Source: Oligoflexales bacterium (GTDB lineage: Bacteria > Bdellovibrionota_B > Oligoflexia > Oligoflexales > JALZUQ01). From it: a DNA stretch of 43,158 nucleotides. Position numbers and translations under genes: made by a program. The notes below the pieces were generated by a model. It made no database searches. It was not told the origin of the DNA and saw only the letters and a list, made by a program, of their open reading frames with translations. Location of the stretch: assembly GCA_023301565.1 (NCBI GenBank), contig JALZUO010000053.1, positions 1-43,158 of the forward strand, written 5' to 3'. Position 1 is the stretch's first letter; each line of letters opens with the position of its first letter. Of this stretch, positions 1 through 43,158 are shown piece by piece.

Positions 1-98
1 AGTGAGCAAGTGAGCAAGTGAGCAAGTGAGCAAGTGAGCAAGTGAGCAAGTGAGCAAGTGAGCAAGTGAGCAAGTGAGCAAGTGAGCAAGTGAGCAAG
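1..98. repeat. 8-bp tandem repeat (AGTGAGCA) x about 12
   Basis: Twelve uninterrupted copies of the octamer AGTGAGCA run from the left edge, followed by a partial copy, so the true length is unknown. The plus strand meets TGA stops inside the repeat. The minus strand stays open in every frame because 8 is not a multiple of 3. A minus-strand ATG at 129-131 would read MQAVFSPPPRLLAH and then a repeated octapeptide off the window edge. No Shine-Dalgarno sequence is visible before that ATG, so coding is unproven. Such tracts are prone to slippage. Confidence 0.95.
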
Positions 99-306
99 TA
101 GCCGTGGCGGGGGACTGAAAACAGCCTGCATGACTACTCTGACAGTCTACTCTATTTTATAAAATAATTCTATGGTTTTTATATTTTTTTATGGAGAGAC
201 TTTAAAGACTCCAACGAGCTGTATAAGTCTTTGATATTTTTATATAAATACAAAAACATCAAAGACTAACTCGACTGTATAGTGACGGGAGAGCTACTTA
301 CTGTTG
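99..306. other. AT-rich intergenic region downstream of fumC
   Basis: This stretch lies between the tandem repeat and the fumC stop codon. It is AT-rich and holds an imperfect inverted repeat at 226-267, listed separately. Two similar words, CGAGCTGTATA near 215 and CGACTGTATA near 272, flank that hairpin. I see no gene with a ribosome binding site here. Confidence 0.5.
226..267 (-). terminator. Hairpin downstream of fumC, possible terminator
   Basis: Positions 226-241 and 252-267 form a 16-bp inverted repeat with one mismatch or wobble, closed by a loop of about 10 nt. It begins about 40 bp past the fumC stop on the minus strand. The stem is AT-rich and no clean U-run follows, so terminator function is an inference from position. 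Confidence 0.4.
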
Positions 307-1707
307 TTAGCTAGGCTCAATCATCTTTACAGGGTCTACAAACTTATCAAAATCTTCGCTGCTAACAAGACCCAGCTCAAGCGCTGCTTCTTTTAGGGTG
401 GAGCTGTCGGCAAAAGCTTTTTTGGCAATCTTTGCTGCCTGATCGTACCCGATGTGCTGGTTTAAAGCGGTTACAAGCATAAGCGAGCGATCCATCAAAA
501 GCTTCATCTGCTCTTTGTTTGGCTTAAGCCCTGCCAGGCATTTATCGACAAACGAGTTCATCGCATCGCTTGCCAGTCGCACAGATTCTAAAAGGTTATG
601 CACCATCATTGGCTTGTATACGTTTAGCTGCAGATGCCCTTGGCTTCCTGCAATCCCTACGGCCGTATCGTTACCTATAATCTGGGCTGCTACCATGGTT
701 AGTGCTTCGCACTGCGTGGGGTTGACCTTTCCAGGCATGATCGAGCTTCCTGGCTCATTGGCAGGAATGACAAGCTCAGCTAGCCCAGCCCGAGGGCCAC
801 TCGCCAAAAGACGCACGTCGTTTCCTAGCTTCATCAGCACCGTTGCCAAAAGACGCATACTGCTACTAGCTTCAACTATCGCATCGTGTGCACTCAGAGC
901 CATAAACTTATTTGCAGACGTTACAAACGGCTGCCCTGTTAGATCGCCAATTTGCCGCGCTACCTTATCAGCCCACTTAGGATGGGTGTTAAGACCAGTA
1001 CCTACAGCTGTCCCGCCCAAAGCTAGCTTGTAAAGGCTTTGCAAAGAATGAGCTACATGTTGCTGCACGTTTTCAATCTGAGCGACATATGCAGAAAACT
1101 CTTGGCCTACAGATAGAGGCGTAGCATCCATCATGTGTGTGCGGCCTATTTTCAGAACGTCTTTGTTGGTTTCGACGATCTCAGCCAATACAGTGTGTAT
1201 CTTTTTAAGGGCTGGAACCAGTCGTTCTTGTATAGAAAGCACCGATGCAACGTGCATCACGGTTGGAAAAACATCGTTCGAGCTTTGACTTTTATTGACA
1301 TCATCATTTGGGTGAATTGGGGTTTTCGTTCCGACCTCTCCGCCCATCGATTCAATCGCACGGTTTGAAATCACTTCATTTGCATTCATGTTTGACTGCG
1401 TGCCAGAGCCAGTTTGCCAGACAACCAGCGGAAAATGATCGCTTAGCTTTTCTGCGATGACTTCATCACAGGCTAAAGCAATTTTTTGCGCTTTTTCTTT
1501 TGGCATTTTCCCTAAAGCTGCATTGGTTAAAGCCGCTGCTTTTTTGACAAAGCCAAACGCCCGGATCACTTCGGGCTGCATTCTATGAGTACCTATTTTA
1601 AAGTTGACGAGACTACGCTGGGTTTGAGCACCCCAATAAGCACTCGCAGGTACTTCGACCTCGCCTAAACTATCTGTTTCTATTCTTACTTCGGCTTTGT
1701 CGTTCAT
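307..1707 (-). CDS. fumC: Fumarate hydratase class II (fumarase C)
   Basis: FumC interconverts fumarate and L-malate in the TCA cycle without an iron-sulfur cluster; it is a cytosolic homotetramer. The protein has 466 residues, the usual class II length. The family signature GSSIMPGKVNP is at about residues 320-330. The substrate-binding stretches SGTQSNMNANEV and GRTHMMDATPLSVGQE are intact. I start at the ATG at 1705-1707 because GAGG lies just upstream on the minus strand. A longer frame reaches 1782 but adds 25 residues without family support. The gene stands alone and is divergent from the truncated haemoglobin gene. Identification is secure. Confidence 0.96.
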   Translation of the reverse strand: MNDKAEVRIETDSLGEVEVPASAYWGAQTQRSLVNFKIGTHRMQPEVIRAFGFVKKAAALTNAALGKMPKEKAQKIALACDEVIAEKLSDHFPLVVWQTGSGTQSNMNANEVISNRAIESMGGEVGTKTPIHPNDDVNKSQSSNDVFPTVMHVASVLSIQERLVPALKKIHTVLAEIVETNKDVLKIGRTHMMDATPLSVGQEFSAYVAQIENVQQHVAHSLQSLYKLALGGTAVGTGLNTHPKWADKVARQIGDLTGQPFVTSANKFMALSAHDAIVEASSSMRLLATVLMKLGNDVRLLASGPRAGLAELVIPANEPGSSIMPGKVNPTQCEALTMVAAQIIGNDTAVGIAGSQGHLQLNVYKPMMVHNLLESVRLASDAMNSFVDKCLAGLKPNKEQMKLLMDRSLMLVTALNQHIGYDQAAKIAKKAFADSSTLKEAALELGLVSSEDFDKFVDPVKMIEPS

Positions 1708-1814
1708 TTGGACCTCACTTAACTTGCCAAAAAAATTCATGGTCAGTTTTCCGCAAAGGCTATCATCTGCCATAAGCCGCAATCAGGCAAAATATAGGCC
1801 ACACAAAGGCTTGT

Positions 1815-2264
1815 ATGTGCTCAGGAAGTATGCAAATCTTTGCTCTATCAAAGCTAGAAGCACTCTCACCCAAAGGACTGCAAAGCGTGAACCTATACGA
1901 ACAAATCGGTGAAAAAAGGCTAGAGGCCATCGTCGAGCGAACTTACAACGCAGCATTTTTAGACCCTATGATCGGCTACTTGTTTCTGGGAAAGAGCAAA
2001 GCGCGCATCGTAGAAATGCAGCTTAAGTTTTTACGTGCCAGGTTTGGCGGCCCCAAAGAATACGTTGCAAGTGGTGGAAAAGATCTTGCTTCCGCTCACC
2101 GCGGGCTAGGGCTTCGCAAAGGACACTTTTATCGTCGGATAGTGCTCTTGCAAGAAGCCATGCAGGAAGAAAACTTACCTGAAAGTGTACAAGAGCAGTG
2201 GTTAGGTTGGGAAAAAAAGTTTGAGACACTTATTTTAGGTACGGCAAAAACCTGTAGTGATTGA
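1815..2264 (+). CDS. Truncated (2/2) haemoglobin family protein
   Basis: This 149-residue protein belongs to the truncated haemoglobin family, small haem proteins that bind O2 or NO. The globin part spans about residues 26-135. LYEQIG opens the fold, and the proximal haem ligand is predicted to be H95 in SAHRGLGL, as in other family members. HFYRR follows as the G-helix start. The ATG at 1815 has AAAGG five bases upstream; ATG 1830 and GTG 1887 are alternatives that lie nearer the domain start. It is divergent from fumC with about 107 bp between them. The substrate is unknown; family membership is fairly sure from the motif order. Confidence 0.8.
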   Translation: MCSGSMQIFALSKLEALSPKGLQSVNLYEQIGEKRLEAIVERTYNAAFLDPMIGYLFLGKSKARIVEMQLKFLRARFGGPKEYVASGGKDLASAHRGLGLRKGHFYRRIVLLQEAMQEENLPESVQEQWLGWEKKFETLILGTAKTCSD

Positions 2265-2438
2265 GTTTTACTGACTCTGTTTTATGTGTTTTGCGTATTT
2301 TGTAGCTGCGCAGCTCAAACTAACGTGGCCTTCTGTACCTAGCGGCAATGAGCCCGCCAAAAAAGTTAAAGCCTAGCAAGACCTCTTGCAGATCACAGGC
2401 CAACTTATAAAGAACATCCACAAGTGAATAGAGAAGAG

Positions 2439-3857
2439 CTAGTCTCTTATCTCATTAGATTCATTTTCTTTCGCTTTTTTATCTCTAAACAAAAGCTTTG
2501 GCATCACAGGCCCTAGGCGCAACGCCTTACGAAACTCGTTTGCCATAAACCGTTTGTAGCTTTCTTGGATAAACCCTTCAACGTTGCATTTAACTACAAA
2601 GGTCGGCGGTCTTTCACGGACCTGGGTTGCATAGTAAAACTTTGCACGCTTGTTGTAGCCTTTATTAAGAGCTGGAGACTGCTTTGCTACGATCACCTCT
2701 AGGGTTCTGTTAACTTCAGAGGTTGTAATCCTACGGTTTGCTATTTCCCATAGTTTTTCGACTTTTGATTTGATGTCCTGGATTCTTTTACCAGTCAAAG
2801 CAGAGGTGAACATCATTGGAAAGTGAGCGTGCCTACCTAGCTTTGCTTTAAGGTCTTTCTCCCACTCACTCGATGTTTTCGAGTCTTTTTCTTCGACCAG
2901 ATCCCACTTATTTACAAGGATGATCAGCATCTTCCCGGCTTCCGCCCCAAAACGCAATATGCGCTGGTCTTGCTCGCACAGGCCTAGGTTCGCATCTAGA
3001 ACCAGCAAGATCACGTCTGCTATCTTGATGTTTCCAAAAGCTTTGATCGAACTAAAAATTTCAACGCGGTCTTTGATTTTTGGACGCTTACGCATACCAG
3101 CCGTATCTAATATTTCATAGTCTTTTTGGTTGTAGCGGTAGCGAGCCTTGATGCTGTCGCGGGTTGTACCGGCTACTTCGCTTACCATCGAGCGATCGTC
3201 GCCCAAAAGCTTGTTGGTGATAGAGCTTTTACCGGCGTTCGGTCTACCAACAATAGCTATTTTACATATATCTTCACCGGTGACTTTGGTTTGCGGTTTG
3301 ATCGATTCTTCTAGTTCGATAAACCTATCTTCTAGATGAAGCCGTAGCGATCCCAACCCTCTTCTGTGCGAAGCACAAACCTCAAGCTGGTGCTCCGGAG
3401 CTATTTCGTAAAAGTCATACCTGTTTTGTTCGGCTCCTTTCGCATCCATCTTGTTTAGAACGAGCGTGCAAGGTGTCTCGCTGCGCCGGACGATATCCAT
3501 CAGCTTTTTGTCGTAAGGGTGCAGCCCAGCCGAAGCGTCGACAATTAAAATAATGTAATCGCTAAGCTCAACTACTTTTTTACTTTGCGCCCAAATCTTT
3601 GCCTGTGAAAGAGGCTCGCCGAATTCCTTGGCTGGATCTTCTACCAGCTCCATACCCGGCTCAAACCCAGCACTGTCGTAGAGAAAAAAGCTTCTTAGCC
3701 CTTGCTCTTCTGGGATCAGCTCTTTCAAGTAATCTCTGGTAACGCCTGGCTGATCGTCTACGAGCGCCTGTTTCGAACGAGTAAGCGCGTTAAACAACGT
3801 GGACTTACCTACGTTTGCTCTACCTAAAATACCGACGCTGTATGCAAAAGACTTCAA
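2439..3857 (-). CDS. der: Ribosome biogenesis GTPase Der (EngA)
   Basis: Der is a double GTPase needed for assembly of the large ribosomal subunit. The 472-residue protein has two G domains and a C-terminal KH-like domain, the normal layout. G domain 1 has GRANVGKS (12-19), DSAG (61-64) and NKMD (135-138). G domain 2 has GRPNAGKS (204-211), DTAG (251-254) and NKWD (316-319). The start is a TTG at 3855-3857 with GCAGG upstream. It follows rnc by about 50 bp on the same strand, so co-transcription is likely. This links two RNA and ribosome maturation factors. Confidence 0.97.
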   Translation of the reverse strand: MKSFAYSVGILGRANVGKSTLFNALTRSKQALVDDQPGVTRDYLKELIPEEQGLRSFFLYDSAGFEPGMELVEDPAKEFGEPLSQAKIWAQSKKVVELSDYIILIVDASAGLHPYDKKLMDIVRRSETPCTLVLNKMDAKGAEQNRYDFYEIAPEHQLEVCASHRRGLGSLRLHLEDRFIELEESIKPQTKVTGEDICKIAIVGRPNAGKSSITNKLLGDDRSMVSEVAGTTRDSIKARYRYNQKDYEILDTAGMRKRPKIKDRVEIFSSIKAFGNIKIADVILLVLDANLGLCEQDQRILRFGAEAGKMLIILVNKWDLVEEKDSKTSSEWEKDLKAKLGRHAHFPMMFTSALTGKRIQDIKSKVEKLWEIANRRITTSEVNRTLEVIVAKQSPALNKGYNKRAKFYYATQVRERPPTFVVKCNVEGFIQESYKRFMANEFRKALRLGPVMPKLLFRDKKAKENESNEIRD

Positions 3858-3907
3858 TTTAACCTGCTCTTTGTGGTTTGTTTTTTAACTTTTTTTAAAA
3901 CTACTTT

Positions 3908-4735
3908 TTAAATTGCTTTGGCAGCTGTTCTGCGGCTGTCGCTTTTCCTTAGAAAAGTATTTGCAGGGTTCACTTGGCCACCATTGTCAGCTGCCGTACT
4001 TTGACTCGCTGCCTTGTAACGATCTAGCTTTCCAAGAGCGAGTTTTGCCGACTGTTTTTCGGCAGCCTTTTTACTTTTTGCACTAGCTACCGCTAGTGTC
4101 TCGCCTCTAAATACGCACCGCACCCTAAACACCGGGTTGTGAGCTGGTCCAAAAGTTTCGACCAGCTGGTAAGCAGGCCTTTCCTGGTAAACCGTCTGGA
4201 AAAACTCTTGTAGCCTTGATTTAGCATCAAAGCTAGTAGCACCTATATCTAAGTCTTTAGCACTATCCAAGAGTTCTCTAAGTTTTTTATGCAAAATTGG
4301 ATAAAAAACAGTTTTTGTTACCTCAAAGCCACAAATAAGGAAAATCGCTCCACATAGTGCTTCAAAGGTTTCGGCTAAAATCTTAGAGCTAACCTCTCTG
4401 ATGCTAGGCCCTAGTTTGATGTATTTCTCTAGCTCAAGACCGCTGGCAAGCTCTGAAAACACCTCACCACTGACAAGCTCCGAGCGAAGCTTTGAGAGCA
4501 CGCCTTCTTTGGCATCTTTCTTATTCTCATAGAGAAGCTCTGCTGCAAGCAGCCCCAAGACCGAATCACCTAAAAACTCTAGGCGCTGGTAGTTTCTTTT
4601 TAAATGAATAGAAGTTGGCTTGCTGCCAGCTGTAGTTGATCCGTGTGAAAATGCTTCGTTTAAGAGCTCTTCATTTAAAGATGCGCTTAACCCAAGTTTT
4701 TCGCACAGACTCGCAAAGTTCGAGTTCTGCTTCAT
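3908..4735 (-). CDS. rnc: Ribonuclease III
   Basis: RNase III cuts double-stranded RNA in rRNA and mRNA processing. The signature RLEFLGDSVLGLLAAELLYE marks the catalytic domain (about residues 50-70). A second acidic patch, ETFEALCGAIF, follows at about 122-132. The double-stranded RNA-binding domain covers about 166-236 and ends in KKAAEKQSAKLALGKL. The protein is 275 residues, longer than usual because of a polar tail of about 38 residues after that domain. The start ATG has GGGGA about 10 bp upstream. It is first in a likely rnc-der operon. Confidence 0.96.
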   Translation of the reverse strand: MKQNSNFASLCEKLGLSASLNEELLNEAFSHGSTTAGSKPTSIHLKRNYQRLEFLGDSVLGLLAAELLYENKKDAKEGVLSKLRSELVSGEVFSELASGLELEKYIKLGPSIREVSSKILAETFEALCGAIFLICGFEVTKTVFYPILHKKLRELLDSAKDLDIGATSFDAKSRLQEFFQTVYQERPAYQLVETFGPAHNPVFRVRCVFRGETLAVASAKSKKAAEKQSAKLALGKLDRYKAASQSTAADNGGQVNPANTFLRKSDSRRTAAKAI

Positions 4736-4876
4736 TTTTTAAAAATCCCCTCTATACGTCCCTAGTCACTATACTACCCCTAACTCCCTGATTCTAGTCG
4801 CTTTCCACTGCCCAAAACCAAAACGAGGTAAAGTGTCCCTTTATTTAGCAGAAAACCAGTAAAACTTCACGGTGAA

Positions 4877-4905
4877 TTGGCCAACGCGACCTAACTACCT
4901 ATTAT
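4877..4905 (+). promoter_or_regulatory. Predicted sigma-70-type promoter for mltG
   Basis: TTGGCC (4877-4882) and TATTAT (4900-4905) are separated by exactly 17 bp. This matches the -35/-10 pattern with four of six and five of six consensus bases. Transcription would begin near 4912, giving a leader of about 60 nt before the TTG start of mltG. It lies in the divergent rnc/mltG spacer. Confidence 0.5.
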
Positions 4906-4972
4906 AGTATTTAATTTTAATAATACCCTGAGGAGGCGAGCTCCAGCGCCTTCGACCAAGAGGAGCTAAACC

Positions 4973-6013
4973 TTGAAACGAACCTCTACCCTAGCGGCCA
5001 CCCTAACAGCATTACTCCTATTTTCTATAGTGGTCGCCTTAGTTGCTTATGGGTGGGTTTATAGCCAAGCGAAAAAATCTATCACATTGCAGGCTCCTTT
5101 AAAGATAGAACTAAAGCGAGGGGTCGGCTCACGTAGCCTGGCAGGTCAACTTAGCAAGCACCTACCTGGTACAAGTAAACTTGGCCTATACGCAAACATC
5201 CGTCTGTTTCAAAAATTTGAAAAGTTTCAGGCTGGCACATATCAATTCAGTGGCCACGTAAACCTAGATAAAATAGCCAAAGCAATGCGTGCCGGAGACA
5301 TCCACCGTGAAGTGCTTTTTAGCTTTACGATCCCCGAAGGTTTTAGTTTGCCAAAAATCGCAGCTCGTCTACAAGCCCTTGGGCTTGGCAGTAAATCCAG
5401 TTTTATGCAGCTTATGACAAGTCAGGCCTTTTTAAAAAAAATGAACATTCAAGGTGCCAAGACCCTCGAAGGTTTTATCTACCCCGCTACCTACTCTTTT
5501 TACGAGCAGACCTCTGGTGAAAACATCCTCAAAAAAATGGTCGATACTTTTTGGAAAAACCTACCACCTACTTACCTCGATAAAATTCGCCAAAGAAACC
5601 TGAGTTTGGTCGATGCGGTAAACATCGCTTCGATGATCGAACTTGAGACCAGCGTCGACGACGAGCGTCCGATGGTTGCCGAAGTGATTTTAGCTCGCCT
5701 TGCCAAACGCCAGCCTCTGGGTATAGACGCCGCCCTGATATATGGAATCAAAGGCTATGACGGCGATATAAAGACCGTACATTTAAGAGATAGGACAAAC
5801 CCATACAACAACCGCATCTATGGCGGACTGCCGCCAACCCCGATTGGCAGCCCCTCAGCCAAAAGCCTAGAGGCCGTGCTGAGCCCCACAAGCTATGGCT
5901 ACTACTACTATGTCCTGCTGGACCGCAAAACAGGGCGTCACCACTTCTCTAAGACCCTCCAGGAGCATAACCGCTACGTCCGCAGGCTGGTTCAGGAAGA
6001 ACGCAGCCGCTAG
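4973..6013 (+). CDS. mltG: Endolytic murein transglycosylase MltG (YceG-like)
   Basis: MltG cleaves nascent glycan strands within peptidoglycan and is thought to end glycan polymerisation. The 346-residue protein has one N-terminal membrane segment (about 9-30) and then a periplasmic YceG domain. The catalytic glutamate is predicted to be E223 in ASMIELET, matching the family motif. The C-terminal motifs NPYNNRIYGGLPPTPIGSP and YYYVLLDRKTGRHHFS are typical. The start is TTG with AGGAG about 8 bp upstream. It appears to be transcribed alone. Identification is secure. Confidence 0.95.
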   Translation: MKRTSTLAATLTALLLFSIVVALVAYGWVYSQAKKSITLQAPLKIELKRGVGSRSLAGQLSKHLPGTSKLGLYANIRLFQKFEKFQAGTYQFSGHVNLDKIAKAMRAGDIHREVLFSFTIPEGFSLPKIAARLQALGLGSKSSFMQLMTSQAFLKKMNIQGAKTLEGFIYPATYSFYEQTSGENILKKMVDTFWKNLPPTYLDKIRQRNLSLVDAVNIASMIELETSVDDERPMVAEVILARLAKRQPLGIDAALIYGIKGYDGDIKTVHLRDRTNPYNNRIYGGLPPTPIGSPSAKSLEAVLSPTSYGYYYYVLLDRKTGRHHFSKTLQEHNRYVRRLVQEERSR

Positions 6014-6225
6014 CCTATTCCTGGCCCCTATATAGAGTTGAACCCAGCAAGAGGAATTAGGCAAATTTTGCGTGATACTTCCCTACGAGCTCAGCTGTTT
6101 TGCCAAAGGCAATTTGCATACTTCCAGAAACCAGCCGACTAAACCTCCGCGAACTTCCGCCGATAGAAATGCTTGATCCAAGAGATCGCAAATCCACCGG
6201 GTTTTAAGCTGGAGAAACCATAGCC

Positions 6226-6717
6226 ATGACAAAAAAAACAAGCACTAAGAGCAAGGAAACTGCTGCTGCAAGTTCGGAAAAGATTGCTAAAACAATTCCG
6301 TTTCGCGCAAGAAAAGACACAAAAAAGACAAAGCCTAAAGAAAAAAATGCAAAAAAATCCTCGGATAAACGTACGGGTGATCGAATCCCTGTAAAAATGC
6401 TTGTCGACTACAAGTCTGAGGGAAACTACCTTTTTGATTTTTCTTACAACCTTGGAACAGGCGGTATTTTTATTCATACGCAATCGATATTACCTAGAGG
6501 TAGCGTCGTTGTGATGAACTTCACCCTCCCAGAGACCGGAGAAAAGTTTGAAGTCAAAGGCCAGGTCATGTGGACCCAAGAAGTTGCTCCTGAAGCAGAG
6601 GCCAGCACAGGTATGGGCGTGCAGTTTTTGGAACTTTCCGAACAACAGCGCACTGTCTTAGCAGAGTATGTAAATCAGTTCTCGAGCTCCTATCAAAACC
6701 CTCTAGCGGCTGTTTAA
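6226..6717 (+). CDS. PilZ-domain protein with a basic N-terminal tail
   Basis: PilZ domains sense cyclic di-GMP. The 163-residue protein starts with a Lys-rich, low-complexity region of about 47 residues and then has a PilZ domain (about 49-150). R49-T-G-D-R53 fits the RxxxR motif. The second motif reads NLGTGG (75-80), with Gly where the (D/N)xSxxG consensus has Ser. The closing GMGVQFLELSEQQR is like PilZ variants common in myxobacteria and Bdellovibrio relatives. CTGGAG is about 11 bp before the ATG. Binding of c-di-GMP is plausible but not certain because of the Ser-to-Gly change. Confidence 0.85.
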   Translation: MTKKTSTKSKETAAASSEKIAKTIPFRARKDTKKTKPKEKNAKKSSDKRTGDRIPVKMLVDYKSEGNYLFDFSYNLGTGGIFIHTQSILPRGSVVVMNFTLPETGEKFEVKGQVMWTQEVAPEAEASTGMGVQFLELSEQQRTVLAEYVNQFSSSYQNPLAAV

Positions 6718-6735
6718 CGCAAGACAAATAGGCCT

Positions 6736-6782
6736 GATATAAACAAAGGGAGTGCTGTAAAAGCGCTCCCTTTGTTTATATC
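6736..6782. terminator. Long bidirectional terminator hairpin
   Basis: Positions 6736-6755 pair with 6763-6782 as a 20-bp stem with a single G-U wobble around a 7-nt loop. It sits between the convergent PilZ gene and the lipoprotein gene and can serve both strands. Confidence 0.85.
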
Positions 6783-6800
6783 TTTCAAGCTTCAGAAACT

Positions 6801-7460
6801 CTACTTTTGCAACTGAGCACATGCTCTAAAGTATTCGTTGTATGTGAAACCTGTTTGACAAGCTACAGTTCTTTGTTTGTTGCTTGGCAAAGTATACCTA
6901 GTGGAAGGTATAAAGCTTTCGCTCGAATATGCAGCCAATTGGTTAACAGGGTTTTTTATAGGCTCATAAGATCCTGCGAACATATGAGAGCTATCGACCA
7001 CTGCTGTACCAGCAATTGTATTGTTATCTTCACATCTGCCTGTAACTGTATTGTAGTATCCACCTTCAAACTGGCATATCCCTCTAAGTTGAGCGACAGC
7101 GACACTCAGTCCGTTTGAATTGCTATCAACGTGGACTTCCCCAGGAATCAAGAAAGAGCCTCCTGAAGTAGAATAAGTGCTACCATTCGTGTTCTGAGAA
7201 CTATTCGCTTCGTTGAAGTCTGCAATAACTCTGCTTTTCTCGTTTTGGGCTGAGAGCTCTATAGAGGCTCTTTCTTCTTGATTAAGGAAAGGATTGCTTA
7301 GATCCTGACTTTTTTGACTTTCTATGTTTGCAAGCTGTTCTCCAAGAATGGAACTCGGTGTGTCACCACTCAAACCACTGCTAGCAGCAGTTCCGAGCTT
7401 ACAGCTCACTGTAGACAGACCTAAAACCATGGCCATTAATATTAGGTTTGCTATTTTCAT
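6801..7460 (-). CDS. Putative lipoprotein of unknown function with two C-x-Y-N-type motifs
   Basis: I do not recognise the family. With the ATG at 7458-7460 (GGAG 8 bp upstream) the protein has 219 residues. It begins with a lipoprotein signal, MKIANLILMAMVLGLSTVSC, so Cys20 would be lipidated. Residues 40-110 are polar and rich in Ser, Asn, Gln and Glu. The C-terminal half contains two similar Cys motifs, CQFEGGYYNTVTGRC and CQTGFTYNEYFRAC, which could be a duplicated small disulfide unit. An upstream extension to 7514 lacks support. It is convergent with the PilZ gene and probably anchored in the envelope. Confidence 0.7.
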   Translation of the reverse strand: MKIANLILMAMVLGLSTVSCKLGTAASSGLSGDTPSSILGEQLANIESQKSQDLSNPFLNQEERASIELSAQNEKSRVIADFNEANSSQNTNGSTYSTSGGSFLIPGEVHVDSNSNGLSVAVAQLRGICQFEGGYYNTVTGRCEDNNTIAGTAVVDSSHMFAGSYEPIKNPVNQLAAYSSESFIPSTRYTLPSNKQRTVACQTGFTYNEYFRACAQLQK

Positions 7461-7702
7461 TTTTAGATCTCCCTCAAATTTTATGTACAAGCTTCGTGAA
7501 TAGCGTTTCGGCATTTCGCCCGGTAAAATCCACCTAAGCTATATACAGCAGTGTTTTCAGATCCTTACATCTCTTTTTAACATCCCAGACTCGGTAAAAG
7601 ACTTCTAAAAAAATCTGCAAAAAGCTCATTTTTGGCCTTCACCTTCCCTAAACGGTCATGCTATCTTCTAGGGGAGTGTTTTCAGAGGAGAGCTCAACTG
7701 CC

Positions 7703-8122
7703 ATGTTTGTGATTTGGCGCAGACCAGATGGATACCACGGTGCAAGACCCGAAGACTTTCGAGTTATCGACGTCAAGGGTGATGCTGTTCTTTGGCTACA
7801 TAAAAACGATCGTGATTGGTACCCGTTCCAGGTCTCTGGCGGTTGGCAAGACGAAGACCAAACCATCAAGATCAACCGATTTGCAAACCTGCTAGACAGA
7901 GGGCCGTCTGATTGGGTTCAAACCCTAGTCACTATGTTTCACGATTCACCGTTTGATGATCCGCATGAATTCTCTGAAGACCTTGAAACTTGGATGGATA
8001 CGCTAAGGCAATGCATCAAAGGGGACCAGTGGGCTAGAGAGTTTGTGGAAACAGTCTTTGTAGAAATCCACTCAAAGCTTGAAGCTTCTAAAGGTGATTT
8101 TACGAACGCCGTAAAAAACTAA
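7703..8122 (+). CDS. Conserved hypothetical protein
   Basis: I do not recognise a named domain. The protein has 139 residues from the ATG at 7703, which is preceded at some distance by GAGGAGAG. An in-frame ATG at 7658 would add 15 residues but has no ribosome binding site. It is acidic and rich in aromatic residues, with a start like MFVIWRRPDGYHGARPEDF and clusters of Trp and Asp. No signal peptide or membrane segment is visible, so it is probably cytosolic. Codon use and uninterrupted length support a real gene. It is convergent with pgi. Confidence 0.65.
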   Translation: MFVIWRRPDGYHGARPEDFRVIDVKGDAVLWLHKNDRDWYPFQVSGGWQDEDQTIKINRFANLLDRGPSDWVQTLVTMFHDSPFDDPHEFSEDLETWMDTLRQCIKGDQWAREFVETVFVEIHSKLEASKGDFTNAVKN

Positions 8123-8187
8123 TTTATTAAAAAATAATCCAATCAATTTCAAATAACAGTTTTAAAGAAGAGTTTTAGATAAGAGGT

Positions 8188-9489
8188 TTAAACAAGCCCG
8201 TTTAAAAACTGTTTTTTGTATGCTTCCACACCTGGCTGATCAAACGGGTTTACACCTTGCAGCTTGCAGGTAACGACACAAGCAAGCATCGACCACTGCA
8301 TAAAGTAGCCCAGGTTTTTTGGAGACCATTCGTCTAGCCAAAGGTGAAGCTGCTGGTTACCGCTATCCAAGTGCGCTTTGCGCACGGCTTTGCCTAGACT
8401 AAATTTTATGTCTTTTATATCAAAGCTAGCTTGCGGATCGCTATTAGAGGCATGGATTGAGCGCATATTTTCCATCCCAGAAAACTTGCCGTTTGTTTTG
8501 CTTTGTAAAAAAGTTTGCCAATATACCTTTGGGCCTTGTTGTAGCCACTGACCGACAGAGTGAAGATCTCTGCTCCACTGAACAGGCACCGGAAGCGCGC
8601 CTTTTTGGTCTTTACCTTCAGACTCTGCAAACAGCTGCTGCCACCACAAGGCTAGCGGCTCTAGGGCAGGCTCCCCGTACATAAACGCCTCAAGGTGTTG
8701 TTCTTTGCCAAGCCCGGCACGGTCTGCTGCAAACAGGCAAAGGCCGCTAGCTTGCAAACCTGCTTGCTGGCCTACCTCATCGGCATCTTCAAGGCACTGT
8801 CTGGCGCCTTCTACCAGCTCATGCAGCTCAAAACCAGCAAAACACAAAGGAGCCATGCCCACGCTAGAGAAAACACTAAACCTTCCGCCAACGTCTTTTG
8901 GCAGATCTAAAACAGGCTGTTTCAAAAGCTCGTCAAACCCAGGTTTTTGCTCGAGCCCCCCGGAGCTGATAGCCACGATGCGGCGCTGGTAGTTATCAGG
9001 GTATTTTTCTTTCATGGAGTCGATTAAAAAATTTGCTGAAACAGATGTTTCAAAGGTAGTGCCTGATTTTGAAATAAAAACCAGCAGCGGCTGGCTACTT
9101 TTAAGCGTTGCTTGCGTCTTAGAAAACTCGTAGGCCGACACGTGCTGGCCGACATAGTAAATTGGCATGGTGGCTAGAGCTTCTTTGCCTTGCATATACT
9201 GGCAAAACGGAAGAACCTCTTCTAGCATCCTGCAGCCAAGCTGCGAGCCGCCCGTTCCACACACAAATATCGAGTCATAAAAAAAATCGAGGTTTTCGTC
9301 TTGGTATTTTTTGCAGGCTTCGACTACCTCGCCCTGCGGCAAACTAAGCCAGCCAAGCATCGCATCCGGGGCGGGGCTAGAGCTGGCCTCTTCTAAAAGA
9401 TCCGAAAGGAGCGTTGTTGCTTTATCTTGTAAGCCCTCCCAGGACTGTCTTTTAAACTCAGGTACGCCTGAAAGCTTGTATTCAATCAC
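8188..9489 (-). CDS. pgi: Glucose-6-phosphate isomerase
   Basis: Pgi interconverts glucose-6-phosphate and fructose-6-phosphate in glycolysis and gluconeogenesis. At 433 residues it is the short bacterial type. Phosphate-binding segments GTGGSQLG and FISKSGTTFET are present, and DVGGRFSVFSSVGMAPL matches the family signature. The start is GTG at 9487-9489, with GAGGG about 10 bp upstream inside the hflX end. Only 3 bp separate it from the hflX stop, so it is the last gene of the long act-hflX-pgi run. Placing a glycolytic gene behind a respiratory complex is unusual. Confidence 0.95.
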   Translation of the reverse strand: MIEYKLSGVPEFKRQSWEGLQDKATTLLSDLLEEASSSPAPDAMLGWLSLPQGEVVEACKKYQDENLDFFYDSIFVCGTGGSQLGCRMLEEVLPFCQYMQGKEALATMPIYYVGQHVSAYEFSKTQATLKSSQPLLVFISKSGTTFETSVSANFLIDSMKEKYPDNYQRRIVAISSGGLEQKPGFDELLKQPVLDLPKDVGGRFSVFSSVGMAPLCFAGFELHELVEGARQCLEDADEVGQQAGLQASGLCLFAADRAGLGKEQHLEAFMYGEPALEPLALWWQQLFAESEGKDQKGALPVPVQWSRDLHSVGQWLQQGPKVYWQTFLQSKTNGKFSGMENMRSIHASNSDPQASFDIKDIKFSLGKAVRKAHLDSGNQQLHLWLDEWSPKNLGYFMQWSMLACVVTCKLQGVNPFDQPGVEAYKKQFLNGLV

Positions 9490-9492
9490 GAT

Positions 9493-10881
9493 TCAAGGGC
9501 CCTCTAGTGGTTTTACGGATTCTTCTTTGGCTTTTTCTTTGCTTTCGTCTTTGGTTTCTTTGCCATTTAGCCAAACCAAAGAATCTAGCCTTTGCAAACG
9601 CGCAATCGCCGGCCCCGTCCCCTGGATCTCTAACTCAAAAGCTTCTTCCTCAGTCATTTCAACCTGACTTAAAACCATCGCGCTTTGATAGACCCGTGCC
9701 AAGGCCTCGCCGTCTCGCATAGCAATGCGAACTTTATGCAAGCTCAACTCTCTGGTAAAAAAATCTTGGACCCGCTCTTTTAGAGTTTGTACGTCTTTAG
9801 GGTCTCTTGCAGACATCAATACAGCTTTGGCGTAGCTTCCTTTTAATACCTTAGAAAAAACTGGGTCTTCGATTTGATCTAACTTATTCAAAACCAGCAG
9901 AACCGGAATATCTCCAGCACCAATACGCTCGAGCGTAGAAACCGTGGTTTCCATATGTTCTTTGTACTGTTCGTCCGAAGCGTCTACTACGTGCACTAAA
10001 AGATCGGCCGACCTGGTCTCGTCTAAGGTAGAGCGAAAACTTTCGATCAGACTATGCGGCAGCTTGCGGATAAAACCAACTGTATCAATCAGTAGGAGCC
10101 TGGGCTTGGCCCTCGGGTCAAGCGTATGCACTTTCGCGTCTAGAGAGGCAAACAGTTTGTCTTCGATGACAACCTCTGCATCTGTGAGCTCGTGCATCAA
10201 AGTGGATTTACCACTATTTGAATAACCTACAAGCGCAACTTTAAGCTCTCTCGCACGCGATTTCCGCTGGTTTTCTCGGTCCTTGTGAATCTGTTCTAAG
10301 CGTTTTTTCAAGCGGCTAATCTTTTCTCTAGCACGCCGGCGATCGACTTCGATCTGTTTTTCACCCATACCCCGGTTGGTAGCTCCCCCACCCGACTGCC
10401 GGCCAAAGTGGGTCCAAGCTCCGACCATACGCGGAAGCATGTATTCAAGTCTGGCAATCTCTACTTGGGTGCGCGCCGCATTGGTTTTTGCTTGGCGGTG
10501 AAAAATTTCCAGGATCAAACCGGTTCGATCCAAAACCTTAAGGCAGGTTTCTTTTTCGAGGTTGCGAAACTGCGGCGGTGAAAGCGCCCTATCAAAAAGC
10601 AAAAGACCTGCGCCGATGCTTTTGGCATGTTCTGCGATCTCAAGGATCTTTCCAGGGCCCATCAAAAGGCGCGGACTAAAGCTTTTGCGCCGCTGGGTGA
10701 CCTTCTCACAGACATCTATCCCCAGAGACTCTGCCAGCTGTGCCAGCTCATCCAAACCTTGCTGCACTTCGACTTCGTCGCAATCAGGGGTAAGGACCGT
10801 TACCAGGATAGCCCTGGAAAGGTCCAAGCCATCCTGGCTTTGAATATCTGTTGTTTTTTTCTTTTGTAGTGAGTCTTTCAA
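9493..10881 (-). CDS. hflX: GTPase HflX
   Basis: HflX is a ribosome-associated GTPase that can split stalled or hibernating 70S ribosomes. The 462-residue protein has the HflX N-terminal domain with the Gly-rich linker GRQSGGGATNRGMGEKQIE, then a coiled region, then the G domain with GYSNSGKSTL, DTVGF and NKLD. The C-terminal tail is rich in Lys and Glu. The apparent start is TTG at 10879-10881, 4 bp after the actF stop, with no good ribosome binding site. An internal TTG 17 codons further has AGGA close by and may be the true start. Translation is probably coupled to actF. Confidence 0.95.
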   Translation of the reverse strand: MKDSLQKKKTTDIQSQDGLDLSRAILVTVLTPDCDEVEVQQGLDELAQLAESLGIDVCEKVTQRRKSFSPRLLMGPGKILEIAEHAKSIGAGLLLFDRALSPPQFRNLEKETCLKVLDRTGLILEIFHRQAKTNAARTQVEIARLEYMLPRMVGAWTHFGRQSGGGATNRGMGEKQIEVDRRRAREKISRLKKRLEQIHKDRENQRKSRARELKVALVGYSNSGKSTLMHELTDAEVVIEDKLFASLDAKVHTLDPRAKPRLLLIDTVGFIRKLPHSLIESFRSTLDETRSADLLVHVVDASDEQYKEHMETTVSTLERIGAGDIPVLLVLNKLDQIEDPVFSKVLKGSYAKAVLMSARDPKDVQTLKERVQDFFTRELSLHKVRIAMRDGEALARVYQSAMVLSQVEMTEEEAFELEIQGTGPAIARLQRLDSLVWLNGKETKDESKEKAKEESVKPLEGP

Positions 10882-10885
10882 TAAA

Positions 10886-12127
10886 CTAGTGAGCAGCTTC
10901 GTACATACGAAGGTCCGGATCGCCGGCAGCCACTACAGGGTACTTGGTTCCAAAATAAAAGATCGACGCCAAGAACAACCCAAGAACACCGAGTCCTACA
11001 CCTATCTCAATCCAAGGAAAGTACATTTGGTTATGCGAGTCCACTACGTCTGGCATGACTACAAGCATCATCACAAACCATTGAGCCAAGATAATACAGC
11101 AACACACGATAGGCGTGTAAACAGGCGTGTACTTCGAAGCTTTTGGAATAAGACCAAACAAAGGAAGTACAAAATTAAATAAAGGAGTCACAATTGCGAT
11201 CGTCAGCCATGGCTGGTTTAACCTGTGAAAAAAGTACTCTGTTTCTTCTGGGACGTTACCGTACCAGTAGGTAAGAATATGAGCATAAGTCAAATACGCA
11301 AAGAAGATACTAAAGCCATAGAGGAGCTTACCAATGTCATGAAACTGCTGCGTTTTGTACTGCTTTCCAATCTCGGTTGACTTAAGCCAGAACATCCACA
11401 AAGAAAGGCTTGCGAGCATGGTTTGCATCGCCAAAGCAAAAAGCCATCCGCCCCATAGGGTGGAAAACCAAAGTGGCTCAAGAGACATCAAAAGATCAAA
11501 ACCTAACAAAGAAAAACAGCAAGCATAAAGAACTAATACAGGAGCACTCCAGTAACGGAGGTGATCCCTTGTTTTAAGTGCATACTCTTTGGCATCACTA
11601 GCACCATCTAAGTATTTTTGATCGCGGCTTACAACGCAGCGAAGCTGCCACCATGCTCCAAAAGCAATGCAAACAACCGCAAACACATCGCGGTACACAA
11701 GAAAGTCTTTTACGAGCCAGTCACGTTTTCCTGCAAAGTGATCGAGCATATGCGGATCCATCATCCACTTATACATATGATCAGCACTGCCGAAACCTGT
11801 GTACAAACAGCCTAATAGGATCAAGAAAAAGAAGCTTGCGACCATCACAAAACTGCCAAACATTTCGTGAAGCCTTTTTACGGGCCTTCCCCAGCGGGCG
11901 CGCACGATTTCCTGCATACCTGCAAACGACAACCCAATAACGGCAATCGAGTAAAAGAAAAAGAAGTTAAAGAGCAGCGAGCCCCAAGTTCTGGTCGAGT
12001 CACTGCCAAAACCAAATACTAAAGCAGCTAAACCAACTAACACCAAAACAGCGATCGATACTTTAACGATTCCAGACGGCTGCAGGCGGCTATCGGTGAG
12101 CGGATGTACGTGTCCGTGAGATCCCAT
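10886..12127 (-). CDS. actF: Alternative complex III subunit ActF (quinol:cytochrome c oxidoreductase membrane subunit)
   Basis: ActF is one of the two large NrfD/PsrC-like membrane subunits of alternative complex III, which oxidises quinol and passes electrons to a periplasmic carrier or an oxidase. The 413-residue protein has about ten hydrophobic segments with His and Trp residues at their ends, such as WMMDPHMLDHFAGKRDW and THILTYWYGN-like stretches typical of ActF. The ATG has GAGGGA about 7 bp upstream. It follows actE by 12 bp. Assignment rests on similarity to ActF and on complete act gene order. Confidence 0.9.
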   Translation of the reverse strand: MGSHGHVHPLTDSRLQPSGIVKVSIAVLVLVGLAALVFGFGSDSTRTWGSLLFNFFFFYSIAVIGLSFAGMQEIVRARWGRPVKRLHEMFGSFVMVASFFFLILLGCLYTGFGSADHMYKWMMDPHMLDHFAGKRDWLVKDFLVYRDVFAVVCIAFGAWWQLRCVVSRDQKYLDGASDAKEYALKTRDHLRYWSAPVLVLYACCFSLLGFDLLMSLEPLWFSTLWGGWLFALAMQTMLASLSLWMFWLKSTEIGKQYKTQQFHDIGKLLYGFSIFFAYLTYAHILTYWYGNVPEETEYFFHRLNQPWLTIAIVTPLFNFVLPLFGLIPKASKYTPVYTPIVCCCIILAQWFVMMLVVMPDVVDSHNQMYFPWIEIGVGLGVLGLFLASIFYFGTKYPVVAAGDPDLRMYEAAH

Positions 12128-12139
12128 AAATAATTCCCT

Positions 12140-12649
12140 CTACAACTTGCCTTGCAACTTGCGCAGATAAAGCACAAGTGGCCAGCGTTCTTCGTCCGTT
12201 ATTTTATCGCCATACCCAGGCATGTTGGCCCAACCAAAAGTGATCCGATAATAAAGCTCACCGTCAGTATATTTAGAATATGTATCCGTCGTTATGTTGG
12301 GTGGCACAAGCGGATACTCTTTAGATAAGGAATGATCCCCTTTACCTTGAGGTCCGTGACAAACCGCGCAGTAGGTTTCAAAAGCCCACTGACCTTTTGC
12401 TAGGATCTCGTCTGTAACCGGAGCTCCGCGAAGTGGGTTTTTTAAAATAGCCGATGCACCAGCCGGCGTCGCCGGATAATAAAGCGCGTTTGAAGTAACC
12501 GCACCTTCTGGACGTTCAAGGTATGACTCGTGAGCCTTCACCGCAGGGCTGTCTGCCATGTCAGGCATGTACTGAATCTTAGTCGATCTTTTGCTGCAAG
12601 AAGCTGGCAGCAAAGCCAATGCGAATAAAACTAAAAGTAACTTTTTCAT
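12140..12649 (-). CDS. actE: Alternative complex III subunit ActE (monohaem cytochrome c lipoprotein)
   Basis: ActE is the single-haem cytochrome c subunit that receives electrons from the complex on the periplasmic side. The 169-residue protein has a lipoprotein signal ending LLPASC, so C18 is predicted to be lipidated. The haem motif is C94-A-V-C97-H98, and the GWANMPGYG segment supplies a likely Met axial ligand. GPQGKGD after the haem site is typical of class I cytochromes. Its ATG overlaps the actD stop by one base (TAATG), a sign of coupled translation, and GGAGG precedes it. Confidence 0.9.
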   Translation of the reverse strand: MKKLLLVLFALALLPASCSKRSTKIQYMPDMADSPAVKAHESYLERPEGAVTSNALYYPATPAGASAILKNPLRGAPVTDEILAKGQWAFETYCAVCHGPQGKGDHSLSKEYPLVPPNITTDTYSKYTDGELYYRITFGWANMPGYGDKITDEERWPLVLYLRKLQGKL

Positions 12650-13251
12650 TAGGCGCCCTCCTCCTCTTTAGTAGCTTGAGTAGAGAACTGTCCAAAGCCT
12701 TTAACCTCTTTCCCGCCGCACTCTTTGAGCACAGAAACGGGTGCACTTTCAGGGCTTTTTCCGGGTAAAAACACCCCGAACTTATCGTCAGTTAAACGAT
12801 CATCTAAAACAGGTGTCTTAGGGTTTGGTATTTTACAAAACACTAGCATTCCTAAAATGGTGCCAACACCACCAAAAAGAATGGTCATTTCAAAACCTAT
12901 GACTACATAAGCTGGCAAAGAATATAAGCCCGGTGTTTTTCCGCCAACCATAAGCGGGTAATCATAGGCGTATAAAAAACAAATTAAAAAGCCAAAAAAT
13001 GTACCCGAAAGTGCCATGACCAAGGTAAACCAGCGAACAGGAGAGTAACCGAACCCTGCGGCATGCTCTAACTCATGATACGAGGTAGGGGCAAAAACTT
13101 CATAGTCTTGGCAATCAGCTCTTTGGCGCATACGCTCAATCGCATTACAGGTATGGTCTAGGTAATCAAAAATAACCAAAGTCCCGTGTTGAACCGCACG
13201 CTCGGGAAGCAGTCCAAATCGAATCAGCAGCTCTATCACTTTATCCAGCAT
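12649..13251 (-). CDS. actD: Alternative complex III subunit ActD (DUF3341)
   Basis: ActD is a membrane subunit of alternative complex III with two transmembrane helices and soluble ends. The 200-residue protein has hydrophobic segments around residues 75-95 and 115-140, and a polar C-terminal part with FGVFLP, matching the DUF3341 family. It starts 3 bp after the actC stop with GAGGT upstream, and its own stop overlaps the actE start. Gene order confirms the identity. Confidence 0.9.
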   Translation of the reverse strand: MLDKVIELLIRFGLLPERAVQHGTLVIFDYLDHTCNAIERMRQRADCQDYEVFAPTSYHELEHAAGFGYSPVRWFTLVMALSGTFFGFLICFLYAYDYPLMVGGKTPGLYSLPAYVVIGFEMTILFGGVGTILGMLVFCKIPNPKTPVLDDRLTDDKFGVFLPGKSPESAPVSVLKECGGKEVKGFGQFSTQATKEEEGA

Positions 13252-13254
13252 AAC

Positions 13255-14691
13255 TTACAACCTCGCCACTTGCGCTTGCTCTGCAGCGTCAATCTCTTTT
13301 TGTTTTTCTGGGCTCCATGGCTTAGGCATGATGAGCTTAAGCTCGGACATCGAAATAAAAGGAAAGTATTTACAGAATAGAAAGAACCAAAAGAAGAACC
13401 AACCGAAACTTCCGATCGTAATCCCAATCTCTACCAAACTCGGTGCGTAATGCCCCCAAGAGCCAGGAAGAAAGTCTTCTACCAAACTTGATACAACAAT
13501 GTTGTAACGCTCAAACCACATACCTACGTTGACAAGGCAGTTGACGACCATCGCAATCAATATATTGCGGCGCGCCCACTTAAACCAGTAGATCATAGGG
13601 AAAATGCAGTTACAGAACACCATGACCCAAAAGTAAAATGCGTAAGGGCCAATCGCACGCTTTACAAAAACACCCCACTCATAAGGGTTGCCTGAATACC
13701 AAGCTACAAAGAACTCAATACCGTATGCATAAAACACAATCGTAGAGGTCAAAAGAACGAGCTTGTTACAAGCTTCTAGGTGATCGGGCAGGATGAACCG
13801 CTCGAGCCTAAACATATAGCGAACTGGTATTACCAAAAAGTAAACCATAGCAATCCCAGAAAGGATCGCACCAGCTACAAAGTACGGAGGAAAAATTGTT
13901 GTATGCCAACCCGGCTGGATCGACATGGCAAAGTCCCAAGAGACGACGCTATGCACCGATAGTACTAGAGGAGTCGCAAGAGCTGCTAAAAGGCCATAAC
14001 CTGCCTCATAGTGCCACCACTGCTTGATCGTTCCGCGCCAACCAAAAGAAAGAAACCCGTAGATAAAACGTTTGATGCCTTTGGATCGGTCCCGGATACT
14101 TGCCATATCAGGCACAAGGCCCATGTACCAAAACAACAAAGAAATTGTCAGGTAGGTCGATATTGCAAAAACATCCCACATCAAAGGAGACAACAGGTTT
14201 GGCCAAAGGTTGTTTGTTGTCGGAAGTGCTCCTACAACAGGTGCCATCCATAAAGGAATCTTCCAGACACGTCCGGCATGAATCAGTGGAAACAAACCAG
14301 CTGTAATAACCGCAAAAATCGTCATCGCCTCAGCGCTGCGGTTTACCGTGTTTCGCCACTTAGCTCGAAACAAGAAGAGAATCGCAGAAATCAAGGTTCC
14401 TGCATGGCCAATACCAACCCAAAATACAAAGTTAGTGATGTAAACACCCCAGTAAACCGGGCTGTTGATCCCAGCCATACCCAGGCCGTAGGTGATTTGA
14501 ATCCCCCAGCAAATTGCACCCATGATTGTTGCTAAAAGAGCAACGCCCCATGCAACATAAAAACTAGGGTGTGGCTTGCGCAGGGCTACAAGAACCCCAT
14601 CGTTTACAGCTGATATGGACACGTTCCAAGATGTTTTATCGAGGATCTCGTCTTTGTAGGCTTTTGCCAATGGCTCAGTTGTTGTACTCAT
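13255..14691 (-). CDS. actC: Alternative complex III subunit ActC (NrfD-like quinol-binding membrane subunit)
   Basis: ActC is an NrfD/PsrC-type integral membrane protein thought to hold the quinol site of alternative complex III. The 478-residue protein has about ten transmembrane segments. Conserved family stretches include WVGIGHAGTLISA, RSAEAMT and the region YNIVVSSL. The start ATG abuts the actB stop directly (14691/14692), so the two genes are translated together. GGGGGA lies upstream inside the actB end. Confidence 0.92.
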   Translation of the reverse strand: MSTTTEPLAKAYKDEILDKTSWNVSISAVNDGVLVALRKPHPSFYVAWGVALLATIMGAICWGIQITYGLGMAGINSPVYWGVYITNFVFWVGIGHAGTLISAILFLFRAKWRNTVNRSAEAMTIFAVITAGLFPLIHAGRVWKIPLWMAPVVGALPTTNNLWPNLLSPLMWDVFAISTYLTISLLFWYMGLVPDMASIRDRSKGIKRFIYGFLSFGWRGTIKQWWHYEAGYGLLAALATPLVLSVHSVVSWDFAMSIQPGWHTTIFPPYFVAGAILSGIAMVYFLVIPVRYMFRLERFILPDHLEACNKLVLLTSTIVFYAYGIEFFVAWYSGNPYEWGVFVKRAIGPYAFYFWVMVFCNCIFPMIYWFKWARRNILIAMVVNCLVNVGMWFERYNIVVSSLVEDFLPGSWGHYAPSLVEIGITIGSFGWFFFWFFLFCKYFPFISMSELKLIMPKPWSPEKQKEIDAAEQAQVARL

Positions 14692-17600
14692 TTAAGGATG
14701 ATCCCCCTTTGAATCCGAAGAATCGTGTGCAGGCTCATGTGCAGGCTTGTGAGAGGACCCGTGCGAAGAGCCATGAGGTTTCTCCCCGTGATCGTCTTTA
14801 CCGTGCCCACTGCCGTGTTCCTCACCGTGATGTCCACCTATCTTGTGATCTACAAGCTGTGCCATATAGGTCACGTTAGGCTGCGTCTTGATTCCATAAT
14901 GCCCGTGCTCTGGGTCACCGTTAAGGGCCGCATAAGTTCTAGGGTCTTTGCGGGCTATACTTGCTTCGCTTTTTTCGTTTAGTAAGTCACCAAACTTAAT
15001 CGCTCCTGTGGAACAAGCTTGCTGGCAGGCAGTCTGTAGCTTCCCATCCTCTAGTCTCTCTTTGCCGGTAAGTTTTTTACCGCGCTTTAGAAGAGAGTGT
15101 TTTTCATCTCGAATTCGCTGGACGCACATCGTGCATTTTTCCATGACCCCACGCTGCCTCACCGTTACATACGGGTTCGTAGCTCTTGGGTTCATCTTAG
15201 TGTTCCACTTATAAGTAAACCAGTTAAACCGTCTTACCTTATAAGGGCAACCGTTTGCACAGTAACGAGTACCTACGCAGCGGTTGTAAGTTTGTACGTT
15301 TAACCCTTCGTCGTCATGTGTCGTTGCATAAACAGGACATACGGCTTCGCAAGGAGCATGATTACAGTGTTGACAAAGCATTGGTTGAAAGCTGACTTGA
15401 GGCTCTAAAGTTTCACCTTCAAAGTAGCGGTCAATACGAATCCAGTGCATCTGGCGTCCCATAGCTACTTCGCGCTGGCCTACTTGCGGTACATTGTTTT
15501 CGACAGAACAAGCAACCATACAAGCCGAGCAACCACTGCAAGAGCTAAGGTCTATGGTCATTCCCCAACGGAACCTACCCACTTTAAGTGCAGGGTAAAG
15601 ATCAGGAGCAGTATCCAGGTCAGTTACGATCCCTTTTTGAGATCTCGCAACCATTTCTGCTTTTGTTTGTTTTTTGATGATATCTGTCTTGTCACCTAAA
15701 GAGTGGAGGCCCTTTTGCTGGTGAGCAAGCCGTACGTAGCCGCCTGTCTTCTTAAGCTTTACGGGAATGTTGGCTGTTTGAGCCAAACCACTTCCACTTG
15801 CTAAAAAGTTATGGACTAACTCTAAAGGGTCACTACCTACACCGTTCGAGGTACCTTCACCTTTAAAGGTTCGGCCGTTACCTCTATTTAAAATCACTTG
15901 AGATGGGTGCAACCCTGGGAATGGGAACACACCTACTTTTACAGAACCATGTACAGCCGACACTTCAACTTCTTCGTACTGTTTTAAGCCCATCTTTTTG
16001 GCTGTATCAGGGTTTATGGCAAGCCAAGAATCCCATGCAATGGTTGTTAAACCATCTCCTACTTCTTGCAGAACAGGTCGGTCTGAACCACGCCCATCTA
16101 AAAGCCTGCCGTCCAGAGGAGCTGTTAAAACAAGCCCTTCTTTTGCCGCTGAACGTGCAGGGATAATTTCGCCGGCTACAGGCTTTGCACCGAGACCTAG
16201 ATCTTTTGGCGCATACTCCCAGAAACCTTTTTTCTGCACACCGTGCAAAAACTTACGAAACCCTGCTGCTGAACCACCGCCGGATACGTAACGATTTTTC
16301 CAGCTTGCTTCGAGGTATTTATGAAAGTTTTTATGACCAAGCGGCTTGCCCATTGCAGCAGCAATCCACATCAAGCTATCTTCGGCTTGACGCGCACCAG
16401 TGATTGACTTTACCGCCGGTTGACGGAAACTCCAAAGCCCTCGTACTGGATTTGCATCGCCCCAACTCTCAAGGTAGTGCGTATTTGGCATCTGATAGTC
16501 TGCATAAGCATCCGTCTCGTTTGCCATAACCTGCATGGAAACAACCGTACCTATTTCTTTGGCCAGTCCTTTCCAGCCCCATGAAGCTGGAAGATCGAAT
16601 GCAGGGTTGGCATCGATCACGATAAGAGCGTCCAGGTTTGCACCAGACTGTTTTAAACGTCGAAGATCCGCATAAGGTGCCGCAGGAATTTTAATTTTAC
16701 GTTGAAAGTCTAAAACCCCATTTGAATAAGCTTGAACAACTCTGTTGATCGCAACAATCACAAGCTGAAGGTTTTCTGAGTTATCATCGCTTGCACTAGA
16801 CCCAGCAACAACCACGCTAGGGCTGCTAATCATCTTCTTTGCCAGCTTTTTAAGGTAAGGAAGCGATGTTTTAAAGCCTGCCTTCTGTTGTGCTAACTGT
16901 CCTTTTAGACGCGCCAAAACCTGGCTGCCTTGCGTGCTCGCCCGAAGCTTTAAGATTTCCTCTAGAAGAGTGGCTGCTACCCACAGCTCGCTTCCAGGTG
17001 CAATTACTTTTCTTTTATCTGCCTTAGCACCTGTATTCGATAAGCGAGACTCAAACTGAGTAAAAGTCGCGTATGTTTCTGGGTGTTGTGGATCAAGCCG
17101 GTGCGCATCTGAAAAGTTTCGCACAGTTGCAGGAGATGCTCCTGTATCTAAAAACTCAGCGCTAATCCCAACAATTTGCCGGGCATTCTTAAAGTTTATA
17201 CTCGGCGTTGCATAACGGCCAAAAGTCAGCTGATGCGCTCTTGCTTCGGCATACCCTCTACTGTCAGCATCGTATAAAAACAGGTTATTTACTGAAGAGC
17301 CTACAGAAACCAAAAAGTCTTTGTATAACTGCAAAGAGCTTCCGGTAAGTCCGCGAGCTAAGATACCAATGTTTTTAGACCCTTTTAGTCTTGCGCCTAA
17401 GTGTTCATACGCCTCTATAAAGGTTGCAGGATCGATCCGTCTGCCGCGGCGAATCACAGCTTTGCGTCGACGCTGCGGGTTGTAAAGAGTTTGAAGAGTT
17501 GATTGCCCCAGAGAACACGAACCACCATCAGAAACTGGGTGATCTTTGCTTCCTTCAATTTTAGAAGGGCGGCCTTGAAAGGTTTTGACCTCGACGCCAC

Positions 17601-18069
17601 AACCTGTGGAACACTCGCCGCAGGTAGAAGAAAAATAATCTGCATTACCAATGGCAGAGTCCATAGGGTGGTCCACATAGGAGATAGCTTTTTCTTCAGG
17701 GCGAAAAACACATCCCGAGGCAGCAGCCATTAGGCCGCCGGTACTGAAAGCCTTTAACAGGTTTCGCCTAGTCCAGCTTTCTGCTTTATGGCCACTATCG
17801 TTCGGTTGAGCCGACTTTGCACCTTCAACTACGGACTCAAACGCAGGAGCTTTATCTCTTGCATCCGCGCTTTGCATCAGCTCTGGCATTGGCTCGACGA
17901 CATCCGTATAAAGCTTGGAAGCTCGCTTAGAAAACTCCGGCATTTCTACCGGCCGCTCAAGCGGCTTGTCGCCGTCTACCTCAACCACACTTTGATGGCT
18001 GCCTAGCTTATCCAAGCTTGCATCAAACGAATCTGACTCTGTCTTGTTGTCCAAGGTTTCTTTACTCAT
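14692..18069 (-). CDS. actB: Alternative complex III subunit ActB (molybdopterin-like plus iron-sulfur fusion, TAT signal)
   Basis: ActB carries electrons through iron-sulfur clusters between the quinol site and the haem subunits. The 1125-residue protein has a polar leader of about 100 residues and then a twin-arginine signal (RRNLLKAF at 101-108), as in TAT-variant ActB proteins. The B1 domain resembles a molybdopterin oxidoreductase and has a Cys quartet C150, C153, C157 and C185. The ferredoxin-like B2 domain (about 835-1050) has CSGCSACMVAC, CQHCNHAPCEAVC, CVGTRYCANGC and CTMC with a later CQQAC, enough for four clusters. It ends in a histidine-rich tail of about 50 residues (12 His), which I do not know as a standard ActB feature. 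Confidence 0.93.
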   Translation of the reverse strand: MSKETLDNKTESDSFDASLDKLGSHQSVVEVDGDKPLERPVEMPEFSKRASKLYTDVVEPMPELMQSADARDKAPAFESVVEGAKSAQPNDSGHKAESWTRRNLLKAFSTGGLMAAASGCVFRPEEKAISYVDHPMDSAIGNADYFSSTCGECSTGCGVEVKTFQGRPSKIEGSKDHPVSDGGSCSLGQSTLQTLYNPQRRRKAVIRRGRRIDPATFIEAYEHLGARLKGSKNIGILARGLTGSSLQLYKDFLVSVGSSVNNLFLYDADSRGYAEARAHQLTFGRYATPSINFKNARQIVGISAEFLDTGASPATVRNFSDAHRLDPQHPETYATFTQFESRLSNTGAKADKRKVIAPGSELWVAATLLEEILKLRASTQGSQVLARLKGQLAQQKAGFKTSLPYLKKLAKKMISSPSVVVAGSSASDDNSENLQLVIVAINRVVQAYSNGVLDFQRKIKIPAAPYADLRRLKQSGANLDALIVIDANPAFDLPASWGWKGLAKEIGTVVSMQVMANETDAYADYQMPNTHYLESWGDANPVRGLWSFRQPAVKSITGARQAEDSLMWIAAAMGKPLGHKNFHKYLEASWKNRYVSGGGSAAGFRKFLHGVQKKGFWEYAPKDLGLGAKPVAGEIIPARSAAKEGLVLTAPLDGRLLDGRGSDRPVLQEVGDGLTTIAWDSWLAINPDTAKKMGLKQYEEVEVSAVHGSVKVGVFPFPGLHPSQVILNRGNGRTFKGEGTSNGVGSDPLELVHNFLASGSGLAQTANIPVKLKKTGGYVRLAHQQKGLHSLGDKTDIIKKQTKAEMVARSQKGIVTDLDTAPDLYPALKVGRFRWGMTIDLSSCSGCSACMVACSVENNVPQVGQREVAMGRQMHWIRIDRYFEGETLEPQVSFQPMLCQHCNHAPCEAVCPVYATTHDDEGLNVQTYNRCVGTRYCANGCPYKVRRFNWFTYKWNTKMNPRATNPYVTVRQRGVMEKCTMCVQRIRDEKHSLLKRGKKLTGKERLEDGKLQTACQQACSTGAIKFGDLLNEKSEASIARKDPRTYAALNGDPEHGHYGIKTQPNVTYMAQLVDHKIGGHHGEEHGSGHGKDDHGEKPHGSSHGSSHKPAHEPAHDSSDSKGDHP

Positions 18070-18096
18070 TTATCGTACCCGTCATTCAAACAAATA

Positions 18097-18708
18097 TTAA
18101 AAGTGACAGTTTGCACATTTGACCAATCGCCCGTGATTTTCTGGGTCTTGGTTATGCACGTGACACCGCAAACACCACCCCATTTGCAGAGGCGCGCCTT
18201 GATATACTTCTTCCATTTCAGCAACTTCACTATGGCAATTCACGCAGTCAACACCGGCTGCAACGTGCGGCTTATGCGTAAACCGCGCATAATCCGGCAA
18301 ATCATGAACCTTAGTCCACTCTACTGGCTTGTTGTTATCGTAGTGTGAAGTTAAAAGCTTGATCGCTTCTTTGTCTGTCGCCGTGTACTTATGACAACCC
18401 ATGCACGTGTTGGTACCAGGAATACCAGCAGAAGGACCTTTTCGAGCAGCCGAATGGCAATACTCACAAGGCATCTTCATGTCACCGGCATGTTTCTTGT
18501 GGCTAAAAGGAATCGGTTGCTCAGGCTGATAAGCAATCGGCCAATACCGATCGACCGAATCACCGGGAGACCAAAAGAAGAACCACTTCGTGTTCATCCA
18601 CTTGTGATCTTTAGGATCCAGTGGATTACAGCTAGTGGTCGCGAAACAAGTCAAAAAGATCGCAGATAAATAAAGAAGAGCTAAGCTCCATCGTACAGCG
18701 TATTTCAA
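18097..18708 (-). CDS. actA: Alternative complex III subunit ActA (pentahaem cytochrome c)
   Basis: ActA is the multihaem cytochrome c subunit of alternative complex III. Five CxxCH motifs are visible (CEYCH, CMGCH, CVNCH, CLRCH, CANCH), the usual five. A hydrophobic N-terminal segment anchors or exports the protein and ends in FATTSC, a possible but weak lipobox. I start at the TTG at 18706-18708, giving 203 residues, because GAGGG lies 7 bp upstream. A frame to 18750 would add a polar leader. It is the first gene of the act operon, 27 bp before actB. Confidence 0.92.
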   Translation of the reverse strand: MKYAVRWSLALLYLSAIFLTCFATTSCNPLDPKDHKWMNTKWFFFWSPGDSVDRYWPIAYQPEQPIPFSHKKHAGDMKMPCEYCHSAARKGPSAGIPGTNTCMGCHKYTATDKEAIKLLTSHYDNNKPVEWTKVHDLPDYARFTHKPHVAAGVDCVNCHSEVAEMEEVYQGAPLQMGWCLRCHVHNQDPENHGRLVKCANCHF

Positions 18709-19045
18709 AAATTCACCCTCACGCCTGCAAGGCCCCAAACATAAACGCAAAACAGCGCTCTATGTGTTAGCAAAAAAGAACTGCAGAATCCATGGAGTCG
18801 ACCTAGGAGGATGCAAAATTAAGCAAAAGACGTACACCCCTACAACCAGTAGTGTTTTCGGTTTCCATGAAGCCAAAAAACAGCCACTCACTAGCCTGTG
18901 ACTTAAGCAATTGGAAGCTTTTTAGACACGCTGAGAATCCTTCTCAACAATTTGAGGCATATTTAACGCTTGCAGGACAGTATGTTGGCCAGTTAGCCAT
19001 GTTTTTAGAATGTAAAAAAATAAAAATAAAAGCAGAGATAAAAAC
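18709..19045. other. Spacer upstream of the act operon
   Basis: This stretch must hold the act promoter on the minus strand, but I cannot pick a convincing -35/-10 pair. A short plus-strand frame (18867-19049) is described under rejected items. AGGAGG at about 18805 is directly followed by ATG and then a stop within four codons, so it is not a usable start. Confidence 0.4.
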
Positions 19046-19606
19046 TTAGTGAGAGACGCAAACCCGTTTTGCAGACTTAGGTGCCGTACTGCAATCGGCG
19101 GGACAACTCAGCGCCCCAAAACGCGCAACCTCAAACCCATTTTTTGCATCTCGGATCGCGCACAAATTAGAGCCCTTGGCGGAAGAACAGCTACACGCCA
19201 CTTTTGCAGGGTCTCCAGCGTTTTTTGTCGGGTATTTTTTTTCACTAGAAGTATAGTACACGTCCCGGTTACCCACGCCCTGATAAACAGTCTTTGGTAG
19301 AAATCCGACTGTTCTGGTCTTTATTTTACTCTGCTGTTTTTTCTGGGCTATTTTTTCTAGCTCTACATCTATTTTTCTTGGATTAGGTTGAACTTTTTTT
19401 TCGGGCAAAACCGCTTTTACAGGTTTATCGAAGGTCTTCGCGTAATGGTTATGGTTAGTTTCAAGTAGTTTTTGTGCTTCTTCAGGTGAGCTTACAATTA
19501 CCTCATCAAGCACCTCTACCGTCGTGCAACCAAAAGTAAGCAGCAACAGGGCCACGATAATGCTTTCGATCGACCTGGACCGTATGTTTAACCTATTATC
19601 TTTCAA
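19046..19606 (-). CDS. Putative lipoprotein with a Cys-rich C-terminus
   Basis: I do not recognise the family. The 186-residue protein has a basic N-terminus and hydrophobic segment ending LLLLTFGC, a lipobox, so Cys27 is the predicted lipid anchor. The middle (about 60-120) is Lys-rich and probably extended. The last 55 residues contain CSCSSAKGSNLC, SCPADC and a final VCVSH, seven Cys in all, suggesting a small disulfide-bonded or metal-binding module. Upstream candidate starts lack ribosome binding sites. It lies alone between the act operon and the haem protein gene. Confidence 0.65.
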   Translation of the reverse strand: MKDNRLNIRSRSIESIIVALLLLTFGCTTVEVLDEVIVSSPEEAQKLLETNHNHYAKTFDKPVKAVLPEKKVQPNPRKIDVELEKIAQKKQQSKIKTRTVGFLPKTVYQGVGNRDVYYTSSEKKYPTKNAGDPAKVACSCSSAKGSNLCAIRDAKNGFEVARFGALSCPADCSTAPKSAKRVCVSH

Positions 19607-19897
19607 ACCGCTTCTTTCCCCTTCTGTACTGGTAGGTCGATCACCTAAGGACTACTAATAACGACTGTTCACTATCCACCCTTGGTCTCTCGGCAGAAAC
19701 TAAGAACAGCCAAAGAGACGCGCTACAGTACGCATATAAGCAACGGATTTTTTTCGTTTTTTACACAGCGCAACAGACCGAAGCCACTGCCTCTTCTAGC
19801 TGCAGCCTGCCAAGAGCTGGGTCAGGTCTGCTTTCTTTTTTGCAGTGCTTTAGCTAAAAGCAGCACAGACGTTGGCATTTAATGGTTTCGGGGGATA
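19607..19897. other. Intergenic spacer before the haem-motif gene
   Basis: This is a spacer of about 290 bp between divergent genes. A 66-codon plus-strand frame at 19682-19882 starts with TTG, has no ribosome binding site and looks like chance. No clear promoter was found. Confidence 0.35.
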
Positions 19898-22270
19898 GTG
19901 GAAGTGACTTTTCAATCTATAGTAAGGACTTTAACCTTTCAGGGTTTATGGTTGAGCTTGATTTTTAGCTCGCTTGCGGCGGAGGCTTTTAGTCTGCCAG
20001 CAAACCCTAGCGAAAACCTCTCTAACTTAACGACTGCGCAAAGCGCTTGGCTAGCTTCTTGCGGCACGCAAGACCACGACATCGGAGGCAGCGGTACAAA
20101 AAAAACTGAAGAAGCTGCAAAAGAAGTTTACGCGCAGCTTATCAGTAAAAAAGCTAATAACTGCCTTGTTTGTCACTCACCAGAAAACGAAGATGAAACC
20201 GGTGCACCCTCAGATTTGTTTTCTACCTTTTTGAATTTTAAAAATTTAGCCACCTCGAGTCCCGACGGCTTTTCTAGCGCTCTTAAAAGAATGCCTCCAG
20301 ATCCAGACGACAAAGAATATCCTAGTAAAGCTGTAAGCGAAAGCCAGCTAAAAACCCTCAGAGTTTGGCTCGAAGAGCAGCAGCAAGAAAAGCTAGAAGA
20401 AGAAAAAACCTTTATTACTACAGATATGATGCTTGCCTGCATTCAGCAGGATCTAAAGAAAATCCATAGTACTGACGCATCCCTTGCAAAGAAAACACGT
20501 TATTTTACTTTGACGCATTTACACAATGCAGGGTTAAACGATCAACTGTCGCTGTATCAAAACGGTGTTTCGTTTTTGATGAACAGCCTAAGCTGGAGGC
20601 TCAACGTCGTTCGCCCAAAAGCAGTCGATCAAGATGGTACAATTTTAAGAATAAACACGGACGACTATGCCTGGCGTTTTGGACAGTGGAAGCACCTGGC
20701 TCAAAAAGATCCATACCCTATTGCACCGTTTAGCCAAGAGGGTTTAAACGCTATGAGGCTCGCTAGAGAATTAAGCGACACCAAAGCGCCAGCCATCCGT
20801 GGTGATTGGTTTGTACGGGTTGGCTCGTCTCCTGTACCGAGCAAAATAGCAAACCCAGGTGTACCGCAATTTAAAGACGGGCTATACGAGCTCTTACTCT
20901 TTGGCTCATTAGGCGGCCTTGATGGCCTGCAAACCTTCCTGGACTTGAACATCGCAGAATCCATCCGAATGTTTGAGGCAAAACGAGCAGCCACCATTAA
21001 ATCAGGCGTATCCAACGCACAGCGCATTATTGAACGCCACAGTTTAGATCTGCAAAAGGTTTTGCAGAAAAGGGATGAAAGACTTCACTCCAAAGACCTA
21101 GCAAGAATCCCGGATGCAAACCGGCCAGCGTTTAGAGGCTATTTTTGGTCAAGCTACGACTACCTCGATCGCCTTCTTGCAAACAAAGACATAAAAGAAC
21201 CGCAAGCGAACCTGGGCCATGCAGGCGGAGAGTTTTTATTTAGCCTTCCCAATGGAGGGCAAGGGTACTATTTGGCTGAATCCGACGGAACTCGCCTAGA
21301 CAGTGTCCCTAAAGGTATTGCCAGCAACAAGCTTGACCGCAAAAATCAGCACATCGTTTGGAACGGGTTTAGCTGTATGGGCTGTCATAACCAAGGCATC
21401 TTTCAAATGAAGCTTGGCGTCAAAGATGGCTTTGTCGACTACCAAAACAACTACGCCAATGAATTTGCTACGCAAATGTACCCAGCACCTGAAGAAATCC
21501 AAAAGCTTTTTACAAAAGACACAGAGCAGTTCAACTACTTTGCAAAAAAGGCACTTTATGCTGGATCGCAAACACCAAATGCAGTCTTCGAAGGGCACAA
21601 GCTTCACACATCTCCTGTAACCCCTCGACAAGCAGCAGCTGAGTTTGGCGTAACAGAGCAGCTTTTTAGGCGAGCCTTTGTAAATGCTGGCTTAGACAAA
21701 GCAAGAAACCTGGATATCGCAAAAATTGAGCGAGAAATAGTTAAAACTAACTATCGCAAAATTTTAACAGCGATCTATGAACTCAAGCAAAAACAAGCCC
21801 TAGAAAAACGTGTGTTCGGATTATCTGAAAAAGAAGAAAAATTCCGTGGAAAGCTAGAGCAAGCTATAGATGAACTTGAAGAAACCATCGAAAACAGCGA
21901 GTTTTTAAATGGCAAAAAACGAATGACCCTTGCAGAAGCCAAACTTATACATAAGGGCCGTAGCTTTAGCTTCCAAGGAAAACTCTATCACTACAACCCT
22001 GGTCAGATAGTTCCAGACTTTAGCAGTAAGACTATTGGCGACATCAGGATAAAACCTGGACACATCAATGATGCAGACCTAAAAAGACAACTAACCCAAG
22101 TCATTCCAAACTGGAGAGATCGGGTGGTAGTCAAAGACGGCCTTGTTTACAGCTGGGTACGGCTAGCACCTGTCCGGGTACCTGCAGGGACCAAAACTTA
22201 TGTGACCAAAGAAGGTATACCCCTTGCTTTGGATACCGATGGCAACCCTTACCGAATCATAAAGCCGTAG
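19898..22270 (+). CDS. Secreted protein with two CxxCH haem motifs
   Basis: A 790-residue exported protein with a signal peptide (about 1-30). A class I cytochrome c-like module comes first: C89-L-V-C92-H93 with ALKRMPPDPDD as a likely Met-ligand loop near 130. A second motif, C493-M-G-C496-H497, sits in the stretch SCMGCHNQGI behind SLPNGGQGYYLAESDG. That block resembles a CMxCHxxGI unit of large secreted proteins in myxobacteria and planctomycetes. Residues about 620-680 form a charged coiled coil. The GTG at 19898 has GGGGGA very close; the GTG at 19904 is better spaced. Its function is unknown; electron transfer or a redox enzyme is an inference. It is related to the gene at 24652-26337. 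Confidence 0.75.
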   Translation: MEVTFQSIVRTLTFQGLWLSLIFSSLAAEAFSLPANPSENLSNLTTAQSAWLASCGTQDHDIGGSGTKKTEEAAKEVYAQLISKKANNCLVCHSPENEDETGAPSDLFSTFLNFKNLATSSPDGFSSALKRMPPDPDDKEYPSKAVSESQLKTLRVWLEEQQQEKLEEEKTFITTDMMLACIQQDLKKIHSTDASLAKKTRYFTLTHLHNAGLNDQLSLYQNGVSFLMNSLSWRLNVVRPKAVDQDGTILRINTDDYAWRFGQWKHLAQKDPYPIAPFSQEGLNAMRLARELSDTKAPAIRGDWFVRVGSSPVPSKIANPGVPQFKDGLYELLLFGSLGGLDGLQTFLDLNIAESIRMFEAKRAATIKSGVSNAQRIIERHSLDLQKVLQKRDERLHSKDLARIPDANRPAFRGYFWSSYDYLDRLLANKDIKEPQANLGHAGGEFLFSLPNGGQGYYLAESDGTRLDSVPKGIASNKLDRKNQHIVWNGFSCMGCHNQGIFQMKLGVKDGFVDYQNNYANEFATQMYPAPEEIQKLFTKDTEQFNYFAKKALYAGSQTPNAVFEGHKLHTSPVTPRQAAAEFGVTEQLFRRAFVNAGLDKARNLDIAKIEREIVKTNYRKILTAIYELKQKQALEKRVFGLSEKEEKFRGKLEQAIDELEETIENSEFLNGKKRMTLAEAKLIHKGRSFSFQGKLYHYNPGQIVPDFSSKTIGDIRIKPGHINDADLKRQLTQVIPNWRDRVVVKDGLVYSWVRLAPVRVPAGTKTYVTKEGIPLALDTDGNPYRIIKP

Positions 22271-22310
22271 GCACCTCTTTTTAGTCTATCCAAAAATGAA
22301 AATAAAAAAA

Positions 22311-22339
22311 GCCCTTCCATCACAAAACGGCGGAAGGGC
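22311..22339. terminator. Bidirectional intrinsic terminator
   Basis: GCCCTTCC (22311-22318) pairs with GGAAGGGC (22332-22339), with runs of A before and T after. It lies between the convergent haem-motif gene and the HhH protein gene. The U-run is stronger on the minus strand. Confidence 0.85.
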
Positions 22340-22368
22340 CTTTTAGGGTTTTAAAACAGTTGAGTTTT

Positions 22369-22989
22369 TTACTCTACTCCACCTTTATGTGCACCTTGCC
22401 ATTTTTCCAGCTCGTCCCACTTGCCTTCTGCAGCCATTCCAGCTTGCTTTGGCCAAGAACCAGGTTTATGCATCTTGAAACGGGGTCCTGCCTCGTCCAG
22501 CCATTTCTTAATGTCAGCCGGATCTGTTTTTGCGAGCTGCGCCCAGGTTTTGACGCCGTTTTTGTTGATGATCTCTTCGATTTTCGGGCCTATGCCTTCG
22601 ACTTTTTTTAGATCATCTGGCTTAGATGGCTTAGCTGCTGCAAAAGACGATGCTACTGCTGCGACAGGAGCCGCTGCCGCGACAACTGTTTTCGTGCTGC
22701 ACTTGGCATGTTCGCGTTGGAGCGATTCAACCTTGCTATTACAATCGCTCAACTTTGCGAGGCAACCTGCGTGATCTCGCTTCATAGACTCATACTTGCT
22801 TTTCCAATCGCTAGTATCTTTACTAGAAGGTTCTTTGCGCAAACGCTCATACTTCGACTTATAATCATCTCGTTCGCTATAGGCACGCGTAAGCATAGAT
22901 TTGAAGTTACCCCAAATCCACCAGCCTAAAAGAAGCCCTAGTAAAAATGCACCTAATAGCGCAAGCCAAAATAAAGTTGTTAAACACAT
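22369..22989 (-). CDS. Membrane-anchored protein with a C-terminal helix-hairpin-helix domain
   Basis: The 206-residue protein has one N-terminal membrane helix (about 5-26, rich in Leu, Gly and Trp), then a coiled coil with Cys residues (about 30-92), then an Ala-rich linker. The C-terminal domain (about 118-200) contains LKKVEGIGPKIEEIINKNGV, RFKMHKPGSWPKQAGMAA and KWDELEKWQ. This unit is widespread behind membrane anchors in Gram-negative bacteria and is sometimes mislabelled ribosomal protein L21. HhH motifs often bind DNA, but here the role is unknown. Its ATG overlaps the stop of the OmpA-like gene by one base (TAATG), and GGGAGAG precedes it, so the two proteins likely act together. 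Confidence 0.8.
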   Translation of the reverse strand: MCLTTLFWLALLGAFLLGLLLGWWIWGNFKSMLTRAYSERDDYKSKYERLRKEPSSKDTSDWKSKYESMKRDHAGCLAKLSDCNSKVESLQREHAKCSTKTVVAAAAPVAAVASSFAAAKPSKPDDLKKVEGIGPKIEEIINKNGVKTWAQLAKTDPADIKKWLDEAGPRFKMHKPGSWPKQAGMAAEGKWDELEKWQGAHKGGVE

Positions 22990-23705
22990 TATTGCTCTCC
23001 CTGCAGTTTAAATTCAATTCTTCTGTTCTTTGCCAGACCGTCAGGCGTGGATTCGTTTGCGATTGGGTTGGCTTCGCCCATGCCAACAGCAGATGCACGT
23101 CCAGAGGTTAAACCGAGCTGGTACAGCCTGACAACCACAGCGTTCGCACGTCTTTCCGAAAGGCTTTGATTGTTGCTGGCGCTACCCCTTGTATCGGTAT
23201 GTCCTTCTATAACTACCCGAAGCTTATCGCACTGTTGCAAAGTCTCTGCTAGCTGACTTAACAGCTGATCGCTAGAGGTAGATATGTTTGCTCGCCCCGT
23301 TTGAAACTGAATTTTGTTTTGCGCAAGAAGTTTATTAAGTTTCTTTTGGCAGTCGTTTTTACTAAGCTCAACCGGTGGGGGAACGGCCTTGGGTTTAACT
23401 ATAGCGACCGGTTGTCCTTTGACCACTACTGCCGATGCATCTATCCGTGATCTACACCCTCTACAAGAAAGCACGGCTGCTCTCTTTAGTTCTTGGCTTG
23501 CGACCACCCCGCTAAGCCTTATCTTGCCGCATGAATCTGCATCCACACTGATACCAGCAAAATCAGGGTTTGATTTTAACCTTTCAACCACAGATGATTT
23601 TTTGGATGCAATGCAGTCATCTACGACATCACAGCCATAGAAAACCAGCGATCCGTAAATCAAAAAGGCTAAAAAGCCTATGATCAACTTCACAAAAGTA
23701 GACAT
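22989..23705 (-). CDS. OmpA-family protein with an N-terminal BON-like region
   Basis: The 238-residue protein has an N-terminal hydrophobic segment (about 5-25) with a Cys near its end. A BON-like lipid-binding region (about 38-95) contains SVVERLKSN and GKIRLSGVV. An OmpA C-terminal peptidoglycan-binding domain (about 128-236) contains IEGHTDTRG, NQSLSERRANAV and KNRRIEFKL, with the usual Asp and Arg for diaminopimelate binding. CAGGAG lies 6 bp before the ATG. It is first in a two-gene operon with the HhH protein. A role linking membrane and cell wall is inferred. Confidence 0.82.
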   Translation of the reverse strand: MSTFVKLIIGFLAFLIYGSLVFYGCDVVDDCIASKKSSVVERLKSNPDFAGISVDADSCGKIRLSGVVASQELKRAAVLSCRGCRSRIDASAVVVKGQPVAIVKPKAVPPPVELSKNDCQKKLNKLLAQNKIQFQTGRANISTSSDQLLSQLAETLQQCDKLRVVIEGHTDTRGSASNNQSLSERRANAVVVRLYQLGLTSGRASAVGMGEANPIANESTPDGLAKNRRIEFKLQGEQ

Positions 23706-23762
23706 TTATATCTCCTGATAATGTTTCAGCAGACATAATGGTAGGTTATTTCAAGAGCTTAT

Positions 23763-23797
23763 GCAAAAAAAGGAAATGCGAACCATTACGGTTCGCA
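23763..23797 (-). terminator. Intrinsic terminator on the minus strand
   Basis: TGCGAACC (23777-23784) pairs with GGTTCGCA (23790-23797) around a 5-nt loop. On the minus strand the stem is followed by a pyrimidine-rich tract with seven Ts. It would stop transcripts coming from the IS remnant before the OmpA gene. Confidence 0.6.
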
Positions 23798-23874
23798 AAT
23801 AAATATACTTTGAAAGCTCTATTTATTTTAAAACACTTCTCTTCAAAAAAAAACTTATTCAAACCCTAGCTGAG

Positions 23875-24309
23875 TCAAAGGCATGTCAAACCGCCCCCCC
23901 CCCCATTACGAGGTTCACCAGTTAGTAGAATCCATCCAGTAATTTTGCATACAGGATCTCTGCCATATTCCAAAGACGTTAATCCGCTTAACTTGCTCTT
24001 TGGAGGACTGGTTTTTCTTTGAAGACCAGCCTCGCGGTAGATTCTCACAGTTTTTTTGTGGTTGATCTTAAAGCCATCTCTTCGAAGCATCAGGTCTACC
24101 ATCGGCATCCCATATCTAGGCTTTTTAACAATGATCTCATGGGTCTTTGCAAGAACCACAGAATCGTCTTTAGGCCTTGGCAGGTAGCTCTTTGTGCTTC
24201 TATGGATGCCTACTACTTTACTGGCCCGCCGTTCGCTCAAAGAAAACTTAGGCAACCTCAAATAAGTAGGCCAGAGTAATGTATAATAGGTCTCAATCTT
24301 TAACGACAA
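23875..24309 (-). pseudogene. Truncated IS3-family transposase (OrfB fragment)
   Basis: Residues about 20-105 match the N-terminal HTH_21 part of IS3-family OrfB, with LSERRASKVVGIHRSTKSY, KKPRYGMPMVDLMLRRDG and KKTVRIYREAGLQRKTSPP. The DDE catalytic core that normally follows is missing; unrelated sequence continues to the stop. No OrfA is present. The 3' end contains 11 consecutive G on the coding strand (23894-23904), a slippage-prone run. No terminal inverted repeats of an intact element were found, so this is a decayed remnant. Confidence 0.75.
24282..24287 (+). promoter_or_regulatory. Consensus -10 element for the dodecin gene
   Basis: A perfect TATAAT lies 37 bp before the dodecin ATG. 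The region 17 bp further upstream is AT-rich but no good -35 is visible. Transcription would begin near 24294. The element overlaps the 5' part of the IS remnant on the other strand. Confidence 0.45.
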
Positions 24310-24324
24310 ACAAAGGGAGTTGGT

Positions 24325-24543
24325 ATGTCGAACATGATCGCAAGCGGTGCAGTTAAAATTATTGAATTGGTAGGAATTTCTACAAAAAGCTTTGATGACG
24401 CAATTGAAGTTGCTGTTGCTAAGGCAAGCGAAAGCATCAAAGGGATAAGCGGTGTAGACGTAAAAAACATGTCTGTAAAAATTAAAGACGGCAAAATCGC
24501 AAGCTACTCTGTGAACATGAAAATTGCGTTTGGCGTAAAATAA
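24325..24543 (+). CDS. Dodecin family protein
   Basis: Dodecins are small proteins that assemble into hollow 12-mers and store or buffer flavins. This 72-residue protein matches the fold and length: KIIELVGISTKSFDDAIEVAVAKA, then a short loop, then DGKIASYSVNMKIAFGV. GGAG lies 5 bp before the ATG. It contains no tryptophan; the flavin-stacking Trp of characterised dodecins aligns with G43. It may therefore bind another ligand, bind flavin weakly, or bind none. It stands alone between the IS remnant and the second haem-motif gene. Confidence 0.88.
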   Translation: MSNMIASGAVKIIELVGISTKSFDDAIEVAVAKASESIKGISGVDVKNMSVKIKDGKIASYSVNMKIAFGVK

Positions 24544-24569
24544 TTCATTTTCACCTATAAATTTAAAAG

Positions 24570-24610
24570 CCCCCCGGCTCTGAGTCTTTATAGATTTATG
24601 TGGCGGGGGG
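24570..24610. terminator. GC-rich hairpin between dodecin and haem-motif genes
   Basis: CCCCCCG (24570-24576) can pair with CGGGGGG (24604-24610) across a loop of about 27 nt. It lies between two convergent genes. The large loop and lack of a U-run make terminator function uncertain. Confidence 0.3.
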
Positions 24611-24651
24611 AGTCAAAACAGGTACTGCACGCATGCTCCCCTTTGCCGAAC

Positions 24652-26337
24652 CTACTCGTATACGGGGTTTTTCGCCCACTTTTCAAACATTTCAATATAG
24701 TGTTCGGGGACAGTGTCACCTAACCTAGGCATCCTAGTAATGCCATCGCCACGCATAGACCTCATCATTAAATCATTGATTTCTGGATCTTTAACAACGT
24801 TATATTCCTCAAACTCTGTATGGCAACTAATACAGTCATACTTTTTACCGGGAACCCTGCTAGACAACAGAGGCAATATATCCTTTTTCCAGGTTATTTT
24901 TCCCCCGTTTTGAGGTGCGCCTTCTAAGTTAATTTCTTTTCTAACATCTGTTTCTTGTTTGATACCCACAGCAGCCTTCGCTAAATACTGTTTCCAGCTA
25001 TCAATCTGCTCTTTAAACTTATCTTTTGTTTCTCCGCTGTCTCTATAAAGACACGTACTAAAGGCGTACTTATCTCTCACACTAGACTCTTTTCCTTCAA
25101 TGGAGAACAACACAGGTTCTTTTGTTCGTCCGCTTGCATAGTTATTTAATGTTTTTTTACTACCAAAAATCGATACCGCAGCTATTTTTTCCATCGCACT
25201 GAAGTACTCACCCCTAGCTCTAAGAAAGTAAACGTCCAGCTCTTTTTGCGTGCTCCAGCCATTGCCTTTTTTGCTAGTATCTACTTTGGCACCGCGGATT
25301 CCGTTAGTGTGACAACCCATACATGATCTACCTGGCACCAGCTGGTACCCACCCTTAGGGTTACCTGGATCAATAACCCCCGTTCGGATTGCTCGGGTCC
25401 CGACAGTGTATGCACTGTTTCTTAGAACAGCAAAACGCAGCAACCCGTTCGGCAACTGTTGAATCGCTTCAAAACCAGAAATATTATTATTTTTTCTTTC
25501 TGGCAATCTCGGCATGTTATCAAATGTATGTTTTTTTTGAGGATCGCTAGCTGGATTTGACTTTAACGGTGCCAATAACGGGAATCTTCGTTGATCCATT
25601 TCATTGGTACTTGGGTCACCTGACAAAAACACCAACCTTTTTAAGCCATTTACAACTACCTCTTTTACTAGGAGGACTCTAGGGCCACAGGGTATCCCGT
25701 TTGAATAACCGCCAATCCCTACTACACTTTGATCCTTAGAAAACCTATACTCTTGATCATGGAAATCTAAGAAAACATAATAGTTCGAAGGGTGCATAAG
25801 TACGTATGCCAGCCTTGAAGTAGTAATTACTCCTTGTTTAAACCCTTGAATATCTTCGCTTGACGGCGGCACAAAGGGCTGTTCAGATTTGTCGTCTGAC
25901 CGGTCAGGGGCCTCAGTGAAGCTAGTCGCCAACTTCCACATTAGGTCCCAGCTTTCACCCCAGATTTTTTTTATGTCGATCTCGTACAACAAACAATTTT
26001 TTTCACTGACGTCTTTAATCCCACCTATCTTTTTTGCAAATGAAGTATGGAAAAGTGCTTTTATCGCACCCATCCTAGATAGGTTTATCTTATTCAAGTT
26101 TTTTGAACTTAAAACGGCTGAATCAATGGCTATGTACTTGTAGTTTGACGGTTTACTAGGGAGGTTTTCAATCCATTTCTTAAGCTGTTTAGCGCTAACA
26201 TTCCTTGGATCTTTCGTACAAAAACCAAGGTTTTCGTGCTTAGGTTTTTGTTTTTTTTCGTTAATTTTACCGCTACAAATTGCACTAAAAGAAATAGTCG
26301 AACTTAGAATGAAAAGTAAAGTTTTAGACAAGCTCAT
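24652..26337 (-). CDS. Second secreted protein with two CxxCH haem motifs
   Basis: From the ATG at 26335-26337 (AAGG about 8 bp upstream) the protein has 561 residues with a signal peptide ending near SAICSG. Counting from a GTG three codons earlier, one motif is C342-M-G-C345-H346 in SCMGCHTNGI, preceded by QQLPNGLLRFAV. The other is C505-I-S-C508-H509 near the C-terminus, followed by GITRMPRLGD, a likely Met-ligand loop of a class I cytochrome c. It shares both modules with the 19898-22270 protein but in the opposite order. No enzyme motif was recognised. A periplasmic redox role is an inference. Confidence 0.75.
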   Translation of the reverse strand: MSLSKTLLFILSSTISFSAICSGKINEKKQKPKHENLGFCTKDPRNVSAKQLKKWIENLPSKPSNYKYIAIDSAVLSSKNLNKINLSRMGAIKALFHTSFAKKIGGIKDVSEKNCLLYEIDIKKIWGESWDLMWKLATSFTEAPDRSDDKSEQPFVPPSSEDIQGFKQGVITTSRLAYVLMHPSNYYVFLDFHDQEYRFSKDQSVVGIGGYSNGIPCGPRVLLVKEVVVNGLKRLVFLSGDPSTNEMDQRRFPLLAPLKSNPASDPQKKHTFDNMPRLPERKNNNISGFEAIQQLPNGLLRFAVLRNSAYTVGTRAIRTGVIDPGNPKGGYQLVPGRSCMGCHTNGIRGAKVDTSKKGNGWSTQKELDVYFLRARGEYFSAMEKIAAVSIFGSKKTLNNYASGRTKEPVLFSIEGKESSVRDKYAFSTCLYRDSGETKDKFKEQIDSWKQYLAKAAVGIKQETDVRKEINLEGAPQNGGKITWKKDILPLLSSRVPGKKYDCISCHTEFEEYNVVKDPEINDLMMRSMRGDGITRMPRLGDTVPEHYIEMFEKWAKNPVYE

Positions 26338-26746
26338 TCGAATCACCTTATGCTTATTATATTTGTTTTAAGGAGGTCACGGAAACACCGTGTGGTTTCT
26401 ACCTACCAGTCGCAGTGTTTGCAGTCAACAAGACTTAGAGCACCTATATTCTTAAAATTTAAGCTGCTAGAATACCCGATTTTTTTCGCGTTATAGGTGA
26501 GTTTTTACGTTGAAACTTAATGTTCTTCCTGAAAATAAACTAAAAGCAATTTAGTACAACTCACAAGGTTAGCACCATGCACTGGCCTATTTGGCTCGTA
26601 TAGATAATACCTTTAAAATACTACTCTTCTTCTATTTTAAATTAATTTTATTACTTTTTAATGATTTTATGTTACTATAAAAACAATCTATGCTTTGTAC
26701 GGTATAGACGTTATTGTTGAATTTATTTTGTTGAAGTGGAGTTATT
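26338..26746. other. Divergent intergenic region of about 410 bp
   Basis: This region separates the second haem-motif gene from the Cys-repeat lipoprotein. A small inverted repeat, CACGG then CCGTG, lies at about 26378-26392. The half nearest 26747 is very AT-rich and probably holds promoters for both genes, but no clear -35/-10 pair stands out. No coding region was found. Confidence 0.4.
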
Positions 26747-27541
26747 ATGAATGTTCGTACATTATTGTTTTGTTTTTTAGTCCCTGTCTTTTCGGTAGCT
26801 TGTGGGCAAGTTTCCTCAAATAGAAGCTTTGCTATAGAAGATGGCTCTCCCAAAGGCTATTCACCCGACGTACCCTCCAAAGTCTCTTCCAAAGGGTATC
26901 ATTCAAGTAACTGTAGCTCAGGAACTTGTTTTACAACCCCTTCTTCTAGTGATGATGGTTCCTCATGCGCAAACGGTAGTTGTTCAATCGCCAAACCTCA
27001 AGATTCTGACAATAGCATTTCGGCCGGATGCGGCTGTAGTGCAGGTGGTTGCCAACTTGTATCGACGGGTGACAGCAGTGGTTCATCTTGCGCATCTGGA
27101 GGCTGCGAAAATATTGATTTAGGTCCGAAAGACTCCAATTTTTCTAGAGACTCGCATGACCCAGTTAAACTTTATTTTAATGGATATCACGCTTCCATAG
27201 AAACTCACCAGGATGCATTAGACGAGTTCGCCACGTTAAAGCCAGGACATGGTCAAGGCTTAATACCGGTAGCTACCTTTGGTGGTTATGCAGGATACGG
27301 TGGATGTCAAGATAACCCTAACTCTCGTAAAGTAACTTATTTTGGAGCTACTTCTTATGTACCAGAAGGAGATGTAGAAAACTTTGAACTCGAAGAGTCG
27401 ATTTCGTTGTACCACGTAGCTATAATTAAGCTAGAAGTAAGCGAAGAACGATACTTTGAAGCGCTTAGGGAAGTTTACTATAATAGTTTGAATAACCCGA
27501 AAAAAGTCTTTTTAGAAAAGTTTCCAGAATACTTTAAGTAA
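26747..27541 (+). CDS. Lipoprotein with repeated CxxGxC motifs and an unknown C-terminal domain
   Basis: I do not recognise the family. The 264-residue protein has a lipoprotein signal (FLVPVFSVAC, Cys19 as anchor). GTGGAG lies 5 bp before the ATG. A Ser/Asp/Gly-rich segment (about 50-125) carries four CxxGxC motifs: CSSGTC, CANGSC, CSAGGC and CASGGC, plus CGC, spaced about 15-25 residues apart. The C-terminal domain (about 140-264) has GHGQGLIPVATFGGYAGYGG and an acidic-aromatic end. The Cys pattern suggests disulfides or metal binding outside the cytoplasm. Its closeness to two haem-motif proteins hints at a redox theme. Confidence 0.7.
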   Translation: MNVRTLLFCFLVPVFSVACGQVSSNRSFAIEDGSPKGYSPDVPSKVSSKGYHSSNCSSGTCFTTPSSSDDGSSCANGSCSIAKPQDSDNSISAGCGCSAGGCQLVSTGDSSGSSCASGGCENIDLGPKDSNFSRDSHDPVKLYFNGYHASIETHQDALDEFATLKPGHGQGLIPVATFGGYAGYGGCQDNPNSRKVTYFGATSYVPEGDVENFELEESISLYHVAIIKLEVSEERYFEALREVYYNSLNNPKKVFLEKFPEYFK

Positions 27542-27590
27542 GTTTTAATAGATACGCATGCAAGCATGCCGTATATAGCCGAAAACCATA

Positions 27591-27621
27591 AATCCCTGAC
27601 TCTCAAGTCAGGGATTTTTTT
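27591..27621 (+). terminator. Intrinsic terminator after the Cys-repeat lipoprotein
   Basis: AATCCCTGACT (27591-27601) pairs perfectly with AGTCAGGGATT (27606-27616) around CTCA, followed by a run of seven T ending at 27621. It lies 50 bp after the lipoprotein stop. Confidence 0.92.
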
Positions 27622-27658
27622 GCATAGACCTACCACAGAAACATCTGTGAATACGGTC

Positions 27659-27685
27659 CTACTAACCGGTGGACCTAGGAATGGG
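27659..27685 (+). repeat. 27-bp segment shared with the IS remnant (inverted copy)
   Basis: This segment matches the minus strand of 23902-23928 at 23 of 27 positions, with CTACTAAC, GGTG, ACCT and AATGGG in common. The two copies lie in opposite orientation about 3.7 kb apart. It may be a remnant of the same mobile or repeated element, but a chance match within a 43-kb window cannot be excluded. Confidence 0.35.
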
Positions 27686-27943
27686 ACAGGGCCGATAGGA
27701 CCGCCGCGACTTACCTTGGCTAACCTACCAAGTTTTTTTCCAATGGGTAATTTCTGCCTGGAGGTTCGCGCGTCCAAACAACTGCCAAAAACCTTAAGCG
27801 CTATCCAATTGGCTTAAAAATAATTTTAATTACAGACACTTAAAGAACCCCGCCCCCATACTCCGAGAAAGGGTCAGGAATCCAGATAAAATACCGATAA
27901 GATGCTGTAAGGCAAGGATGAAAAACAAGGGAATCAGTACTCC

Positions 27944-29104
27944 ATGTACAATAAAGAGGAAGCATTTCAACGCAACATAGCAACCATGAACAGCAGAACG
28001 CTGCGAATCGGTGGCTACCTCCTTATATTCAACATCCTAGCTTTCTGGGTCCTAGACTGGTTTGTATTTCCACGCAGCTTACTTATAGTCACTGCTTTTC
28101 TTCGCCTTATCCCGGCAATTGTCGGAGCGTTTATTATATATTTAACTTACAAAAAAAAAGAGTTTGTCTCTAAACATAATTTTTCCCTGGTTATAGCCAT
28201 GACGTTTACGACCGCACTGGTTACGGGACTAAAGTGTTGGATGACAGAAGGTATAAACAGTCAGTATTTCATTGGCATCTGTATGATGGGATCTTATATG
28301 GCTGTCACCTGTATGCTCGATTCAAAACAAGCAACAATCCTTGCTGGAACTATGTACTTGGCCTATTTACTTCCGCTCGTCTACTTTGAGCAGTTTCTGC
28401 CACTCAATGCTTTTATTACAAATCAAGCTTTTTTTATGGGCTTGGTGGTATCAGCAATCACAGGCCAGGTAAAAAGAATCGGCAGCGAACGACTCAGGTT
28501 CGAACAAAAGCTTTCAAACAGAAACGCCCTAGCTAGGATAAACAAACTGGCTACCATAGACTCTTTGACGGGTCTTAAAAACCGTCACTACCTCATTGAT
28601 GTGGCAGGTAGAGAAATTGACCGGTGTAGGCGGCATAAGCGAGATGCAGCTGTGTTGATTCTAGACCTCGACCACTTTAAAAAAATAAATGACGTCCACG
28701 GGCATGCTGCTGGCGATATAGTTTTAAAATGTATCGGAAAAATGCTGAACAAAAGCGTAAGATCTATAGATATTCCTTGCAGGTATGGAGGCGAAGAGTT
28801 TGTAGTCGTTATGCCAGACATATCATTTGCTGATGCGGTTTATACTGTAGTTGAAAGAATACATAACAACCTTCGATCAAAACCTATCGCTCTGAGTGAG
28901 GCTCCTAATTCAGAAACTCTGCTGATTACAGCATCTATAGGTGTCGCTATGCTTCAAGGTGAAGATGATGATTTAAACTCTATGATCGAAAGAGCTGATA
29001 CATATCTATACCAAGCAAAAAATAACGGAAGAAATCAAACAGCTTTCAACCCTGACCACGAAAAGAAATGTACGACCTCGTTTAAAAAAGCCGTGAACAG
29101 CTAA
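27944..29104 (+). CDS. Membrane-bound diguanylate cyclase (GGDEF domain)
   Basis: The enzyme makes cyclic di-GMP from two GTP. The 386-residue protein has about six N-terminal hydrophobic segments (about 25-185), a short coiled linker, then a GGDEF domain (about 200-365). The active site reads RYGGEEF, with G282 as the first Gly. The product-inhibition I-site RxxD is present as RSID (273-276), exactly five residues before GGEEF. DSLTGLKNRHYL and DLDHFKKINDVHGH are intact, so activity is expected. AAGGGA lies about 11 bp before the ATG. The sensor region is of unknown type. It could supply the PilZ protein at 6226. Confidence 0.92.
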   Translation: MYNKEEAFQRNIATMNSRTLRIGGYLLIFNILAFWVLDWFVFPRSLLIVTAFLRLIPAIVGAFIIYLTYKKKEFVSKHNFSLVIAMTFTTALVTGLKCWMTEGINSQYFIGICMMGSYMAVTCMLDSKQATILAGTMYLAYLLPLVYFEQFLPLNAFITNQAFFMGLVVSAITGQVKRIGSERLRFEQKLSNRNALARINKLATIDSLTGLKNRHYLIDVAGREIDRCRRHKRDAAVLILDLDHFKKINDVHGHAAGDIVLKCIGKMLNKSVRSIDIPCRYGGEEFVVVMPDISFADAVYTVVERIHNNLRSKPIALSEAPNSETLLITASIGVAMLQGEDDDLNSMIERADTYLYQAKNNGRNQTAFNPDHEKKCTTSFKKAVNS

Positions 29105-29179
29105 ACAAAAATCGCATACTGCAACCTGTACAACCTGACAATTGCCAACTTTGCGATTATGTTGTGGTTTGACTGTAAT

Positions 29180-29195
29180 CTGGTGTTATCAACAG
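29180..29195. promoter_or_regulatory. Possible LexA-type box (CTG-N10-CAG) upstream of uvrB
   Basis: CTG at 29180-29182 and CAG at 29193-29195 are exactly 10 bp apart, like the core of enterobacterial SOS boxes. The inner bases fit that consensus poorly, and the LexA site of this lineage is not known to me. The site is about 95 bp before uvrB, a gene that is SOS-controlled in many bacteria. Confidence 0.25.
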
Positions 29196-29290
29196 TGGTG
29201 TAGCCTCACAAGCCTGCACGCGTGCTTCCCTTTTAGACGCTTAATTCACCCTCATTGGCTGCCAGAGGTTTTTTGACGTAATGTCAGTCT

Positions 29291-31309
29291 ATGTCGCAGC
29301 CGTTTGTCATCGATAGTCATTTTACGCCAATGGGAGACCAGCCAGGGGCCATCGCGGGTTTAGTAGAGTCGCTTAAAAAAGGCAACTTTCACAACACGCT
29401 CTTAGGCGTCACAGGTTCTGGCAAGACCTTTACCATCGCCAAAACCATCGAAGCCCTACAAAGACCAGCCCTGCTTGTCGCGCCAAACAAGACCCTTGCA
29501 GCTCAACTGTTTTTAGAAATGCGCGAGCTGTTTCCTAATAACGCCGTGCATTTTTTTATCTCTTATTACGACTACTATCAGCCCGAGGCCTACATCCCCT
29601 CGTCCGATACCTTTATTGAAAAAGACAGCGCCATCAACGACGACATCGACAAGATGCGCCACGCCGCGACGATGTCTCTGTTTGAGCGCAAAGACGTCAT
29701 TGTGATCTCTTCGGTCAGCTGTATCTACGGCCTAGGTAATCCCGACGAATATGGTGAGTCGATCGTCAGCATCGAAGCTTTGCAGGCTATTAGCCGCAAC
29801 GAGTTTTTACGTTCTCTAATCGATATTCAATACACCAGAAATGACGCGATGCTTGATCGAGGCTCATTTCGTGTGCGCGGCGATATAGTCGACGTGCAGC
29901 CTGCCTCGGAAAAAGAACATGCAATTCGGGTTGAGTTTTTTGGCGATGAAATCGAGCGCATACTCTTAATAGATGCACTAAGCGGAAAAAAGGTCCGAGA
30001 ACTCCCTAAAGTCAGCATTTACCCCAACAGCCATTACGTAACTGATTCCAGGAAAATGAGTACGATTATCCGTGAGATTCTAGACGAGCTTGGCGTACGG
30101 TTGCGCGAGCTCAAAGCCGCCGGAAAATCAGCCGAATACGAACGCCTAGAAATGCGAACGATGCGCGATGTAGAACTAATGGAGCAGCTTGGGTTTTGCC
30201 CAGGCATAGAAAACTACTCTAGGTTTTTAACAGGGCTCCCACCAGGGCACCCTCCTCCTACTTTGTTAAATTATTTTCCCGATGATTACATCACGATCTT
30301 AGATGAAAGCCATCTGACTGTCCCGCAGCTGCGGGCGATGTTTAACGGTGATCGCTCGCGCAAGACAACCCTTGTAGACTATGGGTTCAGGCTACCTGCC
30401 GCCCTTGACAACCGTCCGCTGCGATTTGAAGAGTTTAACCAAAACACAAACCAACTTGTATATGTTTCTGCCACGCCGGCTAACTACGAAGTAGAGCAAG
30501 CCAAAGACAACTTGTTCCACCAGGAAATTAGGCCCACCGGCCTTTTGGACCCTGTCATTACCGTAAAGCCTGCTCTTACCCAGATAGATGACCTTTACGG
30601 AGAAATAAAAGAAACCGTAGAACGCGGAAACAGGGTACTAGTCACAACCCTTACCAAACGCATGGCAGAAGACATTACGACTTACTTTTTTGATATCGGA
30701 ATCCGCATCAAGTACTTGCACTCAGATATCGATAGTTTGCAGCGCGTCGAACTTTTGCAAGATCTTCGGCGAGGGACATTTGATGTCTTAGTGGGTATCA
30801 ACCTTCTGCGCGAAGGGCTTGATTTGCCTGAAGTGGAGCTGGTTGCCATACTCGATGCAGACAAAGAGGGTTTTCTGCGTTCACGCAGTAGTCTTTTGCA
30901 GACTGTCGGACGAGCAGCCCGTAACGACAAAGGCCGTGTGATTTTTTATGCTGACCGCACCACTGACTCCATGAAAGTGTGTATGGCCGAGACCTCGCAG
31001 CGCCGCGAGCGCCAGAAAGCCTATAATAAAAAGCATGGAATCACTCCGAAAACAGTGCAAAAGAGCCTGCGCTCGGGGCTTCGTGAAATATACGGGCTAA
31101 CCAAAGGCAAAGAAGAGCTTTTTGCCGAAAGACGCCTCGAGCTTATAGCCAAGTACAAGATCAAGTCTTTAGAAAGCTTAGACAAGCTGATCCGCAAAAA
31201 AGCCAAAGAAATGAAAAAAGCTGCAGGAAAACTTGATTTCGAGCAGGCTGCCTCTATCCGCGACGAAACAAAAGCCCTCAAGCAAATCCTGCTCGAAGGC
31301 CTAAACTAA
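29291..31309 (+). CDS. uvrB: Excinuclease ABC subunit B
   Basis: UvrB is the DNA damage-verifying helicase-like subunit of nucleotide excision repair. The 672-residue protein has the normal length and layout. Walker A is GVTGSGKT (39-46). The beta-hairpin stretch YYDYYQPEAYIPSSDTFIEK inserts behind the lesion. DESHLTVPQLRAMFNGD marks motif II, and helicase motifs near VGINLLREGLD and QTVGRAARN follow. The C-terminal UVR motif that contacts UvrC is at about 628-668. The ribosome binding site is weak. It is followed by a convergent small gene. Confidence 0.98.
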   Translation: MSQPFVIDSHFTPMGDQPGAIAGLVESLKKGNFHNTLLGVTGSGKTFTIAKTIEALQRPALLVAPNKTLAAQLFLEMRELFPNNAVHFFISYYDYYQPEAYIPSSDTFIEKDSAINDDIDKMRHAATMSLFERKDVIVISSVSCIYGLGNPDEYGESIVSIEALQAISRNEFLRSLIDIQYTRNDAMLDRGSFRVRGDIVDVQPASEKEHAIRVEFFGDEIERILLIDALSGKKVRELPKVSIYPNSHYVTDSRKMSTIIREILDELGVRLRELKAAGKSAEYERLEMRTMRDVELMEQLGFCPGIENYSRFLTGLPPGHPPPTLLNYFPDDYITILDESHLTVPQLRAMFNGDRSRKTTLVDYGFRLPAALDNRPLRFEEFNQNTNQLVYVSATPANYEVEQAKDNLFHQEIRPTGLLDPVITVKPALTQIDDLYGEIKETVERGNRVLVTTLTKRMAEDITTYFFDIGIRIKYLHSDIDSLQRVELLQDLRRGTFDVLVGINLLREGLDLPEVELVAILDADKEGFLRSRSSLLQTVGRAARNDKGRVIFYADRTTDSMKVCMAETSQRRERQKAYNKKHGITPKTVQKSLRSGLREIYGLTKGKEELFAERRLELIAKYKIKSLESLDKLIRKKAKEMKKAAGKLDFEQAASIRDETKALKQILLEGLN

Positions 31310-31340
31310 CTGATTTATTCACTGTAAGTTTTGTGAGTGT

Positions 31341-31565
31341 TTAATGCGTACCTAACGAGTCGAGACGTTTTTGATAGGCGTCTACGTTGCCTTTCATTGC
31401 TTTTTCTACGGCTTTTGGAACATCTTGCATTTTTTTCGGTGCAGGCGCCCCAGAAATCTCTAGTGTTTTTGTTACTTGCTGCGGTACGTGATCGTTTCTT
31501 TTGTTTACCATCATGCCGATGATGGCAACCGTGATCAAACTGCCTACTAAAAAAAATCCATGCAT
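31341..31565 (-). CDS. Small single-pass membrane protein
   Basis: This 74-residue protein has one N-terminal membrane helix (about 3-20: GFFLVGSLITVAIIGMMV) and a charged C-terminal part with KAVEKAMKGNVDAYQKRL, probably helical. GAGGAG lies 8 bp before the ATG, a strong sign of a real gene. An overlapping frame starting 7 bp earlier is the shadow. I do not recognise the family. It lies between uvrB and srkA. Confidence 0.65.
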   Translation of the reverse strand: MHGFFLVGSLITVAIIGMMVNKRNDHVPQQVTKTLEISGAPAPKKMQDVPKAVEKAMKGNVDAYQKRLDSLGTH

Positions 31566-31692
31566 AACCCATTCTCCTCTACTGGTATGGAGCTCATCGG
31601 TTATTTAAGCTCAGGCTCACCGGATCTTTATTTTTTTAATAATTGTAGATACTTACAAAGGCAATATCTACTGACCGAACGACTTACTCTAA

Positions 31693-32769
31693 CTACGCAT
31701 TAGCTTTTATAACAGCTAGTTGATCCATGAGAGCATGCAGCTGGTCTTGCCAGTAGCGCTCTTCTCCAAAACTGCCAAACGCCCTCTTAAATGCAGGGTC
31801 CTCCCAGCGCTTTGCGATCCAGGCACTAAAGTGAATCATCCTAAGTGCCCTGAGCGGTTCGGCTAGCTTTAGGCTGGCATCGTCAAACTCATGCATAGTT
31901 TCATAGCCGCTTAAAAGAGCGTCCCAGAGTTCTCGTTCTTTTTGATATCTGCCTGGAAGCATCAGCCATAAATCTTGAATTGCAGGCCCTACAACCATAT
32001 CGTCGAAATCTACCCAAAAGTAGCCTTGGCGACCAAAAAGCAAATTCCCTAAATGGCAGTCACCGTGCACGCGGTGTTTTTTAACCGCATCAAAGCCTGG
32101 CATAGAAAGCTCACATATTTGTTTGACGCAAGACTCATACTGGCCCTCTATGTGTGCAGGGATATGCCGTTCTTGCATTAAAAAAGAAAGCGAGGCCAGC
32201 CCGTAGGTAGAAGGTCCTATATGTACGCGCTCTTTTGCCTCTCGCGTCATCCCCACCCGGTGCATGCGTCCAAGGTAGCGCCCCACTCTTTTTAGTTCTT
32301 CGGTCGAAAGCTCATCCGGTGATCGCCCACCAACTTTTGGAAAAACGGCAAACAACAGCCCTGACTTTTCTTCTTGCTGCAGCGTCGAGCCACCTGCCAA
32401 CACCATTGGAGCGACCACGGGTATGTCGGCCTCGACCAGATCCAAAAGGAATTGATGTTCTTCGAGAATTTGTTCTTTGCTCCAGCGCCCAGGCCGGTAA
32501 AATTTTGCAATACAATAGTGGTCTGCCGGGGTCTGCGGAGGCGAATCTAAGGATTCTTCATCCCACTCGATTTCATAGACCCTGTTTTCCATAGAATTCA
32601 GCGCCAAAGCGCGCCCCGTACAGCGCTTTCCTGTAGCAGCCTCTACCGCATCCAAGATCAGCCCAGGGGTAAGCTCATAAAAAAACTGCGTGGCCTCGCC
32701 CCAAGTGGCTAGGCCCTCTGCTGCCTTGTTTGCTTCTGGAGGCTTATTGCCTCTATGTTGGTCACTCAT
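31693..32769 (-). CDS. srkA: Stress response kinase A (YihE/RdoA family)
   Basis: SrkA is a small eukaryotic-like Ser/Thr protein kinase linked to envelope and oxidative stress survival in enterobacteria. The 358-residue protein shows LALNSMENRVYEIEWD (nucleotide-binding region), IAKFYRPGRWSKEQILEEH (family hallmark), RVHGDCHLGNLLF (catalytic loop) and FWVDFDDMVVGPAIQDLW (Mg-binding). All key residues look intact. AGGGGG precedes the ATG. It is divergent from uvrC, with 48 bp between the starts. Confidence 0.93.
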   Translation of the reverse strand: MSDQHRGNKPPEANKAAEGLATWGEATQFFYELTPGLILDAVEAATGKRCTGRALALNSMENRVYEIEWDEESLDSPPQTPADHYCIAKFYRPGRWSKEQILEEHQFLLDLVEADIPVVAPMVLAGGSTLQQEEKSGLLFAVFPKVGGRSPDELSTEELKRVGRYLGRMHRVGMTREAKERVHIGPSTYGLASLSFLMQERHIPAHIEGQYESCVKQICELSMPGFDAVKKHRVHGDCHLGNLLFGRQGYFWVDFDDMVVGPAIQDLWLMLPGRYQKERELWDALLSGYETMHEFDDASLKLAEPLRALRMIHFSAWIAKRWEDPAFKRAFGSFGEERYWQDQLHALMDQLAVIKANA

Positions 32770-32817
32770 AATTTAGAGCCCCCTTTTCTGTAGACCATAA
32801 GCTAAGCTAGAACCACG

Positions 32818-34716
32818 ATGACAGCAAGTCCACGCCAACATACAGATCTTATCGAGCGCAAGATAGCCGACCTCCCTAAGGAGCCTGGCGTCTATTTGAT
32901 GAAAAACGCCAAAGATAAAATTATCTATGTCGGAAAGGCTAAGGTCCTGCGTAACCGGGTAAGAAGTTATTTTCGTGGAACCCATACCCATCCAAAACTG
33001 AAGAAACTTGTCGCTCGGATCGTCGACTTCGAGATCCTTTTGACCAAGTCTGAAACCGAGGCTTTGTTGCTCGAACGGTTTCTGATCAAAAAACACCAGC
33101 CCAAGTACAACGTTCTACTGAGAGACGACAAGTCGTTTCCGCTCGTACGTATAGATAAACAAAGCAAGTGGCCTAGGATCACCAAGGTTCGGCGCACAGC
33201 AAAAGACGGCGCCAAGTATATTGGACCGTTTGTAAACGAATCCCAGCTCTACCGTCTGATAAGTGCGGCCTTTAAAATATTTCCTCTTATCCGCTGCAGC
33301 GAGCACGAGTTTAGAAACGCCAAACGCCCGTGCAACTACTACCACATGAAGATGTGTATGGCCCCTTGTGCACTTCCGGTAAAGCGCGAAGAATACCTAA
33401 AAGTTGTAGAAGACGCCGAAGATTTTTTGCTTGGCCGAAACAAGGAGCTAGCAAAAAACTTAAAAGAAAAAATGCAGGGAGCAAGCGAGCAGGAGCAATA
33501 CGAAAAAGCTGCGCTTTTTAGAGATCAGATCAAGGCCTTAGAAAAGATGCTCGGCGGCCAGGCGGTTATTGTCAAAGGCCTTGAAGAGGCTGATGTTTTT
33601 GGGTTTGCTAGCAGTGAAGGTCACGTCGCTGTGCATGTAAACCATGTTCGCAGCGAAAACCTTTCTTCGTATGACCAGTTTGTCTTCGAGTGTTTCGACG
33701 AGCCAGGCGACCTGTTTTACCTAGATTTTTTACTGCATTATTACGACTCGCACCCATTGCCGCGAAACATTGCTCTCCAAGACATTGCGCATGAAAACCT
33801 TTTCCGCGAACGTTTTTTTGAGGTTTTGGACACTGACAGAAAAAAGAAAAAAGCCGATACACCTTTGCAAACAAACATTTTGTTTCCGAAAAAAGCACAA
33901 AAAAAAGAAATGGTAGAGATAGCCGTCAAGAACGCCGAGCATGCTTTAAAACGAAAGCTTGAGTCGTTGGATAAAGCCCAAACCAGCCTTTCCATCATGC
34001 AAGAAAAGCTCAAACTATCTCAGTTTCCGAACCGCATTGAATGCATTGACATATCGCACTTGCAAGGCGATCAAACCGTGGCCTCGTGCGTGTGTATGGT
34101 GGCTGGGAAGCCATTTCCTGAGGGCTACCGCAAGTACAACGTCAAAACACTTGAACCCGGCAAGGTTGACGACTACCAGTCCATGCGTGAGATCGTAGGG
34201 CGCAGGATAAAACGCGGAATAGAAGAGGACACCCTCCCTGACCTGCTTGTCATCGATGGTGGTAAAGGTCAGCTTAATGCTGCTTTAGATGCCATGGCAG
34301 CGTTTCCAGGCGTTGCTACAGAGCTTGTTGGCCTGGCAAAAGCTAGAAACCTCGAGACTATGAGTCCGACAAGGGGTGGCAGTACGCTTACGAGCGAAGA
34401 AAGAATTTTCAAACCTGGCTCTTCCAAACCGATCCCATTAAAAACAGGCTCGCCATCGTATCGCCTCCTGGTAAAGCTAAGAGACGAAGCCCATAGGTTT
34501 GCCATTACCTTTCACCGGCAAAAGAAGACCAAGGCTGCCTTAGACTCCCCGCTAGAAAGCATCGCTGGGGTGGGGCCTAAGACCCGTCAAAAAATTGTCA
34601 CAGCTTTTGGTGGCCTGCAGCAGTTAGAGAAAGCAACCCTCGCGCAACTGCAAGGAGTAGAAGGGGTTTCTAAAAAACAGGCTCTTGCTGTCTTCACTTT
34701 TTTAAACCAAGACTAG
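32818..34716 (+). CDS. uvrC: Excinuclease ABC subunit C
   Basis: UvrC makes the two incisions in nucleotide excision repair. The 632-residue protein has an N-terminal GIY-YIG nuclease domain (GVYLMKNAKDKIIYVGKAK, about 24-42), a Cys-containing region, a UVR motif (about 215-245), the RNase H-like second nuclease domain (IECIDISHLQGD, VIDGGKGQL) and a C-terminal helix-hairpin-helix pair (SIAGVGPKTRQKIV). The start ATG lacks a clear ribosome binding site. UvrB is 1.5 kb upstream on the same strand, with srkA and a small gene between. UvrA is not in the window. Confidence 0.98.
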   Translation: MTASPRQHTDLIERKIADLPKEPGVYLMKNAKDKIIYVGKAKVLRNRVRSYFRGTHTHPKLKKLVARIVDFEILLTKSETEALLLERFLIKKHQPKYNVLLRDDKSFPLVRIDKQSKWPRITKVRRTAKDGAKYIGPFVNESQLYRLISAAFKIFPLIRCSEHEFRNAKRPCNYYHMKMCMAPCALPVKREEYLKVVEDAEDFLLGRNKELAKNLKEKMQGASEQEQYEKAALFRDQIKALEKMLGGQAVIVKGLEEADVFGFASSEGHVAVHVNHVRSENLSSYDQFVFECFDEPGDLFYLDFLLHYYDSHPLPRNIALQDIAHENLFRERFFEVLDTDRKKKKADTPLQTNILFPKKAQKKEMVEIAVKNAEHALKRKLESLDKAQTSLSIMQEKLKLSQFPNRIECIDISHLQGDQTVASCVCMVAGKPFPEGYRKYNVKTLEPGKVDDYQSMREIVGRRIKRGIEEDTLPDLLVIDGGKGQLNAALDAMAAFPGVATELVGLAKARNLETMSPTRGGSTLTSEERIFKPGSSKPIPLKTGSPSYRLLVKLRDEAHRFAITFHRQKKTKAALDSPLESIAGVGPKTRQKIVTAFGGLQQLEKATLAQLQGVEGVSKKQALAVFTFLNQD

Positions 34717-34820
34717 CGTACGGAAAAAAATTCCCAGTTACGCAAATATAGTAGTTGATACTGTCTTATGATGGGAAAGATAAGAGAAATAGATAAGTCA
34801 CCTATTTGGAGAGTACTTTT

Positions 34821-35294
34821 ATGAGTATCCCGGCAGAGTTGATCGAAAAATTAAGTCAATTTGATTTGTTTGATGATTTCGATCCCGCAACGATTCAAAC
34901 CATTGCAGAAAGTGGTAGAAGTAAGACCTTTACTTCCGGCCTAAACATTGTCCAAGAAAGCACGCTTGGAGAAGACTTTTATGTCATTCTTTCCGGCAGG
35001 GTTTCTATCTCTGTACGTGGACCGTCAGGCAACCCCATTGAGGTCGCAAGGTTAAAAGACGGTGATGTCATTGGTGAAACGGTTTTACTTGGCAAAGTCA
35101 GAAGACAGGCCAGCGTGGTTGCTCGCGACGATGTAAAGGTGTTTGCATGGAAAGAGGTTGCAATGATAGAGCTTCTTAAAAACAATCCAGTGATCGGTTT
35201 TAAACTTATGAGAAACCTTGCAAGAATCCTTTCAGACAAGGTTACGAGTACCAACATGATGTTTAGAAACCACAGGTCCCAGCATGTAGCTTAA
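34821..35294 (+). CDS. Cyclic nucleotide-binding domain protein
   Basis: The 157-residue protein is a single cNMP-binding (Crp-type sensor) domain at about 10-130, with DFYVILSGRVSISV, LKDGDVIGET and RRQASVVARD, the last resembling the phosphate-binding cassette. No DNA-binding helix-turn-helix follows, so it is not a complete Crp regulator. It ends with a helix containing MRNLARILSDKV. I start at the ATG at 34821 with GGAG upstream; an in-frame TTG at 34806 overlaps that site. The ligand (cAMP, cGMP or other) is unknown. Confidence 0.85.
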   Translation: MSIPAELIEKLSQFDLFDDFDPATIQTIAESGRSKTFTSGLNIVQESTLGEDFYVILSGRVSISVRGPSGNPIEVARLKDGDVIGETVLLGKVRRQASVVARDDVKVFAWKEVAMIELLKNNPVIGFKLMRNLARILSDKVTSTNMMFRNHRSQHVA

Positions 35295-35322
35295 ACCAAT
35301 TTGCAGTTAACAGTAAAAAGAC

Positions 35323-35349
35323 GGCAGCTAGATAGCTGCCATTTTTTTT
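35323..35349 (+). terminator. Intrinsic terminator after the cNMP-binding gene
   Basis: GGCAGCTA (35323-35330) pairs with TAGCTGCC (35333-35340), followed by eight T. It overlaps the final codons of the convergent hydrolase gene on the minus strand. Confidence 0.9.
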
Positions 35350-36668
35350 ATGACATCAGCCAGGAGCCGCTTACGTGCATTGTACCTTTGACTGAGGTAG
35401 GTCGAGAAGTAGTGGAGCTTGTCCAAGGCCAAATCAGGTCTTTTCTTATCATGGTCTAAAAGCTTGAAGTTAGGCTTTAGTGCACCTGGAAGGTACTGAA
35501 TAAGGTCTGCATCGTGCGTAAGATAGGTCTTTGAGCCGTCGGCCAGGGAGCTAGTCGGCGAAGATACGGCGTAGATAGCTATGTCTCTTGGGCTGGCTGC
35601 ACCTGTGTCCTTTATTTGCTGCACTGCAGCGTTTGCATAGAGAACCCCTTGCGAATGTCCTACCAAAATCACTTTTTTGCCTTTCGACAGATCCTTTGAA
35701 TAAGCATCTACGTGTTTTTTTAGATCGCTCGCACTTAGGTCATCCCAAATTGCTCGTTGCGCTTTTATTTTTTCTTTTACTTTTTTATAAAATTTTTCCA
35801 GCTTCTTTTTTAGTGCAAGGTTATCTACTTTTTCGATCACATCTTTCACAAAATCCCCAAACGGGTTCAAAAGCGACCCGAGCTCTTTTGCCGTAAGCTC
35901 CAACGAAACCTGACTGGCTGCTTGCAGCACATCTACCAGAAGGTCGTTTGAAGGGTTAAAGGCGATCGAGTATTTTGCGGTTTGTACTTTAGGCGACTTA
36001 GAGCTTTTTAAAAGAGCTCGTTCGAGGATGGTCTTATTTTTTACGGCCTGGAGCAAAGATCCACCAATGCCGTTTACATAGTATAGGTGGATGCCTCCTT
36101 CAGAGGGCTCTAGCCTTGCCGTGGGTGTAAGCCCTGGTGTAACTAGATGCCTTGGTGTAACTAGATGCCCTGGTGTACTTGGGGCCCCTGGTGCTGAATA
36201 AGTTTTCGGGCTGGAAGAAGCATTTGAACCAAAGGTCATAGGCCGCAAAAGGTTTGTGTTTCGGATCCACATTTTCCTATGTTCAGGATCTACCATTTGC
36301 TTACCCCAGACACTGCCCCACTCTTTTAAAAGTTTTTCTCTTTCCAAAGGTCTCCTGTCACCATCTAAGATTGCGTTTAACGCGCATTGAGATTCAACCA
36401 CCATCTGGCGCGCAATAGACTCTATAAACTCTTGATCACGAACCTGAGGGTCTGCATAAACAAACCCTTGGATTGCATATTCCATCTCTGCGATAGCCTT
36501 GTGGCCATCTTGGGGAGCAGAGCTAGAGCAGCTAGGGTTAACCCTATCGCCAGTGTTGAGCGTATCTGACATCGGACGCGAGCTATCTATAGTGCTTGCA
36601 AGGACGCAGCTTGCCAAACAGGCCGAAGCAAAAACACATAATTTTTTAACTTTAAAGAACTCTATCAT
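35328..36668 (-). CDS. Putative lipid-anchored alpha/beta hydrolase
   Basis: The protein of 446 residues has an N-terminal signal with a lipobox-like CLASC (Cys21). The alpha/beta hydrolase part starts near 190 with IHLYYVNGIGGS, a lipase-type oxyanion stretch, and has KKVILVGHSQGVLYAN with the nucleophile Ser339. A long charged helical insert (about 255-325) separates them. A later Asp and His (LTHDADLIQYLPG, LDKLHYFSTYL) could complete the triad. A short repeat TPxHLV lies at about 166-180. I start at the ATG at 36666-36668, with AGG upstream; 36698 is an alternative. A role as lipase or esterase is inferred. Confidence 0.72.
   Translation of the reverse strand: MIEFFKVKKLCVFASACLASCVLASTIDSSRPMSDTLNTGDRVNPSCSSSAPQDGHKAIAEMEYAIQGFVYADPQVRDQEFIESIARQMVVESQCALNAILDGDRRPLEREKLLKEWGSVWGKQMVDPEHRKMWIRNTNLLRPMTFGSNASSSPKTYSAPGAPSTPGHLVTPRHLVTPGLTPTARLEPSEGGIHLYYVNGIGGSLLQAVKNKTILERALLKSSKSPKVQTAKYSIAFNPSNDLLVDVLQAASQVSLELTAKELGSLLNPFGDFVKDVIEKVDNLALKKKLEKFYKKVKEKIKAQRAIWDDLSASDLKKHVDAYSKDLSKGKKVILVGHSQGVLYANAAVQQIKDTGAASPRDIAIYAVSSPTSSLADGSKTYLTHDADLIQYLPGALKPNFKLLDHDKKRPDLALDKLHYFSTYLSQRYNARKRLLADVIKKMAAI
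36133..36179. repeat. 18-bp minisatellite inside the hydrolase gene
   Basis: Two nearly identical 18-bp units (36133-36150, 36151-36168) plus an 11-bp partial third lie in frame in the hydrolase gene and encode repeated TPxHLV. Because 18 is a multiple of 3, copy-number change would keep the frame. Confidence 0.85.
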
Positions 36669-36775
36669 TGCCTTGGACCTAACCTTATTAAATTGCATAG
36701 GCCCAGCATATGCCGAAACACTCTCTAGCGAACTAGGGATAAGCGTTTGTTTTGTCTAATAAAAACAATGATCAC

Positions 36776-36809
36776 AAAAAAATATGGCAACCACACTGCA
36801 GTTGCCATA
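36776..36809 (-). terminator. Intrinsic terminator after the Bax inhibitor-1 gene
   Basis: TATGGCAAC (36783-36791) pairs with GTTGCCATA (36801-36809). On the minus strand the stem is followed by a run of T. It lies 56 bp after the stop of the Bax inhibitor-1 gene and before the hydrolase. Confidence 0.85.
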
Positions 36810-36864
36810 CATCTTGATATAGCTAACGCTATAGCAAAGAAAAGTTTAAAATTTTAGAAGAGCA

Positions 36865-37611
36865 CTATCTTTCACGCAGTTTTGCCAAAAGCCTCAGCAT
36901 CTCTACGTAAAGCCATACAAGTGTTACAAGAAGTCCAAAAGCTGCATACCATTCCATGTACTTTGGAGCGCCATGCTCTACGCCGTTTTCGATATGGTCA
37001 AAATCCATTACAAGATTCAAAGCTGCGATGATCACAACAAACACGCTAATGCCGATGCTCATAGGCGATGCATTTGCAACGCTGTGCATGTTCATCATCC
37101 CAGGAAAACCAACCAAAGAAGCAATCCAACCAACAATGTAAAACAAAAAGATGCCACCCGTTGCAGCTGCTACTCCCAGCTTAAAGTTCTCTGTGGCTTT
37201 GATAAGGCCCGACTGATAAGCCAGTAAAAGCGCTACAAACACAAAACAGGTTAGCCCGACCGCTTGGGTTGCAATGCCCGGATACCGGGTTTCAAACATC
37301 AAAGTGATAAGCCCTAAAAAAACGCCTTCTACAGCAGCATAAACAGGTGCCAAAGCAGGCGCCCAGGTTTTTTTAAAAGAAATGACAAACACAAGGCCCA
37401 GGCCAACCAAAGCGCTGCCAATCATATAGATGTTGTTTGCCGGAAGCTGGGTCCAGGCATAGGCCCCTGTAGCCATTACAATGGCTATCAAGATAAGTGC
37501 TTTGTTTACGGTGCCACCTAAGGTCATCACCGATCGTTCGCCTCCGGCAAGCATGTGCTGGCTGTCACGAAAAGTCTTATCACCTAAGGTTGGGTTGCTA
37601 GAGCGGATCAT
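36865..37611 (-). CDS. Bax inhibitor-1/YccA family membrane protein
   Basis: The 248-residue protein has a polar N-terminus (about 1-32) and seven hydrophobic segments, matching the Bax inhibitor-1 (TMBIM) family of membrane proteins, some of which leak calcium. The N-terminal pattern MIRSSNPTLGDKTF and the MDFDHIENGVEHGAPKYMEWYAAFGL stretch near the C-terminus, with paired acidic residues, are typical of the bacterial YccA-like group. GGGAG lies about 8 bp before the ATG. Physiological role unknown. Confidence 0.9.
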   Translation of the reverse strand: MIRSSNPTLGDKTFRDSQHMLAGGERSVMTLGGTVNKALILIAIVMATGAYAWTQLPANNIYMIGSALVGLGLVFVISFKKTWAPALAPVYAAVEGVFLGLITLMFETRYPGIATQAVGLTCFVFVALLLAYQSGLIKATENFKLGVAAATGGIFLFYIVGWIASLVGFPGMMNMHSVANASPMSIGISVFVVIIAALNLVMDFDHIENGVEHGAPKYMEWYAAFGLLVTLVWLYVEMLRLLAKLRER

Positions 37612-37743
37612 ATATAAACTCCCTTATCTTAAATTGGATCTTAACTTAAGACCTTATATTACGCTAAACGGTCTTTTAAAGACTCTAATAGCCCCCATAT
37701 TCTAACATAAGACGTATTCGGCCCCTGAAAACCCTTTGAGGCT

Positions 37744-37770
37744 ATATATGGTCGTAGCTAATCCATATAT
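37744..37770. promoter_or_regulatory. Inverted repeat upstream of the barrel protein gene
   Basis: ATATATGG (37744-37751) and CCATATAT (37763-37770) form an 8-bp inverted repeat with an 11-nt centre, about 100 bp before the next start. It may be an operator or a short hairpin in the divergent spacer between the Bax inhibitor-1 and barrel genes. Confidence 0.35.
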
Positions 37771-37867
37771 GTCTAATATAAAGGCATTCTTATCTTGCAG
37801 GCATTTTTGTGTCTGATAGGCTCCAGGGATCTATAAACTTTCTAAACTTTTTTGAGGAGAATCTTTG

Positions 37868-38494
37868 ATGCGTAAAATTTTAGGACTACTTGCAATCGCA
37901 GCCCTAGTAAACAGCGGAGCTCTCTTCGCAAATCAGATTTCTTTTGGACCAAAAGCCGCGATTGGGCTTGGTAGTAACATTGGTGATTTAGGGGTACAAG
38001 AATCACGGCTCCTTAGCGGTTTCAACTATGGTTTTGGCGTAGAAGGCCTAATTGAAATGCCTGCTAGCACCTTCCTAGCTACAGTCGGACTTGAATATTC
38101 CCGCAGAACCGTAAATTTCAAAGCTCCTAGCGTCAAATTCAAAATTATAACCCCACAGATTGAGCTACCTATTTATTTAGGTGGTTTGTTCGCCGACCAG
38201 TTTGTAATGATGGGCGGACTCATCCCACGCTTTGGTATTGGTGATGTTAAGGCAGAACTCAAAGTAGAAAACTTCCCTACTCAAAAAAGTGAGGGTGATT
38301 ACGACGAGTCTGGTCTTAAGCAGTTTGGACTTGGCGGCGGATTTCGTTTTGGAGCAATCGTTCCTATGGCGGCAGGAAAACTTATGCCGACTGTAAACTT
38401 TGTCTTTGATATCTTAGACAGAAACGATGCCGAATTTAATGAAGATGACATTAGAAATTTTTCTATAGACGCTTCTGTAACTTATTTATTCTAG
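37868..38494 (+). CDS. Putative outer-membrane beta-barrel protein
   Basis: The 208-residue protein has a signal peptide (about 1-21, ending LFA) and then alternating polar and hydrophobic strands with many Gly and aromatic residues. The C-terminus is VTYLF, with the final Phe typical of BAM-inserted barrels. GPKAAIGLGSNIG, VGLEYSRR and GLGGGFRFGAI look like strand pairs; eight strands would suit the length. I start at the ATG at 37868 with AGGAG upstream rather than the TTG just before it. Specific function unknown. Confidence 0.75.
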   Translation: MRKILGLLAIAALVNSGALFANQISFGPKAAIGLGSNIGDLGVQESRLLSGFNYGFGVEGLIEMPASTFLATVGLEYSRRTVNFKAPSVKFKIITPQIELPIYLGGLFADQFVMMGGLIPRFGIGDVKAELKVENFPTQKSEGDYDESGLKQFGLGGGFRFGAIVPMAAGKLMPTVNFVFDILDRNDAEFNEDDIRNFSIDASVTYLF

Positions 38495-38799
38495 GTTGCC
38501 AGACTAACTAACCACACCTGGCCTAGCTTTTTTTGTAGGCCATCAATTCCCCACCGGCAGAAGTCTTCTGAAGGTGGGTGTTTTTATAGCCTGCCCTAGC
38601 CCACCCCCTTTGACCACCAACCCTTCTACATATTTCTGTCTAGATACTCATCTTTAGCAGCTAACCGGCTTTAAGATAAACGTGGACAAGCCCTTGAATC
38701 CTTACAATAATATGAGACTCTAATCTTGAAGGAGGTAGACCCACTTTCTTGGTAGAGAACAGATTTTTTAGCGTTTTATAACTATAAGGGGATCATTGA
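38495..38799. other. Intergenic region with terminators and an orphan ribosome binding site
   Basis: After the barrel gene a first hairpin (TGGCCTA 38519-38525 with TAGGCCA 38536-38542) and then a strong terminator (38550-38585) occur. Further on, a perfect AAGGAGGT lies at 38729-38736 with only a TTG-started 10-codon frame behind it. The real downstream gene uses AAGGGG near 38788. Confidence 0.5.
38550..38585 (+). terminator. Intrinsic terminator after the barrel protein gene
   Basis: CCCACC (38550-38555) with GGTGGG (38573-38578) encloses an inner stem CAGAAG (38558-38563) with CTTCTG (38565-38570). TG and five T follow. Confidence 0.88.
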
Positions 38800-39174
38800 A
38801 TGAAGCTAGTAGCTACACTAATTGCGGCCATGTTTATGGCATCTGCATGTGCAACCAAGCCACCAGTGCAAAAGTCAAACCTGACTTACGCCAACGTAAA
38901 GAAAAACATCGTCAAGGGTCACACTTCACAGGCTGAAGTTATTCAACTTCTTGGGTCTGCAAACGTGATCAGCAAGAACCGGTCTGGCAACGAAGTATGG
39001 ACGTACTCGAAGCAATCTTCTGAACAGTCTTCTAGCGGTATATTTGGTGGAATTGGCATCCTAGGTGGTAGTAGCGCAGTGAGCCGCTCTTCTGCAAACA
39101 CGTTTGATCTAATCGTAACATTCGATGGCAAAGATATCGTCGAAGATTACTCCGTGGTTTCTTCACAGTTCTAA
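38800..39174 (+). CDS. SmpA/OmlA (BamE-like) lipoprotein
   Basis: The 124-residue protein has a lipoprotein signal (FMASAC, Cys17). NLTYANVKKNIVKGHTSQAEVIQLLGSANV and GNEVWTYS match the SmpA/OmlA fold, as in BamE, which stabilises the outer-membrane assembly machine. A Gly/Ser-rich loop (about 72-100) interrupts the fold, and the end, DLIVTFDGKDIVEDYSV, is typical. AAGGGG precedes the ATG. It is followed by another lipoprotein gene 28 bp on, probably in one operon. It could be a paralogue rather than the true BamE. Confidence 0.82.
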   Translation: MKLVATLIAAMFMASACATKPPVQKSNLTYANVKKNIVKGHTSQAEVIQLLGSANVISKNRSGNEVWTYSKQSSEQSSSGIFGGIGILGGSSAVSRSSANTFDLIVTFDGKDIVEDYSVVSSQF

Positions 39175-39202
39175 TTTAACTAAACTTTATGGGGATTAAA
39201 AA

Positions 39203-39688
39203 ATGAAATTAGTCTTAGCAAGTCTTTTAGGGTTATTGGTCTTTACTGGATGCGAAACCACTCCAGAGATGTCACCACAACAACGCAGGTCTCTTCAGAT
39301 CAGAACCTTTGATTCTACGTACAAAAACGTATTCAACGCTTTTAAAACAGTGCTTCAAGACGAAGGTTACATCATCCGTAACCAAGACTTTTCTGGCGGT
39401 ATGATTTTGGCTGAAGCGACCAAGTCCAGCAACCACGGAGCGGTTAAGTTCTTGCGTGCTTTTGCAAACAACGGCAACGACTATGTGACATCTGAAGGTT
39501 ACAGCATCTCTGTAAACCTTGAGGAAATAAACAAGACTGCGACTGAGTCTCGTTTGATTCTACAAAAAACTCAAAACATGAAGCGCGGCAGCTCAATAGG
39601 CAACGAACTTCTAGACCCTGCGGTTTACAAGAACATTTACCAAAAGGTCAGCGTTGAGATCCAGCGCCGCCAAGCATCTGGTAGATAG
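39203..39688 (+). CDS. Lipoprotein of unknown function
   Basis: The 161-residue protein begins with a lipoprotein signal (LLVFTGC, Cys17). The mature part has a pattern seen in small helix-grip lipoproteins: RTFDSTYKNVFNAFKTVLQDEGY, IIRNQDFSGGMILAEA, then SVNLEEINKTATESRLIL. A shared phrase of this kind occurs in several outer-membrane lipoprotein families, so I give no name. It lies 28 bp after the BamE-like gene and before a strong terminator. The two are likely co-expressed. Confidence 0.75.
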   Translation: MKLVLASLLGLLVFTGCETTPEMSPQQRRSLQIRTFDSTYKNVFNAFKTVLQDEGYIIRNQDFSGGMILAEATKSSNHGAVKFLRAFANNGNDYVTSEGYSISVNLEEINKTATESRLILQKTQNMKRGSSIGNELLDPAVYKNIYQKVSVEIQRRQASGR

Positions 39689-39716
39689 TCACTTTTTTAA
39701 TTCTTTTTAATGAAAT

Positions 39717-39741
39717 GCGCCTTGTTTGGCGCTTTTTTTTT
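39717..39741 (+). terminator. Intrinsic terminator after the lipoprotein pair
   Basis: GCGCC (39717-39721) pairs with GGCGC (39728-39732) around a 6-nt loop, followed by nine T (39733-39741). Confidence 0.92.
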
Positions 39742-39834
39742 GTGCAGTTAAAGCTGCACAAGCAGGCAAACAAAGATTTCTTAATTTGCCTCAAGGCCTT
39801 TGCTTACATAGCTTTAGTGAAAGCAATAACTGCT
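39741..39834 (+). promoter_or_regulatory. Possible structured leader upstream of the ecotin-like gene
   Basis: A perfect 7-bp hairpin (39741-39747 with 39754-39760) is followed by AGCAG (39761-39765) that can pair with CTGCT (39830-39834). This encloses two stems: GCAAA (39766-39770) with TTTGC (39785-39789), and TTGCTT (39800-39805) with AAGCAA (39821-39826). Together they could form a three-way junction. A U-rich tract follows before the start codon. Short stems can arise by chance. Confidence 0.3.
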
Positions 39835-39869
39835 ACATTTTTATTATTTTTTTGGAAAAGGAGTCCAGG

Positions 39870-40316
39870 ATGAAAGCACAAGGAATTTTAGCACTAGCCT
39901 TAGGTTTGATGGTATCAGCAGCGGCATTCGGCCAAACAACCTACCTACCAAACACCGAAGTATCTGTTATCGACAAAGCAGAGCTCGTAGCTAAGTACCC
40001 AGATGCGACAAAAATTGAAATCGTTGTAGGCCGCGATTTTTCCGTAGACCTATGTAACGGCTACAGCTTACTGGCTAGGCCCGAATATTCTAATCAAAGC
40101 ACTACCCAAAAAATAGAGTTCAACACTAACGGCCTCGTTAACAGCACAAGGCGAGCTTGCGGAGGATCACCTGGATACAGAGTACAGTTTCTTCATGTCG
40201 GAGTGAATTCGTTTGGAGTAGGACCTCAGCAATCAGGCCTTATTGAAATCAAATACCCAGAAGGCTACAAAGTAAAATACAAAGTCATTACTTCTTCAGG
40301 ACTAATCGACTTGTAG
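39870..40316 (+). CDS. Ecotin-like periplasmic serine protease inhibitor
   Basis: The 148-residue protein has a signal peptide cleaved near AAAFG. The mature part resembles ecotin: IEIVVGRDFSVDLCNGYSL aligns with the ecotin strand and first Cys. NSTRRAC (91-97) aligns with the reactive loop STMMAC, and IEIKYPEGYKVKYKVI with the C-terminal strands. C62 and C97 match the ecotin disulfide. The predicted P1 residue is R94, with R95 at P1', instead of Met-Met, suggesting trypsin-like targets. The N-terminal part of ecotin is shortened. AAGGAG lies 6 bp before the ATG. Family assignment is by my own alignment and is fairly but not fully sure. Confidence 0.65.
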   Translation: MKAQGILALALGLMVSAAAFGQTTYLPNTEVSVIDKAELVAKYPDATKIEIVVGRDFSVDLCNGYSLLARPEYSNQSTTQKIEFNTNGLVNSTRRACGGSPGYRVQFLHVGVNSFGVGPQQSGLIEIKYPEGYKVKYKVITSSGLIDL

Positions 40317-40358
40317 ACCTGCGCTACTAAAACAAGCGAAGTTAAAGCAAACAAACTT

Positions 40359-40391
40359 AAAAAGCACTGCCTTGATGAGGTGGCGCTTTTT
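40359..40391. terminator. Bidirectional terminator between the ecotin-like gene and higA
   Basis: Positions 40359-40371 pair with 40379-40391, with A runs on one side and T runs on the other and one mismatch plus wobbles in the middle. It lies between convergent genes. Confidence 0.8.
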
Positions 40392-40395
40392 AGGT

Positions 40396-40701
40396 TCAAG
40401 CTCTTTTGCTTTTGGTTATTCGTTTGGGGATATCTTTTAAGCTTTGCTCAGCATAGAAAACATCGAGTGCAATCTGTGCATTAAGCCAAAAACTTGCACT
40501 AACCCCAAAAGTATAAGCTAACTTAATAGCCACTGCAGTGGATACAGAGGTTTTTTCGTTTACGATTCGGTTGATCACTTTGACGTCGACCCCAATATGA
40601 TCAGCAAGGTGCTTTTGGGTAAGATCCAGAGGCAGTAGAAACTCTTGATGTAAGATCTCACCTGGAGTAGTCGGTTTTCTTTTTCTCTTGAATTTACTCA
40701 T
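40396..40701 (-). CDS. higA: HigA-family antitoxin
   Basis: HigA is the DNA-binding antitoxin that neutralises HigB and represses the operon. The 101-residue protein starts its domain with TTPGEILHQEFLLPLDLTQ, the hallmark of this family, followed by a helix-turn-helix (KHLADHIGVDVKVINRIVNEK) and ASFWLNAQIALD. A basic C-terminus follows. AAAAGGA lies 5 bp before the ATG. It follows higB by 17 bp, the usual toxin-first order. Confidence 0.92.
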   Translation of the reverse strand: MSKFKRKRKPTTPGEILHQEFLLPLDLTQKHLADHIGVDVKVINRIVNEKTSVSTAVAIKLAYTFGVSASFWLNAQIALDVFYAEQSLKDIPKRITKSKRA

Positions 40702-40718
40702 AACAGTCCTTTTAGCAT

Positions 40719-41009
40719 CTAATGGTAGTCGGTGATTTCAACACACTCTGGCCCACTATCTTCCCACACAAAAATAATTCTCCACTTCGCATTAATTCTA
40801 ATGCTATAAAAACCGTCTAAATCTCCTCTAAGAGGTTCTAGTTTGTTACCTGGAGGGGCCATTAAATCTGCTAGAACCAAAGCAAAATCAATCATATCTA
40901 GTTTTCTAGAAACTACTTTTCTAATATTTCCCCAACCAGCACCTTTTAGAACCTTTCCTGAAATAAAAAACTCTTTTGTATACGGATCTCCAAACGATTG
41001 AATAGCCAC
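40719..41009 (-). CDS. higB: HigB-family toxin (RelE superfamily)
   Basis: HigB is a ribosome-dependent mRNA interferase. The toxin has 96 residues from the GTG at 41007-41009, which has AAAGGG just upstream; a TTG start 6 codons earlier is less likely. The family end is clear: MAPPGNKLEPLRGDLDGFYSIRINAKWRIIFVW and then VEITDYH, with basic residues and the final His and Tyr expected of active HigB. Its partner higA follows. Function as a toxin is inferred from family and context. Confidence 0.9.
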   Translation of the reverse strand: MAIQSFGDPYTKEFFISGKVLKGAGWGNIRKVVSRKLDMIDFALVLADLMAPPGNKLEPLRGDLDGFYSIRINAKWRIIFVWEDSGPECVEITDYH

Positions 41010-41410
41010 GTGACCCTTTCGGTGCAAAATATACTCTTATGGGGTATACCGTCAACAGGTATTTTCTGCTTATATAAAAATCAAAAGCAAGACTCAAAGA
41101 GTCCTTTTATAAAAGCCAGCCCACGCCCATAAGTGACCTGTTGAACAACCCCTTCGCAAAAACCCCTTTGCAGCACCCTGCCTGTACGCCCAGACCAAGC
41201 TTAATCTAGTTTTTATATCCTTTTTAATCCCTCTTTTACTTCTGATTGACACATTCCAGCCGAGCAGCACATGCGCACGCAGCGATGAATCCCTAGGCCC
41301 CCTGAAAACCCATCACATTAGGTGCTTACTAAGACAGCGGCGTCTGCGAGCATGCTGCAAATGAATTTGTTAAACTTTAACCGTGATTGAACCAGTAAGG
41401 TGGACGTGCC
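41010..41410. other. Intergenic region of about 400 bp after the higB start
   Basis: The left end holds the higBA promoter. Further on, a hairpin GACTC-AAA-GAGTC lies at 41091-41103 and a 12-bp palindrome CTTTTATAAAAG at 41104-41115. The remainder is non-coding and should carry the promoter of the next gene; TTGACA near 41248 is a possible -35 but has no good -10 partner. Confidence 0.4.
41028..41055 (-). promoter_or_regulatory. Predicted higBA promoter with internal operator
   Basis: On the minus strand, TTGACG (41050-41055) and TATATT (41028-41033) are 16 bp apart. A perfect palindrome GGTATACC (41043-41050) lies inside the spacer and abuts the -35, a good place for autorepression by HigA. 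The leader to the GTG start would be about 12 nt. Confidence 0.55.
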
Positions 41411-42028
41411 GTGCAGATACCAGATATAATTTCTTTTCTTCCGTTCCTAGTCATTCCCGCAGTAATTTTTCTGAAGATCAAATTTGTTAGCAAGCAAAGA
41501 AAAGCACTGCGCCAAGCTTGGTCAAAAATAGCTCAAGAATACAGGTTAGAGCTCTCAGAGAAGCCCTCTGGTTTGCAGGCTTTGACCCTCCATGAAAAAC
41601 TACAGGGAACAATCAAATCCAGCTATTACCAGGTAGACCTTCAAGCAGTCGGTTCTGGAAAAAACAAAACAACTTATACGAGGTTTCAAGGGAAGTTTAA
41701 AAAACCTCTTGGCTTAGGGCTTGGAATATACAAGGAGGTGGCCTTACTCTCCTCTATAGCCAAAACCTTTGGCAGTAAGGACATACAGACAGGCGATAAG
41801 TCTTTTGACAGCCGCTACGTGATCAAAGGCGAGCAGGAGTATCAGGTGATGAGCTACTTGAACTCCTCACGCAAGGAGGCAGTTGAGCAGTTATTTTCCG
41901 AAGGCGACAAAATCAACCTATCGGATGAAAGGGTAGAAAGGATGGTTAGAGGAAAAATCACAGATCACGAACTCCTTAAATCGCACTTAGATGCAATAAT
42001 AGCTGCTGTCACAACCTTAGAACGCTAG
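41411..42028 (+). CDS. Membrane-anchored protein of unknown function (paralogue A)
   Basis: The 205-residue protein starts with GTG and has AAGG about 10 bp upstream. An N-terminal membrane helix (about 5-25) is followed by a soluble domain with YTRFQGKFKKPLGLGLGIY, KDIQTGDKSFDSRYVIKGEQ and a C-terminal helix. I do not recognise a named family. It shares its domain pattern with the next gene, so the two arose by duplication. The shared DI..G...FD..YV.KG pattern suggests a conserved fold. The two are probably co-transcribed. Confidence 0.7.
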   Translation: MQIPDIISFLPFLVIPAVIFLKIKFVSKQRKALRQAWSKIAQEYRLELSEKPSGLQALTLHEKLQGTIKSSYYQVDLQAVGSGKNKTTYTRFQGKFKKPLGLGLGIYKEVALLSSIAKTFGSKDIQTGDKSFDSRYVIKGEQEYQVMSYLNSSRKEAVEQLFSEGDKINLSDERVERMVRGKITDHELLKSHLDAIIAAVTTLER

Positions 42029-42082
42029 CTTCCGGATATAGGAAGGACAAAACCCAACCCTTAAGAAACAAGGAGCGTAAAC

Positions 42083-42751
42083 ATGAAAAGCCAAATGGAA
42101 CTGTTTCAAATTTTTATGGTGCTGGTTTTCCTGGTTGGAGGCATAGTGATATGGAAGCTGGTTAAACGTTTTTTAAACCAGCGCAACGCTGCCGATGCTA
42201 TTTGGAAAAGAATTGCTAAAGAGTATGGGCTAAACCACAACATCAACAAACCAGGTATCACAGGTGCACTCGAAGACGACCGGATGTATGGGAACATCGA
42301 TTCACGCGGCTATGCCGTCGAGGTCTACCACACCCAGAGACCCTTCCCTGTCTTTACAGGCTCTGAAACCAAGTACTTGTTGAAACAAGACTACTACACC
42401 CGCTTTAGAGGCGCCTATAAGCAAAACCTTGATCTAGGCCTAGCCATCTATGCTAAAACCCCGTTGTTTTCAGCTGTAGACCAGGCCTTTGGTGGCCAGG
42501 ATATTGAAATAGGATATGCTGAGTTTGACCAAAAATACGTGGTCAAAGGCCGACATCAAAACCAGACCAGAAGCCACCTAACAGAACACCGCATGGAAGC
42601 TATCATCATGCTTCTAAACCTCTATTGTGATGCAACTATCACAGACAATCTAGTCGAGGTAACCGTCCCCGGACGCTTCTGTGACTACGCTACTTTTGAC
42701 GAATACATGAAACGCTTTGTCTATGCAGTGCAGACCCTAGATAAGAGTTAG
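42083..42751 (+). CDS. Membrane-anchored protein of unknown function (paralogue B)
   Basis: The 222-residue protein has an N-terminal membrane helix (about 7-28) and a soluble domain with YTRFRGAYKQNLDLGLAIY and DIEIGYAEFDQKYVVKGRH, aligning along its length with paralogue A. It has an extra insertion near residue 85 (QRPFPVFTGSETKY). AAGGAG lies 7 bp before the ATG. The spacer to paralogue A is 54 bp. Neither has a visible catalytic motif. Confidence 0.72.
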   Translation: MKSQMELFQIFMVLVFLVGGIVIWKLVKRFLNQRNAADAIWKRIAKEYGLNHNINKPGITGALEDDRMYGNIDSRGYAVEVYHTQRPFPVFTGSETKYLLKQDYYTRFRGAYKQNLDLGLAIYAKTPLFSAVDQAFGGQDIEIGYAEFDQKYVVKGRHQNQTRSHLTEHRMEAIIMLLNLYCDATITDNLVEVTVPGRFCDYATFDEYMKRFVYAVQTLDKS

Positions 42752-42865
42752 CCTGACGTGGTTAGAATATATAGTGCCCTCTATAAAAAAGGCCAGTTAA
42801 TGAAAAATGCTAGAGACGTTGTGTTTGGAAACGTTTTTACAAGTAAATAGAAAGAGGTATTTAAA

Positions 42866-43158
42866 ATGCATAGACTAATACTAATAATGAGCATGATAGC
42901 TGCACTTACCGGCTGTGTTACGAACGACTATGACCCGCTAGAGTTTAATGGAGAACGAGAGCGAAGACTAACCATCAAACACTTAAAAGATATGGCGACA
43001 CCATGCAAGAAGAACAAGCGTGTTTGTCAGCGATTTTTGGGCCATCGAAATTTTACATTTCATATAAGTGATTTCAGCATTGGTCAAATCCCTCTTTCGG
43101 TAGACGCACCTATTGCTGGCAACTGGTCATTTTCCTTGATCAAACCAATGAATGGAAT
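42866..43158 (+). CDS. Putative lipoprotein, cut by the right window edge
   Basis: The frame opens at the ATG at 42866, with AAAGAGG about 8 bp upstream, and stays open for 97 codons to the edge. The N-terminus has Ile, Leu and Met residues and ends in AALTGC, a lipobox (Cys17). The next part is charged (NGERERRLTIKHLKDM) and holds two Cys (CKKNKRVC). The family is not recognised, and the C-terminus is missing. Confidence 0.65.
   Translation, partial: MHRLILIMSMIAALTGCVTNDYDPLEFNGERERRLTIKHLKDMATPCKKNKRVCQRFLGHRNFTFHISDFSIGQIPLSVDAPIAGNWSFSLIKPMNG

Follow-up and report, generated by a model that had tools for sequence, protein, structure and literature searches.

Ecotin of Escherichia coli holds its target protease at two sites, distributed across a dimer, and represents the textbook case of two-site inhibition. 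The second of these sites is formed by the 60s and 100s loops (PMC9904509). It was demonstrated that the exchange M84R increased the affinity of E. coli ecotin for the trypsin-like MASPs and largely offset R108A/N110A or the deletion of the C-terminal dimer arm, with lectin-pathway IC50 values of 107 nM for the wild type, 83 nM for the site1R/site2A form and 141 nM for the site1R monomer (PMC9136129). A structure of a man-made ecotin carrying M84R/W67A/G68A/Y69A/D70A, bound to rat trypsin, is available as PDB 1ezs. In nature, Arg is found at P1 of ISP2 (Arg87), an ecotin-like inhibitor of the eukaryote Trypanosoma brucei (PMC8248637), and in most of the Campylobacter ecotins examined P1 is Leu (PMC7773321).

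The inhibitor protein described here shares with E. coli ecotin the predicted fold, the pair corresponding to Cys50-Cys87 (numbering of the mature E. coli protein) and the frame of the reactive loop, whereas E. coli ecotin presents Met-Met at P1-P1', an intact site 2 and a full dimer arm. The closest sequences found were ecotins of Bacteroidota (Sphingobacterium, Chryseobacterium, Tenacibaculum and Myroides), with 25-36% identity; they have a similar leader, the Cys pair and an STxxAC loop, but retain WGY and N110, extend further at the C-terminus and have no Arg at P1'. With 1ezs, the protein has in common the combination of P1 Arg and loss of the 60s-loop residues of site 2, although the mutations listed for 1ezs affect neither R108/N110 nor the dimer arm. 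It also resembles T. brucei ISP2 in its P1 Arg, but in that protein conserved residues of the site-2 region are highlighted in the published alignment (PMC8248637).

The inhibitor gene and its relationship to ecotins

The window, that is, the whole 43,158-nucleotide stretch of Oligoflexales DNA analysed, contains the inhibitor gene near its 3' end, with these features at and before its start:

39717..39741, forward strand: terminator-like stem-loop with a T run at the end of the upstream gene (consensus scan only)
39870..40316, forward strand: inhibitor gene, whose product is a divergent 148-aa serine protease inhibitor of the ecotin family (PF03974, MEROPS I11) (ORF, translation, tblastn, fold match and PF03974 score)
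39870..39932, forward strand: probable signal peptide, residues 1-21 (MKAQGILALALGLMVSAAAFG), cut before Q22 (by eye)

The ORF starts at an ATG preceded by the Shine-Dalgarno-like AAAAGGAG. Its leader, read by eye, shows a basic start, a hydrophobic core and A-F-G before Q, and the leaders of related ecotins are similar, likewise ending before Q. Since a terminator-like hairpin (39717-39732) lies 5' of the gene, the inhibitor is probably transcribed alone, as its own unit, and the genes on its 3' side point toward it. Directly downstream, a HigB-like toxin (PF05015, E 1.9e-17) and a helix-turn-helix antitoxin-like gene occupy 40396-41027 on the reverse strand, followed by two adjoining membrane-anchored proteins, apparent paralogues of one another (41411-42751, forward). 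Upstream lie two small lipoprotein-like genes (38800-39688, forward), the first a weak BamE match (E 0.097). Elsewhere in the window, a gene run at 10886-18750 on the reverse strand resembles, by its translations, alternative complex III (Act) of electron transport, including a multihaem cytochrome, an iron-sulfur/molybdopterin-like subunit, membrane subunits and a cytochrome c.

PF03974 was the only Pfam family listed for the inhibitor protein, with 21.1 bits (E 3.2e-4). Since this score is 1.1 bits below the gathering cut-off of 22.2 bits, which is an annotation threshold and not a biological trait, profile-based annotation would miss the protein; an NCBIfam search returned no family. BLASTP of E. 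coli ecotin directly against the inhibitor protein gave no significant match, and one Bacteroidota ecotin aligned across most of its length at E 6e-9, so that the tie to E. coli ecotin goes via the Bacteroidota sequences. When 84,980 species genomes were scanned by tblastn, 40 loci were recovered at E 4e-10 to 2e-4 (values relative to the candidate stretches only), including Sinomicrobium, Parapedobacter and Flagellimonas besides the four genera named above, the best match showing 33% identity to a Bacteroidota ecotin. A profile built from Bacteroidota and E. coli ecotins, with the inhibitor protein left out, scored it at 33.9 bits, and among 2000 shuffled versions of it the highest score was 6.3 bits. 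A PDB sequence search with the single protein found no ecotin; the search with an alignment, itself composed mostly of ecotins, found ecotins only. The N-terminal half is divergent relative to ecotins. Judged by these sequence comparisons, the protein is an ecotin homologue, with a similarity that is far above chance and extends beyond the loop motif.

An all-beta ecotin fold was supported by modelling. The AlphaFold model, built from an alignment with 29 of the 40 related loci, presented a pLDDT of 72 overall and a pTM of 0.62; per ten-residue block, pLDDT was 77-89 across residues 41-130, except for 64 at residues 111-120, and about 82-85 in the reactive-loop stretch. In Foldseek, all 29 top PDB matches were ecotins at probability 1.00, the next match having 0.04, and VIA-align gave Z 9.2-9.8 for ecotins versus 4.2 for the next fold, with 1ezs among the tied best matches (Z 9.8), level with other ecotins. 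Since the model rests on an ecotin alignment, this result is not independent of homology. A single-sequence model was poor (pLDDT 45) and was set aside for the fold search. The sequence-only reading had recognised the S-T-R-R-A-C loop and the Cys pair and had called the protein ecotin-like, proposing structure prediction as a check; translation, homology search and the model all agree with it.

Reactive loop and second binding site

The residues considered below lie at the following positions:

40053..40055, forward strand: Cys62, equivalent to ecotin Cys50 (invariant alignment column)
40098..40109, forward strand: residues 77-80 (STTQ), replacing W67-G68-Y69-D70 in the 60s loop of site 2 (ungapped count back from P1)
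40143..40160, forward strand: reactive-site loop S92-T93-R94(P1)-R95(P1')-A96-C97 (translation and alignment)
40158..40160, forward strand: Cys97, equivalent to ecotin Cys87 (invariant alignment column)
40221..40238, forward strand: residues 118-123 (GPQQSG), replacing R108-Y-N110-S-K-L in the 100s loop of site 2 (ungapped count back from the conserved P130)
40296..40313, forward strand: shortened C-terminal arm, residues 143-148 (residue count after P130)

C62 and C97 are the only two cysteines of the protein and, by alignment, form a putative disulfide. At P1, the 40 Bacteroidota relatives carry Q (15), M (12), R (6), L (5), K (1) and E (1), which indicates that this position varies freely in the family and that Arg occurs naturally. 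The Arg at P1 had been singled out from the sequence as predicting trypsin-like targets. The residue, R94, is real and the prediction stands as such, but it is neither new nor exceptional, since six of the 40 Bacteroidota ecotins (with STRMAC or STRMGC loops) and T. brucei ISP2 also carry it. In addition, P1 is known to be just one determinant in E. coli ecotin (Seong 1994, cited in PMC7773321 and PMC8248637), so that Arg is no proof of a narrow trypsin-like range. At P1', 39 of the 40 relatives have Met and one has Lys; Arg was absent from all 40.

The loss of the site-2 residues, which the sequence-only reading had overlooked, is the more distinctive feature. WGY and N110 are kept in 40/40 relatives, and R108 in 33, while in the inhibitor protein R108 and N110 of E. 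coli ecotin correspond to G118 and Q120. After P130, 18 residues remain, versus 22 in E. coli ecotin and 23-27 in the relatives; the ten-residue dimer arm thus retains six of its ten positions and ends four residues earlier than in E. coli.

A decayed second copy and distribution in the class

A second ecotin-like copy was found in the same genome (C29:46275-46415, reverse strand; L010 3276-3416), with 49% identity over 47 residues. It is a broken 3' fragment and probably a pseudogene: its frame comprises only 70 codons, its stop-to-stop translation has no Met, and on its upstream side the similarity continues as far as a loop reading S-L-R-R-C, versus STRRAC in the inhibitor protein. Since this fragment also lacks RYN and has the same end point, the loss of RYN and the short C-terminus are both probably older than the duplication that gave rise to it.

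No further ecotin was found in 57 other genomes of the class, searched with PF03974 above cut-off, with the inhibitor protein and with a 30-row alignment, although the negatives of the PF03974 search are weak, since it missed the inhibitor gene itself. The weak PF03974 matches in the class (best E 0.003) covered part of the model only and lay inside longer frames. Plasmids, phages and viral contigs searched with the inhibitor protein yielded no relative. Horizontal transfer from Bacteroidota is a possibility, given that the best matches are there and that the gene stands alone in the class, but its GC content of about 42% fits the surroundings. Since the sole detectable relative in the class is the decayed copy in the same genome, selection on the inhibitor gene is not measurable, and the gene could itself be drifting.

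Proposed mechanism, targets and competing readings

The reading that we favour, and consider fairly probable, is that of a secreted one-site ecotin-family inhibitor of trypsin-like S1A proteases, with Arg at P1 and targets outside the cell. From the leader and the loop we infer export to the periplasm or the outside and canonical inhibition of serine proteases of the trypsin fold (S1A). The disulfide-braced 80s loop would insert into the active site of the protease, presenting Arg94 at P1, a trypsin-like S1 pocket being favoured. As the residues of site 2 are missing and the dimer arm is incomplete, binding mainly via site 1 is expected, and the P1 Arg would supply the affinity normally added by site 2. 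The compensation by M84R in E. coli ecotin, together with the comparable natural changes reported here and with 1ezs, favours such a one-site, Arg-directed inhibitor.

An ordinary dimeric two-site ecotin, with the broad specificity of the E. coli protein and with STTQ and GPQQSG making the site-2 contacts, is unlikely. Campylobacter ecotins vary at site 2 and were nevertheless characterised as ecotin orthologues (PMC7773321), and six of the ten arm positions remain; but W67-D70, R108 and N110, all shown to matter, are replaced, while all 40 relatives keep WGY and N110, and the C-terminus falls four residues short of that of E. coli ecotin and 5-9 short of those of the relatives. It is slightly less probable still that the protein is a degenerate ecotin that lost inhibition or gained another function, like ISP1 of Leishmania, which is weakly inhibitory. 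The divergent N-terminal half, the loss of site 2, the lack of any other ecotin in the genomes of the class examined and the broken state of the second copy would fit such decay, but the ORF is intact and has retained its leader, ribosome-binding site, Cys pair and reactive loop.

That the inhibitor could shield the cell from its own proteases had also been proposed from the sequence, and a self-protective or regulatory inhibitor of its secreted S1 proteases would find candidates in the genome, which holds 12 trypsin-family matches, several secreted or lipoprotein-like, as well as the decayed ecotin copy 5-7 kb from two trypsin-family genes on contig C29. However, three of these proteases are DegP-like, and in those whose Ser195 motif can be read, the sixth residue before the Ser, which in trypsin is Asp189, is A, S, N or T by a simple and rough residue count; the P1 Arg is thus unmatched. 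The proposal therefore finds no support in those of the cell's own S1 proteases that have a readable motif, E. coli ecotin has no action on endogenous proteases either (reviewed in PMC9904509), and we regard a self-directed role as quite improbable. At least seven of the S1 proteases are secreted or lipoprotein-like (C82, C127, C8, C162, C130, C29 and C9), none with a trypsin-type Asp189 by this count; that of C130 has Ser at this position (counted by eye). The trypsin-family match at C29:38872 is without Cys191, and that of C151 is without a readable Ser motif. For the favoured one-site inhibitor, proteases from outside the cell are the most likely targets, be they of prey, competitors, grazers or hosts, which are indistinguishable here.

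A natural P1 Arg was already known in ecotins, and what is unusual here is the loss of site 2. The gene shows that ecotins reach a bacterial class in which 57 other genomes yielded none, and that members of this kind can fall just below the Pfam cut-off. Somewhat short of even, and held tentatively, is the possibility of a natural one-site ecotin lineage in which the two-site dimer grip was traded for a P1 Arg loop, constituting a subfamily missed by current profiles. Such a lineage would have arrived through evolution at what had been built into E. coli ecotin by engineering. Mutants of E. coli ecotin suggest that a strong P1 can replace the two-site arrangement, and a natural ecotin with P1 Arg and no recognisable site 2 would provide a direct test of whether a strong P1 replaces the two-site dimer in nature.
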